The notes under the pieces were generated by a model. The model did not search any database, was not told the DNA's origin, and was given only the letters and a program-made list of their open reading frames with translations. This document shows positions 1 to 40,897 of a DNA stretch of 40,897 nucleotides, one piece after another. The stretch is from Candidatus Saccharimonadota bacterium (GTDB taxonomy: Bacteria; Patescibacteriota; Saccharimonadia; Saccharimonadales; Saccharimonadaceae). Numbering within the stretch: the stretch's first letter is position 1; each line of letters begins with the position of its first letter. The stretch lies in the NCBI GenBank assembly GCA_017512085.1, contig JAFWHD010000001.1:1-40897 (forward strand), read 5' to 3'. Both the position numbers and the translations under genes were made by a program.

Positions 1-1224
1 GCCCTATATAGCATAGCGGCAATTTTAGCATTATCAAATTTCTATATTCCTAGCACCTCCGCCGCCGAACAGTATTTTGCCGCGGATGGCAGCACCCTGA
101 ACCTTAACGAATTAGACACGACCGAGCCAGACCAACGCCTAGGCCTAGTCTCGGTAACCCTAAAAGCCGCGCGCGAAATGACTATCCACTCTCTACATGG
201 ATATTTTACCCCCATCAGCGACGAAGACGAAGAATTAGAAAGATATATGAGCTGGATGGATTATTCTTCTGGCATCAGTCAGCTCTGTTACTCTACGGGA
301 GATGGCGAGTTTGATTGGAATACTCCAGATTGCGAGGATGATGTTGTTGGTGAGGAAGGCATACATGTTCAAGCCGGCGATCCTCTCATATTCGTCACCT
401 TTGAAGTAAAAGACAGTGTTGAAGTTATGAAACGCAGTATGCCAGTAAGCCTAGAGCTCGCCGTCATTGACGACGGCACCGAAATCGGCAAACAAATACG
501 AAATGTCACCATGGATGCCTACGTGAGAGCCGGCCACGAACTCTCCGTATATAAATATATAACTGGCAACGGTACTCTTGATGTTCCAAATATAGTCATC
601 GGTGGCACAGACGTAGAAGTCGGTATAGTTCCAGAGCCCGAAAACGAATTAACATACCTAGAATTAAACGGTCAAGAAATCACCGACCAAGTAAAAGACA
701 ATATCTACACCGTTACTCCAGGTACAGAATCACTTACTTTCTATGCTACTTTTCGCCGAATCTACCAAGTATTAGAAGGTGATGGAGGTGAGCATGTCTT
801 AGGGAGCGATGAGACTTTATCCTTCAAAATTGACAACGATGTCACGGACTTTTGTGACACTGGCCTGCTTATAATTGATGACGAATATATGGATATGAGG
901 ACCTACTGCGTAGTAGATCCAGACAATCAGACCATTGTCCTCCCAGCCAGTCTCCTAAATACACTTGGACTGGGCGAGCACAGCTTTGAAGCGTTCTTTA
1001 CAGAACCAGATAGTGGAAGTGCCCGAGCTAGCTTCACGATAATAAAAGAAAGCGACGACGATGATAATGACGATGACGAAGAAGATATCCCAGTCCCAGA
1101 TACCGGTATATTCACTGGTGAGGGCGGCAGCACAAAAATGACGAGCGACATTACTCCTATTATAATTATCGGGTTTGCCATAGCTGTAGGATTTTTAGTA
1201 AAAAAGCAAAAAGCAAACAAATAA
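1..1224 (+). CDS. C-terminal part of an anchored surface protein (5' end outside window)
   Basis: The reading frame is open from base 1, so the true start lies upstream; ATG 178 is internal. The first visible residues (ALYSIAAILAL, then a short polar stretch) look like the hydrophobic core and cleavage region of a signal peptide, so only a few N-terminal residues are probably missing. The mature part is acidic and beta-rich. It ends in a Asp/Glu run, a VPDTG motif, about 17 linker residues, a hydrophobic segment (IIIIGFAIAVGFLV) and a KKQKANK tail. That is the order of an LPxTG-type wall-sorting signal with V in place of L and an unusually long spacer. I see no family for the ectodomain. An extracellular anchored protein is inferred; sortase processing is only possible. 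A perfect hairpin follows the stop. Confidence 0.75.
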   Translation, partial: ALYSIAAILALSNFYIPSTSAAEQYFAADGSTLNLNELDTTEPDQRLGLVSVTLKAAREMTIHSLHGYFTPISDEDEELERYMSWMDYSSGISQLCYSTGDGEFDWNTPDCEDDVVGEEGIHVQAGDPLIFVTFEVKDSVEVMKRSMPVSLELAVIDDGTEIGKQIRNVTMDAYVRAGHELSVYKYITGNGTLDVPNIVIGGTDVEVGIVPEPENELTYLELNGQEITDQVKDNIYTVTPGTESLTFYATFRRIYQVLEGDGGEHVLGSDETLSFKIDNDVTDFCDTGLLIIDDEYMDMRTYCVVDPDNQTIVLPASLLNTLGLGEHSFEAFFTEPDSGSARASFTIIKESDDDDNDDDEEDIPVPDTGIFTGEGGSTKMTSDITPIIIIGFAIAVGFLVKKQKANK

Positions 1225-1241
1225 AGTAGTAATTCCACCTA

Positions 1242-1267
1242 GAAAATCGCCCACATGGGCGATTTTC
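1242..1267. terminator. Hairpin terminator after the surface protein gene
   Basis: A perfect 11-bp stem (GAAAATCGCCC with GGGCGATTTTC) and 4-nt loop lie 18 nt after the stop. The stem begins with A and ends with T runs, so it may serve either strand. Confidence 0.7.
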
Positions 1268-1441
1268 TATTGTCATTCCTTAGTTGTCACCTCACTTAAT
1301 ATATTTTTTATCTTCCATATTTTTATATTCATCAAAAAGTTCCAAACACATCTCCCGACCACCTTCCTCCATAAACCCCTCTGGTAGTCCAGACCTTCCG
1401 CCCATCATTTTATCCTGTATCCTAAATCTCAAATCATTCCA

Positions 1442-1457
1442 TGCTATAATAATATAT
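1442..1457 (+). promoter_or_regulatory. Extended -10 box giving a leaderless CDF transcript
   Basis: TGCTATAAT (TATAAT at 1445-1450) stands 7 nt before ATG 1458 and no Shine-Dalgarno is present. Transcription would start at or within a base or two of the start codon, which fixes the start at 1458. Confidence 0.65.
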
Positions 1458-2582
1458 ATGTCACAAACGACAAAAACCAAACGCGAAAAAACCGTCATTA
1501 AGACTAGTATTGTTAGCATCATTGCGAACTTAATTCTTGTAGGATTCAAAGCCCTCGTCGGCTTCATGTCAAATTCCATTGCCATCATCACCGATGCCAT
1601 TAACAACCTCAGTGATGCCCTATCTAGTATCATTACCATCATTGGCACCAAACTCGCCAACAAGCCCCCCGATAAAAAACATCCTTATGGCTACGGTCGC
1701 ATTGAGCACATGACCGCCTTCATCGTCTCCGCTATCGTCCTCTACGCAGGCGCCACCGCTCTCATTGAGTCCATCAAGAAAATCATCCACCCCGAGACGC
1801 CAGATTATAATACCGCGACCATCATCATCCTTATAGCTGGTATCATCGTAAAATTCATTCTCGGCCTCTACGTCAAGAAAACTGGCAAAAAGATTCATTC
1901 CCATTCTCTGGTCGCGAGCGGCGCTGATGCGTTTAACGACGCTTTACTTTCCATCTCCGTCCTCGCTTCCGCTGTTATTTATATGATTTGGCAATTTGAC
2001 ATCGAAGCCTATGTCGGCATCCTCGTATCTGCCTTCATCATCAAGACGGGTATTGACCTCATTAGGGAATCTGTTAATAATATTCTCGGCACCAGAGTAG
2101 AAAGTCACCTTTCCCGCAAAATCAAAAAAGAAATTACCAAAGAGCCACAAGTAGAAGGTGTCTTTGATCTTATCCTCACTGATTACGGTCCAGACAAATA
2201 TCTCGGCTCCGTCCATATAGAAGTTCCCGATACCCTCACTGCTAACGAAATAGATAAAATGTCTCGCCGCATCACGAAAAATATCATGGAAAAATACGGT
2301 GTCATTATTCATACGATTGGTGTCTATTCCATAAATACCAAAGATAAAGGTAGCATCGCAGCTCGTAAAGATATAGAAAATATTGTCTTTTCCCATCCAG
2401 GCATCCTCGAAATGCACGGTTTCTATATAGATAATGCCGACAAAGTTATAAATCTGGATATTATTATTGATTTCGCCGTCAAAGATCGCGAGGAACTCTA
2501 TCGTCACATCTACAACGAAATCCAGTCCCAATATCGGGATTACAATCTTAATATCACCCTTGATGTAGATGCCACCGATTGA
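1458..2582 (+). CDS. Cation diffusion facilitator (CDF) divalent metal efflux transporter
   Basis: A 374-residue CDF-family protein that would export Zn, Mn, Fe or a similar divalent cation in exchange for protons across the cytoplasmic membrane. Visible are several hydrophobic helices, the first metal-site motif DAINNLSD in TM2 (Asp-x3-x3-Asp arrangement), the family signature HPYGYGRIEH before TM3, the second metal-site region HSLVASGADAFNDALLS in TM5, and a long cytoplasmic C-terminal domain (about 165 residues) typical of the dimerising CDF domain. The frame is open 174 nt further upstream, but the -10 box just before 1458 excludes that extension. The metal cannot be told from sequence alone. 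The gene stands alone between the surface protein and tRNA-Val. Confidence 0.9.
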   Translation: MSQTTKTKREKTVIKTSIVSIIANLILVGFKALVGFMSNSIAIITDAINNLSDALSSIITIIGTKLANKPPDKKHPYGYGRIEHMTAFIVSAIVLYAGATALIESIKKIIHPETPDYNTATIIILIAGIIVKFILGLYVKKTGKKIHSHSLVASGADAFNDALLSISVLASAVIYMIWQFDIEAYVGILVSAFIIKTGIDLIRESVNNILGTRVESHLSRKIKKEITKEPQVEGVFDLILTDYGPDKYLGSVHIEVPDTLTANEIDKMSRRITKNIMEKYGVIIHTIGVYSINTKDKGSIAARKDIENIVFSHPGILEMHGFYIDNADKVINLDIIIDFAVKDREELYRHIYNEIQSQYRDYNLNITLDVDATD

Positions 2583-2633
2583 CCTCATCTAATACTTTTC
2601 ATCTACGATTTTTCGTGATATAATAAATGTATC

Positions 2634-2710
2634 GGGCGGTTAGCTCAGTTGGCTAGAGCGCGTCTTTGACGTAGACGAGGTCAGAGGTTCAACTCCTCTA
2701 TCGCCCACCA
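2634..2710 (+). tRNA. tRNA-Val (GAC anticodon)
   Basis: Cloverleaf with a GGGCGGT/ATCGCCC acceptor stem (one G-T pair), D arm, anticodon stem CGTCT/AGACG with loop TTGACGT (anticodon GAC), T arm AGAGGTTCAACTCCTCT and an encoded CCA. A TGATATAAT -10 box lies at 2616-2624. The 3' part is duplicated downstream. Confidence 0.95.
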
Positions 2711-2799
2711 CATCAGGGCTCCAGTGGGCCTTTTTTCGTTGGGAACCTCTGGTGCGTCCCAAGGGGCAAACAGAGGTTCGACTCCTCTATCGCCCACCA
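2711..2799 (+). repeat. tRNA-Val trailer: terminator, anti-T-arm and duplicated tRNA 3' end
   Basis: Directly after CCA comes a small hairpin (GGCTC-CAGT-GGGCC) with six T. Next is GAACCTCTG (2743-2751), complementary to the 5' side of the T arm. Then comes a second copy (2771-2799) of the last 29 nt of the tRNA with one change. The inverted copy can pair either with the tRNA T arm or with the downstream copy. tRNA-Leu has the same layout. Confidence 0.75.
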
Positions 2800-2822
2800 C
2801 GAAGAATAAAATAATTAAAACC

Positions 2823-2851
2823 TTGCAAAACATTATTTACAATGATAAAAT
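2823..2851 (+). promoter_or_regulatory. Sigma70-type promoter of a small RNA
   Basis: TTGCAA (2823-2828), 17-nt spacer, extended -10 TGATAAAAT with TAAAAT at 2846-2851. No ORF with a start signal follows on this strand; a terminator does, 53 nt later. Confidence 0.55.
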
Positions 2852-2857
2852 AAAATC

Positions 2858-2932
2858 ATAAATGGTTCTAGATTTACTAGAAATCTCTAGAACCATGGTG
2901 GCGATCATCACCTAATGGTGATGATTTTTTCT
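2858..2932 (+). ncRNA. Predicted 75-nt small RNA antisense to the small ORF 2912-3007
   Basis: Runs from the predicted start point to an intrinsic terminator. The first stem pairs GGTTCTAGA..TTT with AAATCTCTAGAACC around an ACTAG loop (about 2864-2895). The second is a perfect 9-bp stem ATCATCACC/GGTGATGAT (2904-2925) followed by TTTTT. Its last 20 nt or so are complementary to the 3' end of the opposite-strand ORF. The loop region ACTAGAAATC recurs as ACTCTAGAAATC in the RNA predicted at 39216-39292, which supports homology. Expression is inferred. Confidence 0.5.
2904..2930 (+). terminator. Intrinsic terminator of the small RNA
   Basis: 9-bp perfect stem, TAAT loop and T run on the plus strand; the opposite-strand small ORF stops inside it. 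Confidence 0.7.
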
Positions 2933-3007
2933 CTTGAATAGTTTTCTTACGTCAAATGAGACTGTAATTACAATATGAAATATTGTAATCCTGAGTATTC
3001 TGATCAT
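2912..3007 (-). CDS. Small ORF, 31 residues, hydrophobic then basic; toxin-like layout
   Basis: ATG at 3007 has a strong AAAGGAGA Shine-Dalgarno 8 nt upstream. The peptide begins MIRILRITIFHIVITV, a hydrophobic stretch, and ends RKLFKRKNHHH, strongly basic. It lies about 280 bp downstream of a FISUMP gene, and its last codons are overlapped by the terminator of the opposite-strand small RNA. The upstream block (CTAGATAGT, then TTCCC, then an A-rich SD) is shared with the small ORF at 39257-39361, which occupies the same place relative to the other FISUMP gene. No family is recognised. A small membrane-active peptide controlled by the antisense RNA is an inference from shape and layout only; a leader peptide is an alternative. 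Confidence 0.45.
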   Translation of the reverse strand: MIRILRITIFHIVITVSFDVRKLFKRKNHHH

Positions 3008-3160
3008 AAGATTACTCTCCTTTCTTTCTGGAAAGTTAAACTACAGGGAAACCCTCACTACTATCTAGTATTGTAGATGATGTCCATGGTCAACATAAAA
3101 ATATATGCTCCCGCTTTTACCGGACACCATAATGTCAAGATACTTACCACCGACATCAGA

Positions 3161-3201
3161 CTATCACGGTTCGCTCCAGAAATCAACCCCCTACCTATAA
3201 A
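3161..3201 (-). other. Conserved block downstream of FISUMP gene 1
   Basis: About 30 of 41 positions match 39529-39569, in the same place behind the other FISUMP gene; the best part reads (minus strand) GGGGGTTGATTT. Function unknown. Confidence 0.5.
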
Positions 3202-3236
3202 TATGCAGAATCAATCCTGCCGGCTCAAATCCCCAC

Positions 3237-3268
3237 AGGGGTGGCTGTGGGGAGGGGGTGATGGAGAT
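3237..3268 (-). other. G+C-rich hairpin just after FISUMP gene 1
   Basis: Stem TCCCCACA/TGTGGGGA with a G+C-rich loop near 3230-3254, in a C-rich tract on the coding strand, a few tens of bases after the stop. It could be a terminator without T run, or a homing signal of the kind found after variable repeats. Confidence 0.4.
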
Positions 3269-3283
3269 AGGGGGTGGCTCAGA

Positions 3284-5053
3284 CTACGGACGAGCTATGC
3301 AACGGACTGAGTAGCCGTAGTAGCGATCGTTGTCGTACTGGGGGAATAGGTAGCCATTCGCATTGAAGTACAGGATGTACGAGGCGAGCGAATCGTAGAC
3401 TACGGACGACCAGTAGAGGCCGCCTGAGCTAAGGTAGCGCGACGAACCGCCCCAGTACCCGCCATAGACGAAATAGGGAGGTGCGAGGTGGATATTACCA
3501 CTAGTACCAGCAGTATACCTATTATTCACTAAATTATAGAATGAACCAGAGCCAGTCTTCTTCGGTAGCATCCAGCCAGCCGGACAGATGGATTGATTTA
3601 CATCTGTATTATCTTCAGTATAGCTACTAGAGTCCGCCATCGCTACTGCCGCTGTCCAGTTATAGTAGTTTCCTATATGATAATGATTTGGAGCAGTAGC
3701 GAGTGAGGCGCAAGCTGTAGTACCGGTATCGATAGTGGCAGTAGTGGTACTAGGTGTCCCATTCCAGCATCTATCACTCGGATCGTAGGATTCGGGGGCT
3801 GTAACGGAGTAATTCCAAGTAGTCGTGCCGGTAGAGTAGGTGCTGGTGAGGCTATCACTCCAGTTCGCTGGGACATCAGTATTACTACTATTTATCGTAG
3901 CACTACCGATATTGAAGTCTAGATTCTGTGTCATCCAGATATTACCATCGAGGAGTTTGGCTACATAATATTTTTTTCCATCTCTCTTATCTACCGCAAT
4001 AGTCTCATCTCCTATATTTGGTAGCTCGGTATTTTTCCACTCTGCTATATCCTGCATATACAATGTATTATCCTTCCACACCGCATACACACTTCCACTC
4101 CAAATCGCACTAGGATTTGCTATTACATACATACTCCCCGGATGTATCATCGTCCCAGAGCAACTTGTAATATCACTTGCATTATCCACCGTACACCACC
4201 CTAGGAAGGATAGGTTCGTATTTGTATTTATAGGTGTAGCATTGGATATGGTAAAGGTGCCGTCTGTCGTGGTCCCAGTCTGTGGATTAGGGGAAGGCAT
4301 AGTGCTGGACGATACTGTGCCACTCCTATCTACATAACTTAGTGTATAATCCACCGTCTGTATCTTTGGTATGCCTATAAAATTAATTACATTGGTATAA
4401 GTTCCCGCGACTTGGGAGTCTGATGATTTTGCCCCAATCTTAAACTTCACCGTAGTAGCATCCGCGGAGCTCGTATCCGCTATTTTTACATCCGTAGCAT
4501 GCGAAACATTATTGTAGAGTGGCATGATACCATAGCCGGTGTTGGTGCTACCAGCACTGCCATACACCCAATTGCTTGCGGTGTTACAATTCGCCGCACT
4601 ACTCGTAGCATCGCAATAGCTATATCCCCACTTACCACTACCAATGTCATTCAGCGTCGTCACTGGCGCGGGTAGCACAGCAAATTTATTCACATCATCC
4701 GTACTAACTAAGCGTAAATCCGTATAATTATTATCAGCATCCCCCACATTGGCATATAATGTATAGCCGAGCGATGAATTCGCTCCAGCTGTGACCGTAA
4801 TGATATTACTATCCGCCACTAAGCCAGGTGCGAGATCATCAATATTTAGGTCACCAGATACTGTAAGAGACATAGCAGGATTAAAAGTAAAGAATATACT
4901 TTCCTCGGACTGATAAGTGACAGCGGAAGTCATTTCACTTCCCACCCCCGTCAGTATCCCCATCGCCACTAGTAACGCTACGCCCAGTATTCCATTAACA
5001 TTGCGAGACACTCTATTATTACTTTTTTTGCCTAACATTATAAACCTCATCAT
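3284..5053 (-). CDS. Secreted surface protein with InlB-like repeat and C-terminal FISUMP domain
   Basis: About 589 residues. The N terminus has basic residues and a hydrophobic core (GILGVALLVAMGILTGVG), a signal peptide or anchor. Then come a beta-rich module (roughly 50-230), a Listeria-Bacteroides/InlB B-type repeat (roughly 240-330, with FLGWC and AVW), and a FISUMP domain (Fibrobacter succinogenes major paralogous domain). The last shows RDGKKYYVAKLLDGNIWMTQ, CPAGWMLP, YWSS and a terminal YSVRC. Start chosen at 5053 because a TTATCAT -10 box lies 6 nt upstream; the frame is open 12 codons further. The last 210 bases are richer in G+C and NNC codons than the rest. A displayed adhesin or host-contact protein is inferred; the ligand is unknown. 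Confidence 0.8.
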   Translation of the reverse strand: MMRFIMLGKKSNNRVSRNVNGILGVALLVAMGILTGVGSEMTSAVTYQSEESIFFTFNPAMSLTVSGDLNIDDLAPGLVADSNIITVTAGANSSLGYTLYANVGDADNNYTDLRLVSTDDVNKFAVLPAPVTTLNDIGSGKWGYSYCDATSSAANCNTASNWVYGSAGSTNTGYGIMPLYNNVSHATDVKIADTSSADATTVKFKIGAKSSDSQVAGTYTNVINFIGIPKIQTVDYTLSYVDRSGTVSSSTMPSPNPQTGTTTDGTFTISNATPINTNTNLSFLGWCTVDNASDITSCSGTMIHPGSMYVIANPSAIWSGSVYAVWKDNTLYMQDIAEWKNTELPNIGDETIAVDKRDGKKYYVAKLLDGNIWMTQNLDFNIGSATINSSNTDVPANWSDSLTSTYSTGTTTWNYSVTAPESYDPSDRCWNGTPSTTTATIDTGTTACASLATAPNHYHIGNYYNWTAAVAMADSSSYTEDNTDVNQSICPAGWMLPKKTGSGSFYNLVNNRYTAGTSGNIHLAPPYFVYGGYWGGSSRYLSSGGLYWSSVVYDSLASYILYFNANGYLFPQYDNDRYYGYSVRCIARP

Positions 5054-5068
5054 GTTACCATGATAACA
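5054..5068 (-). promoter_or_regulatory. -10 box, leaderless start of FISUMP gene 1
   Basis: TGTTATCAT (TATCAT at 5060-5065, minus strand) with exactly 6 nt to ATG 5053. Confidence 0.5.
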
Positions 5069-5233
5069 TAAGCTCATACATAAACGCAAGTACTTTTATC
5101 GCCATTTTCTCGTCAATCAGCATCCCATGCTTCATTCCCCCCCTTCCAATCCATCATTCATACACCAATTTCACCCAGCAGAATCTCATCACATATATTA
5201 TTGCTCATTTCTATTTCTAAAATCCTACAGTAA

Positions 5234-5248
5234 TGCTATAATTATCTT
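5234..5248 (+). promoter_or_regulatory. Extended -10 box, leaderless start of hisS
   Basis: TGCTATAAT with TATAAT at 5237-5242 and 6 nt to ATG 5249; no Shine-Dalgarno. Confidence 0.65.
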
Positions 5249-6652
5249 ATGAAAAAGCTCAACACTTCCCCGATTTCGGGTGCACAGGAATTATTACCAA
5301 CCGTTCAGGCCACCTTTGATAAACTCAAAAATCGCATCATAAAGGTCTATAAGCGTCACGGTTATTTCAATATTGAAACTCCATCTATTGAGCGTCTTGA
5401 TGTCCTCACTGCAAAGGCGGGCGGCGACACTGAGAAGCAGATTTATAATGTCATGAAGACTTCCGAGAAAGTTGAACACGCCTCCGAAGGTCTCCGTTTT
5501 GATCACACCGTCCCTCTCGCTCGCTATGTTTGTGCCCACGAGAACGATTTAGATTTCCCATTTAAGGTCCAGCAGACCGGTCTAAACTATCGTGGCGAGC
5601 GCGCTCAGAAGGGCCGTTTCCGTGAATTCTATCAATGCGACATTGATGTCGTCGGCCGCGGTAAGCTCAGTCTTGCCTATGATGCCGACGTCATTATTAC
5701 TATGTTAGATGCTTATTCTACTTTTCATCTTGAGACTCCCGTCCTTGCCCGTATCAGCAATCGCAAGATTCTCACCGGTCTCCTCGCCGCGCTCGGGCTA
5801 GCCGACCACACGAATGAGATTTCCCACATCATTGACCATGCCGAGAAGGTTACCCCCGAACAGACGAAGCTCAGCCTGAAAGATCTAAAACTCACCAAAC
5901 CTCAGGTAGAGACCATTCTTAATTTCATAAATCTCCGCGGCTCGCGCTCCGATGTTATCACTGCCCTAAATAATCTTGAAATTAATAACGACACCTATCA
6001 AATCGGCGTTGAAGAGCTTGACCTCGTCCTCGGGCTACTGGAGTCTTTAGGACTTGGCGATCAGATTTCCGCCGACATGCAAATTATCCGCGGGCTTGAC
6101 TACTACACAGGTACGGTCTTTGAGTTCGTTTTGCCAGAATATAAAAATATCGGCTCCATTGGTGGTGGTGGTCGCTACGATAATCTCACCGCCTACTTCA
6201 GTGACCGCCCATTTCCAGGCGTTGGTGGTTCCATCGGCCTCACTCGTCTCTTCTTCGTTCTTAATGAAAATCATTTGCTAGACACCTCCTCCCAGAGCCT
6301 TCTTGATTACGCCATCATCCCTTTGTCAAACGATGAAATAGAATATGCCTATAACGTCGCTCACGACCTCCAGTCAAATAATTACAGCACTACCGTTATC
6401 GTTACCGACAAAAAACTAAGCGACAAGCTACTCTATGCCGCCAAAGTCGCTGGCGGCGGCATCGTCATCGGCGAAGACGAGATAAAGACTGGCGAGCTAA
6501 AGGCAAAGGACTTCGACACCGGCACCACCTCAGTCATCACCTTCACCTCCAACGACGCCCCCACACCCGCACCAAAACCTGCCACTAATGATGATCACCC
6601 TACTGTGAAACCTGACGAATTCTTCTCCGATGATAATAAATCGTTTTTGTGA
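5249..6652 (+). CDS. hisS: Histidyl-tRNA synthetase
   Basis: Class II synthetase charging tRNA-His in the cytoplasm. Motif 2 (RGERAQKGRFREFYQCD, about residues 115-131), the histidine motifs GLDYYTGTVFEF (about 283) and GGGGRYDNL (about 305) and a C-terminal anticodon-binding domain are visible. The 467-residue length is close to that of other HisRS, with an extra low-complexity tail after about residue 440 (Pro, Ala, Asp, Ser rich). The stop is TGA, showing the standard code. A family I palindromic element begins one base after the stop. The mRNA should be leaderless. Confidence 0.95.
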   Translation: MKKLNTSPISGAQELLPTVQATFDKLKNRIIKVYKRHGYFNIETPSIERLDVLTAKAGGDTEKQIYNVMKTSEKVEHASEGLRFDHTVPLARYVCAHENDLDFPFKVQQTGLNYRGERAQKGRFREFYQCDIDVVGRGKLSLAYDADVIITMLDAYSTFHLETPVLARISNRKILTGLLAALGLADHTNEISHIIDHAEKVTPEQTKLSLKDLKLTKPQVETILNFINLRGSRSDVITALNNLEINNDTYQIGVEELDLVLGLLESLGLGDQISADMQIIRGLDYYTGTVFEFVLPEYKNIGSIGGGGRYDNLTAYFSDRPFPGVGGSIGLTRLFFVLNENHLLDTSSQSLLDYAIIPLSNDEIEYAYNVAHDLQSNNYSTTVIVTDKKLSDKLLYAAKVAGGGIVIGEDEIKTGELKAKDFDTGTTSVITFTSNDAPTPAPKPATNDDHPTVKPDEFFSDDNKSFL

Positions 6653-6653
6653 G

Positions 6654-6794
6654 TTTGAATTACCACTCCATCTGGGACAATTTCCCAAAAAAACACCGGA
6701 AAAGTCAAGTTCACGCTTCATAATAGGACGTAGTCCAGAACTGAACTTTACTTTTCCGGTTTTGGAGGCGTCCCAGATGGAGTTGTAATTCAAA
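6654..6794 (+). repeat. Family I palindromic element, copy 1
   Basis: 141 bp. Outer arms 6654-6678 and 6770-6794 pair at 24 of 25 positions. Inside is the family core: GGGACAATTTCCC, then an inner stem ACCGGAAAAGT.AAGTTCA with TGAACTT.ACTTTTCCGGT, capped by GGAC-GTA-GTCC, and GGAGGCGTCCC on the right. Sits between hisS and ppa. Confidence 0.9.
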
Positions 6795-6855
6795 TACTGT
6801 TATATTGTGATTTTTGTCTCAATAAGTTATAATTAATCCATAACAAGGAGATATT

Positions 6856-7494
6856 ATGGCAGATTTTAACAAAATACTCACTCCGGGGAATTACGAAAAA
6901 GGCGAGCTAAATGTCGTCATCGAGATTCCTACTGGTAGCAATCATAAAATTGAATGGGACCGCGAGCATGCTTGTTTCATGCTTGATCGCGTAGAGCCGA
7001 TTGCCTTCGCGAAACCATGCAATTACGGTTTTATCCCCCAGACCATCGACGAGGACGGTGACGAGCTAGACGCTCTTGTTATTACCGACCAGCCTCTCAC
7101 GACAGGCATCTGGCTAAAGACTCGCATTCTCGGCGTCATGAAATTCGTTGATGATGGCGAAGTCGATGATAAGATTATCTGTGTTCCAGCAGATGACCGC
7201 AATAATGGCGACCGTTACCAGACCTTAGAAGACCTCCCGAAGCGTCTCATTGAGCAGATAGAGTTCCATTTCAATCATTACAAAGATTTGAAAAAACCCG
7301 GCACCACCACGGTAAAGGGTTTTAAAGACGCCAAGGAAGCGAAAAAAGTCATCACCGCCGCCATCGATCGCTACGATGAAGCTCATCCCGAAAACAAAAT
7401 GAAAAAAGACACCGAGAAGTTCATCAGCGACACCAAGAAAGCTTTTAGTGACGCCGCGAAAGAATGGAAAGATTCCCTAGAACAGCAAAAATAA
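6856..7494 (+). CDS. ppa: Inorganic pyrophosphatase (family I)
   Basis: Hydrolyses pyrophosphate to two phosphates, pulling biosynthetic reactions forward in the cytosol; Mg-dependent. The family signature DEDGDELDALV is at residues 65-75, preceded by NYGFIP, and followed by VPADD and the HFNHYKDLK segment. The core matches the roughly 175-residue bacterial enzyme; about 35 extra Lys/Glu/Asp-rich residues form a C-terminal, probably helical, tail. A good Shine-Dalgarno (AAGGAG) lies 7 nt before ATG, unlike the leaderless genes nearby. A terminator hairpin follows. Confidence 0.95.
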   Translation: MADFNKILTPGNYEKGELNVVIEIPTGSNHKIEWDREHACFMLDRVEPIAFAKPCNYGFIPQTIDEDGDELDALVITDQPLTTGIWLKTRILGVMKFVDDGEVDDKIICVPADDRNNGDRYQTLEDLPKRLIEQIEFHFNHYKDLKKPGTTTVKGFKDAKEAKKVITAAIDRYDEAHPENKMKKDTEKFISDTKKAFSDAAKEWKDSLEQQK

Positions 7495-7515
7495 TCCATT
7501 TCTATCAAAGCCAAG

Positions 7516-7550
7516 AATATCCCCCACTACGGGGGATATTTGCTATTTTT
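7516..7550 (+). terminator. Terminator after ppa
   Basis: Perfect 10-bp stem AATATCCCCC/GGGGGATATT with ACTAC loop, then TGCTATTTTT. Confidence 0.8.
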
Positions 7551-7556
7551 AAATCC

Positions 7557-8147
7557 TTACTCCGTAGGCGTTGCGGACTCCGGAGTCCCCGTAGCTTCCG
7601 TAGTCTCTGTTGTCTCTACGGTTTCTTCCGTCACAACATCAGCATTATCATCTTTTACCGTGGTCTCTTCGTACATCTTTTTCATGCTCTCCACGAATTC
7701 GTGCTCAGACTCCACTTCATTCATCGTCATCTCCCCATATACCGCATTTGATGCTGTAATGATAATGTATTTCCCTTTTGTTTCCATATTGTCATAAGCC
7801 ACTTCCTCCAAAGCCTCTTTTAATGGCTCTATTTTTTCGCTCGCCACAGTCGCATCATCGTATTCATAATACATTATCTTCCCATTTACCTTATCGCCAT
7901 CATGTTCATAAATCACATAAACTCTATTCGGCGTATAATCCATTTTTACTGACTCGTCTTTAAAAAACTCCTCCGGATATTCTATTACATATCTCGTATC
8001 CGTAGTCGCAAAAGTATCCCCACTCACCCCACCATTCGCTACCGACACAACCACCGTAATCACCGCCGCAATCACTGCTATCACCGCCAAGCAAACCCCA
8101 ATCACAGTTCCCTTATCTTTTCTTTCGGTTTGTCTATAATTACCCAC
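7557..8147 (-). CDS. Unrecognised single-span membrane protein with extracytoplasmic domain
   Basis: 196 residues. A short basic N terminus (YRQTERKDKG) is followed by one hydrophobic helix (about 15-42, TVIGVCLAVIAVIAAVITVVV), so the remaining 150 residues should lie outside. The soluble part has alternating strands and no motif I know. The last 30 residues are a Thr/Glu-rich linker-like tail. The start codon is GTG, supported by an AAAGGAG Shine-Dalgarno and a TATAAT box further upstream. It faces ppa tail to tail and is followed upstream by glyS on the same strand, with 78 bases between. Function unknown. Confidence 0.65.
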   Translation of the reverse strand: MGNYRQTERKDKGTVIGVCLAVIAVIAAVITVVVSVANGGVSGDTFATTDTRYVIEYPEEFFKDESVKMDYTPNRVYVIYEHDGDKVNGKIMYYEYDDATVASEKIEPLKEALEEVAYDNMETKGKYIIITASNAVYGEMTMNEVESEHEFVESMKKMYEETTVKDDNADVVTEETVETTETTEATGTPESATPTE

Positions 8148-8225
8148 TTCTTTTTCTCCTTTATGCTTTTATTATACCCCACGGAAAAATAATTTCAATC
8201 ACTAATAGCCCATATTACGGATATA

Positions 8226-9578
8226 TTACAAATCTTTTATTTTCACCCGTTCTTGTTTTGCTGTATCTCTATCTCTCACCGTCACTGTATCATTCTCTAG
8301 TGTATCAAAATCAATCACGATACACGCACACGTCCCAATCTCGTCTTGCTTACGATACCGCTTTCCAATGTTTCCCGAATCATCCCATGTTACATCTATA
8401 TATTTTTCGCGCAAATCATCATATATTTCTTTTGCCTTCGCGACCAATTCCGGCTTGTTTTTTAGTAGTGGTGATACGCAATACTTATATGGCGCTAGGT
8501 TTTCCGGTAGTCTCAGCACCACCCGCTCACTCTCCCCCACGTTATCCTCCGCGTAAAACGCCGCGAGTATCGCTAGGAATAATCTCTCTACCCCAATGGA
8601 TGGCTCTATGACGTGTGGGGTATATATCTCGCCCGTATTCTTATCACGATATTCCATCTTCTTTCCAGACTCTCTAGCAATATTAGAAAGATCAAAATCC
8701 GTCCGGTATGCTAGTCCCATCAGCTCCTCACGTCCATTTGGATAATCATACATAAAATCAATCGTTCGCTTACTATAGTGTGCTCTATCCGCTTCTGGCA
8801 CTTCCTCCTCGTGAATCATCTCAGCCGGTAATCCCAGCACTCCTTCCAGAAATGTATGCTGAAGTTCGCGTAGTTTTTCAAATTCCCCTTCCCACGTATC
8901 TGGCTTCACGAAATATTCTATCTCCATTTGCGAGCACTCACGATCGCGCAAAATGAAATCCCTCGGCGATATTTCATTACGAAATGCTTTCCCCTGTTGC
9001 GCTATGCCAAATGGTATATCAGGATAGAAAGTATCTACTACGTTCTTATAATTCGTAAAAATCCCCTGCGCCGTCTCCGGCCTGAGATATGCCACATTTT
9101 TCTCGGCTAATTCTGGATTCTCCGTCATATCCTCAGGGAGTACCGCTCCTACATGCGTCTGGAACATCATATTAAACTTCCGGATTGGCCCCCAATTTTC
9201 TTTTCCACACACTGGACATTTCGTATGTGTCGCAAGGAATTCCTCTGTCGTAATGGACTCACCATAACCATCGGTTATTTTATCCGCCCGAAATCTATTT
9301 TTACATTCCTTACATTCCACTAATGGATCCGCAAAAGTCGCCGTGTGTCCAGATGCTATCCAAGTCCTCGGGTTCATAATTATCGCCGCATCCACCCCGT
9401 ACATATCATCCCGTTTTTCCACGAAAAATCTCCACCATAGATCCATCATCTTCTTTTTTAGCTTCACCCCCAGAGGACCAAAATCCCAAGTCCCCGCCAT
9501 TCCACCATACACATCACTACCTTGATAAATAAACCCCCGTCTCTTACATAGACTTACTATATCGTCTAACTTTCCCAT
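8226..9578 (-). CDS. glyS: Glycyl-tRNA synthetase, single-chain dimeric type
   Basis: Class II synthetase of the alpha2 (eukaryote/Gram-positive) type rather than the separate alpha and beta subunits of E. coli. Seen: N-terminal CKRRGFIYQGSDVYGG and WDFGPLG, a zinc-ribbon insertion with CxxC pairs (VECKECKNRF and TKCPVCGKENWG), motif 2 RNEISPRDFILRDREC, motif 3 region EPSIGVERL, and a C-terminal anticodon-binding domain. Length 450 is normal. Start set by TAGGAGTG 4 nt upstream. The TGTATAAT box of this gene contains the recO stop codon, so it has its own promoter although it follows recO directly. Confidence 0.95.
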   Translation of the reverse strand: MGKLDDIVSLCKRRGFIYQGSDVYGGMAGTWDFGPLGVKLKKKMMDLWWRFFVEKRDDMYGVDAAIIMNPRTWIASGHTATFADPLVECKECKNRFRADKITDGYGESITTEEFLATHTKCPVCGKENWGPIRKFNMMFQTHVGAVLPEDMTENPELAEKNVAYLRPETAQGIFTNYKNVVDTFYPDIPFGIAQQGKAFRNEISPRDFILRDRECSQMEIEYFVKPDTWEGEFEKLRELQHTFLEGVLGLPAEMIHEEEVPEADRAHYSKRTIDFMYDYPNGREELMGLAYRTDFDLSNIARESGKKMEYRDKNTGEIYTPHVIEPSIGVERLFLAILAAFYAEDNVGESERVVLRLPENLAPYKYCVSPLLKNKPELVAKAKEIYDDLREKYIDVTWDDSGNIGKRYRKQDEIGTCACIVIDFDTLENDTVTVRDRDTAKQERVKIKDL

Positions 9579-9604
9579 TTCACTCCTACACTTATTTATA
9601 TATA

Positions 9605-10288
9605 TTATACACCAATAATCCTCGCAAATTCCAAAATTCGCCCAATCATTTCCTCGCCCGCTCTCACTCGCTTCACAATAACGAGGTCTGCCGTTATGGC
9701 AATTCTCAAAAACTTTATTTCTTCCACACCGTATTTACCATTCTCCTCTTTTCGAAATGCTTTTTCCCCCACATCCCACTCGTATCTCGCGTCCACCACC
9801 AGTTTTTCTCCCCCCACATCACGATAAAGATTTATCGGCTCTGTCACTTGTGTAAAATTCAATAAAAACCACGCTTCCACTAACTCATCATTTATCTCCC
9901 CTTTCGCAAGCTCCGAAAGACATGCTCTAGTAATCAAGAAATACCTTTCATCTTCCAAACGTTCCGCTCTTGCCACACGTTTTAAAATATTTCCCACGAG
10001 CACCGTTTTCTCATAATCCTTCAAAATCTTCTCGTAGTGTTCCACCATCTTCGCCCCCGTCACTGTATACATTTCCCCTCTCCCCTCATGCAGATTTATA
10101 TCCGCCAGCGTCAACATCTCTGCCCCACCAGCTAGCTTTGATTTTGCTTTTCTCACTCCTTTCGCAATCGCCGAAATCTTTCCACTCGGTGTAATAATCG
10201 TGAGGATCCTATCCGCCTCACCATAATTCACTCGCTTGATTACTATCCCTGGCGTCCTAATATCTTTACTTTGTATATTCCTTGACAT
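9605..10288 (-). CDS. recO: DNA repair protein RecO
   Basis: RecO anneals single strands and, with RecR, loads RecA on SSB-covered DNA in the RecF pathway. The N-terminal OB-fold is recognisable (TPGIVIKRVNYGEADRILTIITPSGKISAIAKGVRK), followed by KLAGG and a helical C-terminal domain. Cysteines of the zinc site found in some RecO are not apparent. Length 227 is usual. The start overlaps the end of the response regulator gene by about 23 nt, implying co-transcription with the two-component pair. recF and recR are not in the window. Confidence 0.85.
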   Translation of the reverse strand: MSRNIQSKDIRTPGIVIKRVNYGEADRILTIITPSGKISAIAKGVRKAKSKLAGGAEMLTLADINLHEGRGEMYTVTGAKMVEHYEKILKDYEKTVLVGNILKRVARAERLEDERYFLITRACLSELAKGEINDELVEAWFLLNFTQVTEPINLYRDVGGEKLVVDARYEWDVGEKAFRKEENGKYGVEEIKFLRIAITADLVIVKRVRAGEEMIGRILEFARIIGV

Positions 10289-10715
10289 ACTTCTCTATTT
10301 CCCTCGGCGTCATCGTTTCCTTATTTAATACCCCCTTCACTCCATATACAGATAAATCACCCTTCATTTTTAGTGAAGTTACTAGTACGATCGGTATCTT
10401 CGCCGTATCTTCATACGACATTATTTCGTGCAAAAAAGTAAATCCATCCACCCCGTCTAGCAATATATCCAAAAAAATCAGTTCTGGCACTTCATCCGTT
10501 AATCCTTCCATCGCTTCATAAGCATTGTGATAAATCTTCACTTCCTCCACCCCTGTTTTACCGGCAATTCCCGACGCGCTAGCTTTATCTGTTTTCTCTT
10601 TACCGGCAATTCCCAACGCGCTTGCTTCCTTGCTATTTTTCTTCGTAAGCCCCTTTCGTATCATCCTCGCTAGGCATCTCGCCATTATTTCATTGTCTTC
10701 TATCACGAAAATCAT
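10266..10715 (-). CDS. Response regulator, receiver domain only, with a 14-residue tandem repeat
   Basis: Stand-alone CheY-like receiver. Acidic pair IEDNE near the N terminus, phosphoacceptor Asp in LIFLDILLDG, Thr in LVTS and Lys in LNKE are all present. No DNA-binding domain follows, so output is probably by protein contact. Between helix 1 and strand 2 (about residues 25-58) is an insertion made of two copies of a 14-residue unit sharing GIAGK; at DNA level two 24-nt direct repeats differ at one base. ATG 10715 or GTG 10718 could be the start; a GAGGAG Shine-Dalgarno serves either. It lies 31 nt behind the kinase gene and is its likely partner. Confidence 0.8.
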   Translation of the reverse strand: MIFVIEDNEIMARCLARMIRKGLTKKNSKEASALGIAGKEKTDKASASGIAGKTGVEEVKIYHNAYEAMEGLTDEVPELIFLDILLDGVDGFTFLHEIMSYEDTAKIPIVLVTSLKMKGDLSVYGVKGVLNKETMTPREIEKYVKEYTK

Positions 10716-10746
10716 CACTCCTCCTCACCATCCAATAACTTCCTTC

Positions 10747-11430
10747 TCATCCCCACAGACTCATTTGCTTTGACACTGGCACCTCCACATAAAAACTCGT
10801 CCCATCCCGATGTCGCACCGCCCCCACCCTTGCTCGCATCGCCTGTGAAAACCTTGATGCGATATAGAGTCCCAGTCCCGAAGATCCCGGCCTCATCGCG
10901 ATAGATGTCGGCTGTTTGATAAATCCCCGTCTCATCTCTCGCCACACATCCGTCGGTAACATCGGACCATAATCCCTCACCGCCACACGCACCAGCCCAC
11001 ACGAATCCATCACACTTACCTGTGTCTCTGTCCCCTCATCCGCATAATGGATCGCGTTAGTTAAGAAATTAAAAATCACACTCCGGAGCAACTCCCGATT
11101 TGCTGTTACTATCTTTGCCCGATTTCGATACGACACAGTAATTCTTTGTTTCTTTTCATCAAACAGTCTCATCACTTCATTTGTCGCTTCATCGCACACC
11201 ACGCGCACTACCACTGGACCCATTTCACATTCTTGTTTTTCCAACCGATGAATCTTTGTCAAATCATTCACTTGCCGTATCGCTCGCTCCGACACCTCCA
11301 CCATTTCTCGTCGTATCTGTTCACCAGCCCGTTCCATCTCAGGAAGCGCAAACGCTAACTGTCTTAATACTGCTAGTGGCTCCTTCAGTTCATGTGCCGC
11401 CACCAGCACTCCATCTACCTCCATTCCCAT
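10747..11430 (-). CDS. Soluble sensor histidine kinase
   Basis: 228 residues, consisting only of a dimerisation/phosphoacceptor domain and an HATPase domain. The H-box is AAHELKEPLAVL; the N-box is SVIFNFLTNAIHYA; G1 is RDYGPML, which departs from the usual DxGxG; G2 is PGSSGLGLYIA. No membrane segment or sensor domain is visible, so it is probably cytoplasmic and senses through a partner. TGTATAAT ends 6 nt before ATG 11430, which fixes the start and makes the mRNA leaderless; the frame is open six codons upstream. It heads a kinase-regulator-recO cluster. The signal is unknown. Confidence 0.8.
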   Translation of the reverse strand: MGMEVDGVLVAAHELKEPLAVLRQLAFALPEMERAGEQIRREMVEVSERAIRQVNDLTKIHRLEKQECEMGPVVVRVVCDEATNEVMRLFDEKKQRITVSYRNRAKIVTANRELLRSVIFNFLTNAIHYADEGTETQVSVMDSCGLVRVAVRDYGPMLPTDVWREMRRGFIKQPTSIAMRPGSSGLGLYIASRFSQAMRARVGAVRHRDGTSFYVEVPVSKQMSLWG

Positions 11431-11445
11431 ACTTCTATTATACAC
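11431..11445 (-). promoter_or_regulatory. -10 box, leaderless start of histidine kinase
   Basis: TATAAT at 11437-11442 (minus strand), preceded by GTG, 6 nt from ATG. Confidence 0.6.
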
Positions 11446-11577
11446 CACTCACCCCATCTATCACCACCAAAAACATCTTTCTTGCTCGTCTTATTTACAT
11501 AATTAACGCAAAAAATCCAAATTCACTTTTTATAAAAATCAAGAGTCTATTGTTTCATAACTATTTAGCAAACAAAC

Positions 11578-12558
11578 TTACTGGACAAATGTCACTGTTG
11601 ACAGTAATTTATCAAACTCCCCCTCAAATAACATAGAATCCGTCTGCAATATTACCGCCTTATCCCGAATCTTGAATACCACAATATGTCCCGTCAAATC
11701 CTCAGTATCAGGCAACGTTCCCGTGTAAAGATTCGCCGTAATCGCTCCATCTTTTCCAATTTGTATAGATTTTACCGCTAGTCCCTTTTCCTCACGCTCC
11801 ACATACGACTGATAACTTTTTACCACGTCATCATAAGATTCATCCTTAATTGTCACTCTAAGTGCATGAATCGACGTCGGGCTATCAACTTTATCTACTT
11901 GCCCTGGATTAAAGAACGCCCGATAATCTCTACCGTCACTCGCATCATCAGGTACATACAGATTCCAAGTCTTAGGGTACATAAATGAAAGCGAACCATA
12001 GTCCGTCGGCCCCGTAAATGATTGATAAGGGTTTTTCGCTTCTTCCTGGTAAGCTTCGTAATCTTTTTCCTCTTGCGCATTCGCCGCTTCCGTCCGCGCT
12101 ATTTCCAATTTCCCTTCCAGATCGGTATTCGCTTCGTTATATCTCATAAACATCCAGACGAACAATCCAACAAAAGTTACCAATGCAAGCGACAGAATAA
12201 TAATCGTAATAGTCTTCAAAAGTCCTTTCGAACCATGGCCTGCATCCGGCATCATCGCCGGTACATTTCCAGTACCACTCGCTATCGGCTGCCCCGGCAT
12301 CCCCGGTTGCATCGGCGCTCCAGGCATCTGGCTATTCATACCATTTCCCGCCCAACCAGGCATCCCCCCGCCCATCTGCGAACCGTTCATTTGCGGATTA
12401 CTCATCATCTGGTTATTCATTCCTTCCCCCGGATAACCTCCAGTCGGCTCATTCGGCTGGTATCCAGGCATCTGCCCGCTCATCCTTCTATATGGTTGAG
12501 TACCAGACGACAAAATCTGCCCATTTGGCGTCGTTTTTCCGCTAAAATCATCATCCAT
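11578..12558 (-). CDS. Membrane-anchored lipid-side/extracellular protein with Gly-Met-Pro-Asn-rich cytoplasmic N terminus
   Basis: 326 residues. The first 110 are low-complexity, rich in Gly, Met, Pro, Gln and Asn, with repeats such as GMPG and QMPG. One transmembrane helix follows (about 115-138, TITIIILSLALVTFVGLFVW), then a short coiled coil (EGKLEIARTEAANAQEEKDYE) and a soluble domain beginning GSLSFMYPKTWNLYVP. That last pattern resembles PsbP/DUF1795-like proteins with a YPxxW start, but this is weak. The protein would be anchored with its folded domain outside. TATAAT lies 6 nt before ATG, so it is leaderless. Function unknown. Confidence 0.65.
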   Translation of the reverse strand: MDDDFSGKTTPNGQILSSGTQPYRRMSGQMPGYQPNEPTGGYPGEGMNNQMMSNPQMNGSQMGGGMPGWAGNGMNSQMPGAPMQPGMPGQPIASGTGNVPAMMPDAGHGSKGLLKTITIIILSLALVTFVGLFVWMFMRYNEANTDLEGKLEIARTEAANAQEEKDYEAYQEEAKNPYQSFTGPTDYGSLSFMYPKTWNLYVPDDASDGRDYRAFFNPGQVDKVDSPTSIHALRVTIKDESYDDVVKSYQSYVEREEKGLAVKSIQIGKDGAITANLYTGTLPDTEDLTGHIVVFKIRDKAVILQTDSMLFEGEFDKLLSTVTFVQ

Positions 12559-12573
12559 ATTTTTATTATAACA
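12559..12573 (-). promoter_or_regulatory. -10 box, leaderless start of 11578-12558 gene
   Basis: TGTTATAAT with TATAAT at 12565-12570 (minus strand), 6 nt from ATG. Confidence 0.6.
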
Positions 12574-12610
12574 TACTTATTCTAATTCTAATAAAAATCA
12601 AATCCCTACA

Positions 12611-12811
12611 TTACTTACTAAAATCTTCCGTCAATACCTCAATTTCATTTTTTAGTTCGCTAAGGTCTTTCTCAATTTCTTTTGCAAGCGAAAGCGCCGA
12701 TTTATATTTTTCTACCGCCTTATCCAGTTGGAATTCATCCGAATAAAACCATTCCACTTGATTATCTAATTCTGTAATTTTGTCATTCAAATTCTGTTTC
12801 GTTTCTGTCAT
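12611..12811 (-). CDS. xseB: Exodeoxyribonuclease VII small subunit
   Basis: 66 residues, two helices separated near FYSDEFQLDKAVEKYKSA, the XseB pattern (ELDxxVxxF...LxxAVxxYxxAxxLxK). It binds several copies to each XseA to form the nuclease that degrades single-stranded DNA to oligonucleotides. It follows xseA by 47 nt on the same strand and has its own Shine-Dalgarno (GAGGAG). Size is typical. Confidence 0.88.
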   Translation of the reverse strand: MTETKQNLNDKITELDNQVEWFYSDEFQLDKAVEKYKSALSLAKEIEKDLSELKNEIEVLTEDFSK

Positions 12812-12858
12812 AAATCTCCTCTTTATTAATATTTTTGCTTTACCATATATTATATATA

Positions 12859-14091
12859 TTATTGTCTATTCCTCACTTCTTTTACTTCCGCCGCCACTTC
12901 ATGCGTAAATGTTGTAATTTTAATCGCATTTCCCGGTGATATTTTTCCAGACAATATTGCATAACCTTGTTTTAATACTTTTTCGGGATTTAACATTTCT
13001 AGCATTTTTATTTTTTGCCGAACATCCAATAATCCTCTTTCATATCCATTCTGCGTTTTTTCCGTCACCCCTCGCACCATCTCATTCACTTTTCTTTCCA
13101 TCGGCTCAATATATTTATTTATTAAACTTTGCGAAATTTGAAAAACTTTACTCTGCACTTCCCGCTCCATCGGCTCAATATATTTCGCCGTCAATCCTTG
13201 CGAGACTTTTCGCATTTTTGCCACATTCATCTCGTGCATCGTCGCCACCCGACTTAATAAATCTCGCCCTATCCCATTAACCGCAGTTTGAATCTTCCGC
13301 CGCTCAAATTCTCGGCCTTTCGTCAACATTTCCGCCGCATTAGATGGTGTGGAAGCCCGCACGTCCGCAGCAAGATCCGCCAATGATTCATCTACCTCAT
13401 GTCCCACTCCCGTGATAACTGGTATTTTGCTCGCCGCTATCGCTCGCACCAATTTCTCATCGTTAAATGCCGAGAGATCATCCGCCGAGCCACCTCCTCG
13501 CAATATCGCAATCACCTCCACTTCGCCTCGTTCATTGAAATAATTCAATGCCCGTATAATTTGGTCTGGCGCATCCATCCCCTGCACCTGCGTATGTGCC
13601 ACCGAGACTCGTATTCCACCCCACCGCGCATTCAAGATTTTTATAAAATCCGCATAACCCGCCGCACCAGTAGATGAGATTACTCCAAGCCTAGCCAAAT
13701 TTTCTGGTAACGGACGTTTTTTACTCGCGTCAAATAATCCCTCCGCAGTTAATTTCTTTTTTAACATTTCATATGCTTTCTTTAAGCTTCCCTCCCCCAC
13801 CGGCTTCACCGCTGACACTGTGACGGAAAACCTTCCCCACTTCGTCAGTTTCGGCACCCCTACCACCACGACTTTCATTCCATCCTCGAGTGGCATCCTG
13901 AGATTCCAAATCGGCAGAAAACACGACACACTCGCTGATTCATCTTTCAAATCAAAAAACACCCATTTTCCTTGCGATGTCTTAAAACTTGCCACTTCGC
14001 CCACTATCATCGCCGACGGGAAAGCCGCCTCCATTGTTTGATTTGTAATATCTATAAACTGACTTGGTGTTAATACTGGCGCCTCACTCAC
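12859..14091 (-). CDS. xseA: Exodeoxyribonuclease VII large subunit
   Basis: 410 residues. N-terminal OB-fold (about 5-100, VGEVASFKTSQGKWVFFDLKD), then the catalytic domain (about 115-300) with GVISSTGAAGYADF, ILRGGGSADDLSAFND and PVITGVGHEVDESLADLAADVRASTPSNAAEM. A long coiled-coil follows, then a C-terminal segment ending in LKQGYAIL. Within the coiled coil a 23-residue unit containing KYIEPMER occurs twice, 69 nt apart, the DNA sharing an exact stretch of about 18 nt. The start is GTG behind GGAGG. Paired with xseB downstream; together they resect single strands in recombination and mismatch repair. Confidence 0.93.
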   Translation of the reverse strand: MSEAPVLTPSQFIDITNQTMEAAFPSAMIVGEVASFKTSQGKWVFFDLKDESASVSCFLPIWNLRMPLEDGMKVVVVGVPKLTKWGRFSVTVSAVKPVGEGSLKKAYEMLKKKLTAEGLFDASKKRPLPENLARLGVISSTGAAGYADFIKILNARWGGIRVSVAHTQVQGMDAPDQIIRALNYFNERGEVEVIAILRGGGSADDLSAFNDEKLVRAIAASKIPVITGVGHEVDESLADLAADVRASTPSNAAEMLTKGREFERRKIQTAVNGIGRDLLSRVATMHEMNVAKMRKVSQGLTAKYIEPMEREVQSKVFQISQSLINKYIEPMERKVNEMVRGVTEKTQNGYERGLLDVRQKIKMLEMLNPEKVLKQGYAILSGKISPGNAIKITTFTHEVAAEVKEVRNRQ

Positions 14092-14122
14092 TTTTCCTCC
14101 ACTTTCTTTTTCATCACCTATT

Positions 14123-15292
14123 TTATTCTATTTCTTTCGGCTCTTCCTTATGTTGCTTTTTATTTCGTTTCTTACTTTCCTCAAATCTACTCTCCGTATC
14201 TTCTTCATAATTATCATTCCTCTCCGCATCATCCGAAACTTTCCTTCCAGAAAGCGCTTGATAATATGGCACCACTCCTGACGCCACTGTAAATATCAAT
14301 GTAAATACCCTAGTCATCACCGTCACGATTGCCGCAGTTGCCGCATCTACCCCCAATGCTACCATCACTCCCGCCATACCTAGCTCATAAAGCCCATATG
14401 GCACTATTCCATCAAACACCGATCCTATCGCCTCTCCCACCATAATATATGGTAGTAACTCCCACCGACCAAGTGATATCCCCACCAGATAATAAGTCCC
14501 CACCTCAAAAAGACTATACACTATCCCCCAGAGTGCCGGTTTTATCAAAGCCTTCTTGTTACTCTTCATCATTACTACACTTGCATGAATATCTGTGAAA
14601 TAGCTCCGGATTTTTTCGTCACTTATTACTCGTTTTTTATGCCCAAATGTAATTATTTTTATTAGCCTTGATTCTATTCTCACGACTAATTTCGCAAATT
14701 TATCTATTCGCTTTTCCGACGACGCCACAAAAATAATAAGCCACAGCATAAAACCCACACCCATATTCATGAGCAGTGCCACTGGAATTATCCACATCGC
14801 CCCTTCCGGAATTTTATTAAATATTAAAAGTATTATTATCGCCACTAACGCTTGCAAATAATTAAAAATCGTCGTTATACCATAGCGAAAGAGATAAAGA
14901 AAACTCGCCTGCCCCGCCGTTACATTATATGGCTTTAAACGATATGTGAGATAAGCCAGTCCACCCACCCCTCCTGCCGGCACTGCATGGTTGACAAAAT
15001 TCAATTCCGTAGAAATCTTTAGTATCTCGCCATTGGTAAATTTCTTAACATTTTTTCTCGTCCTGAGATACGAGAAAAAAATCTGTCCACACGCAAAATA
15101 CATCGCCAGCTGTTCTGGAATTAGTAGTAACAATACAAATGCATTTGCTTTTTTTAAATCATAAAACGCTTCTACCATATCTGGCCAATTCTGGTAAATC
15201 ACCACCCCAACCAGTATCGCCGTCAGCACCATCAGTACGCCCCTCACTGTGATCCGGAATTTGAACTTCTTCTTCTCTTGCCCCTTAACCAT
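14123..15292 (-). CDS. YbhN/UPF0104-type integral membrane protein (flippase-like domain)
   Basis: 389 residues with six to eight hydrophobic helices between a basic N terminus (MVKGQEKKKFKFRI) and a highly charged C-terminal tail of about 45 residues (Glu/Lys/Arg). Motifs typical of the lysylphosphatidylglycerol synthetase transmembrane region appear, e.g. HAVPAGGVGGLAY and PYGLYELGM. Such proteins act as lipid flippases or glycan-lipid transporters; a role in envelope lipid handling is inferred. There is no synthetase domain. TGCTATAAT ends 6 nt before ATG 15292, so the upstream six-codon extension is excluded. It diverges from tyrS, with a family I element between. Confidence 0.8.
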   Translation of the reverse strand: MVKGQEKKKFKFRITVRGVLMVLTAILVGVVIYQNWPDMVEAFYDLKKANAFVLLLLIPEQLAMYFACGQIFFSYLRTRKNVKKFTNGEILKISTELNFVNHAVPAGGVGGLAYLTYRLKPYNVTAGQASFLYLFRYGITTIFNYLQALVAIIILLIFNKIPEGAMWIIPVALLMNMGVGFMLWLIIFVASSEKRIDKFAKLVVRIESRLIKIITFGHKKRVISDEKIRSYFTDIHASVVMMKSNKKALIKPALWGIVYSLFEVGTYYLVGISLGRWELLPYIMVGEAIGSVFDGIVPYGLYELGMAGVMVALGVDAATAAIVTVMTRVFTLIFTVASGVVPYYQALSGRKVSDDAERNDNYEEDTESRFEESKKRNKKQHKEEPKEIE

Positions 15293-15307
15293 AACTAAAT
15301 TATAGCA
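15293..15307 (-). promoter_or_regulatory. Extended -10 box, leaderless start of YbhN-like gene
   Basis: TGCTATAAT with TATAAT at 15299-15304 (minus strand), 6 nt from ATG. Confidence 0.65.
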
Positions 15308-15327
15308 CAATTTAAGTTTACAATGAG

Positions 15328-15457
15328 GATATATTACCTTTTTGGGACAATTTCCCGAAAAACACCGGAAAAGTCAAGTTCACTTTCTTGTCAGGACTTG
15401 TCCCGAACTGAACTTTACTTTTCCGGTTTTGGAGGCGCCCCAAAAAGGTAATATATC
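15328..15457 (+). repeat. Family I palindromic element, copy 2
   Basis: 130 bp between divergent genes. Outer arms (GATATATTACCTTTTTGGG with CCCCAAAAAGGTAATATATC) differ from those of copies 1, 3 and 4 but still pair. The core, inner stem and GGAC-TT-GTCC cap are as in the family. Confidence 0.9.
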
Positions 15458-15490
15458 ATCTTTTAAGCTAATGACATTATCCTATAAATA

Positions 15491-15505
15491 TGCTATTATA
15501 ATAAT
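15491..15505 (+). promoter_or_regulatory. Extended -10 box, leaderless start of tyrS
   Basis: TGCTATTAT with TATTAT at 15494-15499 and 6 nt to ATG 15506; an overlapping TATAAT at 15497-15502 is closer. Confidence 0.55.
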
Positions 15506-16840
15506 ATGAAATTATCCGAAGAACTTATTTATCGTGGCTTTAATGCCTTGACCACTATAGAAGATCCCGCATCTCTCGATACTAGGAATAGCAAGAAATT
15601 CTATTTCGGTGCTGACCCCTCCGCCGACTCTCTTACCATTGGTAATCTCGCCGCTCTCATGATGTGCGCTTGTTTTGCTCGCCACGGTTACGAGCCATAC
15701 CTGCTTGTCGGTGGCGCCACCGGCCAGATTGGCGATCCGAAGGAAAACGGCGAACGCGACCTAAAATCCATTTCGGAAATCGAGCACAACAAGAAATGTA
15801 TTAAAGAACAAATCGAGAAAGTTATTGTCAGCGCAAGGGATGCGCAAGTAAGCACTGTGTGTTCTGCGGAACATAAAGACTTGGCCAGAGCGGCCCGGAG
15901 CGTGTCCGAAGGACACGCTGTGCCTACTTGCGCATCCTTTACCGTTCTAGACAATCTCGATTGGTTTAAGGACATCAAATACTTAGATTTTCTCCGCGAG
16001 ATCGGCAAAGTCTTTTCCATGACTCAGCTCCTTGACCGCCAATTCGTTGAAAAACGCATCGGCGCAGGTGGTTCTGGCATTTCTTATGCCGAGTTTTCCT
16101 ACACTTTGATTCAAGGCTACGACTATCTTCATCTTTATCGTAAATATGGCATTGACCTCCAGCTCTGTGGTGCCGACCAATACGGTAATTGCACTAGTGG
16201 TATTCATCTCATCAAGCGTCTAGAAGATGCAAATGCTGACGTTTGGTCCACTCCTCTCGTTATTGATCCAGTGACTGGTCGCAAATTCGGTAAATCTGAG
16301 GGGAATGCCATTTGGCTCGCTAGCGAGGATAATGGTTCTGGTAATTACACTTCTATCTTTGACTTCTACCAATTCTGGCTCAATCAGCCTGATTCATCCG
16401 TTGAATATCTCATAAAAATTTACACCACGCTAGAAAAATCCGAGATTGAAGATATTCTCGCACATCACCGCGAACACCCAGAAGAACGTCTCGCCCAAAA
16501 GGCTCTCGCGCACGGTGCCACCGAAGTCGTCCACGGACACGATGCCACTATTGCCATTGAGAATCTTACCCAAATTCTCTTTGACCGCACGACTGACTTT
16601 TCTAGTTTCTCCACCGACGAAATTTCCAGCTTCGCATCCTATCTCCCCACCGCACCAAAAGGTACCCCCCTCGTTGACATCCTCACTATGACCAGCCTCG
16701 CCAGTAGCAAGAAAAAAGCCCGCGAGTTTATCAGCGGTGGCGCCATTTCTATCAATGGCACTAAGGTCACAGACGACATTTCCATAGATCAAATCGCCAT
16801 CGTTAAAAAGGGCAAAAATAAATTCGCCGTAGTCAAATGA
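15506..16840 (+). CDS. tyrS: Tyrosyl-tRNA synthetase carrying an in-frame palindromic insertion
   Basis: Class I synthetase for tRNA-Tyr. The Rossmann fold shows FYFGADPSADSLTIGN (HIGH-region motif, here with TIGN), LVGGATGQIGDP, ISYAEFSYTLIQGYDYL, LCGADQYGN and the KMSKS-equivalent KFGKS; an S4-type RNA-binding domain closes the protein (KKKAREFISGGAISINGTKV). Length is 444. Compared with E. coli TyrRS, the loop before LDNLDWF is about 30 residues longer. The extra part (about residues 110-145) is encoded by a 105-bp perfect-type hairpin whose core recurs between clpP and rnhA. All catalytic motifs are intact. The gene overlaps the next by 4 nt (ATGA). Confidence 0.95.
   Translation: MKLSEELIYRGFNALTTIEDPASLDTRNSKKFYFGADPSADSLTIGNLAALMMCACFARHGYEPYLLVGGATGQIGDPKENGERDLKSISEIEHNKKCIKEQIEKVIVSARDAQVSTVCSAEHKDLARAARSVSEGHAVPTCASFTVLDNLDWFKDIKYLDFLREIGKVFSMTQLLDRQFVEKRIGAGGSGISYAEFSYTLIQGYDYLHLYRKYGIDLQLCGADQYGNCTSGIHLIKRLEDANADVWSTPLVIDPVTGRKFGKSEGNAIWLASEDNGSGNYTSIFDFYQFWLNQPDSSVEYLIKIYTTLEKSEIEDILAHHREHPEERLAQKALAHGATEVVHGHDATIAIENLTQILFDRTTDFSSFSTDEISSFASYLPTAPKGTPLVDILTMTSLASSKKKAREFISGGAISINGTKVTDDISIDQIAIVKKGKNKFAVVK
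15835..15939 (+). repeat. Family III palindromic element, copy 1, in frame inside tyrS
   Basis: Arms of about 33 nt (GGATGCGCAAGTA.GCAC and complement) enclose a 40-nt core from GGAACATAAAGACT to GAGCGTGTCC. The core differs from the copy at 18781-18912 at two positions only, while the arms are unrelated. Length 105 bp keeps the frame and adds 35 residues to TyrRS. Confidence 0.9.
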
Positions 16841-17943
16841 AATACTTAGCTATCCTAGGTCGCCAACCAAAAATTTCCATCGCCGAGCTCTCAGCTCTCT
16901 ATGGCAATATTCACCAAATTTCAGCTAATCTCGCCACCTTTGATTTTGGCACTCCACCCCAGATTAATCGTCTCGGTGGCACTATTAAGCTCGCCGAAAA
17001 AATCACCGAATCTCCTGTTGATTTTTTATCACACATTGATAATAAAAAAATCGTCTTCGGTCTTTCTGATTATTCAGCTCATGCTTCCGCTAAATCTGTC
17101 TTCACCGAATCACTCAAACTCAAAAAAATCCTCACCCGCCACGGTCACTCCGTCCGTATCATTACTAGTAAATCCCCCGTCCTCACTACCGCCACCTCAT
17201 TGCATAATGGTCTCAGTGGTAAAAACCCTCACAAAATTGAGCTAATTAAAGTTGCAAATAATTGGTATCGTGTCATCGGCATCCAAGATATTGACGCTTA
17301 TTCCGCTCGCGACCAAGCTCGCCCCGCTCGCGACGCGAAGGTCGGTATGCTTCCGCCGAAACTCGCTCAGATTCTCATCAATCTCTGTGGTCCTCTCTCG
17401 GATGGTTCCTGTCTCCTTGATCCCTTCTGTGGCACAGGCGTCGTCCTCCAAGAAGCCCTCCTCATGGGCTACCGCCCTTACGGTACCGACATTAATCCTC
17501 GCATGGTAGAATATAGTAAGAAAAATCTTCACTGGCTCATCTCGTCAAATGAGGACACGACCTCATCTTTTGATATTTCCGTCGGGGATGCTACAAACTA
17601 CATTTGGACGCCCCCTATTGACGCAGTTGCCTGTGAAGGCTATCTCGGCACCCCTATGTCTCAAATTCCCACAGACATAGTTCTAAAGCGTGAAAAACAA
17701 GCCTGCGAAGAAATAATTCTCAGCTTCCTTAAAAATCTCGCCCCGCAAATCAAAAAAGACACTCCTGTTGTTATTGCTGTCCCCGCTTGGCTTCGCGAAA
17801 ACCGCACCTATTCCAGATTATTAATCCTTGACCTTTTAGAGAATATGGGGTATAATGTAAGTAATACATCGCGAGAGGGTCTACTTTATCATCGGGACGA
17901 CCAGATAGTCGCGAGAGATATCATAATTATGAGGAAAATATAA
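16837..17943 (+). CDS. Trm11/TrmG10-like nucleic acid methyltransferase homologue with atypical motif IV
   Basis: 368 residues. The N-terminal 150 residues are predicted THUMP-like (AILGRQPKISIAELSAL). The C-terminal part is a class I SAM-dependent methyltransferase: RPARDAKVGMLPPKLAQILINL, then SAM motif I LLDPFCGTGVVLQEALL and acidic loop YGTDINPRMVEYSKKNL. These match the tRNA m2G10 / Trm11 group. The expected catalytic [DN]PP[YF] is absent; the place is taken by DAVACEGYLGTP. Either the chemistry differs or the target does. Translationally coupled to tyrS (ATGA overlap) and followed within one base by rpmA, so it sits in a translation operon. tRNA or rRNA as substrate is inferred. Confidence 0.8.
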   Translation: MKYLAILGRQPKISIAELSALYGNIHQISANLATFDFGTPPQINRLGGTIKLAEKITESPVDFLSHIDNKKIVFGLSDYSAHASAKSVFTESLKLKKILTRHGHSVRIITSKSPVLTTATSLHNGLSGKNPHKIELIKVANNWYRVIGIQDIDAYSARDQARPARDAKVGMLPPKLAQILINLCGPLSDGSCLLDPFCGTGVVLQEALLMGYRPYGTDINPRMVEYSKKNLHWLISSNEDTTSSFDISVGDATNYIWTPPIDAVACEGYLGTPMSQIPTDIVLKREKQACEEIILSFLKNLAPQIKKDTPVVIAVPAWLRENRTYSRLLILDLLENMGYNVSNTSREGLLYHRDDQIVARDIIIMRKI

Positions 17944-17944
17944 T

Positions 17945-18217
17945 ATGTCACATGTCAAAGCTGGCGGTACAGCCAAAAATGTCCATAATAATGCGGGTCA
18001 GCGTCTCGGCGTCAAGCGTTTCGGTGGCCAAAAAGTAAAAAACGGTGAGGTTCTCGTTCGCCAAACTGGCGCCACGAAACTCGCTGGTGAGGGTACTTAT
18101 ATGTCGCGTAATTTCACCATCCACGCCGCAAAGGACGGAGTAGTCACCTTCGTAAAGACGAAGAAAACTCACTTCTCAGGCAAATCCCTCCCCCGCGTCC
18201 GCGTAGAAGTCCGCTAA
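17945..18217 (+). CDS. rpmA: 50S ribosomal protein bL27
   Basis: 90 residues. Begins SHVKAGGTAKNVHNNAGQRLGVKRFGG, the conserved L27 N terminus that reaches the peptidyl-transferase centre; then GTYMSRNFTIHAAKDGVV. There is no cleavable N-terminal extension of the Firmicutes kind. The usual partner rplU (L21) is not adjacent. A GAGG Shine-Dalgarno lies in the end of the preceding gene, and the three genes tyrS, methyltransferase and rpmA form one unit. Confidence 0.95.
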   Translation: MSHVKAGGTAKNVHNNAGQRLGVKRFGGQKVKNGEVLVRQTGATKLAGEGTYMSRNFTIHAAKDGVVTFVKTKKTHFSGKSLPRVRVEVR

Positions 18218-18234
18218 AACCAATATTTCCAAAT

Positions 18235-18275
18235 GGGGATTACTACCCTATTTGGGACAATTTCCCAGAAAACAA
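18235..18275 (+). repeat. Family I element, truncated copy 5
   Basis: Only the left part is present: arm ...ATTACTACCCTATTTGGGAC and AATTTCCCAGAAAAC. The inner stem and right arm are missing; the sequence then runs into the 3' end of rnhA. Decayed or recombined copy between convergent genes. Confidence 0.65.
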
Positions 18276-18311
18276 AGTTTTGCCAAGAGAAATGAAATGT
18301 GATTTCTATTT

Positions 18312-18740
18312 TTAGATTTTCGTCCCCATCCTGGCTTTATTCGCCCACTCATCCGCAAGTTCATTATATACTGTGCCCACATGCCCCTTCACCCAAATCA
18401 ATTTTACCTGCCCAGCAGTGTATAACTCATATAATTCCTGAACGATGTCCAGATTCTTGATTGGTCCAGTTTTTTTCTTCCAGCCATTTTTTTGCCACGT
18501 TGGCGCCCATTTTGTCAGCACATTCACCCAAAATTCCGAATCCGTATGTATCTCACATGGTTCCCCACCTGCTTTTTTCATTGCCGCGATTAAGGCTTTC
18601 CCTTCCATTCTAATATTGGTGGAATCTTCTTCCGTCCCCAACATCACCGGCACAGGCACATTATCAACAATTTCTAGCACTGCAAATCCCCCTTTTCCAG
18701 GATTCGGCACTGCACTCCCATCCGTCCAATAAACTTTCAT
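18312..18740 (-). CDS. rnhA: Ribonuclease HI
   Basis: 142 residues. Cleaves the RNA strand of RNA-DNA hybrids (primers, R-loops). The catalytic carboxylates are visible: Asp in YWTDGSAVPNPGKGG (residue 7), Glu in RMEGKAL, Asp in HTDSEFW and Asp in NELADEWAN; the flexible His is in KGHVGTVYNE. Start at 18740 is fixed by TGTTATAAT ending 6 nt upstream. The frame is open for 50 more codons, but that stretch is the family III repeat and would be read only by mistake. Lies downstream of clpP on the same strand. Confidence 0.93.
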   Translation of the reverse strand: MKVYWTDGSAVPNPGKGGFAVLEIVDNVPVPVMLGTEEDSTNIRMEGKALIAAMKKAGGEPCEIHTDSEFWVNVLTKWAPTWQKNGWKKKTGPIKNLDIVQELYELYTAGQVKLIWVKGHVGTVYNELADEWANKARMGTKI

Positions 18741-18755
18741 ATAGCCATTATAACA
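18741..18755 (-). promoter_or_regulatory. -10 box, leaderless start of rnhA
   Basis: TGTTATAAT with TATAAT at 18747-18752 (minus strand), 6 nt from ATG 18740. Confidence 0.65.
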
Positions 18756-18780
18756 CTTTATTGAAGAAAGTCTTAATTTG

Positions 18781-18912
18781 AATATCACCAACTTAAGCAT
18801 ATCTTTAGCTTGGGCAGCAAGATACTTCCAGGAACATAAAGACTCGGCCAGAGCAGCCCGGAGCGTGTCCTGGAAGTATCTTGCAACCAAACATACTTAA
18901 GTTGATGATATT
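18781..18912 (+). repeat. Family III palindromic element, copy 2
   Basis: 132 bp between clpP (stop 3 nt away) and rnhA. Outer arms AATATCA.CAACTTAAG.AT and inner arms GCAAGATACTTCCAGGA pair with their complements; a short unpaired bulge separates them. The 40-nt core is 38/40 identical to that in tyrS and has the same orientation. Confidence 0.9.
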
Positions 18913-18914
18913 TA

Positions 18915-19508
18915 TTATTTGATTATTTCGTCAATAATACCATACTTTAACGCTTCTTCCGCACTCATCCAATTATCCCGATCCATATCCTTCTCTACTT
19001 GCGCCAAATCCTTGCCCGTATTTTTCGCAAAAATTTCCGCTAAACGCTTTTTTAAGAAAATCCCCTCCTTTAGCATTATTTCCTGGTCGGTAATTTTTCC
19101 TTCTGTACCAGATGAAGGTTGATGGATCATAATCCGTGCATTAGGTAGGCAATACCTTTTTCCTTTCGCCCCCGAAGAAAGCAGCATCGCCCCCATACTC
19201 GCCTGTAATCCTATGCCGATAGTTTCTACATCAGGTGCCACGTAATTCATTGTATCAATAATCGCAAGTCCATCATATACTGATCCACCAGGCGAATTAA
19301 TGTATAGCTTGATAGATTTTTTCGCATCCTCATTTGCGAGATATAATAGCTGCGCTATCACTAGATTAGCAGTATGCGAATTTACTTCCTCCCCCATGAA
19401 GATAATCCGATCATTTAGAAGTCGCGAATAAATATCATACGCACGCTCGCCCCTATTCGTTTCCTCTACCACCGTTGGTACCAAATAATCTGTTAATATT
19501 TTACTCAT
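18915..19508 (-). CDS. clpP: ATP-dependent Clp protease proteolytic subunit
   Basis: 197 residues, serine protease of the Clp tetradecamer. Nucleophile Ser in [14 protein letters not shown] (about 97), His in [11 protein letters not shown] (about 122) and the Asp near the helical C-terminal part are in place; the substrate groove [10 protein letters not shown] is also seen. Directly behind clpC (adjacent stop and start) with an AAAGGAG Shine-Dalgarno, so the pair is co-transcribed and co-regulated. Likely partner of ClpC. Confidence 0.96.
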
Positions 19509-22031
19509 TTATTTCTCCTTTCCCGTAGCCGTCGCTACATCTTTTACCTTCACTGGTTTTTCCTTTTCCAGTATTAGTTTCAACTTTCCTCCCACTAGTT
19601 TCACCGTTGGAATATCGCCTTTTTTCAATTTTCCCGCAATGATTTCTTCCGAAAGTAGCGACTCCACCTCATCTTCAATCTTTCTTCTCAGCGGTCTCGC
19701 TCCATTCTTTGGATCATAACCTTTTTCAATAAGATAATCACGCGCTTTCTCCTCTACTTTTATCCCAATCCCCTTCGTCGCAATTCGTTTCCTAAGGTCA
19801 TCAATCAGTTTGTCAAAAATCTTCTCCACATCTTTTTTCGTCAAAGCATGGAATACTTCAATATCATCCAAACGATTTATTAGCTCTGGCCGCATTACTT
19901 TCTTCAACGCTTTCATCGCATAGGATTTATTTTCCTCATATTCCTCCGCCAAAGCTTTTTTGTCTTTCTTAGTTTTTGCTGTAAATCCTAATTCACTCTC
20001 CCGATACATATCTGCCGACCCAAGATTTGACGTTAAAATTACAATTGTATTATTAAACTTTACTTTATTTCCTTGTCCATCCGTCAATGTTCCATCTTCT
20101 AGTATTTGTAGCAAAATATTAAACACGTCGGGATGAGATTTTTCAATTTCATCAAACAGTATCACGGAATAAGGCTTACGTCGCACTGCTTCTGTGAGTT
20201 TGCCCCCATCTTCATAGCCCACATATCCTGCTGGTGCTCCTACGAGTCGCGACACATTATGCTTCTCACCAAACTCACTCATGTCTATTTTTATTAGTGC
20301 ATTTTCTCCCCCAAATACTTCCTTCGCTATCACACGCGCGAGCTCCGTCTTTCCCACACCAGTCGGCCCCATAAATAGGAACGAACCAATCGGTCTTTTT
20401 GAATCCGCTACTCCGCTTCGCCCACGCCTGATCGCCTTAGCCACTGCGACCACCGCTTCGTCCTGCCCCACGATAGATTTACGTAGTTCATCTTCCAATT
20501 CCAGTAGCATCTTCATCTCCGATCCATGCACTTTTGCCACCGGGATGCCAGTCTTGAGCGATACTGCAGTCGCCAAATTTTCTTCCGTTAATTTCGGCGT
20601 TTCCGTTTTCTTCGCGCCCGCTTTTTCTAGCTTCTTTATTTCTTCTTCTAGCTTCGCTAATTCCGTCTTGTAGGTCGCCGCTTTTTCGTAATCTTCCTTC
20701 TCCGCCGCTTCACTTATTTTTTCTTCTAGAGATGTCTTTTCAATTTTCAGCTTCTTATATTTCCCACCACCTTTCTTGTCTGCCGCCACTCTCGCAATTG
20801 CCGATGCTTCATCTATAATGTCAATTATCTTGTCTGGCATAAATCTATCATTAATATATCTCTGCCCCATCGTAATTGCTGTCTCCAATATTTCGTCAGG
20901 AATCTCCACCGAATGATGATTTTCGTAATATTTCTTTATTCCTTTAAGAATCCGGAGTGTCACTGCAGGGCTTGGTTCTTCTACAATTACTTCCTGGAAT
21001 CTCCGCGCCAAAGCCTTATCTTTCTCTATACTTTTACGATACTCATCTAGCGTCGTTGCTCCGATAAGCTTCAAAGCATTCCGTGCTAATTCTGGTTTCA
21101 AAATGTTGGCCGCATCCATTGTCCCCTCACCAGAGCCAGCCCCACATAACAAGTGCAGCTCGTCTATAAATAACAGCACTTCGTCATTATTTACCGCTTC
21201 GTCTATTACCCCTTTTATTCTTTCTTCAAACTCCCCGCGGAATTTCGTCCCCGCCACCATTCCCGAAAGATCCACTTGATAAATTTGTTTACCAATCAAT
21301 ACTCCTGGTACTTCATTCTTTACGATTCTCATCGCCAGTCCTTCTACTATCGCCGTCTTGCCCACTCCCGCCTCACCGATAAGCACTGGATTTGACTTAG
21401 TTCGTCTAGCTAGCACCGTTACTACTCGCTCGATTTCCTTTTCCCGACCAATTACTGTATCTAGCTCCCCCTTCTTAGCCATTTCAGTCAAATTCTTTCC
21501 ATACCGATTAAGAAATTTCAAAGGATTCTTCTTTGTGTATTTCGCTTTTTCAGCTTTTAGTTTTTCATCCTTCGTCTGTTCCTCCACCATTTTCTCAATT
21601 TCGTCCAACATTCCATCTACATCCGCTCCTAGCCCCTCCAAAATAAGAGACGCCCGAGAATTTGGCTGCGACAAAAGTGCATATAATATATGCTCTGTCC
21701 CAATATATGAAACTCCTTGCTCCCTCACAAAATTCTGCGCCATTCTAAGTGTCAATATGACCGCCTCGGATAAAGACATCATCGCCATATCACCCCCAAC
21801 CACTTCCACTGCGGTCTTATTCAGCGCTTTCTCTACCTCCTCCATCGTCGGTCCTTCCTCACGAATTAGTCTCGCGCCCGTAGATGTATCCATCGCCATG
21901 ATTCCAAGTAGCAAATGCTCCGTCCCCATGTATCCATTATTGTATCTCTTGCTATAATAGTCCGCCTTCTGTAGCGCAAACCGCGCATTCTCATCCAGCT
22001 GGCTCATAATTTCACTAAACTCTGCTTGCAT
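19509..22031 (-). CDS. clpC: ClpC-type AAA+ unfoldase
   Basis: 840 residues. Two N-domain repeats (about 1-145), AAA-1 with Walker A GEAGVGKTAI and Walker B LLFIDELH, a middle region with a UVR-like helical pair (EKISEAAEKEDYEKAATYK, about 425-455), and AAA-2 with GPTGVGKTEL and ILFDEIEK. The ClpP-docking tripeptide is visible in ESELGFTAK. It unfolds substrates and feeds ClpP. The UVR motif and length place it with ClpC rather than ClpA or ClpB. Its promoter overlaps a perfect CIRCE operator, so HrcA control in heat stress is expected. hrcA itself is not in the window. Start at 22031 behind a weak GAGG; an internal ATG (MSQLDENA) eight codons in is an alternative. Confidence 0.95.
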   Translation of the reverse strand: MQAEFSEIMSQLDENARFALQKADYYSKRYNNGYMGTEHLLLGIMAMDTSTGARLIREEGPTMEEVEKALNKTAVEVVGGDMAMMSLSEAVILTLRMAQNFVREQGVSYIGTEHILYALLSQPNSRASLILEGLGADVDGMLDEIEKMVEEQTKDEKLKAEKAKYTKKNPLKFLNRYGKNLTEMAKKGELDTVIGREKEIERVVTVLARRTKSNPVLIGEAGVGKTAIVEGLAMRIVKNEVPGVLIGKQIYQVDLSGMVAGTKFRGEFEERIKGVIDEAVNNDEVLLFIDELHLLCGAGSGEGTMDAANILKPELARNALKLIGATTLDEYRKSIEKDKALARRFQEVIVEEPSPAVTLRILKGIKKYYENHHSVEIPDEILETAITMGQRYINDRFMPDKIIDIIDEASAIARVAADKKGGGKYKKLKIEKTSLEEKISEAAEKEDYEKAATYKTELAKLEEEIKKLEKAGAKKTETPKLTEENLATAVSLKTGIPVAKVHGSEMKMLLELEDELRKSIVGQDEAVVAVAKAIRRGRSGVADSKRPIGSFLFMGPTGVGKTELARVIAKEVFGGENALIKIDMSEFGEKHNVSRLVGAPAGYVGYEDGGKLTEAVRRKPYSVILFDEIEKSHPDVFNILLQILEDGTLTDGQGNKVKFNNTIVILTSNLGSADMYRESELGFTAKTKKDKKALAEEYEENKSYAMKALKKVMRPELINRLDDIEVFHALTKKDVEKIFDKLIDDLRKRIATKGIGIKVEEKARDYLIEKGYDPKNGARPLRRKIEDEVESLLSEEIIAGKLKKGDIPTVKLVGGKLKLILEKEKPVKVKDVATATGKEK

Positions 22032-22088
22032 CTTATGATATTACCTCGTTTTGTTTAATTTTGCATTAATTTCACACTAATTACCTCT

Positions 22089-22117
22089 ATTATAGCAAAT
22101 TAGCACTCATCAGTCAA
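22089..22117 (-). promoter_or_regulatory. clpC promoter
   Basis: TTGACT (22112-22117), 17-nt spacer, TATAAT (22089-22094) on the minus strand, the last preceded by TGC. The -35 hexamer lies inside the CIRCE spacer. Leader about 55 nt. Confidence 0.85.
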
Positions 22118-22126
22118 GAGTGCTAA
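22100..22126. promoter_or_regulatory. CIRCE operator (HrcA site) of clpC
   Basis: TTAGCACTC, 9 nt, GAGTGCTAA: a perfect match to the CIRCE consensus. It overlaps the -35 and spacer of the clpC promoter, where bound HrcA would block RNA polymerase. Confidence 0.95.
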
Positions 22127-22148
22127 TCCATAATTCCACCCCTTATGC

Positions 22149-22177
22149 TTGCTATTTTAATCTAGAATTGTTACAGT
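22149..22177 (+). promoter_or_regulatory. Candidate promoter of small ORF 22231-22302
   Basis: TTGCTA (22149-22154), 17-nt spacer, extended -10 TGTTACAGT (22172-22177 for the hexamer). It predicts a leader of about 47 nt. Confidence 0.45.
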
Positions 22178-22230
22178 TTTCTCAAGTGGGATCGCAGTTT
22201 TAAAAGTAAATGCGGGGAGAAAGGACGGTT

Positions 22231-22302
22231 ATGGAAGTTGAAGTTGAAAACATTAAAGTTACAATTAAACTAAAAATTACCCCTCATAAGAAGGGTAATT
22301 AA
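22231..22302 (+). CDS. Small ORF, 23 residues, with overlapping antisense RNA
   Basis: ATG behind GGAGAAAGGA. The peptide starts MEVEVENIKVTIKLKIT and ends PHKKGN, alternating hydrophobic and charged residues with a basic end. The stretch KLKIT with a following H resembles KLKIKKITIH in the 39257-39361 peptide. Its last 33 nt are overlapped on the other strand by a predicted RNA with a near-consensus promoter. No family recognised. Candidate member of the same module class as the ORFs at 2912 and 39257. It could also be a non-coding leader. Confidence 0.4.
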   Translation: MEVEVENIKVTIKLKITPHKKGN

Positions 22303-22313
22303 CATAACTCAAT
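22270..22313 (-). ncRNA. Predicted short antisense RNA to small ORF 22231-22302
   Basis: From a predicted start about 7 nt after the -10 box to a terminator: 8-bp stem AATTACCC/GGGTAATT (22275-22300), then TTTTTAG on the minus strand. About 44 nt. Expression is inferred. Confidence 0.45.
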
Positions 22314-22319
22314 AACACT

Positions 22320-22348
22320 ATTCTACCGCACACTCATAATAATGTCAA
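22320..22348 (-). promoter_or_regulatory. Promoter of the antisense RNA
   Basis: TTGACA (22343-22348), exactly 17 nt, TAGAAT (22320-22325), minus strand. No ORF follows before the terminator. Confidence 0.6.
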
Positions 22349-22399
22349 CCCCACTTACCTTAACCTCTAAAATCAACCGAATTCATTAATAGCTTTATC

Positions 22400-22512
22400 C
22401 TACTGCAAAATCACAAATCTCAGCTTATTGCTTTGCGAATCATACACAAATTTACCATTTCCCAGACTTGTCACCGCATCACATTTCAACACCGTAGAAC
22501 CAGCACCAACGT
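22400..22512 (-). other. Open frame directly behind galU, possible shifted C-terminal extension
   Basis: Starting in a different frame just at the galU stop, 37 codons are open: NVGAGSTVLKCDAVTSLGNG, then KFVYDSQSNKLRFVILQ and TAG. The composition looks coding. It has no start codon or Shine-Dalgarno of its own. It may be the tail of galU or of another gene separated by a frameshift, a programmed shift, or chance. Confidence 0.3.
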
Positions 22513-23340
22513 TTAAGTGCCGCACACCACATTATTCGCATACAGCCACCCCTCCACTGAGCCACCATCCAGATACTCCCCCGTAGTCGGCGCCACTTTC
22601 ATAATGCCACCGCTTTTTATATATTCATCTATTGGATCAGTAATTAGATACTCCTGATCTTGCGGCCCAAACTCATGCGTATTCACATAATCCACGATTT
22701 GATAAAGCAAATCTGGCGTCATTACATATTTACTCACATTGATTAGATTTGACGGCGCATCCTCCACTGATGGCTTTTCCACCACCCCCACCAGCCTACC
22801 ATCTTCTACCGACAGTACGCCATACTTTTCTACCTTTTCGCGCGGAATCTCCACCCCCAGAATCGCCGAGTGAGCATCATCTGACGCCTTCATTAGCGCC
22901 TCCGCCGCCGACTCTCCACCAGGATTCCAAATAAAATCATCACCCATAAATACCAGCACTGGCTCATCCAGATTATATTCCTCTACCACCATCGCTACTG
23001 GCACCGCCGTTCCGTATTTACTCGCAGGATCCTGAATCGTATAATGAATAGTAACATCATCTGGCAAAGTCTTCGCTAATTTCAGTCGGTCTTCTTTGCC
23101 CCTATCCATTAGATATTGGTTCAAAGCCAAATTATCTTTATAAAATTCCTGCACTTGGCAAGGCTCAGTATTTGATATCACCATATATATATCTTTTACT
23201 CCCGCCCGGATAAGCTCTTGCACCGAATAATCTACAAGTGGACGATTCCCCACTGGAAGCATAGATTTTTCAATTATTTTAGTGATAGGTAATCTCCGCG
23301 TGCCCCACCCCGCCACCGGAATAATAGCTTTCGTAATCAT
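22513..23340 (-). CDS. galU: UTP-glucose-1-phosphate uridylyltransferase family nucleotidyltransferase
   Basis: 275 residues. Makes UDP-glucose (or a related NDP-sugar) for envelope glycans. The nucleotide-binding signature AGWGTRRLPITKIIEKSMLPV is N-terminal; FMGDDFIW carries the metal-binding Asp and VVEKP the sugar-site Lys. Length is slightly short for GalU (about 290-300), and a 37-codon open frame follows out of phase. TGATATAAT lies 9 nt before ATG, giving at most a 2-3 nt leader. Substrate cannot be settled from sequence; RmlA-like use of dTTP is less likely from the motif. Confidence 0.82.
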   Translation of the reverse strand: MITKAIIPVAGWGTRRLPITKIIEKSMLPVGNRPLVDYSVQELIRAGVKDIYMVISNTEPCQVQEFYKDNLALNQYLMDRGKEDRLKLAKTLPDDVTIHYTIQDPASKYGTAVPVAMVVEEYNLDEPVLVFMGDDFIWNPGGESAAEALMKASDDAHSAILGVEIPREKVEKYGVLSVEDGRLVGVVEKPSVEDAPSNLINVSKYVMTPDLLYQIVDYVNTHEFGPQDQEYLITDPIDEYIKSGGIMKVAPTTGEYLDGGSVEGWLYANNVVCGT

Positions 23341-23358
23341 AATACGACCATTATATCA
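23341..23358 (-). promoter_or_regulatory. Extended -10 box of galU
   Basis: TGATATAAT with TATAAT at 23350-23355 (minus strand), 9 nt from ATG. Confidence 0.5.
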
Positions 23359-23393
23359 TATCTTCCACAAAACTACCCCCAGTATTATAAATA

Positions 23394-25034
23394 CTAAATC
23401 ACATTTATTAGCGGCGCTCGCCATTTTTCTGGATATTCTTCTAGGCTCAGCATCTCCGCTATCGTTGCCGCAAGATTTGAAAGCCCCGGATTGCTCACTG
23501 CCGCTACACGATATCGCTTTGCATTTTCCGTATTATCATATATTATACATGGCACTTTATTAGTTGTATGTGAAGTTTTCGGCTGACCATTCTTATCAAT
23601 CAATTCTTCCGCATTTCCATGGTCCGCTACTACTATCAGTACACCACCTAGCTCGTCACATTTTTCCGCTATCCGCGCAAGCGACAAATCTATCGCTTCC
23701 ATCGCCACTATCGTTGCCTGTATATCCGCTGTATGCCCCACCATATCACCACCTGGGAAATTAATTCGTACGAATTTATAATTATCCATGTTTTCTATCA
23801 CCGCATCCGTAATCTCCGCCGCCCGCATCCACGGTCTCGTCTCAAAAGGCTCTGTATATGAATCTATCTGGATAAATTCTTCATTATCATATTTATCATA
23901 ACTATCACCGTCAAAATAATAAGTGAGATGACCAAATTTCACCGTCTCTGTCACTGCAAGCTGCGAAACTCCTTGCTCATGCAAAAATTCATGTAGCGTA
24001 TCCGTAATCTTCACTGGTGTCACTAACTGATGTTCTGGCACATGCGTATCACTATTATATTCTGTCATCCCCACAAAATACACATCATCTGGTCGATAAT
24101 CTCCGCGGTCAAAATACGGAAAATCATAATATGTAAATGCCATCGCTATTTCTATTGCTCGGTCCGCTCGAAAATCAAAATAAATAAACGCATCACCTTT
24201 TTCCACTTTCCCTATTGGTTCTTCTTTGGAATTTACCACTACGAAAGGTGGCAAATATTGATCTTGTACGTGAGGATCTATTCTTCGAAGCATCGCTACC
24301 GCTTCCTCTGCTGAATGGAAATAATAATCAGCTTCGCCATTTACCATCATATCCCATCCTCTCGCAACTACCGTCCAATCATTTTCATAACGATCCGCCA
24401 CCGTCACCATACGACCACCACCTGAAGCGATTTTTATATCTGCATCTGGAAATCTTTCCACGAAATCTTCAAATCGTCGTATATATTTCGGTTCCGATCT
24501 CGGCCCCACATCTCGCCCATCAAACACCGCATGCACACGCATTTTTCTCACCCCTGCTTTATATGCCTCCGCTATCATTTGTTCCAAATGCGAAATATGA
24601 CTATGTACCCCACCATCAGAAAAAATCCCTGCAAAATGCAAGGTATGTTGCGCTTTACGATTTTCCCACATATTTGGATTATTCGCAATTCCTACTTCAT
24701 TTCCATCCAAGACTTTTCGTATTGCTTCTTTCCACGCCTGACTCTCAAAAACTTCTCCCGAATTAAAAGCCTCCTCAATACGAGCAATACCGTATTTGAT
24801 GATTTGCCCACATCCCATCGTATTGTGTCCCACCTCAGAATTTCCCATCTGCCCTGGAATCAGACCTACCGCTTCTCCTGACGCTGAAATGGCTATATGC
24901 GGATAATTTCGCGCCGCATTCCCCAGCCATGCAGTCCGTGCTTTTGCGACCGCATTTCCAGGTCCATCAGGCGCCAATCCCACTCCATCCAAAATTGCTA
25001 AAACTATCGGCCCATCATACTTAAGTTTATCCAT
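23394..25034 (-). CDS. gpmI: 2,3-bisphosphoglycerate-independent phosphoglycerate mutase
   Basis: 546 residues, converts 3-phosphoglycerate to 2-phosphoglycerate in lower glycolysis with two Mn ions. Metal-site Asp in AILDGVGLAPDGPGNA, nucleophilic Ser in GQMGNSEVGHNTMG (about residue 63), AVFDGRDVGPRS, and metal ligands in GGDMVGHT and VVADHGNAEEL are all visible. Length is a little above the usual 510. TGATATAAT stands 6 nt before ATG, so the mRNA is leaderless and independent of the agmatine genes upstream. Confidence 0.96.
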   Translation of the reverse strand: MDKLKYDGPIVLAILDGVGLAPDGPGNAVAKARTAWLGNAARNYPHIAISASGEAVGLIPGQMGNSEVGHNTMGCGQIIKYGIARIEEAFNSGEVFESQAWKEAIRKVLDGNEVGIANNPNMWENRKAQHTLHFAGIFSDGGVHSHISHLEQMIAEAYKAGVRKMRVHAVFDGRDVGPRSEPKYIRRFEDFVERFPDADIKIASGGGRMVTVADRYENDWTVVARGWDMMVNGEADYYFHSAEEAVAMLRRIDPHVQDQYLPPFVVVNSKEEPIGKVEKGDAFIYFDFRADRAIEIAMAFTYYDFPYFDRGDYRPDDVYFVGMTEYNSDTHVPEHQLVTPVKITDTLHEFLHEQGVSQLAVTETVKFGHLTYYFDGDSYDKYDNEEFIQIDSYTEPFETRPWMRAAEITDAVIENMDNYKFVRINFPGGDMVGHTADIQATIVAMEAIDLSLARIAEKCDELGGVLIVVADHGNAEELIDKNGQPKTSHTTNKVPCIIYDNTENAKRYRVAAVSNPGLSNLAATIAEMLSLEEYPEKWRAPLINVI

Positions 25035-25049
25035 AAATACATTATATCA
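25035..25049 (-). promoter_or_regulatory. Extended -10 box, leaderless start of gpmI
   Basis: TGATATAAT with TATAAT at 25041-25046 (minus strand), 6 nt from ATG 25034. Confidence 0.65.
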
Positions 25050-25115
25050 TATAATATTAAACAAAAAAGAGATTTAATTAAGTTAGTTTTACAAACATTT
25101 GACCTCTTAAGGAAT

Positions 25116-25255
25116 TTTCAACTAATTACCCCATCTGGGACAATCTCCCGGAAAACACCGGAAAAGTCAAGTTCATTATTTTATCAGGACTTGTCCAGAA
25201 CTAAACTTTACTTTTCCGGTTTTGAAGGCGTCCCAGATGGGGTATTAGTTGGAAA
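25116..25255 (+). repeat. Family I palindromic element, copy 3
   Basis: 140 bp between aguA and gpmI. Outer arms TTTCAACTAATTACCCCATC and its near-complement (one bulged T). Same core; cap GGAC-TT-GTCC; inner stem changed to AAGTTCA/TAAACTT. Confidence 0.9.
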
Positions 25256-25277
25256 TATGAAAAATATTTTCACATTT

Positions 25278-26375
25278 TTAAGCTTTCGGCACCTGCTGTG
25301 TAATACAGTGGATGTTTCCACCACCAAGCAAAATCTCTCGCGCATAGATTGGCTCTATTTGCCGGTCTGGCAAAAGTTCTTGTAGCAATCGTATCGCCGC
25401 TTCATCATGCTCATCATCACCAAAAATAGGCAATATCACTGCACCATTACAATTATAATAATTCACATATGATGCTGGCAATCTGTCGCCCTCATTCCGC
25501 GGGAAAGTTCCTTCCACTACATCTACCCCCTCTGACTCTTCCTTAGTAATAGTCACCACATTTGGTACATGCATTTTATAAATCTCAAGTTTCCGCCCCT
25601 TAGCGTCCGTCTCTCCCGACAAATAATCAAACGCCTCCTTAGACCTCTCATGTTGCGGATCATTTTCATTATCTTCCCACGCTAACACTACTTTTCCAGG
25701 CGCTACAAATTGACAAATATTATCTACATGTCCATTTGTATCTTGATCCATGTAGATTCCGCGCGGTATCCACAATACTTTTTCCGCACCACAATACTCA
25801 AGCAATTTATTTTCAATTTCTTCTTTCGTCAGTTCTGGATTTCGCCCTTTATCCAATAATGTTTCTTCCGTCACTAATAATGTTCCCTCGCCATCACTAT
25901 GTACTGAGCCACCTTCTAGTACAAATCCATCTGCACGATATCTATCCACTTTTTCAATTGCCGCCATTTTGCTTGCAATCAAATCATCTAAATCCCACGG
26001 AAAATAAATACCATTATATAATCCACCATAACCGTTAAATTCCCAATCCACCGCGCGCATCTCGCCCTTGTCATTTACTACCATTGTCGCACCAGTATCG
26101 CGAATCCACGAATCATTATTACTTATTTCCACGACCGATACATTTTCCATGTTCATACCAAGCACATGTGCATACTGCGACTGATTCACACCAAGCACCA
26201 CAGGCTCATATTTCGCAATCGCCTCCACCACATTTCTAAATGCTTCCTGTGCCGGCTTCGCTCCACCTCGCCAGTTATCCGGTCGCTCCGGCCACAGCAA
26301 ATAAGTACATTTATGTTCGCTAAGTTCCGACGGCATATAAAATCCGTCTTGCTTAGGCGTAGAATCTAATTTCAT
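25278..26375 (-). CDS. aguA: Agmatine deiminase
   Basis: 365 residues, guanidino-modifying (PPAD-type) hydrolase: agmatine to N-carbamoylputrescine plus ammonia. N-terminal region MPSELSEHKCTYLLWPERPDNWRGG, NNDSWIRDTGAT, DGFVLEGGSVHSDGEGT, the His of TNGHVDNICQF and the catalytic Cys in GGGNIHCITQQ match the family; the WPERPDNWR start separates it from arginine deiminase. An AAGGAG Shine-Dalgarno lies just before ATG. Last gene of the agmatine cluster, separated from the antiporter by a 178-bp structured element. Confidence 0.95.
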   Translation of the reverse strand: MKLDSTPKQDGFYMPSELSEHKCTYLLWPERPDNWRGGAKPAQEAFRNVVEAIAKYEPVVLGVNQSQYAHVLGMNMENVSVVEISNNDSWIRDTGATMVVNDKGEMRAVDWEFNGYGGLYNGIYFPWDLDDLIASKMAAIEKVDRYRADGFVLEGGSVHSDGEGTLLVTEETLLDKGRNPELTKEEIENKLLEYCGAEKVLWIPRGIYMDQDTNGHVDNICQFVAPGKVVLAWEDNENDPQHERSKEAFDYLSGETDAKGRKLEIYKMHVPNVVTITKEESEGVDVVEGTFPRNEGDRLPASYVNYYNCNGAVILPIFGDDEHDEAAIRLLQELLPDRQIEPIYAREILLGGGNIHCITQQVPKA

Positions 26376-26404
26376 TTTCTCCTTTCAATATTGGAATTAT
26401 ATCT

Positions 26405-26582
26405 ATTTTAAAAAGATTGGTTTTGTAAGCATTTGTCTAGCCCAAGAAAATTTTGAGAATTTTAGAAAATTATCAGGTGCGAACCGTGAAGACAGCCGTG
26501 AGACATCTGTAATTTTCGTTAAGAAATTCGAAAAATTTTCCTGGCGCGTAAACAACCGCGAACAAAACCAACTTTTTAAAAT
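26405..26582 (+). repeat. Family II palindromic element, copy A
   Basis: 178 bp in the agmatine cluster, starting 4 nt after the antiporter stop (minus-strand view). Outer arms 26405-26426/26562-26582 (TGGTTTTGT end) pair with one bulge; inner arms 26446-26472/26510-26540 pair too. Unpaired motifs (GCATT, CCGTGAGAC, CGTTAA, GGCG.G, ACCGC) are shared with copy B while arm sequences are not. Confidence 0.85.
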
Positions 26583-26586
26583 ATTA

Positions 26587-28050
26587 TTATTTGAGTGATT
26601 TTCTTTTTGTACTACGCGCCAGTTTCGCCTGTTTGTCTTTATACGACATTCGGCAAACCATTATTTCACCTATTACTATACATACCACAGTTGAAATAAT
26701 TAGTGTAGCGTTTCCTTCAATTGCTTCCCATGAAAACTCTGGAATAAGAGTAAAGAATAGTGAAACAATTAGTAAGACCAATGGTACGATACCCATAATC
26801 CATCGCATCGCCGGTCCAACTTTTATCCAATAGCCATCCTTGACTTGCTGACCTTTTTTATGCAGTTTGATAAACGCTGCAAATAGTGGAATGTAAGACA
26901 ATAGCAAACATACAAGTGACAAATCAAAGAATGCCCAGAACATATTTGTTAATTCTTCCGCTTCTGGGAACACATAAGCTAGCACGATACCCGCTACCGC
27001 TAGTACCCCAGCTACGATACCAGTCCAGATGCCCACTACATATGGCACACCATCTTTATTGGTTTTGCGCCACGATTTCGGGAACATTCCATCTCGTGCT
27101 GCGTATGCAATCACCGAATACACACCGAAATTCCATGACGAAATATTTGAAATCAACGTCACAATGAATAGCAATCCTACCGTAATTAAAATCGCTTGAA
27201 TTGCCTCTGCTGCAACTCCCGCATTTGTAAGCAAGATTTCCCACGCATCAAGCACGCCCGTATCAGTCGAGATTTCTGCAAAAGGTGTTCCAACGCCTAA
27301 AGCAAATGACGGCAAGATATAAAAGATAGCAATCAAAACACCACCAAGCAGTATCGCCTGCGGAATTTGCTTCTTTGGATTATCCATATCGTCATAGAAT
27401 GTCCCCACCACCTCAAATCCAAGCATATTAAAGATAATCAGTGATACGAAAGATAACCCCGCCCAATCTATTCCGCCATCTGCGGATGCCAATGGTACTA
27501 AGTCATGCCATGATTCAATTGGATTTGCAGTTCCGTGCGTGAAAAGAATATAAAATCCTAGCACGCCCACACCAGCGAGGATTACAATTTTAAGAATCGC
27601 ACCAATATTTGCCACCCAGTCGGACTGCGAAATTCGCAACATCCCGAGCACCGTCACTAATACGATGTAGGCAACCTGGATGATTAATACAGCGGTCATC
27701 GAAAGTTCAATCCCAAACATCTGCATTAGTAGAGACGTAATGAGATCGGCAAGTGATGCAATCCATAGCGGATAATTCACCCAGTAAAACCAGGCTACTC
27801 TCGCTGCCCATTTTTTTCCAAAGGCTTTCTTAATCCAGGTATACATTCCGCCTTCGGATGGATACTGCGTACCTAGTTCCGCCGAAATAAGTGCATATGG
27901 CACGAAAAACCCAATGAGCATAATCGCCCACCAAATGTACATCGAATTTCCAATCGATGCCGTCGGTGCCACCGCGTCCACGACGAGAATTATACAGACT
28001 GTCGCCAGCACCGCCGAAAACAGCCTGAATTTATATTTTTTCTTTGGCAT
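26587..28050 (-). CDS. APC-superfamily amino acid/amine antiporter, probably agmatine-putrescine
   Basis: 487 residues with about 12 hydrophobic helices and the APC start (FRLFSAVLATVCIILVVDAVAPTASIGNSMYIWW) followed by ISAELGTQYPSEGGMYTWIKKAFG, a typical APC helix 2-3 consensus. Position between aguA and the carbamoyltransferase gene points to exchange of agmatine for putrescine, as AguD does in lactic acid bacteria. That substrate is inferred from context. An AAGGAGG Shine-Dalgarno lies before ATG. Confidence 0.82.
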   Translation of the reverse strand: MPKKKYKFRLFSAVLATVCIILVVDAVAPTASIGNSMYIWWAIMLIGFFVPYALISAELGTQYPSEGGMYTWIKKAFGKKWAARVAWFYWVNYPLWIASLADLITSLLMQMFGIELSMTAVLIIQVAYIVLVTVLGMLRISQSDWVANIGAILKIVILAGVGVLGFYILFTHGTANPIESWHDLVPLASADGGIDWAGLSFVSLIIFNMLGFEVVGTFYDDMDNPKKQIPQAILLGGVLIAIFYILPSFALGVGTPFAEISTDTGVLDAWEILLTNAGVAAEAIQAILITVGLLFIVTLISNISSWNFGVYSVIAYAARDGMFPKSWRKTNKDGVPYVVGIWTGIVAGVLAVAGIVLAYVFPEAEELTNMFWAFFDLSLVCLLLSYIPLFAAFIKLHKKGQQVKDGYWIKVGPAMRWIMGIVPLVLLIVSLFFTLIPEFSWEAIEGNATLIISTVVCIVIGEIMVCRMSYKDKQAKLARSTKRKSLK

Positions 28051-28116
28051 TACTTTTGCCTCCTTTTTTGTTTTTATTATTTATCATCCACCGGCACGCA
28101 GCCTAGGCTCATTTAC

Positions 28117-29133
28117 TTATTTTTTATCCTGTTGCTCCTTGATATAATCCAACGTCATCTGTGCTACTCTGCCGAAATACAATACTAGTGCTCTCTGCGC
28201 TGTTAATCTATTTTCTGCTTCATCAAACGCAAGCGAATGTGGACCATCTAGTACCGAATCCGTTACTTCCTCATTACGATTCGCAGGCAAACAATGTAGG
28301 AATTTCACATTTTCATTTCCAGTCGCTTCAATCATCTCGTCATTCACTTGATACTTTGGATAAAAATCTTTCATATATACATCTTTTGGCGTCTCCTTAT
28401 CGTACAAACCATACCAGACATCGGTATATAAGAAGTCAGCACCTTCCAAATCTTTTGGATCATCCGACCATTTTGCCGAGCCACCATACCGCTCGCCATT
28501 CTTTCTACCAATTTCTAACCACTCATCCGCAATCTTATGATTTTTTGGACCATAGTGTACAAAATTCATTCCTAACTTCGTTGAAATCTCACAAATCGTA
28601 TTACACACTTGCGTCGCATCCCCCACGAAAACCACTTTTACGTCATTCGGTCGCTTACCTTTTGGCCAATTATCGAATATGGTAATCATATCACCTATTC
28701 CTTGCGTTGGATGGACTCGGTCACTCATGCCATTTATTGTAGGTACACCAGAATATTTTGCCAAAGCCTCAATCGATTCATGCCTATCCACACGTGCCAT
28801 CACCATATCGCACATCCGTCCAAAAACTTTCGCAGTATCTTCTATCGTCTCGTGTGCTCCAAGTTGTATTGCACCAGGCGCTAGATTTAAAGCATGCCCA
28901 CCCAATTGCTCCATCGCCACTTCAAAGCTAATCCTCGTCCTCGTAGATTTTTGTTCAAATAACATTGCAAGATTTTTATGATAGAGTGAATTAAGATATC
29001 CTCCACTCTTGATAAAACTACGCACAGTCCGCGCCGTCTTAATAATATCCACGATTTCTGACTGATCAAAATCCGCCGTATCGAGAAAATCTTTTTTACT
29101 TGGTTCTTTATGTCTTAATGTATACCCATCCAT
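28117..29133 (-). CDS. Putrescine carbamoyltransferase
   Basis: 338 residues, aspartate/ornithine carbamoyltransferase family. Carbamoyl-phosphate site QKSTRTRISFE (about 61-71), HPTQ and HCLPANR are conserved. The ornithine-specific DxxxSMG stretch is replaced by YTDVWYGLYD, and GADFLYTDVWYGLY, FYPKYQVN and INGMSD match what I remember of enterococcal putrescine carbamoyltransferase. Together with aguA next door this favours phosphorolysis of carbamoylputrescine to putrescine and carbamoyl phosphate over an ornithine role. Start at 29133 (MDGYTLRHK) because TGTATAAT ends 7 nt upstream; three more codons would lie in the promoter. It therefore has its own promoter behind element B. Confidence 0.87.
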   Translation of the reverse strand: MDGYTLRHKEPSKKDFLDTADFDQSEIVDIIKTARTVRSFIKSGGYLNSLYHKNLAMLFEQKSTRTRISFEVAMEQLGGHALNLAPGAIQLGAHETIEDTAKVFGRMCDMVMARVDRHESIEALAKYSGVPTINGMSDRVHPTQGIGDMITIFDNWPKGKRPNDVKVVFVGDATQVCNTICEISTKLGMNFVHYGPKNHKIADEWLEIGRKNGERYGGSAKWSDDPKDLEGADFLYTDVWYGLYDKETPKDVYMKDFYPKYQVNDEMIEATGNENVKFLHCLPANRNEEVTDSVLDGPHSLAFDEAENRLTAQRALVLYFGRVAQMTLDYIKEQQDKK

Positions 29134-29181
29134 ATTCCTCATTATACACTAATGATAAAAAAGCACAAGTATTAAATTTCC

Positions 29182-29359
29182 AGAAGCGAAAAAGTATTTT
29201 TTGCGAGCATTAAACGAACCCGTGAAAAATATGAGAAATTTAGGAAAAAATCCGCAGCGAGACCCCCATCCGGCGTGAGACGCGGTTTTTTCCGTTAAAA
29301 ATTTCTCATATTTTTCCCCGGCGTGGAGTTTACCGCTTGCAAAAACACTTTTTCGCTTC
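29182..29359 (+). repeat. Family II palindromic element, copy B
   Basis: 178 bp, ending 6 nt from the carbamate kinase stop. Outer arms 29182-29207/29336-29359 (AGAAGCGAAAAAGT side) and inner arms 29222-29255/29281-29317 (GAAAAATATGAGAAATTT side) pair almost fully. Same length, layout and orientation as copy A, but different arm sequences. Confidence 0.87.
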
Positions 29360-29365
29360 TACAAT

Positions 29366-30307
29366 TTAATCCTTTATTCTCGTACCAGCTTTCCCAGCAA
29401 GTGCTAATTTGAGATTGTCAATATCAGTAATTATTCCCTCGCCACCAAATTTTGCAAATTTCATCGCTGCTTCTACTTTTGGTAGCATTGAACCAGACTT
29501 AAACTGTCCTTGTTTTTTATATTCTAGTGCTTCAGGAATTGTAAGCGCACCTAACGTCTGCTCATCAGGAGTACCATAATTTATACACGCATTTGGCACA
29601 GCAGTCACCGAGACAAACACATCAGCTTTCACAAGTTCTGCCAATTTTTCTGCCGCATAATCTTTGTCAATTACTGCGTCAATTCCTTTTACTCGTTTTA
29701 ATACGCGAGTACGATATACAGGTACCCCACCACCACCTGCCGCTATTACGATTACTCCATCTTTTACCAGTTCTAATATTGCCTTTTTCTCTACAATATC
29801 CACTGGCTTTGGCGATGCTACTACTCGTCGCCATCCCCGACCCGCATCTTCCTTTACTACCCACTTTTTTTCTCTTGCTAGTTTTTTCGCTTCCACTTCA
29901 CTATAAAACTGCCCAATTGGTTTCGTGGGATTATCAAATGCTGGATCATTTTTATCCACCACGACTTGCGAGACTACTGTTACTACTTTTGGATTCTTTC
30001 TTCCGCGTTTTATAAACGCATTTTCTATCGCCTGTGTCAGCCAATAACCTATCTGTCCCTGACTCATCGCTACCGCTGTTTCTAGCGGCATGGCTGGCGC
30101 TTTTTCTGTTGCACCCGCCTCTTCATGTATAAGAATATTTCCTACCTGCGGACCATTTCCATGCGCGATAACTATCTCATATTTATCCGCCAGTTCCGCC
30201 ACCATTTCGCCCACGGACACCGCTATTTTTTTCTGTGCCTCTGCCGACGCTTCACCGTTTTTTTGCAAAGCATTCCCACCTAATGCTAATACTACTCTTT
30301 TTTTCAT
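29366..30307 (-). CDS. arcC: Carbamate kinase
   Basis: 313 residues, amino acid kinase fold. Transfers phosphate from carbamoyl phosphate to ADP, the ATP-yielding step. N-terminal LALGGNALQKNG, VIAHGNGPQVG, AAGGGGVPV and the C-terminal SGSMLPKVEAAMKF are diagnostic. In this cluster it would be the AguC-type enzyme. Lies 24 nt behind pgi with a GGGAGAT Shine-Dalgarno and also a nearby TATAAT, so it may be read from pgi or on its own. Confidence 0.95.
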   Translation of the reverse strand: MKKRVVLALGGNALQKNGEASAEAQKKIAVSVGEMVAELADKYEIVIAHGNGPQVGNILIHEEAGATEKAPAMPLETAVAMSQGQIGYWLTQAIENAFIKRGRKNPKVVTVVSQVVVDKNDPAFDNPTKPIGQFYSEVEAKKLAREKKWVVKEDAGRGWRRVVASPKPVDIVEKKAILELVKDGVIVIAAGGGGVPVYRTRVLKRVKGIDAVIDKDYAAEKLAELVKADVFVSVTAVPNACINYGTPDEQTLGALTIPEALEYKKQGQFKSGSMLPKVEAAMKFAKFGGEGIITDIDNLKLALAGKAGTRIKD

Positions 30308-30331
30308 TTTTATCTCCCACTATTATAATAA

Positions 30332-31465
30332 TTATCCATTCCCCATTAGTTTCTTCAGCTCCGCCTTATATGCTTCCACGCCTGGCTGATCAAAAGGATT
30401 TACGCCAAATAATTTCGCGCTCATCGCACACGCTAACTCAAAGAAATATATCAATTCCCCAAATCCCACTTCATCATACGATGACACTCCTATATCAAGT
30501 ACTGGAATTCCACCTTGGGCGTGTGCGATACGCACTGCTGCTACTACTTTTTCATTTATCTCATCCGTCGGGAAATCTATAATCGTCTCCCATAGATTCC
30601 GTCGTCCTTCCTGCATAAATTGCCCTAATGAATGTAAATCCGTAGAATAGATCACTGATGCCGGGAATACTCCTTGTTGATTTTTTCCTTCCGACTCGCC
30701 AAATAATTGTTTTAGCCACTCATTAAAATACATCGTCGCCGGTTCAAAACTCGCAAACACTTCCGTATCGTAGCCTTTCGTCGCTAGATCATATCGCATG
30801 AAAGCATATTTCGTCGCTGGCTCCACTGTCGTCTCCACCGCCGCCGATGCACCTTCTAGCAATTTATCAATATTCACTCCCGCTACCGCCATCGGCAAAA
30901 GTCCCACCGCCGAAAGCACCGAGTATCGCCCACCTATCGTATCTGGCACGACAAACCTCGTATATCCTGCCGCCTCTGCTTCGTCATGGAGAGCACCTTG
31001 ATGTCTATCCGTCGTCGCATAGATTCGCGAAAAAGCCTCCGTTTCGCCATATTTTTCTATTAGTTTTTTCTTGAATTCGCCAAAAGCCATCGCTGGCTCC
31101 AAAGTCGTTCCCGACTTAGAAATCACATTAATTGAAAAATCATGATCACCTACTTTTTCCAACGCCCTATCTAGTTCCCGTCGGCTAAGACTATTTCCCG
31201 CATAAATTATCTTCGTTTCCGACTTTGGCCTAAGAGCTTCAATAATCGCCCGATGTCCTAGATACGAACCACCTATCCCAATACACACTAGATATTCACT
31301 CTCATCCTGGATTTTTTTCGCCGCTTCTTTTATCCGTACAAATTCCCCCATATCCATCCCACGCGGCAATCTCAGCCATCCGCCCATCCGATTTCTCGCA
31401 ATCTCATGTAGAATCTTATTCGCCTTTTCCAGATCTACCTTTGGGCTAAAATTAACAGTAATCAT
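30332..31465 (-). CDS. pgi: Glucose-6-phosphate isomerase
   Basis: 377 residues, shorter than the 445-550 of most bacterial enzymes but with the signatures: CIGIGGSYLGHRA, ISKSGTTLEPAMAF and the C-terminal FGVNPFDQPGVEAYK with the catalytic Lys. Interconverts glucose-6-phosphate and fructose-6-phosphate. Start at 31465 chosen because GGAGG lies 5 nt upstream and TGCTATAAT about 25 nt before it; the frame is open nine codons more. Upstream is a family I element and divergent tRNA-Leu. Confidence 0.92.
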   Translation of the reverse strand: MITVNFSPKVDLEKANKILHEIARNRMGGWLRLPRGMDMGEFVRIKEAAKKIQDESEYLVCIGIGGSYLGHRAIIEALRPKSETKIIYAGNSLSRRELDRALEKVGDHDFSINVISKSGTTLEPAMAFGEFKKKLIEKYGETEAFSRIYATTDRHQGALHDEAEAAGYTRFVVPDTIGGRYSVLSAVGLLPMAVAGVNIDKLLEGASAAVETTVEPATKYAFMRYDLATKGYDTEVFASFEPATMYFNEWLKQLFGESEGKNQQGVFPASVIYSTDLHSLGQFMQEGRRNLWETIIDFPTDEINEKVVAAVRIAHAQGGIPVLDIGVSSYDEVGFGELIYFFELACAMSAKLFGVNPFDQPGVEAYKAELKKLMGNG

Positions 31466-31533
31466 TTTACCTCCATGTATATATATTGTCATTATAGCAT
31501 ATTCATTCTAAATATATAATATTCGCTACTTTC

Positions 31534-31669
31534 TAGCAATCACCCTATCTGGGACAATTTCCCGGAAAACACCGGAAAAGTCAAGTTCATTATCTCATCA
31601 GGGCTTGCCCAGAGCTAAACTTTACTTTTCCGGTTTTGGAGGCGTCCCAGATGGGGTGATTGTTAGATA
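31534..31669 (+). repeat. Family I palindromic element, copy 4
   Basis: 136 bp between divergent pgi and tRNA-Leu. Outer arms TCTAGCAATCACCCTATCTG and its complement pair over 24 bp, the two differences being G-T pairs. The cap is GGGC-TT-GCCC where other copies have GGAC/GTCC: a compensated change. Confidence 0.92.
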
Positions 31670-31721
31670 ATCCCCATATAATAATCCCAATTATATGATA
31701 TAATATATATTATAATATAAT

Positions 31722-31807
31722 GCCCGCTTGGCGGAATTGGTAGACGCGCTAGCTTCAGGTGCTAGTGTCTTTCAGACATACAGGTTCAAGTCCTGCAGCG
31801 GGCACCA
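31722..31807 (+). tRNA. tRNA-Leu (CAG anticodon)
   Basis: Acceptor GCCCGCT/AGCGGGC, anticodon stem CTAGC/GCTAG with loop TTCAGGT (anticodon CAG), a long class II variable arm (GTGTCTTTCAGACAT), T arm CAGGTTCAAGTCCTG and encoded CCA. TATAAT boxes precede it. Confidence 0.95.
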
Positions 31808-31884
31808 ATACGATTTTATGCCTCCAGTAGGTTTTTTTTAGTTGGGGACTTGACGCTTTGCGAACAAGTCCTGCAGCGGGCACA
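31808..31884 (+). repeat. tRNA-Leu trailer with anti-T-arm and duplicated tRNA 3' end
   Basis: CCTCCAGTAGG and eight T, then GTTGGGGACTTG (GGACTTG 31846-31852 is the complement of the T-arm segment), a short loop, and CAAGTCCTGCAGCGGGCAC (31865-31883), a second copy of the tRNA end. Same layout, and much the same linker, as after tRNA-Val. Confidence 0.75.
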
Positions 31885-31886
31885 AA

Positions 31887-31920
31887 TAAAAAATCATGAC
31901 CTTTCGGTCATAATTTTTTA
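31887..31920. terminator. Bidirectional terminator of the aminopeptidase gene and tRNA-Leu
   Basis: AAAAAATCATGACC with GGTCATAATTTTTT around CTTTC/TTTC loop; overlaps the stop codon of the aminopeptidase gene. Confidence 0.8.
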
Positions 31921-34356
31921 TGAATACTGTTTCAATGCCTCCACTACTCCTTCTCTATCTGCCGCAATTAATTCTATCCTCGCCTTAATTTCCTTTTCAC
32001 CAATCTCTATTGCTCGCGTGAGTACTGGATCAGATTTTTTCGGCCCAAAGAATTTTACGTATTTTTCCAATTCTTCTTCCGTCCGCATCAAATTCGCAAT
32101 GTAGCGAGGATAGGAATCCATCGTTTTTTCACCCATCATGCTCACAATATAATCCCATTTTTCCGTCATCCATTGGAACACTTTCTTCGAAATCTTTTCA
32201 TTCCTGTACAAATAAATAAACAAATATAATTGATCTTGTGGCTTCACTACTTCTGGCTGTTCCAAAAGATTCATTAGTTTTTCTAATACACCCAAATCTT
32301 TTGAAATCGTCCCCGCATATAGTAAATCAAATTTTATTTCCGGATCCGCTTCATTTTTGTAAGCCTCTATGTATTCATCTATCATTTCTGGTTCCAGATA
32401 AATCTTCGCATCTAACACATCATCGCGAATCTCTGGATCTATTTCTGCATAATTCGTTTGATATAATCCAGACAATTTCTCCAAATTTGGTATATCTTCC
32501 GCATAAAAGTCTAATCCAGTAAGTATCGCCCGCAACCTCAATATATTTTCATCGTCATCTGGTCTTGTCGTGAGTCCTACCTCCGCAAGTTTCGGCGCCA
32601 CTAGTTTTTTCACATACTCTTTCAGCATATTATCTTCTTTTGAATCATCTGCGAAAAACACTTTCAAGCTTCCAATGATTGCCGACACAATATTCCACAC
32701 TGCCGCCGAATTTTCCTCGCGGAATTTCCAAGCCAGCGGTACCAATGTTTCTGCTTTTGCGAGATTCGTCCGTGTCGTCAATGATTTGTCAATCAGCAGT
32801 CGCAATTTTTCTTCAAGCGTCAATTCATCAAATCTCGTAAGTCGCTCATTAAATTCTGCCTCCGCGAGATTAATAATATAATGTCCGCTCATATCTTCCG
32901 TCACTTCTGGTACCGGCCAATTAGACTCCTTCATTTCGCCATCCAGCAAAAATCTCTTCTGCTCATTCCCCGTAAATACTGGGTACCCAGGCTTATCTAT
33001 AAACGAATGCATTAGCTTCTTCACATCAAATGACGCGTGTTCGTTTAGCGCCGCCCACAAATCATCTCCCACAGTATTTCCATATTTATGCTTTTCAAAA
33101 TAATCTTTTAGTCCTGCGCAAAAATCTTCCCATCCCATCGCTCGTATTAACATCAGCATCAAATGCGCGCCCTTAGAATACACAATCGCCGAATCAAACA
33201 ACGTCGCAATTTCCGCTGGCTCTTTCACATCCTGATGTACCGACTGTACCCCCTCATACGCATCTCGCACCAATGCCGAATAACAATCCCGCGTAAAGAA
33301 TCCTTCAAAAATCTGGTATTCAGGATGAATGAAATCAGTCGCATAGTATTCCATAATTGACGCAAAAGATTCATTTAGCCACAAATCATCCCACCATTCC
33401 ATTGTCACGAGATCACCAAACCACTGATGCGAAAGTTCGTGTGATACGGTCAGCGCTACGCCTTTTTTCGTTCCTAGCGTCGCCGCTTTTGATACTAGCA
33501 TCATTGTCTCACGGTAAGTCACCAACCCCCAATTTTCCATTGCTCCCGCTTCAAAATCTGGCAGAGCTACCTGATCTAGTTTCTTTAATGGATATGGCAC
33601 ACCAAAATTATCATCATAAAATTCTAGTGACCTCGCTGCGATTTCATTCGCATAATCCACCGAATCAATCTCCTGCGCGAGCGAGCAATAAGTCGTAATC
33701 GCAACTCCGTGTTTATTTGTCACGGTTTTTCCTTGCAGTGGCCCCACTACCCACGCTAGTAAATACGTAGACATTCGCGGAGTTTCTTCAAACTCATATT
33801 CGATATATTTATCCGCCTTCTTTTTCCCATCTTCATCATAAAAAATCGTATATAATCCGTCTGGCACCTTATTATATTTTTGCGTTTTCTCTACTGGCAT
33901 ATTAGATAATACGGTGTCACCTACTTCTGGCACAGTAATCTTCACCCGAAACACCGCCTTCGCTCCCGGCTCATCTACACACGGAAATGCCTCTCTCGCA
34001 TAATGACTTTCAAATTGCGTCGCCACTATCGTTTCTGTCTTACCATCATGTTCGTAAGTTGATAAATACGCCCCCTGCATATTTTCGTTCAAAGTCCCGA
34101 TATATCTTATTAGTATCTCCGTCTCACCTTTCGCTACATTTTTTAGTACCAAATGATTATCTCGCATCTCATAATTGGCATTTTCCCCATTCACCATTAC
34201 CTGTTCTATCGTCAGCCCCACCGAGTCTAGTTTTATCGTTTCTTCTTTTGCTTCCCCCTGGATTATCACTACACCCCCCAATTTTTTACCGTCCTTATCA
34301 ATCCCAATGCTGAGGTCATATTCTCTCGGCACAAAATACTTAGCTAATCTCTCCAT
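31918..34356 (-). CDS. pepN: M1-family aminopeptidase (PepN type)
   Basis: 812 residues, zinc metallopeptidase that removes N-terminal residues from peptides; useful to an auxotroph scavenging amino acids. The exopeptidase motif GAMENWGLVTYRE and zinc site HELSHQWFGDLVTMEWWDDLWLNE are intact. N-terminal beta domain and C-terminal helical domain are in the usual order. No signal peptide, so cytoplasmic. GGAGGAGA Shine-Dalgarno before ATG; 14 nt behind ftsH on the same strand, probably co-transcribed. Confidence 0.94.
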   Translation of the reverse strand: MERLAKYFVPREYDLSIGIDKDGKKLGGVVIIQGEAKEETIKLDSVGLTIEQVMVNGENANYEMRDNHLVLKNVAKGETEILIRYIGTLNENMQGAYLSTYEHDGKTETIVATQFESHYAREAFPCVDEPGAKAVFRVKITVPEVGDTVLSNMPVEKTQKYNKVPDGLYTIFYDEDGKKKADKYIEYEFEETPRMSTYLLAWVVGPLQGKTVTNKHGVAITTYCSLAQEIDSVDYANEIAARSLEFYDDNFGVPYPLKKLDQVALPDFEAGAMENWGLVTYRETMMLVSKAATLGTKKGVALTVSHELSHQWFGDLVTMEWWDDLWLNESFASIMEYYATDFIHPEYQIFEGFFTRDCYSALVRDAYEGVQSVHQDVKEPAEIATLFDSAIVYSKGAHLMLMLIRAMGWEDFCAGLKDYFEKHKYGNTVGDDLWAALNEHASFDVKKLMHSFIDKPGYPVFTGNEQKRFLLDGEMKESNWPVPEVTEDMSGHYIINLAEAEFNERLTRFDELTLEEKLRLLIDKSLTTRTNLAKAETLVPLAWKFREENSAAVWNIVSAIIGSLKVFFADDSKEDNMLKEYVKKLVAPKLAEVGLTTRPDDDENILRLRAILTGLDFYAEDIPNLEKLSGLYQTNYAEIDPEIRDDVLDAKIYLEPEMIDEYIEAYKNEADPEIKFDLLYAGTISKDLGVLEKLMNLLEQPEVVKPQDQLYLFIYLYRNEKISKKVFQWMTEKWDYIVSMMGEKTMDSYPRYIANLMRTEEELEKYVKFFGPKKSDPVLTRAIEIGEKEIKARIELIAADREGVVEALKQYS

Positions 34357-34370
34357 ACTCTCCTCCTATT

Positions 34371-36308
34371 TTAATTATGTAATTTTGCCGAATCAGGCAT
34401 TTTTGCTGGTTTCAATAAACCTTCCAACTCCGCTTCTTCCAAAGTTTCGTGTGCTAACAATTCTTCCGCTAGCTTATCTAAGACTGCTTTATTGTATTTT
34501 AATACCACTTCCGCTCGCACCGCCGCTTCATCGGACAATTTCTTTATTTCGTTATCAATAATCTCTGCCGTCTTTTCGGAATAAGGCTTCCCGGTCGTAA
34601 TCGTGTAATATCCCGTTGACTCACTTGGATAGACTAGATTTCGCGTAGCCGAACCCATTCCTTCCTCTACTATCATTGATTTCGCTAGCTCCGCTACGTT
34701 CCTAAGGTCACTCGACGCCCCCGTCGTAATCGCATCCGTCCCAAAGATAAGTTTCTCCGCCGCACGACCGCCCATCGCTCGTGCTAATATATCCTTTAAT
34801 TCGTAGATATTTTTATAACTTCTATCTTCTGGCGGCAAAAACCAAGTCACGCCCCCAGTTTGCCCTCGTGGAATAATAGTTACCTTATGTACTGGATCCG
34901 AATCAGGCAACACATGACCGACTATAGCGTGTCCCGCCTCGTGATACGCGGTGATTTTGCGCTCCTTTTCATTCATTACCTTAGACTTTCTCTCTGGCCC
35001 TATCGCCACTCGCTCAAATGCTTCCGTTAAATCACTATTCGTAATTGACTTATGTCCTTCTCGCGCCGCAGTAATTGCGGCCTCATTCGCAATATTCGCG
35101 AGATCCGCTCCAGACGAACCAGCTGTTTTCTTCGCTAATGCTTCCAGATCTACATCTGCCTCTACCGGCTTTCCCTTAAAATGAACTTTTAATATTTCTA
35201 GCCTGTCTTTCCGTTCTGGCAAAGTCACATTTACATGTCGGTCAAATCTACCTGGGCGTAACAGTGCCTTATCTAGCATATCCACACGGTTCGTCGCCGC
35301 CATCACTATTACACCACTATCATTATCAAACCCATCCATTTCCACGAGTATTTGATTCAATGTCTGCTCATCCTCGCGTCCAGCCCCACCTCTCGCATCA
35401 CGCTTATGTGCCACCGCATCTATCTCATCTATAAATATGATGGACGGCGCATTTTTCTTTGCCTTGCCAAACAAATCTCGCACTCTGCTCGCCCCCACCC
35501 CCACAAACATCTCCGCAAACTCCGAACCAGAAATGGAGAAAAATGGCACATCCGCCTCACCCGCCACTGCTCGCGCCATGAGCGTCTTACCAGTCCCCGG
35601 GTCCCCTGCCAGTAGCACACCGCGTGGGATCTTCGCGCCTAACTTCTCATATTTCTTTGGATTTTTCAAGAAATCCACTATCTCCGTCAAATCCTGCTTC
35701 GCTGCTTCATTCCCCGCCACATCCTTAAATAAGACTTTTTTCTTGTCTGGACCATATAGCCTCGCCCTAGACTTGCCAAATCCCATTGACGCATTATTTG
35801 CCGACTGCGCCTGACGCATCATCCACGAGAAGAATATAATAATAGCAACTATCGGCAACACCGTTAATACTATATTTAGTATTATCCCGCCCACATCCAC
35901 ATCTTCTTCATATTCTATTACAGGATATTTACCCTGACAATCCGTCAATTCGCTTCCAGTCAAATTTTCACAATAATTTATCAACCCCTGATCATAAAGT
36001 GTCCCCGCTCCATCCTTTCGCGAAACCTGCGACGGCTTTTCTTCGCCTTTTAGCGTAATATCCAAATTATTTCCTGTCACAGTAATCTTCGCTATGTCAC
36101 CATCTGGATTATTAGCTCGCTCTATTACTTCCGATATCGGCACGATATTACTATTTTTCGTACTCCCGCCCCCCTGTAGATTTACTATGAGTAGCACCGC
36201 AAAACATAACAAAATCCCTGTAAATAACACTCCCCTCACCGCACTACTTTTATTATCCTGTGGATTCGGCTGCCTCGGCGCCGACTTTTTTTCATTTTTC
36301 TCCGCCAC
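34371..36308 (-). CDS. ftsH: ATP-dependent zinc metalloprotease FtsH
   Basis: 645 residues. Two membrane helices (about 24-43 and 146-163) enclose an extracytoplasmic domain; then linker, AAA module with [25 protein letters not shown] and SRH region RPGRFDRHV, and the protease with HEAGH (about 428) and the third zinc ligand region [13 protein letters not shown]. It degrades membrane and regulatory proteins. GTG start behind AAGGAGAT. The extracytoplasmic part has two Cys, [12 protein letters not shown]. Confidence 0.96.
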
Positions 36309-36370
36309 TTGTATCTCCTTTTTTCTATTGTATCACAGAAATTTCAAAAGTGTGATATAATATATAGTAT

Positions 36371-36446
36371 CTGGGTGTGGCGCAGTTGGTAGCGCGCGAC
36401 TTTTGGGAAGTCGAGGCCGTCGGTTCAAGTCCGATCACCCAGACCA
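36371..36446 (+). tRNA. tRNA-Pro (TGG anticodon)
   Basis: Acceptor CTGGGTG/CACCCAG, anticodon stem CGACT/AGTCG with loop TTTGGGA (TGG), T arm, encoded CCA; preceded by TGATATAAT. Confidence 0.95.
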
Positions 36447-36535
36447 GTAGGAGGCGAGCGAAAAGAAAAAGCTCGCTTTTTCTTTTCCGAGACGACGCCC
36501 TGGTCTTTTATTTTTTTGCGCAGCAAAAAATAAGC
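36447..36535 (+). terminator. tRNA-Pro trailer unit a: two hairpins
   Basis: GACCAG...GGCG pairs with CGCC...CTGGTC around an inner stem AAAAGAAAAAG/CTTTTTCTTTT, then T run; a second palindrome TTATTTTTTTGC/GCAAAAAATAA follows. Confidence 0.75.
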
Positions 36536-36632
36536 CCCACAAGGTTGGTGAGCGAAAAACTAAAACTTGTTTTAGTTTTTCCGAGACAACAAAGTGGTCC
36601 TTTATTTTTTGCGTAGCAAAAAAATAAGCCCC
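36536..36632 (+). repeat. Trailer unit b without a tRNA
   Basis: Repeats the constant parts of unit a (GAGCG, CCGAGAC, the TTTTTTGCG/GCAAAAAA palindrome, ATAAGCCCCACAAG), but the stem is AAAAACTAAAAC/GTTTTAGTTTTT, a different palindrome. No tRNA stands before it; perhaps a lost tRNA copy. Confidence 0.65.
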
Positions 36633-36665
36633 ACAAGAGTATAAATTATGGTATAATATATTTAT

Positions 36666-36741
36666 CTGGGATTGGCGCAGTTGGTAGCGCGCACGCCTGG
36701 GGGGCGTGAGGTCGCCAGTTCAAGTCTGGTATCCCAGACCA
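36666..36741 (+). tRNA. tRNA-Pro (GGG anticodon)
   Basis: Acceptor CTGGGAT/ATCCCAG, anticodon stem CACGC/GCGTG with loop CTGGGGG (GGG), encoded CCA; TATAAT box just upstream. A third copy of the trailer unit (c) runs to about 36832. Confidence 0.95.
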
Positions 36742-36832
36742 GTAGGAGGCGAGTAAAAAGAAAAAGCTCGCTTTTTCTATTTTGAGACGACGCCCTGGGC
36801 TTTTATTTTTTTGCGAAGCAAAAAAATAAGAC
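36742..36832 (+). terminator. tRNA-Pro trailer unit c
   Basis: Same two-hairpin unit as 36447-36535, with AAAAAGAAAAAG/CTTTTTCTATTTT and the 12-bp A/T palindrome. Confidence 0.7.
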
Positions 36833-36850
36833 CATTAGTCGGCACAAAAA

Positions 36851-36926
36851 TGGTCAGGGTGATCGGACTTGAACCGACGACCTCAGCGTCCCGAACGCTG
36901 CGCGCTACCAACTGCGCCACACCCTG
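36851..36926 (-). tRNA. tRNA-Pro (CGG anticodon)
   Basis: Acceptor CAGGGTG/CACCCTG, anticodon stem CAGCG/CGCTG with loop TTCGGGA (CGG), encoded CCA. Body closely resembles the TGG tRNA. Converges with the GGG tRNA. Confidence 0.95.
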
Positions 36927-36982
36927 ATACAGCATATTATACCATATTTTATAAAGTTTTCTATATAAAAACATCATTCATG

Positions 36983-39118
36983 TTACTCATACACCGGCAA
37001 ATCATCGCCAAACGGATCCGCATCACTCACGCCATACCAATCATCACTATATACATCATCTTTAAACCCATCCCCATCCATATCTTTACTACCATATCCA
37101 GCCGATCCCACGCCACCCCCATCACTCGTACCATACATATCATATCCCAACTCCATGAGAAATCTTGATGGCATATTTGCGCTTCTATCCCCAAACGAAA
37201 ACCTACTCCCCGCATAAGTAAGGAATAATTTTTTCATCGCTCTTGTCATCCCCACATACATTAGTCTCCGTTCTTCTTCTAATTCCGTATTATCATCTAC
37301 ACACCGCGAGCTCGGGAATAATCCTTCTTCTAATCCCACGATAAATACCACTGGAAATTCCAATCCCTTTGCTGCATGTAGCGTCATCAGCGTCACCGCA
37401 TCCGTCAATGATTTTTCATCCGCCGACGACATCAGCGTCGCATCCGCCAGGAAATCTGACAAGGTGTCATATTCCGCCGCATTCGCCGCTAGTACCTCCA
37501 AGTTTTTCATTCGCTCTTCCGCACTCGGCGTCCCATCATCCGTTAATGTCCGGAAATCAAAATACGCTACCACATCTCGCACTATTTCGCCTGGGTTCTC
37601 CCCCTCCGTCACTTTTCTCAGGAACCCCGCCAGTTTCCTTAACGCTTCTTTTGCTTTTCCCGATTTTACCACATCCACGAGGTCCGCATTAAATAGTGGC
37701 TTTTCATCACTAATTGCATCCACCGCCGCCAGGATTTTAGTTAGCGATACCTCACCAATTCCCGATAGTACATTAGAAACCACCCTAGAAATAGACACGA
37801 CGTCTCGCTGATTCACGATAATCTTTAATATCGCTAGCACATCTTTTACCTCTTTCCGGTCGTAAAATCTCACCCCACCGACTATTTTATATGGAATATG
37901 CATCCCCATGAACGCTTTTTCAAAATTATACGACTGCGCATTTGTGCGATAAAGCACCGCATAATTTCCATATTCTGGAAAATCTTTTTGCATTCTCAAT
38001 ATTGTCATCGCCACATAGGTCGCTTCCGCTGTTTCATCTCTGAGACTCTCTATATCCACTGGCTCGCCTTTTCCCGCTTCGGTAAAAAGCGTCTTATCTG
38101 TCCGCTCGGTATTTTGCGTAATAATTTTTTGTGCAGCCCCTAGGATATTTTCCGTTGAACGATAATTTTGTTCTAATTTTATCACTTTCGCTCCCGGAAA
38201 ATCTTTCGTAAAATTCAATATATTACGAAAATCCGCCCCCCGCCACGAATAAATAGATTGCCAATCATCCCCTACCGCACAAATATTTCTTTTTTCATTT
38301 ACCAATAATTTTAAAATATGATACTGCACCATATTCGTATCTTGGTACTCATCAATTAGAATGTATTGGAATTTCTGTTGCCATTTTTCTCGTATCTCGC
38401 GATGCTTAGTAAATAGCTCAAGCTCTTTTAGCAACAAATCATCAAAATCCAGTGCCCCCGCCTTCGTTTTTTCTGCCTCATACATAGCAAAAATCTTGGC
38501 TATATGTTTCTGGTTTGGATAATAAGCATCCGCTTCATACTCCGCTGGCCCATTTCCTTTATTTTTTTCCGCCGAAATCACCGCCTGCACTGTCTTTGGT
38601 TTCAAACTTTTGTTGTCTGTTAATTTTAAATTCTTTATAATTCGCCGAATCAAAGAAATCTGATCATCTGTATCGTAAATCACGAAATCCCTCGGCAGAT
38701 TCAATGCCATATATTCCTGCCGCAGTATCCGCACCGCTATACCATGAAAAGTTCCCATATAGGGCATAAAACCTCTCGGCGGCAACAAATCATCTCTCTC
38801 CTGTAATGATTCTACTGTTTGATTTTTTCCTCGCAATAATTTCCACAGACGCTCTCGCATTTCATTTGCCGCTTTATTCGTAAAAGTTACCGCCAGTATC
38901 GCATGAGGCTCCACTCCGTGTCGTATCAAATTCGCAATGCGATGTGTCAATGTCTTCGTCTTTCCAGATCCCGCCCCTGCCAGTATTAGCACTGGCCCCA
39001 CCAATGTCTCTACCGCCTCTCCCTGCGCAGGATTCAGCCCCGCGAGAATCGGATCAATCTCCGCGGCCTCTTCATTTGCCTGTACCCCAGTCTCATCTCT
39101 CTCCACTTTTTTATCCAT
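36983..39118 (-). CDS. UvrD/PcrA-type superfamily 1 DNA helicase
   Basis: About 711 residues. Motif I ILAGAGSGKTKTLTHRI, Ia VTFTNKAANEMRER, II LIDEYQDTN, III GDDWQSIYSWRGA, IV LEQNYRST, V VTLMTLHAAKGLEFPVVFIVG and VI EERRLMYVGMTRA are complete. It unwinds 3'-5' in excision repair and removes RecA filaments. The C-terminal 60 residues are Asp/Gly-rich and acidic, not the usual PcrA RNA-polymerase-binding tail. TGCTATAAT ends 6 nt before ATG 39118 (MDKKVERDE), so the 16-codon upstream extension is rejected. Confidence 0.94.
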   Translation of the reverse strand: MDKKVERDETGVQANEEAAEIDPILAGLNPAQGEAVETLVGPVLILAGAGSGKTKTLTHRIANLIRHGVEPHAILAVTFTNKAANEMRERLWKLLRGKNQTVESLQERDDLLPPRGFMPYMGTFHGIAVRILRQEYMALNLPRDFVIYDTDDQISLIRRIIKNLKLTDNKSLKPKTVQAVISAEKNKGNGPAEYEADAYYPNQKHIAKIFAMYEAEKTKAGALDFDDLLLKELELFTKHREIREKWQQKFQYILIDEYQDTNMVQYHILKLLVNEKRNICAVGDDWQSIYSWRGADFRNILNFTKDFPGAKVIKLEQNYRSTENILGAAQKIITQNTERTDKTLFTEAGKGEPVDIESLRDETAEATYVAMTILRMQKDFPEYGNYAVLYRTNAQSYNFEKAFMGMHIPYKIVGGVRFYDRKEVKDVLAILKIIVNQRDVVSISRVVSNVLSGIGEVSLTKILAAVDAISDEKPLFNADLVDVVKSGKAKEALRKLAGFLRKVTEGENPGEIVRDVVAYFDFRTLTDDGTPSAEERMKNLEVLAANAAEYDTLSDFLADATLMSSADEKSLTDAVTLMTLHAAKGLEFPVVFIVGLEEGLFPSSRCVDDNTELEEERRLMYVGMTRAMKKLFLTYAGSRFSFGDRSANMPSRFLMELGYDMYGTSDGGGVGSAGYGSKDMDGDGFKDDVYSDDWYGVSDADPFGDDLPVYE

Positions 39119-39133
39119 TATCTCATTATAGCA
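39119..39133 (-). promoter_or_regulatory. Extended -10 box, leaderless start of the helicase gene
   Basis: TGCTATAAT with TATAAT at 39125-39130 (minus strand), 6 nt from ATG 39118. Confidence 0.65.
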
Positions 39134-39180
39134 TATTATCTTCCTTTTCCGCTCTTCCTTTTCCATCCCATCCGCAATAC

Positions 39181-39218
39181 TTGACGGAACCTACTACCAT
39201 TAGTATAATGGTAGTAGG
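39181..39218 (+). promoter_or_regulatory. Small-RNA promoter with overlapping inverted repeat
   Basis: TTGACG (39181-39186), exactly 17 nt, TATAAT (39204-39209). CCTACTACCATT and AATGGTAGTAGG (39190-39218) form an inverted repeat centred on the -10 box, placed like an operator. Confidence 0.65.
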
Positions 39219-39292
39219 TGGTGACTCTAGAAATCACCAGTTGTTGAAGTAGATTGCTATTCACCGAAAAGGTGGATAGTAATCTTTTTTAT
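39216..39292 (+). ncRNA. Predicted 77-nt small RNA antisense to small ORF 39257-39361
   Basis: First stem GGTGA-CTCTAGAAA-TCACC, then terminator AGATTGCTATTCACC/GGTGGATAGTAATCT (39251-39285) with TTTTTT. Shares the loop ACTCTAGAAATC with the RNA at 2858-2932. Overlaps the opposite ORF by about 35 nt. Confidence 0.5.
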
Positions 39293-39361
39293 TTTCAGCT
39301 TAAGTATGAGTCTAAAGTTTACCTTATGACAATTAATCCATAAACGTAGCTCTATTTTCAT
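39257..39361 (-). CDS. Small ORF, 34 residues, basic; toxin-like layout
   Basis: ATG behind a perfect AAAGGAGG. Peptide begins MKIELRLWINCHKVNF and continues RLILKLKIKKITIHLFGE: basic and alternating hydrophobic. The upstream block (CTAGATAGT, TTCCCC, A-rich stretch, SD) matches that before the ORF at 2912-3007, which also lies behind a FISUMP gene. The stop lies in the terminator of the opposite small RNA. No family recognised. A peptide held in check by the antisense RNA is inferred. Confidence 0.45.
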   Translation of the reverse strand: MKIELRLWINCHKVNFRLILKLKIKKITIHLFGE

Positions 39362-39528
39362 ACTTCCTCCTTTTTGTTTTTGTTTCAAATCGGGGGAATC
39401 AGCCTAGACTATCTAGAATCGTCACGAAATAAATCCCCCCATTAGTGAGCGAATTATTCATTTCGGCACTCGTTAGTCTGAGGGAGAATTTATGCTCGCA
39501 AATTAAACTTCACGAACCTGCTAGTACC

Positions 39529-39569
39529 CTATCACACTGCTTTCTAAAAATCAACCCCCCACCATAAAA
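39529..39569 (-). other. Conserved block downstream of FISUMP gene 2
   Basis: Counterpart of 3161-3201 (about 30 of 41 identical), same distance class from the gene end. The stretch 39370-39528 between it and the small ORF shows nothing else I can name. Confidence 0.5.
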
Positions 39570-39714
39570 ATGAACTATTCTCACACTCACCGAGGTGAAA
39601 AAATCAAAAAATAATTTGATGGGAGCCCTCCACTATTACAGTAGTGGCTTCCCATCACTATTTTTTGATTTTTTCAGCCTTTATATGGTTCGTTTGGAGA
39701 ATAGTTCATTTTTT
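39566..39714. repeat. Nested palindrome just after FISUMP gene 2
   Basis: 149 bp, 6 nt from the stop. Outer arms AAAAATGAACTATTCTC/GAGAATAGTTCATTTTTT, middle arms GAAAAAATCAAAAAATA...TGATGGGAG and complement, and a cap CCACTA-TTACAG-TAGTGG. Built like families I-III but single in the window; may act as the gene's terminator. Confidence 0.8.
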
Positions 39715-39720
39715 CTAGAA

Positions 39721-40897
39721 TTAGACGCTGACACAACGGACCGAAAAACCGAAGCCCTTGTTGTAACCATCCTGCGGGTAGAAGTCGCTGGAGGAGAAGG
39801 CGAGGTAGTGCGCGTAGGCGGAACTATAGCCCACAGAGGACCAAAAGACGCCATTCGTGCCCCTACTGTGCAGCGCGCCGTTACTCCAGTGGTAGTAACC
39901 GGGGCGATTGAAGTTTAGTGGGCTCTGGAGTTGACCAGAATAACCTTGATCTTGGTTAGTAGTAGGTAGGCCATAAGAACCCATTAATACACTGAATGAA
40001 TAGTTACCATTATTAGATGGAAGTCTCCATCCTTTCGGGCAAATAGATGTAGTGGTTTCAGTGGTTTTAGAAGCAGCTTCGGAATTCTGTGCGGTAGCAG
40101 CGGCCCAGTTATATAATATGCCAATCTTTTCGTATGGTTCACCGGTATTAGAACCAGTACCGCCAGATACGGTTATATCGGCACCACCAATGTATTTATC
40201 TTTATCTCCACTATAAGACCTAGCCCCATCACTAGCATCCTTTGCCCAAGGAGTGCCAGTAGTCGTCTGAGTGGTATTAGCTGGAGTATAGCTAAAGACA
40301 CTTCCTGTGTTAAAGTCATAAGCTGTGACTGGAGTGCCAGCCGTGAGAGTGAGACTGAGATTTTGACTCATCCAACAATGACCATCGGCAAGTTTACTTA
40401 CCAAATAAGTAGAACCATCACGAATATCGGTTAATGTTACTCGTGGAACATAAGATGTGTCGCCACGATGGTCACCAGTAGTGTCAAATGTAGTAGCTGA
40501 GCCAGTTGGAGTAGTAGTGGCGCTACAAATACTGCTAGTCATATCTTGCATATTTGTAATAGTGAATAAGTCATTTAATCCTACATTTCCTGTAGCCATG
40601 AAATTAATCACATTATTATATGTACCTGCATTCTGAGCAGCACTAGACTTAGCAGCAATACGGAAATTTACTACATCGCCAGTAGAGGCAGACCGAGTGT
40701 CTTTCGCGAGTAATGTAGCGCCAGTATTACCATAGTATGGTAAGCCAGAATAATTAGACCAAGTAGCTTCACTGTCTGTAGAGAATGAATAGCCCCATTT
40801 ACTATCGGCGAAACTAGCAGGATCCGAGATACTATCAGTGGGGGCGAGGCTAGTAAAGATCTTTGTATTATCATCAGCATTAATGAGATTTGTATTA
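39721..40897 (-). CDS. FISUMP-domain surface protein (5' end outside window)
   Basis: The frame is open to the window edge, about 391 residues visible; the GTG at 40611 is internal. The N-terminal visible part (SKWGYSFSTD, FRIAAKSSAAQNAGTYNNVINF) is homologous to the middle of the 3284-5053 protein (GKWGYSYC, FKIGAKSSDSQVAGTYTNVINF). The FISUMP domain follows without the InlB-like repeat: IRDGSTYLVSKLADGHCWMSQ, ICPKGWRLPS, FWSSVGY and terminal FSVRC. The last 210 bases are G+C-rich and full of NNC codons, as in the other gene. Extracellular; ligand unknown. Confidence 0.8.
   Translation of the reverse strand, partial: NTNLINADDNTKIFTSLAPTDSISDPASFADSKWGYSFSTDSEATWSNYSGLPYYGNTGATLLAKDTRSASTGDVVNFRIAAKSSAAQNAGTYNNVINFMATGNVGLNDLFTITNMQDMTSSICSATTTPTGSATTFDTTGDHRGDTSYVPRVTLTDIRDGSTYLVSKLADGHCWMSQNLSLTLTAGTPVTAYDFNTGSVFSYTPANTTQTTTGTPWAKDASDGARSYSGDKDKYIGGADITVSGGTGSNTGEPYEKIGILYNWAAATAQNSEAASKTTETTTSICPKGWRLPSNNGNYSFSVLMGSYGLPTTNQDQGYSGQLQSPLNFNRPGYYHWSNGALHSRGTNGVFWSSVGYSSAYAHYLAFSSSDFYPQDGYNKGFGFSVRCVSV

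Follow-up and report, generated by a model that had tools for sequence, protein, structure and literature searches.

The window analyzed here is the whole stretch of 40,897 nucleotides taken from contig JAFWHD010000001.1 of a Candidatus Saccharimonadota bacterium, whose source assembly (GCA_017512085.1) is a draft of 42 contigs for a genome of 0.70 Mb. It contains tyrS, encoding a tyrosyl-tRNA synthetase (TyrRS), and several palindromic elements, one of which lies inside the gene. The features are as follows:
15506 to 16840, + strand: tyrS, tyrosyl-tRNA synthetase, 444 aa, with in-frame insert (open reading frame; PF00579, E 5.5e-57; TIGR00234, E 8e-82)
15835 to 15940, + strand: palindromic element of family F1, approximately 105 bp, 35 codons in frame (inverted repeat, fold z, absence in relatives)
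15835 to 15855, + strand: left outer arm of the element, copy-specific, AAGGGATGCGCAAGTAAGCAC (arm comparison)
15868 to 15907, + strand: conserved 40-nt core region (genome copies)
15874 to 15902, + strand: minimal core of 29 nt, TAAAGACTTGGCCAGAGCGGCCCGGAGCG, also present in Bifidobacterium (internal loop and apical GGCC-AGAGC-GGCC hairpin)
15920 to 15940, + strand: right outer arm, complementary to its left counterpart (inverted repeat)
18312 to 18740, - strand: rnhA-like ribonuclease H gene adjoining the second F1 copy (PF00075, E 5.2e-30)
18781 to 18912, + strand: second F1 copy, located between rnhA and clpP, of subfamily II with longer arms and with its core at 18837-18865
15312 to 15473: palindrome of family F3 upstream of tyrS, with core and private arms
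6645 to 6805: F3 copy
25106 to 25265: F3 copy
31522 to 31677: F3 copy

The reading frame of tyrS is open from end to end and its matches to TIGR00234 and PF00579 lie well over the cut-off. The arms of the insert (15835-15870 and 15905-15940) comprise 36 nt each, are 83% complementary and enclose a spacer of 34 nt. Folded as single-stranded DNA the element reaches -35 kcal/mol, compared with -18.5 +/- 2.7 kcal/mol for sequences with shuffled dinucleotides, none of 200 folding as well (z = -6.25). An initial annotation of this DNA had described a 105-bp hairpin of 35 codons lying in frame in tyrS (15835-15939), with which both the inverted repeat and the open frame agree. The 40-nt core region occurs six times in the organism's own genome, and the match of 38 of 40 positions reported earlier for an intergenic copy was found again (15868-15907 versus 18831-18870). 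This copy at 18781-18912 has only the core in common with the tyrS element; its arms belong to a different subfamily. Compared with the own genome, the outer arm of the tyrS element matches elsewhere solely its own partner arm.

Solved TyrRS structures possess a loop of approximately 11 residues at the insertion site, compared with approximately 39 residues here, i.e., approximately 28 extra residues, in line with the earlier remark that E. coli TyrRS has about 30 residues fewer here. Most TyrRSs of the same genus align over residues 1 to approximately 109 and approximately 144 to 444 with the segment between absent, and those of other families of the order likewise do not contain it; native loops in relatives typically have 5-16 residues. 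A minority of the same-genus TyrRSs align through the insert and several hold unrelated inserts in that loop. As TyrRSs across the order align on both sides with the segment missing, the sequence comparison indicates that the insertion is real and recent, postdating the split of this lineage from its relatives. The insert is presumably translated as part of TyrRS. The AlphaFold model of the enzyme has a mean pLDDT of 65, the insert (residues 114-144) being among the stretches of lowest confidence; all that the model shows is the lack of a predicted ordered structure for the insert.

The tyrS insert is a member of a family of hairpins of approximately 100 nt, termed F1, in which a near-invariant asymmetric core of 29 nt (TRARGACTTGGCCNNAGCGGCCYGGAGCG) sits on arms of fixed length. 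The core has the shape of an asymmetric internal loop beneath a GGCC/GGCC apical hairpin, and the arms vary in sequence from copy to copy with self-complementarity retained. In the sample of 100 copies, which was gathered with a coding copy as query and is thus biased to coding-type copies, the palindrome length has a median of 100 nt (94-109 nt, 10-90%). When 68 copies are aligned, each of the 18 outer stem pairs shows two-sided variation among the sequences, the whole rod of 37 pairs contains 567 doubly changed cells versus 197 +/- 15 in shuffles, and shifting the pairing partner by one column abolishes the covariation signal. The outer arms of coding copies pair with a median of 0.94, compared with a mean of 0.44 for control arms taken from different copies. 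The alignment is compatible with both a rod and a three-hairpin (cloverleaf) fold; the cloverleaf was rejected as it yields 22 doubly changed pairs versus 30 for the rod, which also fits subfamily II. The ends of F1 palindromes show direct repeats of 2-8 nt, the mark of a target-site duplication, no more often than random pairing does. A search with Rfam covariance models gave no credible match on F1 at E values up to 5 and 2, and a known structured RNA was discarded as identity of F1, there being no Rfam family at these permissive thresholds. Some intergenic copies (e.g., L031, L077, L081, L098, and L125) abut promoters with an extended -10 element (TGNTATAAT), sometimes on both sides.

It had been suggested to search the core in reading frames and intergenic regions of relatives, and copies were found in both. 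Open frames of 150 aa or more that continue as coding sequence to either side enclose 52 of the 100 sampled copies, a fraction that is biased upward because the query was a coding copy. Both orientations are represented among these 52 copies (31 and 21), and 47 of the 52 are in codon phase 2 (binomial p 4.6e-7 for + and 1.1e-6 for -), the other phases also being free of stops in the consensus. The hosts are unrelated housekeeping genes whose frame is kept open, among them lepA, ileS, leuS, topA, tlyA, gatA, tsaD, uvrA, uvrB, priA, the gene of exodeoxyribonuclease I, tgt, der, ksgA, mnmA, tatD, and rlmD, with CSAEHKDLARAARSVSEGHA as the type of F1 insert within housekeeping proteins. Within a single frame, the mnmA gene of genome G069 (L075) carries three palindromic inserts, of which two are F1 and the third is a variant. 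In Bifidobacterium none of ten long open reading frames spanning an F1 copy matches Pfam, so these frames look spurious and the copies intergenic.

Copies inherited at orthologous positions allow the arms to be followed over time. In the 36 species pairs listed the flanks are approximately 73-94% identical and the core 0.90-1.00, and the arms change at approximately the rate of the flanks or faster. Twelve orthologous pairs contain 31 stem pairs that changed on both sides and are still paired, which demonstrates coupled change of the arms, together with 30 single-side changes, 19 of them still paired and 11 broken. This coupling could be caused by template-switch correction or by selection on the hairpin; template switching has been offered as explanation for concerted palindromes elsewhere (PMC6649704).

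F1 was found by DNA search in 51 of 99 genomes of the Saccharibacteria genus, among them Candidatus Nanosyncoccus alces (G001), whose locus L013 equals L187 at 100%; the other named carriers are rumen and gut Saccharibacteria MAGs. With at most two mismatches the core occurs in 27 of 77 genomes of the genus and in none of 218 genomes of other Saccharimonadia genera. It is further present in 54 of 112 Bifidobacterium genomes, including complete ones, and in none of 296 other genomes of the class of Bifidobacterium. When 84,980 species genomes were scanned for the exact pattern, the matches listed all belonged to Saccharibacteria or Bifidobacterium/Bifidobacteriaceae. The simplest reading of this sequence distribution would be a horizontal transfer between the Saccharibacteria genus and Bifidobacterium, in either direction, or a shared unseen source. 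IMG/VR, phage and plasmid collections contained no match to F1, on which ground a phage or plasmid carrier was dismissed. The search for a mobiliser covered the Y1 transposase and reverse transcriptase families. A REP-type Y1 (IS200-like) transposase is encoded in 3 of 99 genomes of the genus, is absent in the genome studied here (G000), and was dropped as mobiliser for this rarity. Reverse transcriptases of the RVT_1 type, present in 60 of 99 genomes, show no association with F1 (Fisher p 0.84), seven element-rich genomes being without it, and were likewise rejected. These RVT_1 enzymes, one to five per genome, possibly belong to diversity-generating retroelements.

Palindromes with unrelated cores and private arms occupy the tyrS loops of three further genomes (G007, G035, and G005), many tsaD loops, including that of the own genome, and loops in other genes and species. 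At least three core types were seen, and the common feature of these families is the architecture and not the sequence. Most of the 30 closest species have an insertion hot spot at the tsaD loop. Family F2, with the motif CCCGTRACGACGGG and private arms, is found in tsaD, ileS and other genes (L313 in tsaD on contig C26 of the own genome; L186, L301, L303, L305, L310, L315, and L284). F3 is represented in the window by the four full copies listed above and a partial one (18222-18300), all outside long reading frames, and has a conserved centre (GGGACAATTTCCC ... ACACCGGAAAAGTCAAGTT) with copy-specific outer arms. Two long nested hairpins (26395-26595 and 29165-29380) have a CGTGAAGACAGCCGTGAGAC-like centre in common and are a possible fourth family. 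Two proline tRNA genes in opposite orientation (36663-36741, anticodon GGG; 36851-36929, anticodon CGG) form another long inverted repeat.

What is gained upon insertion was assessed by searching joined flanks against all 174 genomes of the genus. The second ileS site (L003) measures approximately 130 nt with the insert, compared with a gap of 13-14 nt in most empty orthologs; the net gain of approximately 117 nt is at least the whole palindrome of approximately 112 nt, so both arms arrived with F1 at this site. For the first ileS site and for tyrS, the latter relative to short-loop relatives, the net gain is approximately 87-96 nt for palindromes of approximately 102-105 nt. Judged by these empty sites, F1 seems to have come in with both arms, replacing at most a short native loop. 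The native loops of tsaD vary in length, making these sites less informative, and some "empty" loops hold palindromes that have no core (L119, L304, L306, and L312). An alternative is that only the core (approximately 60-70 nt) is mobile and inserts at the tip of palindromes already present, perhaps remnants of earlier elements, the arms then being target sequence. Such a model would account for loops being common to several families and arms private to each site, and it is in line with the tsaD and tyrS loops holding one core family in one species and another in the next, and with the core-less palindromes at such loops. However, the net gain at the second ileS site with its mostly 13-14 nt gap spans both arms, the near-constant total length is not expected from pre-existing palindromes, and the core-less palindromes can be read equally well as deletion scars of former elements, which they probably are. 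As a general account this model appears unlikely, and at some sites a core may have inserted into a pre-existing palindrome, given the varying native loops and the occurrence of core-less palindromes. Considerably less probable still is that one arm is native target and the other its new reverse complement, formed by snap-back copying around the core. Such an origin was suggested by tsaD, where the downstream arm overlaps the conserved codons FPLL in two species, and by several sites with a net gain approximately one arm short of the palindrome; it is opposed by the uniform arm length, by net gains of approximately 117 nt (second ileS site) and approximately 90 nt (first ileS site, tyrS) for palindromes of 102-112 nt, and by the tyrS arm being without a match elsewhere in the genome save its partner. 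The constant length of the empty ileS orthologs excludes a target-derived arm as general rule, and arms captured from elsewhere in the genome were rejected because nothing but the tyrS arm itself and its partner gave a match.

Taken as a whole, the insert in tyrS is very probably a copy of F1 as a non-autonomous mobile palindrome. Copies within genes sit in protein loops that tolerate extra residues, almost always in one codon phase. The core would be the recognition structure for a mobilising enzyme acting in trans, and selection would purge insertions in other frames and sites, leaving a harmless translated surface loop of 35 residues. The arms would be free of sequence constraint and kept matching by template switching within the hairpin (quasi-palindrome correction), so that they diverge freely with core and length staying fixed, and F1 would have moved between Bifidobacterium and this Saccharibacteria genus. 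Alternatively, the hairpins might be functional structured RNA or DNA, with regulatory, processing or chromosome-organising roles under selection, and the coding copies by-products thereof. The frozen internal loop, the maintained pairing, the many intergenic copies adjoining promoters and the long persistence in intergenic regions of Bifidobacterium would fit such a function; in view of approximately half of the sampled copies lying within unrelated reading frames in both orientations, of the patchy occurrence in approximately half of the genomes and of the lack of an Rfam family at permissive thresholds, it is considered improbable. That the loop is an old native feature of TyrRS or an assembly artefact has a negligible chance: nothing was found in its favor beyond the draft state of the source genome with its 42 contigs, other families of the order and most genomes of the genus do not have the insert, and the same element turns up in numerous independent assemblies as well as in complete Bifidobacterium genomes. 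The alignment of TyrRSs from relatives, proposed earlier as a check on a native loop, thus revealed a loop that is empty or different in nearly all of them, contrary to the conserved native loop that had been named as grounds for refutation.

The Rickettsia palindromic elements (RPE) with which the insert had been compared from the outset are palindromes of approximately 100-150 bp in several families (Ogata et al., 2000, 2002; PMC10969869). According to that source, approximately half of them lie in frame in unrelated metabolic genes with a conserved peptide per family, and their host is a host-dependent bacterium with a reduced genome (PMC10969869). F1 resembles them in its median of 100 nt, in the existence of at least three core types, in the in-frame position in unrelated genes, which applies to approximately half of the copies, in the preferred frame, in the conserved peptide encoded by a family and in the reduced genome of a host-dependent carrier. 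RPE were reported to lose their repeat identity over time (PMC6649704, citing Claverie and Ogata); in contrast to this, coding copies of F1 keep a median arm pairing of 94% with coupled changes. Moreover, the arms of F1 are private to each copy and its core is common to two phyla. The two were compared by their described features, and F1 is not filed as RPE. The REP/RAYT system comprises GTAG and CGTC palindromes, mostly between and some within genes, CGTC REPs also occurring without a dedicated transposase; Bifidobacterium is not named in that paper (PMC3733652). F1 likewise consists of short dispersed palindromes, some in genes, and the absence of a dedicated transposase would be shared with CGTC REPs, but REPs have 20-40 nt versus approximately 100 nt with an asymmetric 29-nt core in F1, the outer ends of F1 bear no fixed GTAG/CGTC tag, and a Y1 transposase is present in 3 of 99 genomes. 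As size, tag and transposase all disagree, F1 is not a REP/RAYT element. With MITEs it shares terminal inverted repeats, the whole of F1 being an inverted repeat, and differs from them in having no target-site duplication. In mitochondria of Nematomorpha perfect inverted repeats lie in coding genes and their arms evolve in concert, for which template switching was discussed (PMC6649704); in that case the two arms code for conserved protein of the host, without description of a mobile core, whereas F1 is an inserted mobile element. Mitochondrial double-hairpin elements and the repetitive hairpin elements (RHE) of sponges are mobile hairpins in compact genomes (PMC2800124), as F1 is a dispersed mobile hairpin in a compact genome, a likeness drawn by description; they differ in belonging to organelle genomes and were studied in intergenic regions.

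F1 is considered a mobile element because of the empty sites in relatives, the dozens of in-frame insertions in unrelated housekeeping genes and the intergenic copies, which lends support to the original proposal of a selfish palindrome resembling RPE; that F1 is selfish we infer. A search of the literature, limited to open-licence papers, found no report of coding palindromes for Saccharibacteria, in agreement with the earlier impression that none existed for CPR bacteria. Within that literature F1 is the first known element of the coding-palindrome kind in CPR bacteria, and one that differs from the RPE of Rickettsia. More tentatively, and with somewhat less than an even chance of being right, it could stand for a class of parasites in which only an asymmetric tip of 29 nt and the total length are specified and the stem is rewritten and self-corrected at each locus, several unrelated tips within one genus using the same loops of essential enzymes and one tip having crossed between Bifidobacterium and its presumed Saccharibacteria epibionts. 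If this were true, there would be a mobilising machinery, so far undescribed, that recognises the shape of a hairpin rather than a terminal sequence.

Selfish in-frame palindromes have so far been a curiosity of Rickettsia, and the case from CPR bacteria shows that they recur in gene-dense genomes of host-dependent organisms. With F1 one can test which loops of a protein tolerate additional sequence, and a frozen core with changing but always matched arms at many orthologous loci constitutes a natural data set for measuring how palindromes are corrected by template switching. Finally, the restriction of F1 to one Saccharibacteria genus and Bifidobacterium, with 0/218 and 0/296 genomes elsewhere, offers a molecular clue to the host of Saccharibacteria from gut and rumen, and to a path by which two distant phyla could exchange DNA.
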